Assembly: GCA_017453985.1 (NCBI GenBank) | Contig: JAFTDT010000110.1 | Location: forward strand, 1 to 35,961 | DNA from: Clostridia bacterium | GTDB lineage: Bacteria; Bacillota; Clostridia; Oscillospirales; Butyricicoccaceae | Direction of reading: 5' to 3' | Length of the DNA: 35,961 bases | The notes under the pieces: generated by a model | What the model was told of the DNA's origin: nothing | Database searches by the model: none | Seen by the model: the letters and a program-made list of their open reading frames with translations, nothing else | In this document: in pieces, positions 1 to 35,961 of the stretch | How the letters are laid out: each line of letters starts with the position of its first letter | Position numbering within the stretch: the first letter of the stretch is position 1 | Program-made: the position numbers and the translations under genes

Positions 1-329
1 AGCGCCGCCAGCAGCCCCAGCGCCACTGCCGCGCTGACGCCGCCGGCGGTGGCGGAAAGTCCGCCGGTCAGCGCGCCCAGCAGCCCCTGCTCTGCCACGG
101 CGTCGCGCACGCCGTTTGCCATCGCGTAGCCAAAGCCGAGCAGCGGCACGGAGGCGCCCGCGCCGCCCCATTTGACAAGCGGCTCGTAGATGCCGACGGC
201 GGTCAGCAGCAGCCCCAGCACCACGTAAGAGGTCAGTATGCGCGCCGGAGTCAGCCGCGTGCGGTCGATAAGAAGCTGACTGAGGGCGCATATCAGCCCG
301 CCGACCAGAAAAGCCTTGAGATATATCAT
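1..329 (-). CDS. spoVAE: Stage V sporulation protein AE (SpoVAE/SpoVAEB), 3' end cut by window edge
   Basis: Reading the minus strand from the ATG at 329-327 gives about 109 residues starting MIYLKAFLVGGLICALSQLL and still open at base 1. The hydrophobic helices and the central segment GGAGASVPLLGFGYAMANGV are hallmarks of SpoVAE, a small membrane protein of about 116 residues, so only the last few residues are probably missing. In spore formers the SpoVA membrane proteins form the channel that moves Ca-dipicolinate into the forespore and out at germination. The ATG overlaps the spoVAD stop by four bases (ATGA), which implies translational coupling. The call rests on sequence recognition and on gene order AC-AD-AE. 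Confidence 0.93.
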   Translation of the reverse strand, partial: MIYLKAFLVGGLICALSQLLIDRTRLTPARILTSYVVLGLLLTAVGIYEPLVKWGGAGASVPLLGFGYAMANGVRDAVAEQGLLGALTGGLSATAGGVSAAVALGLLAA

Positions 330-1327
330 TTCACCGCCTCCAGACATACAAGATGGCAGATGCCGGGTATGCTCTCGCCCTGATTTACCATCAGCGGACT
401 GAGCAGCGCCCCGGTGCCGCAGAACAGCGCACGGCGCAGCTCTCCGCGCTCCAGCATGGGCAGGATATGCCCGCACAGCACGGAGGCGGAGCAGCCGCAG
501 CCGGAGGCGCCCGCGTGGGCGTCCTGCTCCTCGCCGTACAGCAGCAGCCCGCAGTCGGTGTAGGCGCTGCCGATATCCGCGCCGTCGGCGGCAAAGAGCC
601 GGCGTACCAGCGCGCTGCCTATTTCGGCGAGATCGCCGGTGGCGATCATGTCAAAGTCTGCGGGCGCGTCGCCGCTGTCACGGAAATAGGCGTGCAGCGT
701 TTCATAAGCCGCCTGCGCCATCGCCGCCCCCATATTGCCCGCATCGGTCACGCCGGGGTCATATACCCTGCCGGCGGTCACGGCGCTGATGCGGACGGCG
801 GCGGGCGCAGAGGACAGCGCCACGGCGCCGGCGGCGGTGGCTGTCCACTGTGCAGAGGGCTGGCGCTGACCGCCGTATTCCAGCGGATAGCGGTACTGGC
901 GCTCCGCCGTGCAGAAATGCGAGGAGGCGGTGCAGAGTACGTTTTCGGCAAAGCCGCCGGCGATCAGCAGCCCGCCGATCAGCAGCGTCTCCGCCATCGT
1001 CGAGCACGCGCCGTACAGTCCAAGAAACGGCAGTCCCAGCCCGCGCACCGCATAGCTGGTGGCGGTGCATTGGTTCATCAGGTCGCCTCCGAGGAGAAAG
1101 CCCACGTCCTCCTGCCGCAGCCCGCCCTTGTCCATCGCGCCGCGGCAGGCGATGCGCAGCATCTCGCTCTCTGCCTTTTCCCAGGTGTCCTGACCGAAGA
1201 TATTGTCCTCGCCGGCGTAATCAAAGCATGCGCCCAGCGGTCCCTCGCCCTCCTTTTTGCCCACGCAGGCAAAGTGCGAGCGCACATATACCGGCGCGTC
1301 TAAAAAGACGGTGTCGCCCCGCCTCAT
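326..1327 (-). CDS. spoVAD: Stage V sporulation protein AD (SpoVAD), dipicolinate-binding thiolase-fold protein
   Basis: A 333-residue protein of the SpoVAD family (usually about 335-340 residues). It has a thiolase/ketosynthase-like fold, seen in segments such as GLYGACST (residues 104-110) and the Gly/Ala-rich body. In Bacillus SpoVAD binds dipicolinic acid and acts with the SpoVA membrane proteins in DPA uptake. I chose the ATG at 1327 (MRRGDTVFLDAPVYV) rather than a GTG 21 bases upstream. The ATG forms a four-base ATGA overlap with the end of spoVAC, and the family normally begins close to this conserved VYV segment. It sits in the middle of a spoVAC-AD-AE operon. As with the family, it is likely made in the forespore, but I could not identify a convincing sigma-G promoter. 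Confidence 0.95.
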   Translation of the reverse strand: MRRGDTVFLDAPVYVRSHFACVGKKEGEGPLGACFDYAGEDNIFGQDTWEKAESEMLRIACRGAMDKGGLRQEDVGFLLGGDLMNQCTATSYAVRGLGLPFLGLYGACSTMAETLLIGGLLIAGGFAENVLCTASSHFCTAERQYRYPLEYGGQRQPSAQWTATAAGAVALSSAPAAVRISAVTAGRVYDPGVTDAGNMGAAMAQAAYETLHAYFRDSGDAPADFDMIATGDLAEIGSALVRRLFAADGADIGSAYTDCGLLLYGEEQDAHAGASGCGCSASVLCGHILPMLERGELRRALFCGTGALLSPLMVNQGESIPGICHLVCLEAVK

Positions 1328-1770
1328 GCCGCGCCTCCGAGCAGCCACAGCAGCACGCCGTAAAGGACGGAGGAGGATATGCCGAAGGCGAGCACCGGTC
1401 CCGCGATGGTGAACATCTTGACGCAGGTTCCGAGGATATAGCCCTCGGTCTTGAACTCGATGGCGGGCGCGACGATGGAGTTGGCAAAGCCGGTTATCGG
1501 CACCAGCGTACCCGCCCCGGCGAACTTGGCTATTTTTTCAAACAGCTTCAGCGCGGTCAGCAGCGCGCCGAGAAATATAAGCGAGCAGGAGACGACGGTC
1601 GCCGTCGCGCTTTCCTCCAGCCCGGCGGAAAGGCACAGCTCGCGCACAAGCTGCCCCAGCAGGCAGATAAAGCCGCCGACGGCAAACGCCGCCGGCACAT
1701 TGCGCAGGCTCGGCGACGGCGGCGACAGCTTTTCATAAGCCTCCTTGTACTGCTCCTTTGAGAGCTTCAT
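1324..1770 (-). CDS. spoVAC: Stage V sporulation protein AC (SpoVAC)
   Basis: A 148-residue membrane protein with several hydrophobic helices, very close to the usual SpoVAC length of about 150. Segments such as AGTLVPITGFANSIVAPAIE and the N-terminal YEKLSPPSPSLRN match the SpoVAC family; B. subtilis SpoVAC is described as a mechanosensitive component of the DPA channel. Start ATG at 1770-1768 is preceded on the minus strand by a GAGGTGAT ribosome binding site. It is the first spoVA gene here; spoVAA and spoVAB are absent, as is usual in Clostridia. A 7-bp inverted repeat (1783-1789/1804-1810) lies immediately upstream of the ribosome binding site. Confidence 0.95.
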   Translation of the reverse strand: MKLSKEQYKEAYEKLSPPSPSLRNVPAAFAVGGFICLLGQLVRELCLSAGLEESATATVVSCSLIFLGALLTALKLFEKIAKFAGAGTLVPITGFANSIVAPAIEFKTEGYILGTCVKMFTIAGPVLAFGISSSVLYGVLLWLLGGAA

Positions 1771-2349
1771 AAAAAATCACCTCGGCATTAGTTTGAGAGA
1801 AAAAATGCCGATTTATGCAAAAAACGCGCCTCCGCGTGTGCAGCGTGCCGCAGGGCGGGGCTTTGCATCGCGGCAGCTCATGCTTTTTGCTCCGTTTTGC
1901 GGCGGCGTCAGAAAAAGTTGCTGTTTTTGAGGTTTTTCGTTTGAAAACGCCATGATGCATTAAAATAAATAGGCTTTTCGGGAAACGGGAGAAAATTTTA
2001 CAATCGCGTTGAAGAAAAATTTTCCGTTTACGTCATGGTATTTTTGCTTGAAATATGGTAAAATAATTAATTGTAGAGGTGTGTGTATTTTTAGAAAAAA
2101 TTAGCAAGCGAACACCATTTATAAGTAAAATCGCCTGCATTTTGGCGTGTTCTCAAAAAAACGGAATTTCTATTGACTTGCTGTACAAAATATGGTATAG
2201 CGCAAACAAGCTGATACCGTAAATCAATTTTTTATATGCTGCAGCAAGTAAGATAGGAAGGCGTGATACCAATGGGCATGTGAGCGGAGACACCAAAGCA
2301 TCAATGCCAAAAGTATGATAAGGTCAAATTATCTTTTAAGGAGACATGA
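1771..2349. other. AT-rich intergenic region between divergent spoVAC and the secreted peptide gene
   Basis: No supportable gene in 579 bases. The left part (to about 1930) is GC-mixed and would hold the spoVA promoter, which I could not place with confidence. From about 1960 to 2340 the DNA is clearly AT-rich compared with its surroundings. It contains one convincing plus-strand sigma-A promoter (2173-2201), giving a leader of about 140 bases before the ATG at 2350. The leader contains an AATGGGCATGTGA mini-frame of three codons and short GGCAT/ATGCC repeats, but I recognise no riboswitch in it. Confidence 0.6.
2173..2201 (+). promoter_or_regulatory. Sigma-A promoter of the Trp-rich secreted peptide gene
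   Basis: TTGACT (2173-2178), 17-base spacer, TATAGC (2196-2201). Transcription would start near 2208 and read into the gene at 2350 and possibly on to the lipoprotein gene at 2714. Confidence 0.6.
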
Positions 2350-2601
2350 ATGATGAAAAAATTCAGTCGTTTGATATGCCTTATTCTTGCGGTCAGCGTC
2401 ACGCTGTCGATATGCGCAGTCGCATTTGCCGCGAATGACATTGCCGTTGAATGTGAGGAAGAAGTCGTAACCGCACCACGGGAAGATGGAGATTCCACCA
2501 ATACGGCGGTTGCACTGCCGTGGCCTCCAGGTACCCCTAACGGAGACATTACTGTTCCTCCTTGGATATGGTGGATTTGGGATAACTGGCGCTATAACTG
2601 A
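2350..2601 (+). CDS. Small secreted Trp-rich protein, function unknown
   Basis: 83 residues. Residues 1-28 form a typical Sec signal peptide (Lys3-Lys4, hydrophobic stretch, AVAFA then AND), so cleavage probably leaves a peptide of about 55 residues. The mature part has an acidic segment (VECEEEVV), a Pro-rich middle (LPWPPGTP) and a remarkable C-terminal tail in which Trp occurs at residues 72, 74, 75, 77 and 80. A strong AAGGAG site precedes two adjacent ATG codons (2350 and 2353). I do not recognise the family. It lies 112 bases upstream of a surface lipoprotein with a metalloprotease site, separated by a long hairpin. The peptide could be a substrate, partner or signal for that protein, but this is inference. 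The signal peptide, ribosome binding site and promoter make it likely a real gene. Confidence 0.72.
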   Translation: MMKKFSRLICLILAVSVTLSICAVAFAANDIAVECEEEVVTAPREDGDSTNTAVALPWPPGTPNGDITVPPWIWWIWDNWRYN

Positions 2602-2637
2602 ACCAAACTTATAACAAAGACATATTGAAGACACTTT

Positions 2638-2678
2638 AGAGGTATCCGCGTTTTGGCAAACAAAATGCGGATACCTCT
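2638..2678 (+). terminator. Long hairpin between the secreted peptide and lipoprotein genes (repeat copy 1)
   Basis: Arms AGAGGTATCCGCGTTTTG (2638-2655) and CAAAATGCGGATACCTCT (2661-2678) pair over 18 positions with one G-U pair and a 5-base loop. There is no T-run after it on the plus strand, so it may be a partial terminator, an RNA-processing or stability element, or a cis-regulatory structure. A near-identical hairpin lies at 35420-35458 upstream of the paralogous lipoprotein gene. Confidence 0.7.
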
Positions 2679-2713
2679 GCAACAAATCTGTTAAAACCTT
2701 CGGAGATTAAGAG

Positions 2714-4282
2714 ATGAAAAGGAAAACCGCAATAATCATATCGGCGCTCGCAGCCCTGCTGCTTTTGTCCTCATGCGGCGGCATAGAATGGACGAGCGAC
2801 GGGACAGAGCTGCGCGCGAGCTATGAAGGCACGGAGTTTATCTTCGAGCCGTCGTGGGACGGCAATACTGCCGAGCCGGTGGTGCGCTCTGTAAGCGATT
2901 TTCTGCGGGTTTTCGGGCTTGCCGAGGGGCAAAGCGTGCAGATATGCGGCGAGGACGCGGAGCCTGCGCCGGAGGCGGCGGCACTGCGGCTTGACGCCAA
3001 TAAAACGCCGGAGCTGGCAGACTACTGGGCGCTTTACCAAAGCGCAAATGAAAATATCTCCGACTACGGCATGGCATACGCCGCCGTCGCCGCCGTGTGC
3101 GAGGTGCGGAAGCTCTGCCCTGTGGAAGCGGAGTATACGGACGCAGAGCTGGCGCAAAAGGTTTCCGACCGCCTATACATACTTGACCTCACGCTGCCGC
3201 TGCTGGAGGAGTATTTTGTTGACGCGGAAAGCACCGCCCTTGCACGGGAAACAGCGGCGGCCATCGGACGCTTTACCCTGAGCGGGCGAGGCGAGGACGA
3301 ATTGCTGCGGCTGATAGAGGCGGACGAGGCGGAAAAGACCGCGCTCAAGAACGACTGGCTGCGCTCCGCCGGAGGCGGCGACACATATGAGCCGCTTGCC
3401 CTTCTGCCGTTTGAGCGCAGCGAGGGCGAGTACAGCGAGGACTATCCCTATCTGCTGCGCTGCGGAGACGCGGTCTGGTACTTTGCCGCCGAGGACGTGC
3501 AGAAGGAGGGCTACGCGGACTTTATACGCAGCTTTCTGCGCTTGGAGGAGCTGCGTCCGCTCGACTTTGCCGACGCACGCGAGGCGCTGCGCGGATATAT
3601 CGTGGAGGATATACCGCCCATAGATATTTACACCGCTTTCTTTGAGGAATTAGAGTATTATATAGGAGGAAGGTATTTCCCCACAGAAAAGCAAATTAAG
3701 GTTTATTGTGATTGGATCATCGCGAACGGAGCGCTGCTGCATGAATATGTCCATTATCTGCGTATATCCAATAACCTGCAGAATACTCTCTATTATAATA
3801 CCAACGCATTAGATGTTGAAGGTGTGACGGAGGAAATAGCCGTTTATGAATGCGAAAATAGAATGAGGTTATACTTTTATACCGAAAACGACAAATATTT
3901 GGAATTATGGCGAAAAATAGGTATTTGGGATGAGGCAAATCCTCGTGTGGACCTGCCTCTCTATAATACTTGTTTGGCTCTGCATGATTACCTTGCTTAC
4001 ATAGGCAACAACGATTATCCACCCAAAGAAATTAGTCTGAGCGGCGTCATAAATGAGCCGTTGGAGCGCAACAAAACTTTGCCCACTCTATCCTATCCGG
4101 AGAGCGCTGCTCTGATGCACTATATGTTTAAAACTTACGGACGGGACGAGGTCTTGTCCCGCTGTCATGATATAAATGAGTTGTTGGAGCTTTGCGGCAA
4201 GAAATTCCCGGAATTATACGAGGACTTCGGCGCGTGGCTTGTGGAGCAGGATAAAATAAACGGCTGGGGGCTGACAGACTGA
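2714..4282 (+). CDS. Surface lipoprotein with gluzincin-type HExxH metalloprotease site (paralogue 1)
   Basis: 522 residues. The N-terminus is a lipoprotein signal (MKRK, hydrophobic core, LSSC with Cys21 as the acylation site), so the protein should be anchored on the outer face of the membrane. Residues about 25-310 form a helix-rich acidic region with no family I can name. The C-terminal part carries HEYVH (His343, Glu344, His347) followed by DVEGVTEE (Glu369, Glu373). This arrangement resembles the HExxH plus EGxAE pattern of peptidase-MA/gluzincin clan zinc proteases. No characterised relative is recognised, so substrate and activity are inferred. A paralogue of 516 residues lies inverted at 33834-35384; the first 300 residues are strikingly conserved while the protease region is much more diverged. 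Codon composition also shifts: bases after about 3630 are AT-richer than the first two thirds. A GGAG site precedes the ATG. Confidence 0.85.
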   Translation: MKRKTAIIISALAALLLLSSCGGIEWTSDGTELRASYEGTEFIFEPSWDGNTAEPVVRSVSDFLRVFGLAEGQSVQICGEDAEPAPEAAALRLDANKTPELADYWALYQSANENISDYGMAYAAVAAVCEVRKLCPVEAEYTDAELAQKVSDRLYILDLTLPLLEEYFVDAESTALARETAAAIGRFTLSGRGEDELLRLIEADEAEKTALKNDWLRSAGGGDTYEPLALLPFERSEGEYSEDYPYLLRCGDAVWYFAAEDVQKEGYADFIRSFLRLEELRPLDFADAREALRGYIVEDIPPIDIYTAFFEELEYYIGGRYFPTEKQIKVYCDWIIANGALLHEYVHYLRISNNLQNTLYYNTNALDVEGVTEEIAVYECENRMRLYFYTENDKYLELWRKIGIWDEANPRVDLPLYNTCLALHDYLAYIGNNDYPPKEISLSGVINEPLERNKTLPTLSYPESAALMHYMFKTYGRDEVLSRCHDINELLELCGKKFPELYEDFGAWLVEQDKINGWGLTD

Positions 4283-4312
4283 GCCGGAGACCGGGAAATA
4301 GACGCAAAATCA

Positions 4313-4342
4313 ACGCGGCGCGGGAGATGTCCCGCGCCGCGT
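4313..4342. terminator. Bidirectional terminator between lipoprotein gene and icd
   Basis: Perfect 13-bp stem ACGCGGCGCGGGA / TCCCGCGCCGCGT with loop GATG, lying between convergent genes that end at 4282 (plus) and 4375 (minus). The same GCGGCGCGGGA core recurs in hairpins at 14607 and 16089, so this is a preferred terminator sequence in the genome. Confidence 0.8.
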
Positions 4343-4374
4343 ATATATCTTTTATATGCTTGTGCGTTTGCCGC

Positions 4375-5595
4375 TTATGCCAGCTTGGCGGACAGGCGCT
4401 CTGCGATAGCGTCGAGGAAGCCCTCGGAGCTGACGGCGGTCGCCTTGAAGCCCGGCTCGACCAGACCGACGAGGTCCTTGGTCATGATGCCGGCGTTCAG
4501 CGTCTCAAAGCACGCCTCCTCCAGCTTCTCGCCGAAGGCGACCAGCTCCGGCAGATTGTCCAGCTCGCCGCGCTTTTTGAAGGCGCCGGACCAGGCAAAG
4601 ATGGTAGCCATGGAGTTGGTGGAGGTGCTCTCGCCCTTCAGGTGCTTGTAATAATGCTTGGTGACGGTGCCGTGCGCCGCCTCGAACTCATACTTGCCGT
4701 CCGGGGAAACCAGCACGGAGGTCATCATCGCCAGCGAGCCGAAGGCGGTGGAAACCATGTCGCTCATAACGTCGCCGTCGTAGTTCTTGCACGCCCAGAT
4801 ATAGCCGCCCTTGGAGCGGATGACGCGGGCAACGGCGTCGTCGATGAGGGTGTAGAAGTACTCGATGCCGAGCTTGTCAAACTGCTCCTTGTAGCCCTTC
4901 TCGAACTCCTCCTCAAAGACCTTCTTGAACTCGCCGTCATAGACCTTGGCGATGGTGTCCTTGGTGGAGAACCACAGGTCCTGCTTGGTGTCGATGGCGT
5001 ACTGGAAGCAAGCCTTGGCAAAGGAGCGGATGGAGCTTTCCTTATTGTGCGCGCCCTGCCACACCGCGGGACCGTCCACCTTCTGCACGGTGAGGGTCTT
5101 TTCCTCGCCGGTGACGTCGCTCTTGTATGTCATGGTGCAGACGCCGGGGTCGGTGGTGTACAGGTCAACGGACTTATACACGTCGCCGTAAGCGTGACGG
5201 GCGATGGTGATGGGCTTCTCCCAGTTCTTGACGACCGGCTTGATGGCGGGGATGCAGATGGGGGTGCGGAACACGGTGCCGTCCAGAATGGAGCGGATGG
5301 TGCCGTTGGGGCTCTTCCACATTTCGGTGAGCTGCGGATACTCCTCCATGCGCTGCTTGTTGGGGGTGATGGTGGCGCACTTCACGCCCACGCCGTACTT
5401 CTTGTTGGCGTTGGCGGCGTCTACGGTAACCTGGTCCTTGGTGGCGTTGCGGTTGAGCAGTCCGAGGTCATAGTACTCGGTCTTGAGGTCTACGTAGGGG
5501 AGTATGAGCTTATCCTTGATCATCTGCCAAAGGATACGGGTCATTTCGTCGCCGTCCATCTCCACCAGCGGAGTCGTCATTTTTATCTTTTCCAT
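4375..5595 (-). CDS. icd: NADP-dependent isocitrate dehydrogenase
   Basis: 406 residues, the length of the homodimeric eukaryotic-type (subfamily II) NADP-isocitrate dehydrogenases. The substrate segment SPNGTIRSILDGTVFRTPI is close to the family's Ser/Arg isocitrate-binding motif, and AAHGTVTKHYY is the conserved cofactor-region segment. The enzyme converts isocitrate to 2-oxoglutarate and CO2 with NADPH formation, reversibly. It is the last gene of the citD-to-icd operon, 75 bases downstream of the aconitase gene, with an AAGGAGA site before its ATG. In a fermentative organism it most likely serves glutamate synthesis from citrate. The reverse direction, carboxylating 2-oxoglutarate toward citrate and citrate lyase, is also possible given the operon. 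Confidence 0.96.
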   Translation of the reverse strand: MEKIKMTTPLVEMDGDEMTRILWQMIKDKLILPYVDLKTEYYDLGLLNRNATKDQVTVDAANANKKYGVGVKCATITPNKQRMEEYPQLTEMWKSPNGTIRSILDGTVFRTPICIPAIKPVVKNWEKPITIARHAYGDVYKSVDLYTTDPGVCTMTYKSDVTGEEKTLTVQKVDGPAVWQGAHNKESSIRSFAKACFQYAIDTKQDLWFSTKDTIAKVYDGEFKKVFEEEFEKGYKEQFDKLGIEYFYTLIDDAVARVIRSKGGYIWACKNYDGDVMSDMVSTAFGSLAMMTSVLVSPDGKYEFEAAHGTVTKHYYKHLKGESTSTNSMATIFAWSGAFKKRGELDNLPELVAFGEKLEEACFETLNAGIMTKDLVGLVEPGFKATAVSSEGFLDAIAERLSAKLA

Positions 5596-5670
5596 AGCAG
5601 TAAATTCTCCTTTTTATTTTTATGTGCTGCGGACTGCGTGCAGTCCGCAGCGTTTTGTTTCGGTATGGGC

Positions 5671-7923
5671 TTACGCCTTGCCGTAGCCGGCGGCGTAGTA
5701 GTTCATCAGGCAGCCTTCCTGCAGGATGAGCTTCTCGTCGGCGGTCAGACCCTTGCAGTAGAGGGTGATGTCGTTTATCTTACCGCTCTTGGTGATGACC
5801 TTGCCGGTTATCTCCTCGCGTCCCTCTGCGATGGCGGAGCGGATGCCGGGCACATACACCCAGTCGCCGTCCTCATAGTCAAAGGAAGCGCCGCTGTCCA
5901 TGGTGAAGGGTACGATGCCCCAGTTGATGCAGTTGGAGCGATATCTCTTGGTGGCGTACTCATAGCAGATGTTGGCAAAGCCGCCCAGCACCTTCTGGCA
6001 GGACGCCGCCTGCTCGCGCGCGGAGCCGTCGCCCGGCTTGTTGGCGAACACGCAGGAGCCGATGCTGGTCTTTTTGGCGTCGCCGCCGACCTTGCTCAGC
6101 ACGTCTGTGACTTCGGCGGGGACGTTGCCAGCCTCTCTCGCTTCCTCAAGAGCGCGCACCGCCTTGGCGCGGCCGACGTACTCCGGCACTCTGCGGGAGA
6201 GCGCGAACTCGGACAGACCGATGGGGTTGGAGCGGTAGCTGGAGGTTTCGCCGGAGGGGATCAGCTCGTCGGTGGTGGTGACGGGATCGTGAATGACGGC
6301 GCACAGCTTCACCAGCAGGTCTTCCTCCAGGTGCGGCATCTGCGGCCAATCCTTGATATTGGGACCGTAGCGCAGCTCGACGCTGGGATCGGCCTTGCCG
6401 AAGCCCTCGTAGCAGCGCTTCTCGTATACGCTGCCGTCATACTTGTACTCAAACTCCGGCACCTCATAGTCGATATCGGTGGCGGCAGTCAGCACGCCCT
6501 TGTTGGCGGCGGTAGCCGCGATGGAGCGCGCGTCCATCAGCGCGACGGCGGAGATCTGTCCGTTGCCGGGCTTGCTGCCCTCGCGGTTGGCGAAGTTACG
6601 GGTAGCGTGACGGATGGAGAGCGCGTTGTTGGCGGGAGTATCGCCGGCGCCGAAGCAGGGTCCGCAGAAGGCGGGCTTCATGACGCAGCCTGCCTCCATC
6701 AGCTTGGTGGCGGTGCCGTCCTTGGTTATCGCCAGGCTGATGGGGGTGGAGGAGGGATACACGGACATGTCAAAATATCCGTTGCCGATGCTCTTGCCGT
6801 CCAGAATGGCGGCAGCCTCGACGATGTTCTCGTACATGCCGCCGGAGCAGCCGACGATAACGCCCTGGTCGCAGGTCACCTTGCCGTCAACGATGTTGCG
6901 GCGCAGATCCATCTGCACCTTGCCGCCGAGCTGCTTGTTGCAGTCCTCCTCGATCTTGGCGAGGATTCCCTCGGGGTCGGCCTGCAGCTCCTTGATGGTA
7001 TAAGCCTTGGAGGGGTGGAAGGGCAGCGCGATCATACATTCGACTTTGGAGAGGTCGATATGCACGACGCTGTCATAGTATGCGCCCTCCTCGGGCTTCA
7101 GCTCACGGTAATCCTCAGGACGGCCGATGTTCTCATAATACTTCTTGATAGTCTCGTCAGTCTCCCAGATGGAGCTGAGGCAGGAGGTCTCGGTAGTCAT
7201 AACGTCGATGCCGATGCGGTAGTCGCAGGAGAGATGCTTCACACCGGGGCCGACGAACTCCAGCACCTTGTTCTTCACGTCGCCGTTGGGGAAGGTGGCG
7301 GCGACCAGCGCGATAGCCACGTCCTGCGGACCGACGCCGCGGCGGGGAGCGCCGTCGAGATATACCATCACGACCTGCGGCGCGTCAACGTCATAGGTGT
7401 TGCTGAGAAGCTGCTTTGCCAGCTCGCCGCCGCCCTCGCCGACGCCCATCGTGCCGTAGCTGCCGTAACGGGTGTGGCTGTCGGAGCCGAGCACCATGGC
7501 GCCGCACTTGGCAAGGCGCTCACGCGCATACTGATGGATGACCGCCTGGTTTGCCGGCACATAGATGCCGCCGTACTTCTTCGCGGCGGAGAGACCGAAG
7601 GCGTGGTCGTCCTCGTTGATGGTGCCGCCGACTGCGCACAGGCTGTTGTGGCAGTTGGTCATGGCGTAGGGGATGGGGAACTCCTTCAGACCGGACGCCT
7701 TGGCGGTCTGGATGATGCCGACGAAGGTGATGTCGTGGGACACCAGCGCGTCAAACTTGATGCGCATCTTCTTGGGATCCTTGCCCTTGTCATGCGCACG
7801 CAGGATCTTGTACGCCATGGTCTTTTCGCGCGCCTGATCCGGCTCGCCCATGCCCTTCGCTTCGCTCGCCAGAACGTATTTGCCGTTCTGGTAATACGCT
7901 CCCTGTTTGATAAGTTCTACCAT
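5671..7923 (-). CDS. Aconitase-superfamily hydratase (aconitate hydratase, YbhJ-like length)
   Basis: 750 residues, single-chain aconitase fold. The three cysteines expected to hold the 4Fe-4S cluster are visible as GCSGG (Cys359) and FCGPCFG (Cys420, Cys423), and GSDSHT (147-152) is a conserved aconitase segment. The length and sequence resemble the clostridial/YbhJ-type branch more than AcnA (about 890) or mitochondrial aconitase. In E. coli YbhJ is only a putative hydratase. Here the position between citrate lyase genes and isocitrate dehydrogenase strongly suggests it interconverts citrate and isocitrate. The ATG at 7923 follows an AGGAGGAG site. It lies 48 bases after citG. Confidence 0.92.
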   Translation of the reverse strand: MVELIKQGAYYQNGKYVLASEAKGMGEPDQAREKTMAYKILRAHDKGKDPKKMRIKFDALVSHDITFVGIIQTAKASGLKEFPIPYAMTNCHNSLCAVGGTINEDDHAFGLSAAKKYGGIYVPANQAVIHQYARERLAKCGAMVLGSDSHTRYGSYGTMGVGEGGGELAKQLLSNTYDVDAPQVVMVYLDGAPRRGVGPQDVAIALVAATFPNGDVKNKVLEFVGPGVKHLSCDYRIGIDVMTTETSCLSSIWETDETIKKYYENIGRPEDYRELKPEEGAYYDSVVHIDLSKVECMIALPFHPSKAYTIKELQADPEGILAKIEEDCNKQLGGKVQMDLRRNIVDGKVTCDQGVIVGCSGGMYENIVEAAAILDGKSIGNGYFDMSVYPSSTPISLAITKDGTATKLMEAGCVMKPAFCGPCFGAGDTPANNALSIRHATRNFANREGSKPGNGQISAVALMDARSIAATAANKGVLTAATDIDYEVPEFEYKYDGSVYEKRCYEGFGKADPSVELRYGPNIKDWPQMPHLEEDLLVKLCAVIHDPVTTTDELIPSGETSSYRSNPIGLSEFALSRRVPEYVGRAKAVRALEEAREAGNVPAEVTDVLSKVGGDAKKTSIGSCVFANKPGDGSAREQAASCQKVLGGFANICYEYATKRYRSNCINWGIVPFTMDSGASFDYEDGDWVYVPGIRSAIAEGREEITGKVITKSGKINDITLYCKGLTADEKLILQEGCLMNYYAAGYGKA

Positions 7924-7971
7924 TTTTTATACTCCTCCTGTCAGGATTATTTTTTATATTTTTGCGGATGC

Positions 7972-8784
7972 CTATCCGCACAGATAGTATAGGAAAATGC
8001 TGATTGCCAGCAGGTCGGCGCAGCCGCCGGGGCTGATGTTTTTCTCCGTCAGCGCCCTATCCAGCTCCCGTGCGCCCTCCGGCGAAAAGTCCGCCAGCAG
8101 CTCGCGCGAGCGCCGCTTCACCAGCTCTGCGCCCTCCGCGCCCGCACGTGCGAGCACGTTGGTGTCGTCCACGTTTGCCATCAGCGAGAGCAGCGTCCGC
8201 ACATGGGCGGCGTTCTTGTCCTCGCCGCTCCGCAGCGCCTCGCGCAGCACCGGATATCCGAAGCTTCGCACGCTGGCAAAGCCGCTCTCCGCCTCGCCCC
8301 GTGCGCCTCGTGCGCCGTAATTGCGGAAGGCGCGCAGCCCGTGCGTTTCGCCCTCGCCGCATTCGCGGCGGCAGACGCCGCGGGTCATCAGCGCCACGCA
8401 GGAGCAGAGCGAATCCACGCTGCGCGGCTCCCGCAGCCGCGGCAGCCTTCCGGCGGCTGCGCACAGCAGCCCGATGGAAAACAGCGCGCCCTTGTGGGTG
8501 TTGACGCCGCCGGTGGCGGCAAACATATCTCGCTCTGCCTCCAGCCCCGCCGTCCGCAGCAGGGCGAACAGCTCCTGCCCGCTTATGCCGGCGCTGTCTG
8601 CGCCCATCGCGGCAAACCTGCGGAAATGCGGCGTCAGCGCCTCGGCGCTTTTGATAAAAAGCTCGCGCGTCATGTCGGTGTGCGCACCGTTGTTCTCCCT
8701 GTCCACCAGACCGGGCTTGGGGGTGGCATCCACCTCCTCCAGCAGCGCCCGCCGGGCGAGCAGTGCGATTGCGTCTTCTCTCAT
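7972..8784 (-). CDS. citG: Triphosphoribosyl-dephospho-CoA synthase CitG
   Basis: 270 residues. CitG joins ATP and dephospho-CoA to make 2'-(5''-triphosphoribosyl)-3'-dephospho-CoA, the precursor of the citrate lyase prosthetic group. Diagnostic segments are TPKPGLVDRENNGAHTDM near the N-terminus, TGGVNTHKGALF (91-102) and SPGGCADLLA near the C-terminus. The start codon overlaps the end of citC by four bases (ATGA). It completes the set CitX plus CitG needed to load CitD, here as separate proteins rather than the CitXG fusion of some lactic acid bacteria. Confidence 0.95.
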   Translation of the reverse strand: MREDAIALLARRALLEEVDATPKPGLVDRENNGAHTDMTRELFIKSAEALTPHFRRFAAMGADSAGISGQELFALLRTAGLEAERDMFAATGGVNTHKGALFSIGLLCAAAGRLPRLREPRSVDSLCSCVALMTRGVCRRECGEGETHGLRAFRNYGARGARGEAESGFASVRSFGYPVLREALRSGEDKNAAHVRTLLSLMANVDDTNVLARAGAEGAELVKRRSRELLADFSPEGARELDRALTEKNISPGGCADLLAISIFLYYLCG

Positions 8785-9776
8785 GCTCTTGCCTCCATGC
8801 CGTGTATATGCTCAAAGGAGCTTTCCGGCAGCAGCGGGCGGCATTCCTCCAGTCTGCCCTCGCCCAGCAGCCTGCGCACGCGCGAGGCGCTTATCGGCTC
8901 ATCGCCGCTGCACAGGCGAGGAATGACGCGCACCTGCACTCCCGCGGGCGGCAGCCGCTCGCTCATGACGCCGTTGTACAGCGCAGTCAGCGGGTCGAGC
9001 GGCTCTTCGCCGGCGTAGCGCGCCGTTATATCCAGCGCGGGAGCGATGCGGCGGGCAAATATATCCGCGTCAAGCTCCGCGTAGGTGCGCGACACCTCGC
9101 TCATTTCCTTGATGAAATAAGAGGGGAAGGTGGCGGCGGAGATTATGTAAGGACCGCCGGGGCGCACGGCGACGTTTTTCAGATGCGCGCACGCCTTTTC
9201 CGCCATTGCCAGCCGGTCGCGGAAGGGGAAAAACGAGCGTTCCTCCTCCACCACAAGCACGTACAGCGCCTCGCATTCCGCCGCGGCATGCTCCACCAGC
9301 CGCAGATGTCCAAGGGTGAAGGGGTTGCAGTTCATCACAATTGCGGCGGCGGGACCGTCGAAGGCGCGGGTGCGCTCGCAGAACCTGCTCACTCCCGCCC
9401 GGTCGCTGTCCAGCAGTATCGCCTTGGCGGCGCGTCCGACGGTATAAAAGGCAAGAGAGCGGAAGATTTCCTCGTTCTCCGGCTTGGTGAATACGAAGCA
9501 GTGATTGCGTCCCAGCTCCCGCAGCTGCTGGCGCAGATGGGTCATCAGCGTGCCGATAAGCCCTTCTCCGCGGAAGCTCTCGTCGGCGGCGATGCACTTT
9601 ATCACGCTGCCGTCAAAGCCGCCGCCTGCGATCATCTTCTCTCCGCTGAACATGCCGGCGTAATACTCCAGCGTGTCAAGGCGCAGCCCGAAGCCGTTGA
9701 GGAACTCCTCAGCCTGCTTGCGGCAGGACGTCAGGGAAAGGGGCATAGTGCGTATTTCTGCGTCGATGAAGCTCAA
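8781..9776 (-). CDS. citC: [Citrate (pro-3S)-lyase] ligase CitC
   Basis: 331 residues. An N-terminal GNAT-like domain (ADESFRGEGLIGTLM, about 69-83) is followed by a nucleotidyltransferase domain with NCNPFTLGHLRLVEHA, a T-x-G-H motif, and a C-terminal SASRVRRLL segment. This is the CitC domain order. The enzyme acetylates the thiol of the CitD prosthetic group using acetate and ATP, which activates citrate lyase. It follows citX after a 3-base gap and overlaps citG by four bases. Confidence 0.95.
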   Translation of the reverse strand: MSFIDAEIRTMPLSLTSCRKQAEEFLNGFGLRLDTLEYYAGMFSGEKMIAGGGFDGSVIKCIAADESFRGEGLIGTLMTHLRQQLRELGRNHCFVFTKPENEEIFRSLAFYTVGRAAKAILLDSDRAGVSRFCERTRAFDGPAAAIVMNCNPFTLGHLRLVEHAAAECEALYVLVVEEERSFFPFRDRLAMAEKACAHLKNVAVRPGGPYIISAATFPSYFIKEMSEVSRTYAELDADIFARRIAPALDITARYAGEEPLDPLTALYNGVMSERLPPAGVQVRVIPRLCSGDEPISASRVRRLLGEGRLEECRPLLPESSFEHIHGMEARA

Positions 9777-9779
9777 GGC

Positions 9780-10283
9780 TTACGCTCCTTTGCTGCGGCT
9801 TATTATGCCGTCTATTGCCGCCATCAGCTCGCTCAGCTCGTGCCTGCGGCTGCGGGCGCAGGCGGCGCCGGGTCTGCCGCAGACGAGGCATTTCCTCATC
9901 TTGCGCCCGACGCTCTCGCGGCTGATGGGTCCGGTCTTGTCTATCACGTCGATGTCGAACAGTCTGCCCAGCTCGCTCCCGTCCTCGATGCCGCACATCA
10001 GCTCCTTGAGCTGCAGCGGCTCCAGTGAGACGAGGTAAAAGCCCTCCGGTCCGGTGGGGAGCATGCGCTCCTTGAGGTAGGCGATATTTCCCGCCAGAGT
10101 CTCGCGGATCGCGTCGCTGCCGCGTCGGAAAATATAGCGGCTGCGCTCCGAAAGCTTTTCGGGACCGGGCATGTTCACGGTAAAAGACACCAGAGGCAGC
10201 CCCCAGCCTCCCATCAGCTCGCGCTGATAGGAGGCACGCGCATCGCGCGAGGCAAGGAGCTGCTCAAGTGTTATTTCAGTCAT
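9780..10283 (-). CDS. citX: Apo-citrate lyase phosphoribosyl-dephospho-CoA transferase CitX
   Basis: 167 residues. CitX transfers the triphosphoribosyl-dephospho-CoA made by CitG onto the serine of CitD. Family motifs visible are GRLFDIDV (106-113) and CLVCGRPGAACARSRRH (132-148), a Cys-rich segment typical of CitX. The start overlaps the last bases of citF by eight, in line with coupled translation. Confidence 0.94.
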   Translation of the reverse strand: MTEITLEQLLASRDARASYQRELMGGWGLPLVSFTVNMPGPEKLSERSRYIFRRGSDAIRETLAGNIAYLKERMLPTGPEGFYLVSLEPLQLKELMCGIEDGSELGRLFDIDVIDKTGPISRESVGRKMRKCLVCGRPGAACARSRRHELSELMAAIDGIISRSKGA

Positions 10284-11817
10284 TGTCGCATATCTCGCGG
10301 ACGACGTCGATCACGGTGCCGTCCGGAGCGGTCACGAGCGCCACGACCTTCTCACCGAAGGGCAGGTCGTCGGGCTTGCCGACAACAGCCTCGGCGTCAG
10401 CCTTGAGCTGCTCGATGGGAGTGACGCGGATGCCCGCCTTGGTCAGAGCCTCAGCGACCTCGGGACGCCTCGGGTTGACAGCCACGCCCGCGTCCGTCAC
10501 CAGCACGTCGCACAGGGCGCCGTCGGTGCAGAGGGTGCTGACCTTATCCACCACGCAGGGGATGCGGCCGCGGATAAGCGGGCTGACGATGACGGTCAGC
10601 GCCGCGCCGGCAGCGGTGTCGGGGTGTCCGCCGATAGCGCCGCGGATGATGCCGTCGGAGCCGACCAGCACGTTGACGTTGAAGGAGGTGTCTATCTCCA
10701 GCGCGGAGAGGATCACCACGTCAAGCTGATTGATGGCGGCGGTGCGGTCAAAGGGGCTGGCGTAGGTGTTGCCGTCGATCTCGTGATGGTTGGGGTTGCG
10801 GCGCAGCGAGGAGGCAGCCTCCACGTCGAAGTCCTGCACGTCCAGCAGCGTGTCGATCAGCCCCATCTCGTGCAGCTTCACCATCTGTCCGGTGATGCCG
10901 CCGAGGGCAAATCGCGCCTTCACGCCCTGCTCCAGCATGGCGTCGGTGAGGAAGCGGGTCACTGCCAATGAAGCGCCGCCGGTGCCGGTCTGGAGGCTCA
11001 TGCCGTCCTTGAAGTAGCCGGAGTTGATGATGACCTGCGCCGCCTTCTCGGCGATCATCAGGTCGCGCGGGTTCTTGGTAAAGCGGGTCGCGCCGGCGGA
11101 AATCTTGGCGGGGTCGCCGATGGAGTCCACCTTGACGACGTAATCCACTTGATTGCCGGGAATGCCGCCTGCGGCGTTGGGATACGCCACGATATTGTTG
11201 GTGATGATGACCACCTTATCGGCATACTGCGCGTCCACCTTGGCATAGCCGAGGCTGCCGCACTCGGCGGCGTTCTCCACGCTCTCGTCAAGGCAGGTGC
11301 CGCTGGCGTTGCCGTATTCGTCGCTGACCGTCGCGCCGAGGAACGCCACGTCGATGTGCAGTCTGCCGTCGGCAATGGCGCTTGCGCGTCCGCCGTGGCT
11401 GCGGAACACCACCGGGGTGTCCATCAGACCGTGGGAGATCTCGTCCGCCAGCGTGCCGCGGCAGCCGGAGCTTTCGATGGAGGTGACGACGCCGTTCTTG
11501 ATATGCTCAACGAGCGGCGCATGTACCGCGGTGAGGGAGGAGGGAGCCAGCTTGAGGTTCTTGATGCCCAGCTTGGCAATGACCTCCATGACCTGATTGA
11601 GCACCTGGTCGCCGTCGCGGAAATGGTGGTGGAAGGATATGGTCATGCCGTCGCGCAGTCCGCTGCGCTTGATGGCTTCCTCGATGGAGGCGACCATCTT
11701 GCTGTCATGCACCTTGCCCTTTTCGGCGGTGCGGGGGTCCTTGTCTCTGCCGTAAAGACCGAAGTTCATGCGGTCGAGCAGCTTCTGGTCTATCTCATGT
11801 CCGATATTGTTCTTCAT
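10276..11817 (-). CDS. citF: Citrate lyase alpha subunit (citrate:acetyl-ACP transferase)
   Basis: 513 residues, the normal CitF length. The alpha subunit swaps the acetyl group on the CitD prosthetic group for citrate, giving citryl-ACP. Conserved stretches include SFHHHFRDGDQVLNQV, the Gly-rich GTGGASLAVTRFL and the C-terminal VTDAGVAVNPRRPEVAEAL. It lies 3 bases after citE. The full set of CitD, CitE and CitF is present and intact. Confidence 0.97.
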   Translation of the reverse strand: MKNNIGHEIDQKLLDRMNFGLYGRDKDPRTAEKGKVHDSKMVASIEEAIKRSGLRDGMTISFHHHFRDGDQVLNQVMEVIAKLGIKNLKLAPSSLTAVHAPLVEHIKNGVVTSIESSGCRGTLADEISHGLMDTPVVFRSHGGRASAIADGRLHIDVAFLGATVSDEYGNASGTCLDESVENAAECGSLGYAKVDAQYADKVVIITNNIVAYPNAAGGIPGNQVDYVVKVDSIGDPAKISAGATRFTKNPRDLMIAEKAAQVIINSGYFKDGMSLQTGTGGASLAVTRFLTDAMLEQGVKARFALGGITGQMVKLHEMGLIDTLLDVQDFDVEAASSLRRNPNHHEIDGNTYASPFDRTAAINQLDVVILSALEIDTSFNVNVLVGSDGIIRGAIGGHPDTAAGAALTVIVSPLIRGRIPCVVDKVSTLCTDGALCDVLVTDAGVAVNPRRPEVAEALTKAGIRVTPIEQLKADAEAVVGKPDDLPFGEKVVALVTAPDGTVIDVVREICDND

Positions 11818-11820
11818 GGC

Positions 11821-12717
11821 TCAGTCCTCCTCGCTGATTATCCCGGAAACGCGCGCCAGCTCCAGCACGCGCTGGGCGCGGATAACGACGGGCTTATCTA
11901 TCATCTTGCCGTTGAGGCTGATGACGCCGCTGCCGCGTGCCTCGGCTTCCTTGAGGGCGGCGACTATGCGGCGCGCCTTCTCGATATCCTTGGCGGCGGG
12001 GGCGAATACCTTGTGTACCGGACCGATCTGACGGGGATTGATGACCGATTTGCCGTCAAAGCCGAGGTCGCGCACCAGCGTCGCCTCGTATACGAGCTGC
12101 TCCTCGTTGTTGACGTCGGAATACACGGTGTCCAGCGCGTCGATGCCGGCGGCGCGCGCCGCCAGAACCAGCGTCTGCCGCGCGAGCTGCAGCTCCGCGC
12201 CGGTGGTGGTGCGCTGGCACTTCATGTTGGCGCAGAAGTCCTCCGCGCCCAGCGCTATGCCGATGAGACGGTCGGAGGCGGTGGCGATGTCATAAGCGTT
12301 GATGACGCCCAGCGCGCCTTCGATGGCAGCCATCATCAGCGTGGTGCCGACGGGTATGCCGTGCTTCTTTTCCATCTCAGCGATATAAGCCTCACAGTCG
12401 CGCACGTCCTGCGCGGTCTCGGTCTTGGGCATGCGCAGCACATGCGCGCCGGCGCAGACCATCGCCTCGATATCCGCCTTGCCGTAAGGGGTATCGAGCG
12501 GGTTGATGCGGACGACGATCTCCGTCGTGCCGTAGTCTATCGTCTTGAGCGCGTTGTAGACCAGCATACGGGCGGCGTCCTTCTCCGGCATGCTGACCGA
12601 GTCCTCGAGGTCAAACATCAAAGAGTCGGAGCCGTAGATATGCGCGTCGCGCATCATGCCGGGGTTGTTGCCCGGAATGAACATCATCGTGCGGCGAAGT
12701 CTCTGTTTCATATGCAT
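11821..12717 (-). CDS. citE: Citrate lyase beta subunit (citryl-ACP lyase)
   Basis: 298 residues of the HpcH/HpaI aldolase family. The early segment LRRTMMFIPGNNPGMM and the acidic SLMFDLEDSV (32-41) are typical of CitE; the acidic residues help bind Mg and substrate. It cleaves citryl-ACP into oxaloacetate and acetyl-ACP. The ATG at 12717 is preceded by GGAGGGG at good distance; an ATG two codons later is a possible alternative. It begins 13 bases after citD. Confidence 0.97.
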   Translation of the reverse strand: MHMKQRLRRTMMFIPGNNPGMMRDAHIYGSDSLMFDLEDSVSMPEKDAARMLVYNALKTIDYGTTEIVVRINPLDTPYGKADIEAMVCAGAHVLRMPKTETAQDVRDCEAYIAEMEKKHGIPVGTTLMMAAIEGALGVINAYDIATASDRLIGIALGAEDFCANMKCQRTTTGAELQLARQTLVLAARAAGIDALDTVYSDVNNEEQLVYEATLVRDLGFDGKSVINPRQIGPVHKVFAPAAKDIEKARRIVAALKEAEARGSGVISLNGKMIDKPVVIRAQRVLELARVSGIISEED

Positions 12718-12730
12718 GGCAGACCCCTCC

Positions 12731-13021
12731 TTATTTCTTCCACCAGCCGCTGTCGCCCTGCTCGCTGGCGCGAAGCAGCGCAGTGGCTACGCGGGCGCGG
12801 ATAGTGCAGTCCAGCGCGCCCTTGTCGTTGGCGGTTATGCGGGCGGAGGAAACGCCCTGCTCCTTCAGCACCTCGGAGATGACCTCCTTGATGCGGCGGC
12901 CGTAAAGACTGGCGACCGTGCTCTGAAGCTCGATTTCGACGCCGCCGGCGCCCTTATCGACTTCCACGTAGATGTCGCCGGATTCCATCGTGCCGGCAGC
13001 TCCCGTTTTGAGAAGCTCCAT
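12731..13021 (-). CDS. citD: Citrate lyase gamma subunit (acyl carrier protein)
   Basis: 96 residues, the expected CitD length. GAAGTMESGD places Ser14 exactly where the phosphoribosyl-dephospho-CoA group is attached in characterised CitD proteins. It carries the acetyl and citryl groups between the alpha and beta subunits. It is the first gene of an eight-gene operon ending with icd, with an AAGGAGA site before the ATG and a sigma-A promoter 47-76 bases upstream of it. Confidence 0.97.
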   Translation of the reverse strand: MELLKTGAAGTMESGDIYVEVDKGAGGVEIELQSTVASLYGRRIKEVISEVLKEQGVSSARITANDKGALDCTIRARVATALLRASEQGDSGWWKK

Positions 13022-13067
13022 TTTTATCGTCTCCTTTTAAAAATATTGCAGGATATCTTCAGCTTTC

Positions 13068-13096
13068 ATTATATGCGCGCAAAACGCAGATTGCAA
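13068..13096 (-). promoter_or_regulatory. Sigma-A promoter of the citrate lyase operon
   Basis: On the minus strand TTGCAA (13096-13091), 17-base spacer, TATAAT (13073-13068). Transcription would start near 13061, giving a leader of about 40 bases before citD. The imperfect -35 box fits a promoter that may need an activator. Confidence 0.75.
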
Positions 13097-13168
13097 GCAA
13101 AAAAGTTCAAAAAAACGCGGAATTTTGAAAAAATACCGGTCTTTTGGTATTATAAAATACCGAAATAC

Positions 13169-13178
13169 TTGTATACAA
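13169..13178. promoter_or_regulatory. TTGTATACAA palindrome, possible GntR/FadR-type operator
   Basis: A perfect 10-bp palindrome about 75 bases upstream of the cit -35 box. It fits the T-N-GT-N-N-AC-N-A pattern of FadR-subfamily GntR regulators. In Enterococcus the cit genes are activated by the GntR-type CitO, which makes this a plausible activator site. No regulator gene lies in the window, and an AT-rich palindrome of this size can arise by chance. Confidence 0.4.
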
Positions 13179-13246
13179 TAATACAGCGGAGGCGGGCGCG
13201 AAAAAACACGCCACGGTAGCCATAGGGGCACTATACAGACGGAAAA

Positions 13247-13260
13247 GCTTGTGATATAAT
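13247..13260 (+). promoter_or_regulatory. Extended -10 promoter element GCTTGTGATATAAT
   Basis: TATAAT at 13255-13260 with an upstream TG, and a weak TATACA -35 (13232-13237) at 17 bases. The same GCTTGTGATAYAAT string occurs at 14667 and 16144 before other genes. It may drive the secreted-protein gene at 13588, with a long leader. A second GTGATATAAT lies at 13368-13377. Confidence 0.5.
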
Positions 13261-13587
13261 ACAAAATAAAGAGATGAAAACCGCAGAAACTCAAAAAATA
13301 ATCACTGAATATATCAGAGAATATGATAAAAATTTTCCACTTGCGGCATGTTATTCTGTGCAAAAGCGTGATATAATGCAAATGGAAGGGGCAAAATGAG
13401 GCATTGTTGATTTATCAACTCCGCGCTGTCCGGCTCGAGACGGGCAGGGCGGGTGATAATATAAAACGAAGGGTTGTGGACAGCGAAAGTCAATCAGAGG
13501 CTGCGATACTCGGCAACTGCCGAATACCGCATAGGACGCGCCCGCGCGTGCGGGCTTGGGAATTCATTCTGTAAGGGAGATCGTAGA

Positions 13588-14337
13588 ATGAAAACTAAAA
13601 ACAGTAAGAAAGTAATTATCATGGCATTAGCGGCGGTCATGCTTTTTTCTGTATGTTCTCCGGCTTTTGTGGCGTGCGCATTTGACATGCCCGTAATACA
13701 GGAAGAAATTGAGTTTGGAGCCTCTGAATTTATACGCGGACATGTTCGCAAACAAATCACAGTAGCAGATGCGTCTGTAGAAGTCAGAATTCCGAGTAAC
13801 TATGCAGAGTTCCTGACGGATGAAGAATTACGGTCGCTTATCAAGGATAATCAGCTTGAGGACGGTGCAGCTGTCAATATTGAGCGCGTTGTGACTATAA
13901 ATGCGCCCAAATCAGGAGGAGATTTGCTGCAAAAAATATTGCCGGAGCCGATATTTACATATAAAACCGACGTAAGACCGGTCGGAGGCGAACAAACAAT
14001 GTCGGATTGGTTCCTTACATCGGTTGCAAAGGGGCAAACGACCAAAATCAGGCGTAAGTTTTCACACACGGAAAAGCTTTCTGCCTCCCAAGACTACTAT
14101 GGTAAATTAGGCATTGAAAATACCGTGACCGCAGAGGTTGAAAAAGAGGAAACTCGCGTCGGTCCTCCGGAAGGCTCTGCTTATAACAGCCGTGAATTTC
14201 GCATCAGATTTCTGGGACAGAGCTATAATTGGACGCAGACTCTATATTGGCTTGGAAATTATCATTCACAAACAAGCGGTACGGCTACTTCTCCGACAAG
14301 GTATTATGAGTATTCCATCGACCGCTATGTTTATTGA
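13588..14337 (+). CDS. Secreted protein of unknown function
   Basis: 249 residues starting at the ATG at 13588, chosen because an AAGGGAGA site lies just upstream and a signal peptide begins there. Residues 1-32 are a Sec signal (KTKNSKK, hydrophobic core, VACA then FD). The mature part has a charged N-terminal half and a C-terminal half rich in Thr/Ser/Tyr with alternating polar and hydrophobic residues (KGQTTKIRRKFSHTEKL, then GPPEGSAYNSREF), which suggests beta strands. I do not recognise a family. The C-terminal pattern recalls secreted beta-rich proteins of Gram-positive bacteria, but no function can be assigned. A small hairpin followed by a T-run overlaps its stop codon, and a small membrane protein gene follows 49 bases later. 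Confidence 0.75.
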   Translation: MKTKNSKKVIIMALAAVMLFSVCSPAFVACAFDMPVIQEEIEFGASEFIRGHVRKQITVADASVEVRIPSNYAEFLTDEELRSLIKDNQLEDGAAVNIERVVTINAPKSGGDLLQKILPEPIFTYKTDVRPVGGEQTMSDWFLTSVAKGQTTKIRRKFSHTEKLSASQDYYGKLGIENTVTAEVEKEETRVGPPEGSAYNSREFRIRFLGQSYNWTQTLYWLGNYHSQTSGTATSPTRYYEYSIDRYVY

Positions 14338-14349
14338 TTGGTCAATAAA
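14330..14349 (+). terminator. Small hairpin overlapping the end of the secreted-protein gene
   Basis: TTTATTGA / TCAATAAA with loop TTGG, followed by CATTTTT. The stem is AT-only, so it is a weak or partial terminator at best; some transcription may continue into the gene at 14387. Confidence 0.45.
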
Positions 14350-14386
14350 CATTTTTCGGGCAGTCTCACGTTGAGGAGGTGTTATC

Positions 14387-14599
14387 ATGAAAGCAATGCG
14401 GAAAATGCTGCTGGGTATCGCGCTGATACTTTTCGGCGCACCGATTTTAATTATTGGATTTCCACATGGCGATATTATTGCTATTATCGGCGGCGGAATT
14501 ATGCTTATCGGCTTGTTCGTTTCGCTTTTTGGATTCGCTGATTACGAACCTGTCGAAACCAAGCCGGACGCCGCCCCTGATGCAGCAGAAAAAGAATAA
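14387..14599 (+). CDS. Small two-helix membrane protein, unknown
   Basis: 70 residues. Two hydrophobic segments (about 8-24 and 30-50) are separated by FPHGD, followed by an acidic, Ala/Pro-rich tail (VETKPDAAPDAAEKE). It has a strong GAGGAGGT site before the ATG. I recognise no family. It lies between the secreted protein and a strong terminator, so it may share a transcript with the former. Small integral membrane proteins in this position often modulate a neighbouring exported protein or transporter, but that is only a guess here. Confidence 0.65.
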   Translation: MKAMRKMLLGIALILFGAPILIIGFPHGDIIAIIGGGIMLIGLFVSLFGFADYEPVETKPDAAPDAAEKE

Positions 14600-14606
14600 C
14601 GCACAT

Positions 14607-14638
14607 GCGGCGCGGGAGCGGTCATGCTCCCGCGCCGC
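14607..14638 (+). terminator. Terminator after the small membrane protein (repeat cassette copy A)
   Basis: Perfect 13-bp stem GCGGCGCGGGAGC / GCTCCCGCGCCGC around a 6-base loop, followed by GTTTCCCC. It begins eight bases after the stop at 14599. Hairpin and following promoter resemble the pair at 16089-16157. Confidence 0.75.
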
Positions 14639-14651
14639 GTTTCCCCAAAAG

Positions 14652-14680
14652 TTGCTTTTCGGCGGGGCTTGTGATACAAT
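14652..14680 (+). promoter_or_regulatory. Sigma-A promoter of the MFS exporter gene (repeat cassette copy A)
   Basis: TTGCTT (14652-14657), 17-base spacer ending in TGA, TACAAT (14675-14680), with an extended -10 TG. It lies just after a terminator and 72 bases before the start of the MFS gene. Confidence 0.75.
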
Positions 14681-14751
14681 TTATTAACGTGTGTGCGGAG
14701 CGGCTGCGTTTGTGCGGCTCCGCACATGCGAAAACGTAAAAAGAGGTACAT

Positions 14752-16065
14752 ATGAAGGACAAACAATTCAAAAAATTCATACCCGTATGGCTGGGGCAGT
14801 TCGTGTCCATACTCGGCTCCGGACTGTCCTCCTTTGGGCTTTCGGTCTGGATATTCTATTCCACCGGCGCGGCGACGCCGTTTGCGCTCTCGTTTCTTTG
14901 CTCCATGCTTCCGGCGGTGCTGTTCGCGCCGTTTGCCGGCAGCTTTGCGGACAGGCGCAGCCGAAAAAAGATAATCATAGTCACGGACTCGCTTGACGCG
15001 CTGCTGAAAATAGTCATGGTGCTGCTGCTTACGACAGGCTCGCTGCGGCTCTGGACGGTATATCTTATCCTCTTTCTTTCCTCTACGCTCTCGACCTTTC
15101 AGGGTCCCGCCTTCAATGCCAGCATACCGATGATGGTGGGAGAGGGCAATATCGGGCGCGCAAACGGAATGCTGCAATTTTCACAGGCGGCGCAGAACAT
15201 GATAGCGCCGATACTTGCGGGCGCGCTGTACCCCTTCATCGGGCTGCGCGGGCTGATCATCATCGACTTTGCCACCTTTGCCGTCGGTATCGCCACCATA
15301 GCGATGACGGCGATACCGCAGGAGCGGATATCGGGCGACGGAGAGCAAAAGCGGTCGATGCTGGGGTTTGCGTTCGGTGACTCGGCGGAGGCGTTTCGCT
15401 TTTTGAAAAAGAAAAGGGCGCTGTTTTCATACATAATAGTTTTTGCGTTTATGAACTTCATCGCCAATATCTGCATGATACTCATCGGACCGATGGTGCT
15501 TGGCAGCTATGACTCCGCGATATACGGCACGGTGCAGACCGTGTACGGCGTTGCGATGCTGCTGGGCGGGCTTGTTGCGAGCGTTCTGCCTGACCGCAAA
15601 AACAAGGCCGCCATGTTCGGCGTGCTGACGCTTTCGGGCGTCGGGCTGGTAGTTGCGGGCTGGTCGCCGCGCTGGGTGCCGATTGCGGCGGGCATGTTCC
15701 TGTTTTTCCTCATGGTTCCGTATGCCAATACGCTTTTGCAGACCATACTGCATACCAGCGTTGAAAAGACTATGCTCGGCAGGGTCGGGGCGATGGTGAA
15801 TGCGCTGCTGAAGATAGTGTCGCCGATAGCCTGCATAGCGGCGGGACCGCTGGCGGACAAGGTGTTTGAGCCGCTGATGCAGGCGGATGGAGCCTTGGGC
15901 GGCGGCTTGGCGGGGCGGCTGCTTGGAGTCGGCGCGGGCAGAGGCTCCGGCATGATATTTGTGATTTGCGGAGTGCTTTTGGCGGCAATTTGCCTGATAA
16001 TGTGCGTCAGGGCGAGCGCAAAGGGCGTGCCCGCGGAAATACGGCAGGAAAATGCGGAGACATGA
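14752..16065 (+). CDS. MFS efflux transporter (MefA-like, MFS_3 type)
   Basis: 437 residues with about twelve hydrophobic segments, the usual MFS size. The N-terminal segment WLGQFVSILGSGLSSFGLSV and the loop motif FAGSFADRRSRKKIIIVTD (the MFS loop 2-3 motif) match the macrolide-efflux-like exporters found widely in Firmicutes. Drug specificity cannot be read from the sequence. The gene has its own promoter and a terminator after it, and is therefore transcribed alone. The ATG at 14752 is preceded by an AAGAGG-type site. Confidence 0.88.
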   Translation: MKDKQFKKFIPVWLGQFVSILGSGLSSFGLSVWIFYSTGAATPFALSFLCSMLPAVLFAPFAGSFADRRSRKKIIIVTDSLDALLKIVMVLLLTTGSLRLWTVYLILFLSSTLSTFQGPAFNASIPMMVGEGNIGRANGMLQFSQAAQNMIAPILAGALYPFIGLRGLIIIDFATFAVGIATIAMTAIPQERISGDGEQKRSMLGFAFGDSAEAFRFLKKKRALFSYIIVFAFMNFIANICMILIGPMVLGSYDSAIYGTVQTVYGVAMLLGGLVASVLPDRKNKAAMFGVLTLSGVGLVVAGWSPRWVPIAAGMFLFFLMVPYANTLLQTILHTSVEKTMLGRVGAMVNALLKIVSPIACIAAGPLADKVFEPLMQADGALGGGLAGRLLGVGAGRGSGMIFVICGVLLAAICLIMCVRASAKGVPAEIRQENAET

Positions 16066-16088
16066 TTTGGAGTGATATATATGCTGAC

Positions 16089-16115
16089 GGCGCGGGGGCG
16101 TTTCGCTCCCGCGCC
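16089..16115 (+). terminator. Terminator of the MFS gene (repeat cassette copy B)
   Basis: Stem GGCGCGGGGGCG / CGCTCCCGCGCC with one G-U pair and a TTT loop, followed by TTTTCC. It ends 24-50 bases after the MFS stop. Confidence 0.8.
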
Positions 16116-16128
16116 TTTTCCTCCGCAG

Positions 16129-16157
16129 TTGCTTTTCGACGGGGCTTGTGATACAAT
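16129..16157 (+). promoter_or_regulatory. Sigma-A promoter of the 16197-18940 gene group (repeat cassette copy B)
   Basis: TTGCTT (16129-16134), 17-base spacer ending TGA, TACAAT (16152-16157). Nearly the same bases as the promoter at 14652-14680. Confidence 0.75.
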
Positions 16158-16196
16158 TCACAGTATGAGAATAAAGCAAAAAGCGGAGGTACGGGA

Positions 16197-16724
16197 GTGA
16201 AGCTGTACGACCAAAAGGAAACTGCGAAAAAGCTGCGCATAATATTGCCCGTCATCGTCGCGGCGCTGGCGGTGATACTGTTTATCCGCTGGCGGCATAT
16301 TCCGGGCGCGGAGCTGCTGGGATATATGCGGGCGGAGGAGGTCGCTGCCGTAACGGTCAAAAAGACGCACGCGGACGGAAACGGAGATACGGCGCTGGGC
16401 GAATGTGTGCTGAACGCGGAGGAGCTGGAGCGGTTTTACGACCTGCTCGAAGCTTCGACATATCAGAAGATACATTCGCAGTATCATCGGCTCACCTCTC
16501 GCACGCTGTACGAGCTGGAGTTTTCCTATTCCGACGAGCGCATAAGCAAGACGATGGAAATTCAAGGCGATTTGCTGAGATACAGCTATTGGTGGAGCTT
16601 GCCGGAGGAGGACTATATCGCCTACGGCTTTGACAAAAATTGGAAGGGGCGGTATAAGATAATATCGTCGGAGCTGGAGGCGTTTTTGGCAAAGCTGCTG
16701 CCGGAGGAATATGAGGGAAAATGA
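16197..16724 (+). CDS. Membrane-anchored protein of unknown function, co-transcribed with an ABC exporter
   Basis: 175 residues. The GTG start at 16197 is chosen for its GGAGG site seven bases upstream. A single hydrophobic helix (about 14-32) is followed by about 140 soluble residues, charged and aromatic-rich (YSYWWSLPEEDYIAYGF), probably outside the membrane by the positive-inside rule. No family is recognised. Its stop overlaps the ABC transporter start by four bases (ATGA), so the two are translationally coupled and probably work together, for example as an accessory or protective component for the exporter. Confidence 0.75.
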   Translation: MKLYDQKETAKKLRIILPVIVAALAVILFIRWRHIPGAELLGYMRAEEVAAVTVKKTHADGNGDTALGECVLNAEELERFYDLLEASTYQKIHSQYHRLTSRTLYELEFSYSDERISKTMEIQGDLLRYSYWWSLPEEDYIAYGFDKNWKGRYKIISSELEAFLAKLLPEEYEGK

Positions 16725-18316
16725 AGAAAATACTGAGCATAGCAAAGAAGCTTATATTTATACGGCTTCTGTTTCACATAGTATACAGCGTGGCTATCGC
16801 CTCCTTGCCGTATATCATCAAGCATATGATAGACGGCGTTTCCGAGGCGCATTCCGCGGAGACGGCGCTGAAGCATGTCGCTTTGTTTGCCTTGATGATA
16901 GCGGTCGGCATGGCGGCGCAGTATATCTCGCAAAAGCATTCGTGGAAGGCGGAATATCGGATTTTCACCGAGCTGCGCGGGAAGTATTTTTCCACCGTAA
17001 TGAGCTACCCAAAAAGCCGTTTCGACGTAAATCAAATCGGGGATTACATTTCAAAAATAGAAAACGACGTCGCCGCTGCTGCCGAATGCGCGGAATATGT
17101 GATGGAAATAATCGAATATGCGCTCAGCCTCGTCACCTATGCGGTGTTTCTCTTTTTGCTCGATTACAAGCTGGCGCTGATAATTTACGCTGTCACCGCG
17201 CTTACGCTGTTTTTGCCGCGGCTGACCGCAGCGGGACTTGCAAAGCGCAAAAACAATCTGCTCAGAGCGACGGGCAGATACCTTTCCAAGCTGAATGATT
17301 ATATGCGAGGGTTTTACAGCACGACCGACAGGACGAAAACCGGCGTTGTAAGGCGGCATGGCAGGGAGCTTGCCGCCTTGGAGGAAAGCCGGCTGAAATA
17401 CGGAGTATTCAAGACGTTTGTAAACGTATTTAACGGAAGCGTGATGTATCTCATCGACATAGTTTCCTTTGCGGCGATCGCGCTTTTTCTTGCCGCGGGA
17501 ACCATCACTGTCGGAGCTGCTACGGCGACGATAGCTTATATACGCGAATTTGCGGCGCCGCTGCGAGGCGTGGTAGACAGCGTGAGCGCAATGAAGTCCG
17601 TAAGCTCCGCGGCACGGAATGTCGCAGCAGAGGCATATGAAAATATTTCGGCGCCGCCGTGCGTCAGACGGATAAACTGTATTGAAGTTAAAAACGCGGC
17701 AAAGACCTTTGGAGATTTTACCACGCCGCCCATATCCTGCACCATTCGCTCCGGCAGGAATTATCTTGTGCAGGGGGTCAACGGCTCCGGGAAATCGACG
17801 CTTTTGAAGATGCTTGCAAAGGCGGTGATCCCCGACATGGGGCAGATCGTGATTGACGGCGTGGATCTGCAGGAATACGACATATCGCAGGCGGTAGCAT
17901 ATGTTCCTCAGGACGACCATATTTTTGCGGAGTCCTTCCATGACAACATCACATGGTTTGACAGCTACGATGCGAAAGAGCAAGAGCGCGTAGAAAGGCA
18001 TTATAGAGGGATAATGTCCCTGTCCCTGAAGGAACAGGAGGATTGCAGCCGCTTGAGCGGCGGGGAAAAGCAGCAGCTTGGACTTCTGCGCGCGCTGCTG
18101 GGGGAGGAAAGCGTGATATTGCTGGACGAGCCGTTTTCCGCCATGAGTCCGGAGCTTGAGCTTGAATATACCAAGCGGCTTTTGGCAATGACGGATAAGA
18201 CAGTCGTGATGGTGTCGCATAATAAATCAAGCGAATACGCCGAGCTGTTCGATGAGGTCATAGAGATTGGGCAAAGAATGTCCGCGGAAACCGATAAGAT
18301 TGGCATATTGTTTTGA
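16721..18316 (+). CDS. ABC half-transporter with fused membrane and ATPase domains
   Basis: 531 residues: six-helix exporter-type membrane domain (about 10-290) and a nucleotide-binding domain (about 320-525). All ATPase motifs are intact: Walker A GVNGSGKST (352-360), Q-loop Gln397, signature LSGGE (445-449), Walker B VILLDEP (Asp469, Glu470) and switch His500. There is no C39 peptidase domain at the N-terminus. The coupling segment reads SYPKSRFDVNQIGDYISKIE, as in the type-IV exporter fold. Half-transporters of this kind act as homo- or heterodimers; no partner half-transporter is encoded next door, so a homodimer is likely. The substrate is unknown. Codon use is slightly AT-richer than in the biosynthetic operons. 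Confidence 0.88.
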   Translation: MKKILSIAKKLIFIRLLFHIVYSVAIASLPYIIKHMIDGVSEAHSAETALKHVALFALMIAVGMAAQYISQKHSWKAEYRIFTELRGKYFSTVMSYPKSRFDVNQIGDYISKIENDVAAAAECAEYVMEIIEYALSLVTYAVFLFLLDYKLALIIYAVTALTLFLPRLTAAGLAKRKNNLLRATGRYLSKLNDYMRGFYSTTDRTKTGVVRRHGRELAALEESRLKYGVFKTFVNVFNGSVMYLIDIVSFAAIALFLAAGTITVGAATATIAYIREFAAPLRGVVDSVSAMKSVSSAARNVAAEAYENISAPPCVRRINCIEVKNAAKTFGDFTTPPISCTIRSGRNYLVQGVNGSGKSTLLKMLAKAVIPDMGQIVIDGVDLQEYDISQAVAYVPQDDHIFAESFHDNITWFDSYDAKEQERVERHYRGIMSLSLKEQEDCSRLSGGEKQQLGLLRALLGEESVILLDEPFSAMSPELELEYTKRLLAMTDKTVVMVSHNKSSEYAELFDEVIEIGQRMSAETDKIGILF

Positions 18317-18331
18317 AAAGGAGAGACTTAA

Positions 18332-18940
18332 ATGGCGAAGGAGTTGAAGCTGAAGGCAGGCTCAAAAATTCCGGCGGGTGCTACTCTTTACGAAGGGTAT
18401 GAGCCGGGAGAAAACCACATTACGGCAAATGTGGGGATAGATAAAATAGAAGGCGTGCTGCAGCACTTTATCGCCATGCATAAAGAGCCGATTTTCTTCA
18501 TTTTAGAGCTTCCTACGGCGCTTGACGATGAAAAAGAGATTGCCGCCGGAGACGTAAAGACGCTCCGCGAGGACGTTTATTATATGGATGGCTGCTCGCA
18601 GGAGGAAGCGTTGACGGTGCTGAGCCGCGTAGGCGACCTTCTTTATAATGACGGGCTTGCTTCGTTTGGCTTCGGCGGTCACGAAAGCGGAGACGAGGTA
18701 ATGTTCGGCAAATATAATGTTCTTACGATTTACAGCAGAAGCATTGAAAAATACGAGAGCTTTTTTGATGCTCACGAGATCGAGAAAACGAATGATCTAA
18801 TGACGGCGTGGAGCATCTTTAGTGAGGAAAATCCGGGAATAAGCGAGAGATATGAGGCGGATGGACGGACGGTATTTGATATCCCGAAACAGTTTGAGGC
18901 TTGGGGAATGTATTTTGCCGAACGGCGCGAGGCGGACTGA
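18332..18940 (+). CDS. Soluble protein of unknown function downstream of the ABC exporter
   Basis: 202 residues, acidic, with no signal peptide or membrane helix. An AAAGGAGAG site precedes the ATG 15 bases after the ABC gene, so it belongs to the same transcript. The sequence is globular (DGLASFGFGGHESGDEVMFGKYNV and a C-terminal FEAWGMYFAERREAD). I recognise no domain. The position after an exporter would fit an immunity-like or housekeeping role, but nothing in the sequence decides this. Confidence 0.7.
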   Translation: MAKELKLKAGSKIPAGATLYEGYEPGENHITANVGIDKIEGVLQHFIAMHKEPIFFILELPTALDDEKEIAAGDVKTLREDVYYMDGCSQEEALTVLSRVGDLLYNDGLASFGFGGHESGDEVMFGKYNVLTIYSRSIEKYESFFDAHEIEKTNDLMTAWSIFSEENPGISERYEADGRTVFDIPKQFEAWGMYFAERREAD

Positions 18941-18995
18941 TGGCGAGCGCCACGGCTTTTCGTCGCTTCCGCAGCGGACTGTTTTCCCTGCACAC

Positions 18996-19024
18996 TTGAC
19001 AGGGCTGAAGAACACTGATAAATT
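18996..19024 (+). promoter_or_regulatory. Sigma-A promoter of the GNAT gene
   Basis: TTGACA (18996-19001), 17-base spacer ending TGA, TAAATT (19019-19024). The -35 box is perfect consensus. It lies 34-63 bases before the ATG at 19059. Confidence 0.65.
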
Positions 19025-19058
19025 TAACGTATAAAAATCTTTATAAAGGATACCGATC

Positions 19059-19547
19059 ATGATAATCAGAAAAGCGGCAAGTGAGGAAATGCTGGCGTTG
19101 TGGGGATATAAGAGCGTTGCCGAGGCTCCGCCGACCGCACGCTTTTTCAGCAGAAATATATCGTCGGGAAACGCGGAGCTTTGGACCTTGGATAATGACG
19201 GAAAGCTGATCGGTGAGCTGTATGTTTTTCTGGATATGGAGGATAAGGATTTTGCAGACGGAAAAATCACCGCCTATTTATGCGCTTTTCGGATTAAAGA
19301 AGAATATCGCGGGCAGGGGCTGGGAAGCAGATTGATGGAGACCGTCCTTGCGAGCTTGAAAAGCAGAGGCTTTTCCGGCGCGACGATCGGTGTCGGCAGC
19401 TCTGAAGAATTAAATATCAAATTATATCATCGACTGGGCTTCAATGTAAAAATCAAAGATTGTTTTGTCGATCCCTGTGCCGTGGACGAAGATATGAAGC
19501 CGCGTCCTTGCGCCTGCTTTTGGCTGTTGTATAAGCGTTTAAATTAA
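19059..19547 (+). CDS. GNAT-family N-acetyltransferase
   Basis: 162 residues, the usual single-domain GNAT size. The acetyl-CoA pyrophosphate-binding motif is visible as R84-GQGLGS90 within EEYRGQGLGSRLMETVL, preceded by the AYLCAFRI strand. The C-terminal YHRLGFNVKIKD segment is the typical strand-6/7 region. The acceptor is not predictable. It has its own promoter and is followed by a strong bidirectional terminator. Confidence 0.9.
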   Translation: MIIRKAASEEMLALWGYKSVAEAPPTARFFSRNISSGNAELWTLDNDGKLIGELYVFLDMEDKDFADGKITAYLCAFRIKEEYRGQGLGSRLMETVLASLKSRGFSGATIGVGSSEELNIKLYHRLGFNVKIKDCFVDPCAVDEDMKPRPCACFWLLYKRLN

Positions 19548-19593
19548 GGGCTTGCAAATTGACAAAAAGAGCAGAAGTCTTTGCGGCTTGAAA

Positions 19594-19629
19594 AACCGCG
19601 CCGCCGGAAGCGCTCCCGGCGGCGCGGTT
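19594..19629. terminator. Bidirectional terminator between GNAT gene and hsp20
   Basis: Perfect 14-bp GC-rich stem AACCGCGCCGCCGG / CCGGCGGCGCGGTT with an 8-base loop. The run of five A bases at 19591-19595 gives a T-run on the minus strand, so it is a strong terminator for hsp20 and probably also stops the GNAT transcript. Confidence 0.85.
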
Positions 19630-19656
19630 ACTCAGTTTGCTTCGGCGGTGCTTTGC

Positions 19657-20094
19657 TCATTCGATCTCCAGCCGCCTGGACTGGGGAGCCTCCGCCTCGC
19701 TCTTGGGCAGGGTAAGGGTCAGCACGCCGTCGTTGTACGCAGCGCGGATGCCGTCCTGACGAATGCCCGTCAGGTCAAAGCTGCGGCTGAAGGAGCCGTA
19801 GGAGCGTTCGCACTTGATATAGTTGCCCTTTTTGTCGTTTTCCTCATACTCACTGTGCCTTTCGGCGCTGATGACCAGACGGTCGCCGCTTACGTCGATG
19901 CTGATGTCCTCCTTCTTGAAGCCGGGGAGATCAGCCTCCAGCAGATACTCGCCGCCGTTGTCCTTCACGTCGATCTTGAAGGCGCCGAAGGACGGCTCGT
20001 CGAAAAATCTCCGCTGCAGCTCGCCGAACTCGCGGAAGGGGTCAAAGAGTGAAATATCGCCGCGTCTGCGGACATAAGGGGTAAGACTGAACAT
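19657..20094 (-). CDS. hsp20: Small heat-shock protein, Hsp20/alpha-crystallin family
   Basis: 145 residues from the ATG at 20094. This start is chosen because GGAGGAATAAAT lies directly upstream and the protein then begins MFSLTPYVRRRGD, as in clostridial Hsp18/Hsp20 proteins. The alpha-crystallin domain spans about 38-135 with DLPGFKKEDI and the conserved A-x-x-x-D-G-V-L segment AAYNDGVLTLTLPK (118-131). It is an ATP-independent holdase that keeps unfolding proteins soluble. A CIRCE operator 117-143 bases upstream of the start indicates control by the HrcA repressor. The 5' leader also contains overlapping small hairpins. Confidence 0.96.
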   Translation of the reverse strand: MFSLTPYVRRRGDISLFDPFREFGELQRRFFDEPSFGAFKIDVKDNGGEYLLEADLPGFKKEDISIDVSGDRLVISAERHSEYEENDKKGNYIKCERSYGSFSRSFDLTGIRQDGIRAAYNDGVLTLTLPKSEAEAPQSRRLEIE

Positions 20095-20210
20095 ATTTAT
20101 TCCTCCATTCTGACACTTGCCCGTGTCTGCCGGGCACTTTTTTATTACACTTACATAGTAATGCCCAATTGTAACAAAATATTCCGGAAAATATGTCCGG
20201 ATTGTGAATT

Positions 20211-20237
20211 TTAGCACTTAATGACAAAGAGTGCTAA
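20211..20237. promoter_or_regulatory. CIRCE element (HrcA operator) upstream of hsp20
   Basis: TTAGCACTT, 9-base spacer, GAGTGCTAA. The CIRCE consensus is TTAGCACTC-N9-GAGTGCTAA, so only one base differs and the spacer is exactly nine. It lies upstream of the minus-strand hsp20 gene and overlaps promoter-like AT-rich sequence, as expected for repression by HrcA relieved on heat shock. Confidence 0.92.
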
Positions 20238-20314
20238 AAATATGGCGCAATATTTGATACCATATAGTATATCATACAATAAAAATACTAAAAGTATATT
20301 AATTAGAAATAAAA

Positions 20315-20342
20315 TGAGCACTTGGCTTAAACCAAGTGCTCA
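20315..20342 (-). terminator. Terminator of the Mrp ATPase gene
   Basis: TGAGCACTTGG / CCAAGTGCTCA, 11-bp perfect stem with a 6-base loop. On the minus strand it is followed by TTTTATTT. It lies 31 bases after the Mrp stop. The arms contain AGCACT, reminiscent of a CIRCE half-site, but arm spacing and position fit a terminator better. Confidence 0.75.
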
Positions 20343-20373
20343 AAATTGATGTGTGCTGAGTGCTCGATCCAGC

Positions 20374-21207
20374 TTAAATATCAGCCTCTAATTTATCTGC
20401 CAGCTCCTTCAGCAGCCCCTCCTGCACCAGCTCGATGGTGCCGGCGTCGGTGGCGGCGGCGAGCTTGGGATCTATCGGCAGACGGCAGACCGTGCTTATG
20501 CCGTGCCGCGCGGCGATGTCGTCGATATGGCTCTCACCGAAAATATGATGCACAGAGCCGCAGTCCGGACATTTGAAATAACTCATATTCTCCACCAGCG
20601 CTAGCACAGGCACCTTCATCAGCGCCGCCATGTTGACCGCTTTTTCCACGATCATGCCTACCAGCTCCTGCGGAGAGGCTACCACCACGATACCGTCCAC
20701 CGGCAGCGATTGAAACGCCGTGAGCGGCACGTCGCCGGTTCCCGGCGGCATATCGACGAACATAAAGTCCACGTCCCCCCACACAACGTCAGTCCAGAAC
20801 TGCTTGACCACGCCGGCGACGACGGGACCGCGCCACACGACGGGATCGGTCTCGTTTTCCAGCAGCAGATTTACAGACATGACCGAAACGCCGGTCTTGC
20901 TTCGCGCGGGGAACAGCCCCAGGTCACTCGCCTCCGCCTTGCCGTGTATGCCGAACGCCTGCGGGATCGAGGGTCCGGTAACGTCGGCGTCCAGCACGGC
21001 GGATTTATAGCCGCGGCGGTTCATTTCCACCGCCAGCATGGAGGTGACGAGGCTTTTCCCCACGCCGCCCTTGCCGGATACCACGCCGATCACCCGGCGT
21101 ATGCTTGAGTGCTTGTTCGGCGCTTCCTTTTCAAAGCCGTGCGGCTGTGTGCGCTCGCTGCAGCTTTCGCCGCAGGTCGAACAATCGTGAGTGCAATTTT
21201 CTGCCAT
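20374..21207 (-). CDS. mrp: Mrp/NBP35-family Fe-S cluster carrier ATPase
   Basis: 277 residues. The deviant Walker A motif GKGGVGKS (45-52), VDMPPGTGDVPLT (151-163) and the C-terminal CPDC (Cys213, Cys216) that bridges an Fe-S cluster between subunits are typical of Mrp/ApbC/NBP35. A Cys-rich N-terminus (Cys5, 9, 12, 16) resembles the extra cluster site of NBP35-like members. It assembles or carries 4Fe-4S clusters to apo-proteins; the aconitase encoded in this window is a possible client, but no direct link is seen. It has its own consensus promoter and terminator. Confidence 0.95.
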   Translation of the reverse strand: MAENCTHDCSTCGESCSERTQPHGFEKEAPNKHSSIRRVIGVVSGKGGVGKSLVTSMLAVEMNRRGYKSAVLDADVTGPSIPQAFGIHGKAEASDLGLFPARSKTGVSVMSVNLLLENETDPVVWRGPVVAGVVKQFWTDVVWGDVDFMFVDMPPGTGDVPLTAFQSLPVDGIVVVASPQELVGMIVEKAVNMAALMKVPVLALVENMSYFKCPDCGSVHHIFGESHIDDIAARHGISTVCRLPIDPKLAAATDAGTIELVQEGLLKELADKLEADI

Positions 21208-21245
21208 GGCAGATACCCCCTTGATATGTTTTGCTTACCACATAA

Positions 21246-21274
21246 AGTATAAGAGCCTTTGCGCCGTTTGTCAA
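21246..21274 (-). promoter_or_regulatory. Sigma-A promoter of mrp
   Basis: On the minus strand TTGACA (21274-21269), 17-base spacer, TATACT (21251-21246), 39-67 bases upstream of the mrp ATG. Confidence 0.8.
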
Positions 21275-21490
21275 TGACGCGCGCATTTATATATTTTCCG
21301 CAATTTGTATTGAGGTATTCAAGTAGTTTTGCGTTTTCGTGCCTCCTGCCGATAAAGCGCACGATTTGCAATATAATTGGCAGAGGCGGCTATTCATTTT
21401 GTATTTTCTGTTCAATATAATTATACTGAGGCAGGCGGGAGGCGCTGCGCGCCGGAAATTTCCGATCTGCCGCCGCTGACAAAATATGCC

Positions 21491-21519
21491 TTGCCTTGGG
21501 CGGCATAGCGTGATAAAAT
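21491..21519 (+). promoter_or_regulatory. Sigma-A promoter of the hydrolase-Mur ligase-Ddl-ChrA operon
   Basis: TTGCCT (21491-21496), 17-base spacer ending TGA, TAAAAT (21514-21519). It shares the extended TGATA form with the promoters at 14652 and 16129. Transcription would begin near 21526, which supports the ATG at 21578 over a GTG at 21539 as start of the first gene. Confidence 0.65.
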
Positions 21520-21577
21520 ATTTTGTTAGAATGGCGGTGTGTTTGCGCCGCCCAAAGGGATTGGACGGTTGCTTGCT

Positions 21578-22336
21578 ATGGAGATAAACGGCATACCAAT
21601 AAATTATATAGACACGGGCGGAGAGGGTCGCACGGCGCTCTTTCTGCACGGCTGGGGCGCGCATATCGGGCTGTACGGGCGCATTTTCGAGCTGCTGGCG
21701 GGCATGGGATGGCGCGTGCTTGCCTTTGATATGCCGGGTGTGGGCGGCACGCCGGAGCCGCCGCAGCCGCTGACGGTGGAGGACTACTGCGATATCGTGC
21801 TGGAGTTCTGTCGTCGGGCGGGCGTGCAGCCGGAGCTGCTGCTGGGGCATTCCCATGGCGGCAGGGTCTCGCTGCGTCTGCTGGGGATGGGGCTGCTGAG
21901 CTGTCCGCGCGCCGTGCTGATAGACTCGGCGGGCATACCCTCGAAAAAAACGCTCGGCGCGAAGCTGCGTCTGCGGGCGTATAAGGTGCTTTCGCGCGCC
22001 GCGCATACCCGCCTGCTCGCGCCGCTGCTCGGCGGGGCTTACGAGCGGGCGCGCGAGCGTCGCAGCAGCGCGGACTACCGCGCCGCCTCGCCTGTGATGA
22101 GGCAGACGATGAACAATATCCTGGCGGCGGATATGCGTCCGCTGATGCCGGACATACGCGCCTCGGTGCTGCTGGTCTGGGGCGAGAACGACGCCGACAC
22201 CCCGCCGGAAAACGGGCGGGAGATGGAGCGGCTGATCCCCGGTGCGGGGCTGGCGCTCATCCGCGGCGCGGGGCACTTCTGCTTTGCCGACAACTGGCGG
22301 CAGTTTGCCGCCGTGCTGGAGGCGTTTTTGAAATAG
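21578..22336 (+). CDS. Alpha/beta-fold hydrolase in a cell-wall precursor operon
   Basis: 252 residues from the ATG at 21578 (an in-frame GTG at 21539 would add 13 residues but lies too near the predicted transcription start). The nucleophile elbow is GHSHG with Ser92, the oxyanion segment is LFLHGWGAH (21-29), the acid is in WGENDAD (Asp205 or Asp207) and the base is in GAGHF (His233), so the catalytic triad is complete. It resembles small esterase/lipase-like hydrolases. The substrate is unknown; being first in an operon with a Mur ligase and a D-Ala-D-Ala ligase hints at a cell-envelope substrate. The Mur ligase gene follows 12 bases after its stop. Confidence 0.85.
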   Translation: MEINGIPINYIDTGGEGRTALFLHGWGAHIGLYGRIFELLAGMGWRVLAFDMPGVGGTPEPPQPLTVEDYCDIVLEFCRRAGVQPELLLGHSHGGRVSLRLLGMGLLSCPRAVLIDSAGIPSKKTLGAKLRLRAYKVLSRAAHTRLLAPLLGGAYERARERRSSADYRAASPVMRQTMNNILAADMRPLMPDIRASVLLVWGENDADTPPENGREMERLIPGAGLALIRGAGHFCFADNWRQFAAVLEAFLK

Positions 22337-22348
22337 GAGGTCAGAGAA

Positions 22349-23884
22349 ATGGAGACATGGAAGCTCATATTACAGGCAGCGGCGCTGCTCTTCTGCGCCG
22401 CGCTGCATTACCTGCGCTTCATGCACATGTATCAGCTCAATTCCTATCAGAATATGTCGTATACGAAATATCTGCGCGACAATCCCGCAACGTACGTCGG
22501 GCTGCTGGTGATGGCTCCGGCGGCGGTGATGGCGGCGGGGCTGCTGACGGAGCGATGGACGGTGACGCTGGCTGGCGCGCTGCTGCATGCGCTGCTGAAC
22601 TGGCCGAAAAAGGCGAAGAAGCCGCTGGTGATGACGCCGCGTGTGTGGCGCATGACTGCCGCCGCGCTGGTGATAACCTGCGCGCTGCTGCTGACTGTGC
22701 AGCTCCCCGCGCCCTACCGCGCCGTGGCGGCGCTGGCGGTGCTGCTGCAGCCGCTGCTGGTCATGCTGTATGCGCTGCTGCTCTCTCCGGTGGAGAAGCT
22801 GATAAACCGCCGCTATATCAACGACGCGCGGCGCATACTGGACGGACTGCCGCGCCTGCGCATCATCGGCATCACGGGCAGCTACGGCAAGACGAGCATG
22901 AAATATTTTCTGCGCGAGCTTCTCAGCGAGCAGTACAATGTTTATATGACGCCCGGCAACTTCAATACCACGCTCGGCGTGGTGCGGGCGATACGCGGGG
23001 GACTCAGCCCCGTGCATGATATCTTTCTCTGTGAGATGGGCGCGCGCCACCCGGGTGATATCCGCGAGATATGCGAGCTGGTAAAGCCGGAGATGGGCGT
23101 GATAACCTACATCGGCGCGCAGCATCTGGAGACCTTTGGCTCCCAGCAGACGATAACGGACACCAAGCTGGAGCTGGCGCGGGCGGTGGAGGAGAGCGGC
23201 ACGCTCTTCCTCAATTTTTCCAGCCCGATAGTGCGCGAGCAGGAATATCTGGGACGCAGGGTGTCTTACAGCACTTACGGCACGGCGGACTTCGTCGCCT
23301 CGGATATCACGGTCTCGCGCAGCGGATCGGAGTTCACCGTCACCGCTCCCGGCGGCGCGAGCTGCCGCTTTTCCACAAGGCTTTTGGGCGACGCCAATGT
23401 GGAAAATCTGCTCGGCGCCATCGCCGTGGCGAACACGCTGGGGCTGCCGATGGAGAGGCTGGCACCCGCCGTGCGGCGCATACAGAGCCCGCCGCACCGC
23501 CTCGAGCTGATAAACGCCGGCGACCTCGCCATCATCGACGATACCTACAAGTCCAACCCGCAGGGCGCCAAGGTGGCGATTGATACGCTGGCGCGCTTTG
23601 ACGGGCTGCGCGTGCTTGCCACGCCGGGGCTGGTCGAGCTGGGTGAGCGCGAGGAGGCGGAGAACCGCGCGCTGGGCGCGGAGGCTGCGAATAGCTGCGA
23701 CGTGCTGATATTGGTGACCAACCGCCGCACGAAGTATATTCGCTCGGGCGCGCTGGATGCGGGCTTCCCGCCGGACAGCATTTTTGAGGTGAGCGACGCG
23801 GCGGCAGCGGTGGCGATAGCCCGCGCCTTTGACGACGCGCAAAAAACTGTGCTGCTGCTCAACGACCTCACGGATAATTATTGA
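22349..23884 (+). CDS. Membrane-embedded MurF-like Mur ligase
   Basis: 511 residues. The first 150 or so contain four to five hydrophobic helices (about 5-23, 49-65, 73-85, 103-119, 127-146). Then follows a Mur ligase central domain with the ATP-binding loop GITGSYGKTS (174-183), the MurF-like segment PGNFNTTLGVVRAI, the acidic FLCEMGARHPGDI and a C-terminal ligase domain with DDTYKSNPQGAK. Classical MurF (about 450 residues) adds D-Ala-D-Ala to UDP-MurNAc-tripeptide and begins with a UDP-substrate domain; here that region is replaced by membrane helices. It may therefore act on a lipid-linked or membrane-proximal acceptor. The D-Ala-D-Ala ligase gene follows 24 bases later, so the dipeptide product is a likely substrate. 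An AGGAGGT site precedes the ATG. Confidence 0.88.
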   Translation: METWKLILQAAALLFCAALHYLRFMHMYQLNSYQNMSYTKYLRDNPATYVGLLVMAPAAVMAAGLLTERWTVTLAGALLHALLNWPKKAKKPLVMTPRVWRMTAAALVITCALLLTVQLPAPYRAVAALAVLLQPLLVMLYALLLSPVEKLINRRYINDARRILDGLPRLRIIGITGSYGKTSMKYFLRELLSEQYNVYMTPGNFNTTLGVVRAIRGGLSPVHDIFLCEMGARHPGDIREICELVKPEMGVITYIGAQHLETFGSQQTITDTKLELARAVEESGTLFLNFSSPIVREQEYLGRRVSYSTYGTADFVASDITVSRSGSEFTVTAPGGASCRFSTRLLGDANVENLLGAIAVANTLGLPMERLAPAVRRIQSPPHRLELINAGDLAIIDDTYKSNPQGAKVAIDTLARFDGLRVLATPGLVELGEREEAENRALGAEAANSCDVLILVTNRRTKYIRSGALDAGFPPDSIFEVSDAAAAVAIARAFDDAQKTVLLLNDLTDNY

Positions 23885-23908
23885 CAATCTCTCTTAGGAG
23901 GCTTTTTT

Positions 23909-25132
23909 ATGAAGATAAGAGTCGGAGTGTTTTTCGGCGGTCAGAGCGTGGAGCATGAGGTGTCCGTCATCACCGCCATGCAGGCGGCTGCCGCGCTCGA
24001 CCGCACGAAATACGAGCCGGTCGCCGTGTACGTGACCAAGGAGCTGGCGTTTTTCACCGGGGAAAACCTGCTCTCCATAGAGAGCTTTCGCGATATACCC
24101 GCCGCGCTGCGGGCGGCGCAGCGCGTCACCCTCGTGCGCGACGGCGCGGAGGTGCATATGACGGCGTACCCGCCCAAAAAGCTGAGGAGCAGTGACATGG
24201 GCGTGCTGCACGCCGCGCTGTTGGCGTTCCACGGCACGACGGGCGAGGACGGCTGCATGCAGGGCATGCTGGAAACGCTCATGCTGCCCTACACCGGCTG
24301 CGACGTGACGGCGAGCGCCATCGGCATGGACAAGTGGGCGATGAAGGCGGCGTTTATGATGAACGGCGTGCCCTGCCTGCCGGCGGCGCGGATAAGCCGC
24401 ACGGAATATTACGCGGATACCGCCGCCGCGGCGGAGTGCGCCGAGCGCGGCGCGGGCGGCAGCTATCCCATCATAGTCAAGCCGTACAACCTCGGCTCCA
24501 GCGTCGGTATCGGGCTGGCGCACGACAGGGCGGAGCTGCTGACGGCGCTGGAGGAGGCGCTGCAATATTCAAACGCCGCGATATGCGAGCGGGCGATAAC
24601 CTCTTTGCGGGAGATAAACTGCTCCGTGCTGGGCGACAGCGACGGCGCGCGCGCCTCCGTCTGCGAGGAGCCGCTGGGACAGGAGGGCTTCCTTTCCTAT
24701 GCGGACAAATATCAGGGCGGCGGCAAGGGCGCGAAGGGCAGCGGCTCGGAGGGCATGCGCAGCCTCTCGCGCAAGGTGCCGGCGGAGCTGACGCCGGAGC
24801 AGACCGCGCAGGCGCAGAAGCTGGCGCTGGACGCATTCGGAGCGGTCGGCGCGGAGGGCGTGGCGCGCGTGGATCTGATGCTCGACACCGCAGACGGCAG
24901 CTTTTACGTCAATGAGATAAACACCATCCCCGGCTCGCTCTCCTTTTATCTGTGGGAGCACAGCGGACTGAGCTTCACGCAGCTTTTGGACGAGCTGCTG
25001 GAGCTTGCGTTCAAGCGCCGCCGCAGGCGCGACAGCCTGCACTTCTCCTTTGACGTCAATCTGCTGGCGAACGCCACTCTCGGCGGCGGTAAGAACGGCG
25101 GCAAGGGCGGCGTTAAGGGCGGAGCGTCCTGA
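23909..25132 (+). CDS. ddl: D-alanine-D-alanine ligase (ATP-grasp), long form
   Basis: 407 residues, longer than the usual 300-370. It has the N-terminal GGQSVEHEVSV, the GEDGCMQGMLE segment (113-122), KPYNLGSSVGIG in the ATP-grasp core and the Mg-binding NEINTIPGS (335-343). The omega-loop motif YADKY (264-268) fits the Y-x-x-K-Y of D-Ala-D-Ala ligases rather than the sequence of D-Ala-D-Lac ligases. Two oddities: a Gly/Lys/Ser-rich insert just after that motif (about 270-284), and a C-terminal extension with five consecutive Arg (370-374) and a Gly/Lys-rich end. It is placed between a membrane Mur ligase and ChrA genes in one operon. Confidence 0.93.
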   Translation: MKIRVGVFFGGQSVEHEVSVITAMQAAAALDRTKYEPVAVYVTKELAFFTGENLLSIESFRDIPAALRAAQRVTLVRDGAEVHMTAYPPKKLRSSDMGVLHAALLAFHGTTGEDGCMQGMLETLMLPYTGCDVTASAIGMDKWAMKAAFMMNGVPCLPAARISRTEYYADTAAAAECAERGAGGSYPIIVKPYNLGSSVGIGLAHDRAELLTALEEALQYSNAAICERAITSLREINCSVLGDSDGARASVCEEPLGQEGFLSYADKYQGGGKGAKGSGSEGMRSLSRKVPAELTPEQTAQAQKLALDAFGAVGAEGVARVDLMLDTADGSFYVNEINTIPGSLSFYLWEHSGLSFTQLLDELLELAFKRRRRRDSLHFSFDVNLLANATLGGGKNGGKGGVKGGAS

Positions 25133-25139
25133 GGCGGTC

Positions 25140-25706
25140 ATGGAGCAGAGCAAAAGAAAGCTGTACTGGACGCTGTTTTCCTCCACCTTTGTGATAAGCG
25201 CCTTTACGGTGGGCGGCGGCATGGTGATAATCCCGCTGCTGCAAAAAAAGTTTGTGGACGAGCTGAAATGGCTGGAGCAGGACGAGATGCTGGAGATGGT
25301 GGCGATAGCGCAGTCCTCGCCGGGCGTGATGGCGGTCAACGCCGCCATAATTATCGGCTACCGGCTGGCGGGCGTGGCGGGCGCGCTGGTGACGGTGCTG
25401 GGCACCGTGCTGCCTCCGCTCATCACCCTCTCGCTCATCTCGCTGGTATATGCGTGGTTCGCTTCCAACCGCTGGGTGGCGGCGGCGCTGCGCGGCATGA
25501 AGGCGGGCGTGGCGGCGGTCATGGCGGATATCACGCTCAAGCTGTTCGCAGGCGTATATAAGACCGGGAAAATATGGTGCATGGCGCTGTGCGTGCTGGC
25601 GGCGGCAGCGGCGGTGCTGACGGAGGTCAACATCGTGTTCATCATCCTTGCCTGCGGCGTGTGCGGCGGCGTGATGAGCTGGCTGGAGAGGAGGCGGTCG
25701 GCGTGA
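25140..25706 (+). CDS. Chromate transporter family protein, first half (ChrA-like)
   Basis: 188 residues from the ATG at 25140, seven bases after the ddl stop. This is a single CHR domain: FTVGGGMVIIPLL and AIAQSSPGVMAVNAAIIIGY are the conserved N-terminal and PG motifs. Short-chain CHR proteins function as pairs, one gene per half, and the second half overlaps its end by four bases (GTGA). Family members export chromate or related oxyanions, but many clostridial pairs have no tested substrate. Confidence 0.9.
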   Translation: MEQSKRKLYWTLFSSTFVISAFTVGGGMVIIPLLQKKFVDELKWLEQDEMLEMVAIAQSSPGVMAVNAAIIIGYRLAGVAGALVTVLGTVLPPLITLSLISLVYAWFASNRWVAAALRGMKAGVAAVMADITLKLFAGVYKTGKIWCMALCVLAAAAAVLTEVNIVFIILACGVCGGVMSWLERRRSA

Positions 25707-26263
25707 TATACTGGCAGCTTTTCCGCACCTTTATGATAATCGGCGTGTGCTGCTTCGGCGGGGGCTATGCCGCCCTGCCCTTTATACAGGGCTGGGTCGT
25801 GGACCGCTACGCATGGCTCGGCATGGAGCAGTTCATCGACGTGGTCACCATTTCGCAGATGACGCCGGGACCGATCGGGATAAACGCCGCCACCTTCGTG
25901 GGTACGCAGCTTGCGGGTCTGCCGGGGGCGATCGCCGCAACGCTGGGCTTTATCTGCCCGTCCGTGGTCATCGTGCTGGCGCTTTCGCGCTTTTACTTCA
26001 AATACCGCAGTCTGGAGCTGGTCGGCGGCGTGCTGACGGGGCTGAAGCCGGCGGTGGCGGCGCTGATATTCGCCTCCACGGTCACCATAGTCCGCAGCGC
26101 GCTGTGGGAAACGGGCGTGCTGACAGAGCCTAATCTCGCTGCGCTGTGCATCGCGGCGGCGGGCTTTCTGGCGCTGCGCCGCGCCAAGGCGGGACCGATG
26201 ACGGTCATCTTCGGCAGCGGCGTCGCCGGTCTGCTGGTCTACGGTCTGCTGGGAGTTAAATAA
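25703..26263 (+). CDS. Chromate transporter family protein, second half (ChrA-like)
   Basis: 186 residues from a GTG at 25703, which overlaps the stop of the first half and has a GGAGAGGAGG site in front. The CHR motifs FGGGYAALPFI and QMTPGPIGINAATFVG are intact. It would pair with the preceding half in opposite membrane orientation to form the transporter. It ends the operon that starts with the hydrolase gene. A 16-bp palindrome begins two bases after its stop codon. Confidence 0.9.
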   Translation: MIYWQLFRTFMIIGVCCFGGGYAALPFIQGWVVDRYAWLGMEQFIDVVTISQMTPGPIGINAATFVGTQLAGLPGAIAATLGFICPSVVIVLALSRFYFKYRSLELVGGVLTGLKPAVAALIFASTVTIVRSALWETGVLTEPNLAALCIAAAGFLALRRAKAGPMTVIFGSGVAGLLVYGLLGVK

Positions 26264-26264
26264 A

Positions 26265-26280
26265 TATGCATTAATGCATA
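26265..26280. repeat. Perfect 16-bp palindrome TATGCATTAATGCATA
   Basis: It lies just after the second chrA gene and about 90 bases before the hom promoter. It has no T-run on the plus strand; an A-run follows. It could be a regulatory-protein site for the hom operon or a remnant; as a terminator it would be poor. Confidence 0.5.
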
Positions 26281-26371
26281 AAAAAACCGCTACATAGAGC
26301 ATAAAGACAAATAAACCAAGAATAAATACAATATAAAGCGAAATTTTATAAGAAATTACGAAGCAAAACGC

Positions 26372-26400
26372 TTGCGAAAAAGTCCGAGCTGTGCTATAAT
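26372..26400 (+). promoter_or_regulatory. Sigma-A promoter of the hom-lysC-asd group
   Basis: TTGCGA (26372-26377), 17-base spacer, TATAAT (26395-26400). The leader to the hom ATG is only about 40 bases, too short for a lysine riboswitch or T-box. Confidence 0.75.
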
Positions 26401-26446
26401 GCATGCAACTTTAAAATATTCACTGCATAAGTCAGGAGGTTGCTGC

Positions 26447-27544
26447 ATGAAAACGGCTATATTGGGAGCCGGCTGCGTTGGCGGCGGGCTTTTGCATATT
26501 CTGGACGAGAGCGGCGTCGCGCAGGCGGCGCGGATAGTGGAGCGCGAGGGCAGTCTCTGCACGGATCCCCGCGTGACGCACGATATAAACGAAGTGCTGC
26601 GGGACGGCGGCATCGAGGCGGTCGCGGAGGCGATAGGAGGCGTGGGCGCGGCATATGAATATGTGCTGGCGGCGCTCAAGTGCGGCAAGCACGTCGTCAC
26701 CGCCAACAAGCAGCTCGTCGCGGAGCGCGGCGCGGAGCTGCATGCCGCCGCGCAAAAAAGCGGCGCGGCGCTGCTGTTCAGCGCGGCGTGCGGCGGGGGC
26801 ATACCGTTTTTGCGGGAGCTGGCTGCCGCGGCGCGCTATGACGACGTGCTTTCCCTCGGCGGGATACTAAACGGCACGGCAAACTATATCCTCGACCTCA
26901 TGCAGCAGGGCGGCTCCTTTGAGCATGCGCTGGCTGAGGCGCAGGCGCTGGGATATGCGGAGGCAGACCCCTCGGCGGATATCGACGGGCACGACACCGC
27001 GCGCAAGTGTGCGCTGGGCTGTGCCGTGGCGTTTGGGGAACTTCCGGCGCAAAGCAGCATATTGATGGAAGGGATACGTTACATAACCGCGGAGGATGTG
27101 CGCGAGCTTGCTTCCCGCGGGCTGTGCTGCCGGCTGACCGCTTATGCGGAGCGGCGTGAGGGCGGCCTTTTCGCCTGTGTGCAGCCGGAGCTGTTTACGC
27201 TGGATTCCGCGCCGGCGGCGGTGCGGCAGAACTACAACCGCGCGTGGTATTATCTGCGCTACGGCGGGCTTTTCGCCCTCACGGGGCAGGGCGCGGGCGC
27301 GCTGCCGACGGGCGGCGCCATGGCGCGCGATCTGTGCGATATCATGGCGGGGACGCGAACCATGCTGGCGCAGGGCTGCCGATCTGCGGCGGCGGACGGC
27401 GATAAGGAATATAAATATTATATAAGAGTGAGCGGAGAAGGCACGGAATACACGGCGCGGATCAGCGCAAGAGAGATGCACCGACGCGCGAAAGAATTGC
27501 GCGGGCAGGGCAAAGAGGTGTTTTTCGCCGCTTTGGACGAATAA
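26447..27544 (+). CDS. hom: Homoserine dehydrogenase
   Basis: 365 residues from the ATG at 26447, preceded by CAGGAGG. The dinucleotide-binding segment AILGAGCVGGG (4-14), the ANKQLVAE segment and the catalytic-domain motif GGILNGTANYILDLM followed by GYAEADPSADIDGHDTARK are diagnostic. It reduces aspartate-4-semialdehyde to homoserine, leading to threonine and methionine. The protein ends soon after the catalytic domain and shows no clear C-terminal ACT domain (family members with ACT reach about 430 residues), so feedback by threonine may be absent or different. It is first of three aspartate-pathway genes. Confidence 0.95.
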   Translation: MKTAILGAGCVGGGLLHILDESGVAQAARIVEREGSLCTDPRVTHDINEVLRDGGIEAVAEAIGGVGAAYEYVLAALKCGKHVVTANKQLVAERGAELHAAAQKSGAALLFSAACGGGIPFLRELAAAARYDDVLSLGGILNGTANYILDLMQQGGSFEHALAEAQALGYAEADPSADIDGHDTARKCALGCAVAFGELPAQSSILMEGIRYITAEDVRELASRGLCCRLTAYAERREGGLFACVQPELFTLDSAPAAVRQNYNRAWYYLRYGGLFALTGQGAGALPTGGAMARDLCDIMAGTRTMLAQGCRSAAADGDKEYKYYIRVSGEGTEYTARISAREMHRRAKELRGQGKEVFFAALDE

Positions 27545-27570
27545 ACAGATGTGAAACGGAGAAGCGTGAC

Positions 27571-28884
27571 ATGCTCAAGGTGGTCAAATTCGGCGGCTCG
27601 TCGCTGGCAGACGCCGGACAGTTCAGAAAAGTTAAGAATATCGTGACCGAGGGCATGGAGCGCCGCGTGGTGGTGGTGTCCGCGCCGGGCAAGGGCGAGA
27701 AAAACGGCAGCAAGGTGACGGATATGCTTTATCGCTGTCACGACACGATAGGCACGCCGCTCTGCCGCGAGATATTTGAGGAGATACGCGCCCGCTTTGT
27801 CTCCATACGTGACGGGCTGGGGCTGAAATGCGACGTCGAGAGCCGCTTTGAGCAGCTCTGGGACATCATGGACGAGACTATGACGCGCGACTTTCTCGCC
27901 TCGCGCGGGGAATATTTTTCCGCGCTGCTGATGGCGGAGTTTCTCGGCTATACCTTTCTGGACGCGGTGAACTGCGTGTTTTTCACCACCGACGGCGAGA
28001 TAGACCGCGAGCGGACGTACGAGGCGATACGCACGGCTCACGAGCGGCGCGGCGCGCTGGTCATACCGGGTTTTTACGGCAGAGGCGCCGAGGGCGTGGA
28101 GACTATGAGCCGAGGCGGCTCGGATATTACCGGATCGCTGGCGGCGGCGGCGCTGGATGCGGAGATATATGAAAACTGGACGGACGTTTCCGGCATACTT
28201 ATGGCGGACCCCAAGATAGTCAGCGATCCGCGCCGCATACCGCACCTTACATACGGCGAGCTGAGCATGCTTTCGCACATGGGCGCGTCGGTGCTGCATC
28301 CGATGAGCGTCGCGCCGGTGCGCGACAAGGGCATACCGATAAACATACGCAATACCGAGCGCCCGCAGGACGACGGCACCTTTATAGAGGATCGCGCGCC
28401 GGAGGGCGGGGACGGCGGCAGGTTCATCACCGGCGTCACCGGCAGACGCGGCTTTTCCGTCTTTACCGTGCATAAAAAGGTTGGCTTTGTCAAGAGCGCG
28501 TTTGTGCGCGCGGCGCTGGAGATATTCGAGCATTACCGCGTGCAGGTGGAGCACGTCACCTTTGGCATAGACGCCTTTTCGCTGGTGGCTTCTGCAAGCG
28601 AGATCGGCGGGCGCACCTTCGAGCTGATACGGGCGCTGGAGGAGCGCATCGCGCCGGAATATGTCTCGCTGAGCGAGAATGTCTCGCTGGTGGCGGCGGT
28701 CGGCAGGCGCATGGTCAGCCGCCGCGGCGTTTCCGGCAGACTGTTCCGCGCGCTGGGGGACAACGGCGTGAATATTCGCATGATAGCGCAGGACACGGAC
28801 GAGCAGAGCATCGTCGTAGGTGTGGAGGATGGCGATTTTGAAAACACTATAAGGGTGCTTTATAACGAGTTTGCACTGACGTAA
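27571..28884 (+). CDS. lysC: Aspartate kinase, monofunctional
   Basis: 437 residues. KFGGSSLAD at the N-terminus (6-14) is the kinase signature, ASRGEYFSALLMAEFLG is the substrate region, and the C-terminal third has ACT-type regulatory sequence (GRRGFSVFTVHK and NGVNIRMIAQDTDEQSIVVGV). It phosphorylates aspartate, the first step to lysine, threonine, methionine and diaminopimelate, and the ACT region predicts feedback control by an end-product amino acid. It starts 26 bases after hom with a CGGAGAAG site. The exact symbol (lysC versus thrA/dapG type) is a convention choice. Confidence 0.95.
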   Translation: MLKVVKFGGSSLADAGQFRKVKNIVTEGMERRVVVVSAPGKGEKNGSKVTDMLYRCHDTIGTPLCREIFEEIRARFVSIRDGLGLKCDVESRFEQLWDIMDETMTRDFLASRGEYFSALLMAEFLGYTFLDAVNCVFFTTDGEIDRERTYEAIRTAHERRGALVIPGFYGRGAEGVETMSRGGSDITGSLAAAALDAEIYENWTDVSGILMADPKIVSDPRRIPHLTYGELSMLSHMGASVLHPMSVAPVRDKGIPINIRNTERPQDDGTFIEDRAPEGGDGGRFITGVTGRRGFSVFTVHKKVGFVKSAFVRAALEIFEHYRVQVEHVTFGIDAFSLVASASEIGGRTFELIRALEERIAPEYVSLSENVSLVAAVGRRMVSRRGVSGRLFRALGDNGVNIRMIAQDTDEQSIVVGVEDGDFENTIRVLYNEFALT

Positions 28885-28938
28885 AGCGCCGGGCAAACGC
28901 CGCGGCGTTATCAATCTCTTACTTTGGAGGACTTAGCC

Positions 28939-29943
28939 ATGAAAAAATACAATGTCGCCGTGCTGGGCGCCACGGGCGCGGTAGGGCGCGAGATGATACG
29001 GGCGCTGGAGGAGCGCGCCTTTCCCGTGGAGCGGCTGCTGCCGCTGGCGAGCGCCCGCAGCGCGGGCAAGAAGATAAGCTTCCGCGGCGCGGAGGCAGAG
29101 GTGCGGGAGGCGCAGCCAGACGCCTTTGCCGGCATGGATATCGTGCTGGGCGCGGTGGACAGCGCCCGCGCGCGTGAGCTGGCGCCGCATATCACCGCCG
29201 CCGGTGCGGTGTTCATCGACAATTCCTCGGCGTTCCGCATGGAGCCGGAGGTGCCGCTGGTCGTGCCGGAGATAAACGGCGCGGACGCGCTTGCGCACAA
29301 GGGGATCATCGCCAATCCCAACTGCTCCACCATCATCGCAATGGTGGCGCTGGCGCCGATCGCGGAGCTCTCGCCGATAAAGACCGTGGTCGCCTCCACC
29401 TATCAGGCGGTGTCCGGCGCGGGACAGGAGGGACTGACGGAGCTGGAGGAGCAGCTCTCCGCGCTGGCAAAGGGCGAGCCGGCGCCGGCGGGGAAGGTAT
29501 TCCCCTGCCGGATAGCGGGCAACGTGGTGCCGTATATCGGCAAATATAAGGAAAACATGTTCACCGACGAGGAGATGAAGATGCAGAATGAGGGCAGACG
29601 CATACTGCACCTGCCAGAGCTGCGGGTGAGCTGCACCTGCGTGCGCGTGCCGGTCATGCGCTCGCACTCCATCTCGCTCAGCGTGGTGACGGAGAGGGAC
29701 GTTTCGCCGGAGGAGGCGATGGAGGCGATATCGCGCGGCGCGGGCTGCGCCGTCGCTCCGTTTGACGGGCGGGATTTTCCCACGCCGCTGGACAGCTCGG
29801 AGCAGGACCTCGTGATGGTCGGGCGTGTGCGGCGCGGACTGTGCCATGAAAACGAGCTGTGCCTGTGGTGCTGCGGCGACCAGCTCCGCAAGGGCGCGGC
29901 GGTCAACGCCGTGCAGATAGCCGAGATACTGGCGAGGGCATGA
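28939..29943 (+). CDS. asd: Aspartate-semialdehyde dehydrogenase
   Basis: 334 residues from the ATG at 28939, chosen for the TTGGAGG site before it (an upstream in-frame TTG at 28924 overlaps that site). VAVLGATGAVGREMI (7-20) is the NADP-binding loop, NPNCSTI carries the catalytic Cys129, and the later MRSHSISLSV segment carries conserved active-site residues. It reduces aspartyl phosphate to aspartate-4-semialdehyde, joining the kinase and homoserine dehydrogenase steps and supplying diaminopimelate for the cell wall. It lies 54 bases after lysC. Confidence 0.96.
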   Translation: MKKYNVAVLGATGAVGREMIRALEERAFPVERLLPLASARSAGKKISFRGAEAEVREAQPDAFAGMDIVLGAVDSARARELAPHITAAGAVFIDNSSAFRMEPEVPLVVPEINGADALAHKGIIANPNCSTIIAMVALAPIAELSPIKTVVASTYQAVSGAGQEGLTELEEQLSALAKGEPAPAGKVFPCRIAGNVVPYIGKYKENMFTDEEMKMQNEGRRILHLPELRVSCTCVRVPVMRSHSISLSVVTERDVSPEEAMEAISRGAGCAVAPFDGRDFPTPLDSSEQDLVMVGRVRRGLCHENELCLWCCGDQLRKGAAVNAVQIAEILARA

Positions 29944-30034
29944 AGGTGAAGTGCATATCCCTTTGCTGTATTTTGATAAGGAAACGGTAAGAAAATCGGG
30001 ATAAAGCAGAAGGGATTTGACGAGGTGATTTGTT

Positions 30035-30244
30035 GTGAAAAAGCCCAAACGGAGCACGGTAATTTTATATGGAGCTTGTGCGGTTATTTGGACGATTAGA
30101 GCAATCATGGGCGTAACATATAAAGAATATGATGATTTTATTTTCTTGTTTACAATGAATATACTTTGCGCTGTGGTATGGATAGCGGCTTTCATAAAAT
30201 GCCTGATTGAATATCGCTCAAAAGCAGATGAAAATGACCGATGA
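30035..30244 (+). CDS. Small two-helix membrane protein, unknown
   Basis: 69 residues from a GTG at 30035 with a GAGGTGAT site upstream. Two hydrophobic helices (about 8-26 and 36-57) are separated by TYKEYDD, with a charged C-terminus (YRSKADENDR). The DNA is AT-richer than the adjacent asd gene. No family is recognised. A good terminator follows, which supports it as a real transcribed gene. Confidence 0.6.
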   Translation: MKKPKRSTVILYGACAVIWTIRAIMGVTYKEYDDFIFLFTMNILCAVVWIAAFIKCLIEYRSKADENDR

Positions 30245-30301
30245 ATTGGAGCTTTGGGCTGAGATATTACACTTACAGCAATTACCTTTTTGCGTATAAA
30301 C

Positions 30302-30325
30302 AAGGGCTGCCGAAGGGCAGCCCTT
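30302..30325. terminator. Terminator between the small membrane protein and the FMN-binding gene
   Basis: AAGGGCTGCC / GGCAGCCCTT, 10-bp stem with a 4-base loop, followed by TT on the plus strand. It lies between convergent genes ending at 30244 and 30359 and may serve both. Confidence 0.8.
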
Positions 30326-30358
30326 TTGCGTTGTCATCTCGCTGAAGGAGGCGTTGCG

Positions 30359-31759
30359 TCAATTTTTCGCTTTTGCCAGCGCCGCTTTTACGGCGTCGAT
30401 AAGCCCCTCGGAGGAGTACGTCGCGCCGGAAACGGCGTCCACGTTCGCGCTCTGTGCGCCCAGCATGGCGCTTATCATGCGCGCGCCCTCGATGTCGGGG
30501 TCGAAATACGCAAGGTCGTCCTTAAAGCCGGTTATCGAGATGGAAACTATGCGGTCGTCCTTGATGGTGACGGAAACGGTCACGTCGTCGGAGGTGCCGG
30601 TGTTGCCCAGTCCGCTGCCGCTGAAGGTGCCGTCCTTGTAGATGCGCACAGGCTCCGGCTCCGGCTCGGGTTCAGGTTTCGGCTCCGGCTCGGGTTCAGG
30701 CTCGGGTTCAGGCGCGGGAGCAGGCTCAGGCGCGGGTTCCGGCTCATGTTCATCCTCTGCGGGCTGAGGCTCATCCGTCGGCTCATCTGCCGACTTATTC
30801 ACCGGCTCATCCATCGGTGCAGTCTCGTCGTCCGTGGGCTGCGGCTCGTCCTCCGGCGGGGTATCCTCCGCGGGGGGCTGCTCAACCGGCGGGGCGTCCT
30901 CCGCGGAGCGGGTAACCTTGGTGTCGCCGGCAGTCTGCTGCGTCGGGACGCCGCCCTCGGCGGAGAGCTTGGCGTCCGCCGCCGCGCCGCCGCCGAGAGA
31001 GACTGCACCGAGCATCAGCGCCGCCGCCAGAACGCCGCAGAGCACGCCGCCGAGCTGGCGCTTGGGCAGCGCCGCCTGCGTGCGGGTCTTCGCCGCCGCG
31101 CGCTTCATCAGACGGCAGACGGCATAGGCGATGAACACCGCGCCGTAGACGAACACAGTCAGCCGGTAGCCCTGTCTGCCATCTATAGCGTAGGGCACGG
31201 CGAGCAGCATGATGTGGCAGAAAAGCAGCGCGTAAAAGATATAGGCGAGGCGCTGCAAGCGCTTCCAGCGTTTGCCGTCCATTCTGCGGCGCACGGAGGC
31301 AAAGCTGGTAACGAAAAGCGGCAGCATGATGATTATCATGACGATGGAGCATATCGCCGCCAGCAGAGTGGTGACGGGCATGCGCTGCGGCCGCGTCAGC
31401 AGCATGACAAAGTACGTCTTGCCGTAGGCGACGTTATGCCCCAGCGTCAGTATACAGGCGATAATAGAGAGCTGGGCGCGCACGGGCATCAGCGTCTTGG
31501 CGCCCCGCGAGCCGGCGGGAAAGGCGCCCGCCGCCATGACCAGCACGAAGAGCGAGCCTGCCAGCGCGCCGCGCGCGAAGACGGGAAAGACCCATGTGCC
31601 GAACCAGGCGGGGAACCGCACGTTTGCGTAGGTGCAGACGATTACCGCGGCGGCTATCGCGGTAAAAATCAGGTAAAACGGCACGGGGCGGCTGCGCAGC
31701 GGCTTGCCGAGAGCAAGCACGAGCAGCAGCGCCAGCGCCAGAGAAATGAGAAATATCAT
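30359..31759 (-). CDS. Ferric-reductase-like membrane protein fused to a covalent FMN-binding domain
   Basis: 466 residues in three parts. Residues 1-255 contain about seven hydrophobic helices resembling the MsrQ/ferric-reductase heme domain, with candidate heme ligands His108 (LGHNV) and His182 (FCHIM). The usual His in the W-x-x-L-H segment is Gln169 (WKRLQRL). Residues about 287-370 are a Glu/Pro-repeat linker. Residues 371-466 are an FMN-binding domain with DAVSGAT (441-447), the motif in which Thr is flavinylated by ApbE. The design suggests electrons pass from the membrane through heme to a tethered extracellular flavin. No apbE gene is in the window. An AGGAGG site precedes the ATG, 69 bases after the SLH protein gene. 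Confidence 0.9.
   Translation of the reverse strand: MIFLISLALALLLVLALGKPLRSRPVPFYLIFTAIAAAVIVCTYANVRFPAWFGTWVFPVFARGALAGSLFVLVMAAGAFPAGSRGAKTLMPVRAQLSIIACILTLGHNVAYGKTYFVMLLTRPQRMPVTTLLAAICSIVMIIIMLPLFVTSFASVRRRMDGKRWKRLQRLAYIFYALLFCHIMLLAVPYAIDGRQGYRLTVFVYGAVFIAYAVCRLMKRAAAKTRTQAALPKRQLGGVLCGVLAAALMLGAVSLGGGAAADAKLSAEGGVPTQQTAGDTKVTRSAEDAPPVEQPPAEDTPPEDEPQPTDDETAPMDEPVNKSADEPTDEPQPAEDEHEPEPAPEPAPAPEPEPEPEPEPKPEPEPEPEPVRIYKDGTFSGSGLGNTGTSDDVTVSVTIKDDRIVSISITGFKDDLAYFDPDIEGARMISAMLGAQSANVDAVSGATYSSEGLIDAVKAALAKAKN
30650..30770 (-). repeat. Glu/Pro-coding low-complexity tandem repeat
   Basis: Repeated GGCTCCGGCTCGGGTTCAGG-like units on the plus strand encode the (Glu-Pro)n linker of the FMN-binding protein on the minus strand. 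The periodicity is 6 and 18 bases. Such tracts can change length by slippage, which here would change linker length by whole Glu-Pro units without a frameshift. Confidence 0.75.
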
Positions 31760-31781
31760 AGGCTGTCCTCCTTATAAAAAA

Positions 31782-31808
31782 GCGGGGAGGGGACAGCCCC
31801 CTCCCCGC
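31782..31808 (-). terminator. Terminator between the SLH protein gene and the FMN-binding gene
   Basis: GCGGGGAGGGG / CCCCTCCCCGC, 11-bp stem with a 5-base loop, followed by TTTTTTAT on the minus strand. It lies after the SLH gene and directly before the ribosome binding site of the FMN gene, so it likely lowers rather than abolishes read-through, making the SLH protein more abundant. Confidence 0.8.
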
Positions 31809-31828
31809 AGAACGGTGATTTTTTATGC

Positions 31829-33598
31829 TCAGTGTCCGCCGCGTCCGCTTCCGCCGGAGCCGCCGCGTCCGCCCTCGGAGCTTTCGTATACGGAAAGATG
31901 TCCGTTCAGCTCGCGTATCAGTACCTGCGCGTCAGAGGATGTGGCTGAGGCGTCTGCCAGCAGCTCCTTCGCCTCGGCGAGATGCTCGCGCACGCCCGCG
32001 TCGTCGTGGGACTTCAGCACGTTTTCAGCCTTCTTCACCAGCTCCTCAAGCTGCGCCTTCTCCGTGGCGGTCATGGCAAACTTCACCGCGATGTCGGCAA
32101 AGTTATCGCTGGAGATGGTGGCGGAGAATACGCCGCCCTCGTCCGCCGCGGCAAGCGCCGCGGTATCGAGCGGCACGGACGCCTTCAACTCGCCGTCGTA
32201 GAGCGCGGTGATATTGCGCTGCCTGCCGGAGCCGGTGGTGTAATTCACCGTGAGCTTGGCATTCGTCAGATCAGTCGGCGCCTCGACGGTAAAGGCGGAG
32301 TTGTCGGCGGCAAAGGCGCCGCGGACAGGCGCATGTATCGGTTTGATGTAGATGCCGTCGAACTCATAGACGTACGAGCAGTCCGGCATGATGTAGGTTA
32401 TTTTCGTCACCGTTTTGCCGACGAGCTTGTCGGTCTCGGCAAGGTTGTCCTGTCCGGCTATGTGCGTGTTGTGCGTATTGTCGGCAGTGACGTTGAAGGA
32501 AACCTCATAGGGCTGCACCCAGATGTTCTGGAGGTACTGCATGCCCACCTTGAATCCGTCGGAGGTCTCCAGAATGATGCCCATGATATAGGAGTTGATT
32601 GCCCATCCGTCCTGACGGTCGCGGCGGAGATAATTCTTGGCTCCGTCGCCCTCGTTGTCAAAAACGTCTATCTCATAGTCGCCCCAGACAGAGCCGGTCT
32701 TGAGCGCGGCGCGGGCGTTCTTCACGGTGTCCTTGACGTTCCAGACGGTGGCGGAGTATGCCGCCTTGCCGCCGGAGACGGTCACGGTCTTGTACTGCGC
32801 GGGGGTCTCGGCAGTGGCGACAAAGCTCGGATTGATGCGCTTGTACGCCGCGGCGTCCTTGCCCGCGACTGCCACGGGGACGTTTTTGACGCCGAGGATT
32901 TTATAGCCGTTGGGGTTCTTCTCCGCGCTGACAAAGTCGGAATAGGTGTTCTTCAGCGTGGAGGACTTGCCTGTGGTTGCGGAGGTGATGGCGTCATAGC
33001 TCTCGGTGGAGCTGACGTCGCCGGCGTAAAACTCCGCATAGGTGAGGGTGGCGGTGCCGTAGACGGTGCCCGTCGTCGGCAGTCCCTTGCCCTCAATGGC
33101 TTCAAGATTGCTGTTGAGAATGTTCACCACGTTGGCGCGGGAGATGGGGCTGCGGTCGGTCGAGGCGCTCTCCCTGCCCAGCAGACGGGAAACGACGATG
33201 TCCACCTGCTGCGCGGTCAGCGTGCCCTTGGGGTCCATAGTGGTGGCGCTTGTGCCTATCATATAGCCTGCTCTCAGCGCGACGGCAAAATCGTCGCGGT
33301 ACCACGAGCCATCGGCTACGTCGGTATACTTGGCGATGTCCGCGCTCTTGACATTGTAGCCGGTGACGCGGTTGACCAGTGCGGCAAACTCGGCGCGGGT
33401 GATGGTGGAATCGGGGTTTATTTTGCCGGTGCCGTCGCCGCGCAGATAGCCGCGGGCGATGAAGTTTTTCATGGCGCTCTCCTGCGCGTGTCCCGCGATA
33501 TCTGTCCCGATTTCAGCCGCAAAGGAGGCGGCGGAAAGGGAGAAAACAAGCGCGGCGGCAAGCAGGATGCCGACAAGCTTTCTGAGACTCTTTTTCAT
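31829..33598 (-). CDS. SLH-domain surface protein, possible partner of the FMN-binding reductase
   Basis: 589 residues. A Sec signal peptide (about 1-28, ending SFAA) is followed by two SLH repeats (about 30-80 and 91-141, with YLRGDGTGKINPDSTITRAE), which anchor the protein to cell-wall polymers. The region from about 175 (TATLTYAEFYAGDVSSTESYD) to 450 is a large exported domain that recalls Tp47-type surface proteins of Clostridia, a tentative match. It contains DAITSAT (202-208), similar to a flavinylation motif with Ser for Gly. Residues about 500-570 are helical and charged, and the end is a Gly/Ser/Arg tail (576-589). The gene has a perfect consensus promoter and a palindromic operator, so it is probably strongly but conditionally expressed. 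Confidence 0.85.
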   Translation of the reverse strand: MKKSLRKLVGILLAAALVFSLSAASFAAEIGTDIAGHAQESAMKNFIARGYLRGDGTGKINPDSTITRAEFAALVNRVTGYNVKSADIAKYTDVADGSWYRDDFAVALRAGYMIGTSATTMDPKGTLTAQQVDIVVSRLLGRESASTDRSPISRANVVNILNSNLEAIEGKGLPTTGTVYGTATLTYAEFYAGDVSSTESYDAITSATTGKSSTLKNTYSDFVSAEKNPNGYKILGVKNVPVAVAGKDAAAYKRINPSFVATAETPAQYKTVTVSGGKAAYSATVWNVKDTVKNARAALKTGSVWGDYEIDVFDNEGDGAKNYLRRDRQDGWAINSYIMGIILETSDGFKVGMQYLQNIWVQPYEVSFNVTADNTHNTHIAGQDNLAETDKLVGKTVTKITYIMPDCSYVYEFDGIYIKPIHAPVRGAFAADNSAFTVEAPTDLTNAKLTVNYTTGSGRQRNITALYDGELKASVPLDTAALAAADEGGVFSATISSDNFADIAVKFAMTATEKAQLEELVKKAENVLKSHDDAGVREHLAEAKELLADASATSSDAQVLIRELNGHLSVYESSEGGRGGSGGSGRGGH

Positions 33599-33622
33599 AT
33601 GGCATCTCCTTTATTAAAAATG

Positions 33623-33640
33623 AGTTAGTAAAAACTAACT
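33623..33640. promoter_or_regulatory. Palindromic operator AGTTAGT-AAAA-ACTAACT at the SLH gene promoter
   Basis: Two 7-bp arms around AAAA, positioned immediately downstream of the predicted transcription start (near 33641). A second, looser GTTA-N8-TAAC repeat (33644-33659) overlaps the -10 box. A repressor bound here would block transcription. The TTAG/CTAA half-sites recall DtxR- or MarR-type metal or redox regulators, but no regulator gene is present to confirm this. Confidence 0.6.
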
Positions 33641-33647
33641 GAAGTTA

Positions 33648-33676
33648 ATTATATCTAACCATTGCGGGCTTGTCAA
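33648..33676 (-). promoter_or_regulatory. Consensus sigma-A promoter of the SLH protein gene
   Basis: On the minus strand TTGACA (33676-33671), 17-base spacer, TATAAT (33653-33648): a perfect match to consensus in both boxes and spacing, the strongest promoter in the window. Confidence 0.9.
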
Positions 33677-33744
33677 GTGGATTTTTTGAAGAAAACGGTA
33701 TAAAATTTTAAGCATTCAAGGCGCAGGAAGCTTATTTTGTGTGC

Positions 33745-33780
33745 AAAATCGCCTCGGAGAAGCTTCTCCGAGGCGATTTT
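33745..33780. terminator. Terminator downstream of the second lipoprotein gene
   Basis: AAAATCGCCTCGGAGAAG / CTTCTCCGAGGCGATTTT forms a perfect 36-base palindrome with A/T runs at both ends, a strong bidirectional terminator. It separates the lipoprotein gene (ending 33834) from the SLH promoter. Confidence 0.9.
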
Positions 33781-33833
33781 GATTATATTAGAAAAGAGTT
33801 TTTCTAAAAAACGGCTCGCTTATGCCGCGCGGC

Positions 33834-35384
33834 TCAGTCGGTCAGCCCCCAGCCGTTTATTTTGTCTTGCTCTATGAGCCACGCGCCGAAGTCCTTGTAG
33901 ACCTCCGCAAAGCTCTTGCCCCACATTTCGCGCATATTTTCCACGTCATAACAGTGGGTCAGAACCTCCTCGCGTCCGTAGGTTTCAAACATATACCATA
34001 TCATAGCGGCGCCTTCCTCATAGGACAGATTTGCCATGGCGTCATGTCGGTCGGCAGGCGTTTCAATTTCATTTTGACCAATCGAACGATACGGATAGTA
34101 GTCCCTTCCTGCATGTCCGAGATAATATCTCAGTGATCTCCAAATATTATAAAGAGGAAAACTCATGTGTAGCTTTTCCGCATCCCAGACGCCTATTTCG
34201 CGCCATTCTTCCATATCGTATGGAGTTTCATCAAGGTAGGGGGATTGCCGCATTCGGTTTTCGCATTCAAAAGAGGCGACCGCTTCCGTTATTCCCTCTA
34301 TATCCAAGGGGTTGACAGAAGAGGCATGCTCATGCCGCAGATAATGGATATACTCGTGCAGCAGCGACCAATGCGCATCGATCCAATCATGATAAACTTT
34401 AATGCGCTTTTCTTTTGGAAAATACTGTCCGCCATAGTCCGATTCCTCGAAGAAAGCCGTGTAAATATCGGCGGGCTGGAGTTCTCCGTCTATGTCCTCG
34501 CGCATTGCCTCGCGCGCGTCGGCAAAGTCGAGCGGACGCAGCTCCTCCAGGCGCAGAAAGCTGCGGATAAAGTCCGCATAGCCCTCATCTTGCACGTCCT
34601 TGGAGGCAAAGTGCCACACCGCGTCGCCGCATCGCAGCAGATAGGGATAGTCCTCGCGGAACTCGCCCTCGCTGCGCTCATATGCCAGCAGAGCGAAGGG
34701 CTCATATGTATCGCTCGCTCCGGCGGAGCGCAGCCAGTCGTTTTTGAGCGCGGTCTTTTCCGCCTCGTCCGCCTCTATCAGCCGCAGCAGCTCCTGCTCA
34801 CCCCGCCCGCTCAGGGCAAATCGTCCGAGGGCTGCCGCCGTTTCATGCGCGAGGGCGGCATTTTTCTCGCCGATAAAGCGCTCGTCAAAAAGCGGCATGG
34901 TGAGGTCAAGTATATACATGCGGTCCCGATATGCGAGCTTTTTCGCCAGCTCCGCGTCCGTATGCTCCGCTTCCACGAGGCAGAGCTTCCGCGCCTCGCA
35001 CACGGCGGCGACGGCGGCGTATGCCATGCCGTAGTCGGGGATATTCTCCTTTGCGCTTTGATAAAGCGCCCAGTAGTCCGTCAGCTCCGGCGCTTTATTC
35101 GCTTCGAGACGCAGCGTCGCCGCCTCCGGCGCAGGCTCCGCGTCCTCGCCGCAAACCTGCACCGTCCGTCCCTCGGCAAGCCCGAAAACCCGCAGAAAAT
35201 CACTTACGGAGCGCACCACGCCCTCGGCGGTATTGCCGTCCCACGACGGCTCGAATATAAACTCCGTGCCTTCATAGCTCGTGCGCAGCTCCGTCCCGTC
35301 GCTCGTCCAATCCATGCCGCCGCATGAGGACAAAAGCAGCAGGACGGCGAGCGCAAGCATGATTATTACAGATTTTCTTTTCAT
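33834..35384 (-). CDS. Surface lipoprotein with gluzincin-type HExxH metalloprotease site (paralogue 2)
   Basis: 516 residues, paralogous to the protein at 2714-4282 and on the opposite strand. The lipoprotein signal ends LSSC with Cys21, as in paralogue 1. The active-site region reads HEYIH (His343, Glu344, His347) followed by DIEGITEA (Glu363, Glu367), preserving the HExxH...EGxTE pattern at the same position. The first 300 residues and the last 19 (ending INGWGLTD in both) are nearly the same, while about 305-490 differ much more. Bases encoding this variable part (about 34050-34460) are AT-richer than the rest. The conservation of the metal site in a diverged region suggests both are active on different substrates. 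Function otherwise unknown. Confidence 0.85.
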   Translation of the reverse strand: MKRKSVIIMLALAVLLLLSSCGGMDWTSDGTELRTSYEGTEFIFEPSWDGNTAEGVVRSVSDFLRVFGLAEGRTVQVCGEDAEPAPEAATLRLEANKAPELTDYWALYQSAKENIPDYGMAYAAVAAVCEARKLCLVEAEHTDAELAKKLAYRDRMYILDLTMPLFDERFIGEKNAALAHETAAALGRFALSGRGEQELLRLIEADEAEKTALKNDWLRSAGASDTYEPFALLAYERSEGEFREDYPYLLRCGDAVWHFASKDVQDEGYADFIRSFLRLEELRPLDFADAREAMREDIDGELQPADIYTAFFEESDYGGQYFPKEKRIKVYHDWIDAHWSLLHEYIHYLRHEHASSVNPLDIEGITEAVASFECENRMRQSPYLDETPYDMEEWREIGVWDAEKLHMSFPLYNIWRSLRYYLGHAGRDYYPYRSIGQNEIETPADRHDAMANLSYEEGAAMIWYMFETYGREEVLTHCYDVENMREMWGKSFAEVYKDFGAWLIEQDKINGWGLTD

Positions 35385-35419
35385 ATCTTGACCTCCGAAG
35401 CTTTAGTAGGTTTATTGTG

Positions 35420-35458
35420 GAGGTATCCGCATTTTGAAATACAAAATGCGGATACCTC
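35420..35458 (-). terminator. Long hairpin upstream of paralogue 2 (repeat copy 2)
   Basis: Arms GAGGTATCCGCATTTTG and CAAAATGCGGATACCTC pair perfectly over 17 bp with a 5-base loop. It lies between the small membrane gene and the lipoprotein gene, as copy 1 does at 2638-2678. The stem is conserved, and the single stem difference (G-U in copy 1, A-U here) keeps pairing, while the loops differ. Confidence 0.72.
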
Positions 35459-35486
35459 TTGATGATCAATTGCAAGAAAATTGATT

Positions 35487-35690
35487 TCAGCGGTCGTCCT
35501 TACCGCTTTTGCGCAGACGGAGAATTTCCTGAATCTGTACTATGCTGATTCCTGTTGAGGTTATTATTGTACAACCGCCGAGCCAATAATACTGCCCTGT
35601 ATAGCCCTCTGAATAAAGCGATATACAGAAGATTATCCAAAATATGATTAAAAGGACATTCCCTATCAGCAGTATAATTCTAATTGCCAT
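35487..35690 (-). CDS. Small two-helix membrane protein upstream of paralogue 2
   Basis: 67 residues: two hydrophobic helices (about 4-25 and 35-53) separated by SEGYTGQYYWLGG, with a charged tail (RLRKSGKDDR). It starts seven bases after the stop of the preceding gene, so translation is probably coupled. The ribosome binding site is weak. No family is recognised. The C-terminal KxDDR/ENDR-like charged tail resembles that of the small protein at 30035, though overall similarity is low. Confidence 0.6.
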   Translation of the reverse strand: MAIRIILLIGNVLLIIFWIIFCISLYSEGYTGQYYWLGGCTIITSTGISIVQIQEILRLRKSGKDDR

Positions 35691-35697
35691 AGCTGCG

Positions 35698-35961
35698 TCA
35701 CTCGTTCAATATGCTTTCCAAATCGCCGAAGAAGTTCGGACCGAAATTGAACCATTTACCGCCGCGGCGCATGACGACGTATTTATCGCCCATTTTCTTC
35801 CATGCCCCATTCAAGCTTGATTGCTCAACGCTGTCCGGATCCTTCGGCGTCATCACCTTTATCACACTGAGCCTTTTTCCGTCCTTCAAAAACTCCAGCC
35901 GGTACAGCTCCTTTGTGCCGAAGATTTTCACGCCCAAATCGGAGCGCCGAAGGTGAGCGAC
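35698..35961 (-). CDS. Small soluble protein, 5' end cut by the window edge
   Basis: The frame ends at 35698 and is open to the right edge. A TTG at 35937 would give 79 residues (MGVKIFGTKELYRLEF...), but there is no ribosome binding site before it, and the reading frame continues upstream without a stop to base 35961. I therefore treat it as a partial gene. It is charged and aromatic (KYVVMRRGGKWFNFGPNFFG) with no membrane helix in the visible part. No family is recognised. Confidence 0.55.
   Translation of the reverse strand, partial: VAHLRRSDLGVKIFGTKELYRLEFLKDGKRLSVIKVMTPKDPDSVEQSSLNGAWKKMGDKYVVMRRGGKWFNFGPNFFGDLESILNE

Follow-up and report, generated by a model that had tools for sequence, protein, structure and literature searches.

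The only MurF of the draft genome studied here is a membrane-embedded enzyme, designated MurFm (the name given here to the membrane form of MurF), in which a predicted membrane domain replaces the part that binds UDP-MurNAc, and whose gene is followed directly by that of the genome's only D-alanine--D-alanine ligase (Ddl) (Table 1). MurFm very probably adds D-Ala-D-Ala to the peptidoglycan precursor, because it carries the catalytic motifs of MurF, because the step would otherwise be missing, and because the donor-making Ddl is encoded next to it. The window, i.e. the whole stretch of DNA that was analysed (35,961 nucleotides), corresponds to contig 76 of a draft genome of 2.06 Mb, 97.7% complete.

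Table 1. Genes and motifs of the MurFm locus (positions in the window; residue numbers refer to MurFm)
Feature	Position	Strand	Remark
Alpha/beta hydrolase, first gene of the trio	21539..22336	+	Pfam Abhydrolase_1 1.5e-21; 5' of MurFm in nearly all loci
MurFm (membrane MurF), 511 aa	22349..23884	+	Only MurF of the genome
Membrane domain, residues 1-165, about 5 predicted crossings; replaces UDP-MurNAc-binding domain	22349..22843	+	AlphaFold, profiles
Motif H26-M-Y-Q29-L-N-S-Y33, end of first helix	22424..22447	+	Q29, Y33 in 66/66; H26 in 65/66
Basic loop NWPKKAKKPLVMTPRVWR, residues 84-101, between membrane helices	22598..22651	+	K90, T96, R98, R101 in 66/66
P-loop GITGSYGKTS, residues 174-183, ATP-binding	22868..22897	+	Common to canonical MurF
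K273, place of the carbamoylated lysine of Mur ligases	23165..23167	+	66/66; aligns with conserved K of canonical MurF
MurF signature DDTYKSNP (family DDAYNSNP)	23537..23560	+	K401 where 65/66 have N
C-terminal NDLTDN motif, place of KGSR in canonical MurF	23861..23878	+	N505, D506, D509 in 66/66
Ddl, D-alanine--D-alanine ligase, 407 aa	23909..25132	+	NF002528 276 bits; only Ddl of the genome

Domain architecture and conserved motifs

Pfam recognises in MurFm the domains Mur_ligase_M (residues 175-361, 9e-36) and Mur_ligase_C (residues 383-503, 9e-9) but no Mur_ligase N-domain. Against the NCBIfam murF model (TIGR01143), MurFm scores 217.5 bits, below the cut-off of 288.6 (relatives of MurFm score 195-264 bits), and the match covers model positions 74-393 of 418; because the profile fits only from position 74 onwards, the absent part is the UDP-binding part. 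Hydropathy marks four membrane segments in the MurFm of the window, and N-terminal membrane segments are found in every relative. In the AlphaFold model (66 related sequences; mean pLDDT 93, pTM 0.88), the P-loop domain is preceded by helices at residues 2-30, 35-44, 52-66, 70-83, 97-118, 121-132 and 134-165, which would make about five membrane crossings, and the order of these helices suggests that the N-terminus lies outside and the ligase inside. When the whole model was compared with the PDB by Foldseek, ranks 1-9 were all MurF. Pfam, TIGR01143, hydropathy and AlphaFold thus agree with the initial annotation of this DNA, which had described a membrane-embedded Mur ligase without the UDP-substrate domain; its estimate of four to five membrane helices is matched by the four segments counted by hydropathy and the approximately five crossings of the structure prediction.

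The annotation had also held that the ATP loop and the C-terminal ligase domain are kept, and the P-loop, the catalytic Glu and His, K273 and Mur_ligase_C are indeed all present. The motifs that MurFm has in common with canonical MurF are TGSxGKTS, EMGA, QHLE, K273, NxxN, DDxYN and ELG, and within the P-loop residues G174, T176, G177, S178 and G180-S183 are invariant in MurFm. The signature motif of the window's own protein is slightly deviant: codon 401 (AAG, 23549-23551) specifies Lys for Asn, with Thr for Ala two residues earlier, and K401 is either specific to the lineage or the result of a sequencing error. The two forms part company at the C-terminal pocket, where MurFm has TPGxVELG as opposed to the LGxMxELG of canonical Clostridia MurF, and NDLxDN as opposed to KGSR, both TPGxVELG and NDLxDN being conserved within the membrane form; the initial annotation had passed over this difference. 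The MurE regions matching these two differing motifs contact the incoming amino acid. Judging from the motifs, the donor pocket of MurFm may have been rebuilt and, because its motifs differ from those of canonical MurF, the donor could differ from D-Ala-D-Ala, with a small chance that it is another dipeptide.

Does the membrane domain resemble anything known? Modelled alone, it is predicted at a pLDDT of 91.5, and Foldseek found no match for it among PDB folds (best E 1.7, TM 0.29); with no consistent Pfam family among 65 members either, the idea that it belongs to a known family was rejected. Its mean column identity across 66 sequences is only about 30%. Its conserved motifs are HMxQLxSY (residues 26-33) and KKAKKPLVxTxRVxR (residues 87-101), several positions of which do not vary (Table 1), and P147 and E149 are likewise invariant in all 66 MurFm sequences. 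With the topology suggested by the helix order, both motifs and the P147/E149 pair would lie on the cytosolic face, beside the ligase. Because there are residues invariant in 66/66 sequences at such low column identity, the membrane domain is, by its pattern of conservation, more than a plain anchor.

Gene neighbourhood

The three genes, hydrolase, MurFm and Ddl, follow one another on the same strand, separated by gaps of 12 and 24 bases, and, because the gaps are this short and both hold an AGGAGG site, they probably form one operon. The open reading frames of MurFm and Ddl were both recovered as first annotated. The coupling to a D-Ala-D-Ala ligase is equally sound, in that the partner in this operon is a real Ddl (domains PF01820 and PF07478) that exceeds the NF002528 cut-off of 262 bits.

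The hydrolase begins with GTG at 21539, and its true start may instead lie at the in-frame ATG at 21578. Its catalytic triad (S105, D218, H246) is invariant in 79/79 members of the trio, and among solved structures it comes closest to general esterases and lipases. Its link with MurFm is as close as that of Ddl, the same gene being found in loci L042-L121. The initial annotation suggested that it could remove or trim the product of the pair; that it edits wrong or spare precursor is a guess.

Behind the trio lie two adjacent half-size chromate-transporter-type genes (25005-26263) and, beyond these, hom, lysC and asd (26372-29943) of the aspartate pathway, a route that also supplies the cell wall with diaminopimelate. 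With these genes, the hydrolase and MurFm as its neighbours, the ligase is adjoined by neither vanH nor vanX.

The only MurF and the only Ddl

The genome has five Mur_ligase_M genes, namely MurE, MurD, MurC and FolC, all above curated cut-offs, and MurFm. A profile search of the genome (97.7% complete) found no canonical MurF elsewhere, nor is there a second Ddl in it. The dcw cluster has the order mraZ-rsmH-ftsL-spoVD-murE-mraY-ftsW-murG-murA-ftsQ-ftsZ (names read from translations), with murE followed directly by mraY, whereas those members of the family that have canonical MurF carry murF between the two. This adjacency was considered as proof of murF loss and rejected as such; the relation holds within the window's family, but because murE also stands next to mraY in some canonical genomes from other families, it counts as support only. 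Elsewhere in the genome, next to murD, four neighbouring paralogous open reading frames of about 340 aa on the minus strand (locus L008, G000:C27, 4652-8771) look like M42-type aminopeptidases, as read from their translations.

The same exclusivity is seen in other genomes. Among 54 genomes of the family, a full canonical MurF is encoded in 36 and a split one in G034; the membrane form is present in 16, and G050 has neither, so that 53 carry one form or the other and none carries both. A hidden canonical MurF was sought in the window's genome and in 59 other MurFm genomes, and was absent from 59 of these 60, which represent 35 genera and are mostly drafts, many of them more than 98% complete, some in a single contig and some of 0.8-1.2 Mb. 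The one genome with both forms (G248, with the membrane form at L180 and a canonical MurF above cut-off at L187) is possibly a snapshot of replacement, or else a case of contamination. The MurFm-linked Ddl is the sole Ddl in 37 of 42 MurFm genomes, that of the window included.

Because the genome has no other MurF or Ddl, MurFm and its partner are to be seen as the housekeeping pair and not as an extra step. The initial suggestion that MurFm catalyses a different step alongside a cytoplasmic MurF therefore finds no support, 59 of the 60 genomes with MurFm, this one included, having no such enzyme for it to work alongside. It had been foreseen that, should no other murF or ddl exist, the two genes would be just the ordinary housekeeping pair with an unusual anchor. 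The housekeeping part of that statement stands, and the ordinary enzyme with an anchor does not, given the strong residue-level constraint on the membrane domain.

Distribution and origin

The membrane form was found in 45 of the 293 genomes sampled across the class, belonging to 18 families, and in 14 more genomes elsewhere in the phylum; the class-wide counts rest on profile scores, by which split genes can be miscounted, as in G078, where the MurFm gene is split across two contigs. A named search yielded more than 550 relatives, the best 80 of which are mostly from Clostridia and include Butyrivibrio, Intestinimonas butyriciproducens, Anaeromicropila populeti and Diplocloster agilis. Among these best 80 of more than 550, the order hydrolase-MurFm-Ddl is found in 75 loci; in the other five, most of which lie at the end of a contig, two genes of the trio are seen. 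Since the whole trio recurs in 75/80 loci of other genomes, it is not a product of chance. In a tree of the ligase core with MurE as outgroup, MurFm is a single clade (55 rows, SH-aLRT 99) next to a single clade of canonical MurF (30 rows, 98), and on the MraY tree the MurF form switches at least 18 times. Because the membrane form is a single clade, yet is scattered across the species, it most likely arose once and subsequently replaced MurF, or was replaced by it, many times.

Proposed role and acceptor

Judging from sequence and structure prediction, on which the whole analysis is built, how would such an enzyme work? Ddl, expressed from the same operon, would join two D-Ala, and MurFm would use ATP to attach the resulting dipeptide to residue three of the MurNAc-tripeptide stem, the chemistry, as in MurF, being the work of the cytosolic Mur_ligase_M and C domains. 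In place of domain 1 of MurF, the membrane domain would hold the acceptor; that MurFm has the role of MurF and that its membrane domain takes part in acceptor binding, whichever the acceptor may be, we consider likely. In its host, MurFm is presumably essential.

On whether the acceptor is lipid-linked, our judgement is evenly balanced. A lipid-pyrophosphate-MurNAc acceptor fits because the membrane domain has invariant polar residues on what should be its cytosolic face; there, at the predicted helix-cytosol interface, the invariant Gln, Tyr, Lys, Arg and Thr might hold the pyrophosphate-MurNAc head of the lipid. The acceptor would then be lipid I or II carrying a tripeptide, and the peptide would be completed after MraY and not before. 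The complete scheme, according to which, in a large and patchy set of Clostridia and others in the phylum, MraY transfers the tripeptide and MurFm then completes the stem of lipid I/II, with a new membrane fold binding the acceptor, is offered tentatively, as a proposal that falls a little short of an even chance.

If the lipid came first, MraY would have to accept the tripeptide. The MraY enzymes that have been studied prefer the pentapeptide. With the MraY of the window's genome (L006:6542-7516) as reference, the column that differs most is residue 225, after the Asn of FNxxPAxxFMGD, where Lys, Arg or His is found in 39 of 70 MurFm genomes versus 9 of 87 canonical ones. Over independent pairs on the tree, co-change of MraY with MurFm was not significant (median p 0.5), and after this correction for kinship residue 225 was dropped as a signature of a tripeptide substrate.

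Perhaps, then, MraY did not need to change. This would be so if soluble UDP-MurNAc-tripeptide were still the substrate and the textbook order were preserved, with the membrane domain either binding UDP from the membrane surface or docking on MraY for direct handover; no significant change in MraY was found, the ligase core is that of MurF, and MurFm genomes keep intact genes for MurE and MraY, all of which this explanation accommodates. We regard it as the main rival and a real possibility, albeit a rather doubtful one, as it has to cope with the fact that the uridine-binding domain is wholly missing from MurFm and that docking alone leaves the residues invariant in 66/66 sequences unexplained, unless they contact MraY. 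In addition, MurT, which likewise has no uridine-binding function, is inactive on UDP precursors (PMC6085368).

The donor, too, might be unusual. The donor-side C-terminal motifs unlike those of canonical MurF, together with a hydrolase that looks active by its residues and is tied to the MurFm-Ddl pair, would suit a MurF that adds some other dipeptide (e.g. D-Ala-D-Ser or D-Ala-D-Lac), the hydrolase removing the unwanted form. What makes this improbable is the ligase itself, which scores best as a D-alanine--D-alanine ligase, far under the cut-offs of the VanA, VanC and VanG models, and has no vanH or vanX in its trio. Its K267-Y268 pair, present in 78/78 trio Ddl, is one that we take, from known Ddl structures, to place D-Ala rather than D-Lac or D-Ser at the second site. 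Finally, that MurFm is an accessory enzyme of a lipid-linked wall polymer or capsule, like CapB/PgsB, while a canonical MurF exists that escaped assembly or recognition, is very improbable and largely refuted: a gene could be missing from a genome 97.7% complete, and G248 does carry both forms, but canonical MurF is absent from 59/60 genomes of 35 genera, many more than 98% complete and some in one contig, and the two forms are mutually exclusive within one family.

The reading that we prefer, i.e. MurFm as the sole MurF with an acceptor-binding membrane domain, bears on an enzyme regarded as universal, cytoplasmic and a drug target. Common gut and rumen bacteria carry the membrane MurF (Butyrivibrio, Intestinimonas, and many Oscillospiraceae and Lachnospiraceae records), and in the whole genomes checked it is almost always the sole MurF. 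Since it falls below the curated murF cut-off, pathway reconstructions may call murF missing. Should the acceptor be lipid-linked, the textbook order of peptidoglycan synthesis would fail in these bacteria, and MurF inhibitors directed against the UDP-binding domain would miss them. In the open-licence literature that was searched, we found no description of a membrane MurF. The Mur-domain proteins counted in a phylogeny of 2025 number 12, with no membrane form of MurF among them (PMC11915815). MurFm is a MurF by its core and its probable role, yet lies outside the MurF family as defined.

Comparison with known systems

Actinobacterial vanHAX clusters have MurF- and MurG-like genes alongside, and in them, as in the MurFm locus, a MurF-type gene adjoins the gene of a D-Ala-D-X ligase (PMC8698665). 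That MurF has vanH and vanX beside it, whereas MurFm and Ddl are the genome's only MurF and Ddl and come without van genes. The vanI system of Desulfitobacterium was considered as a carrier of a membrane MurF and set aside, as the paper on it makes a single mention of MurF and speaks of no membrane or transmembrane protein. CapB/PgsB is, like MurFm, a membrane-associated Mur-type amide ligase; unlike MurFm, it polymerises glutamate and has no Ddl partner. It is also more likely to be kin of FPGS than of MurCDEF (PMC11915815).

MurT, of the MurT/GatD complex, resembles MurFm in being a Mur ligase that lacks the uridine-binding function associated with domain 1. The complex acts on lipid I and II, which it amidates, and on no UDP-linked precursor (PMC6085368), and by analogy may serve as a precedent for the loss of domain 1 in an enzyme with a lipid acceptor. 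Unlike MurFm, MurT pairs with the glutaminase GatD and amidates D-Glu, and its N-terminal region is described as mobile and unseen and not as a membrane domain (PMC6085368). MurFm is much closer to MurF, scoring 17.8 bits against the MurT model (cut-off 800) compared with 217 bits for MurF, and it has no GatD partner beside it, its neighbours being the hydrolase and Ddl.

With MurF itself (TIGR01143; PDB 1gg4, 4cvm, 3zl8, 4qf5), MurFm shares the ATP-binding and C-terminal domains with their catalytic motifs, the link with Ddl and the position of sole enzyme for its step in the genome. It differs from MurF in that a membrane domain takes the place of domain 1, which binds UDP-MurNAc, and in its C-terminal pocket motifs; it also forms a clade of its own and is encoded outside the dcw cluster.
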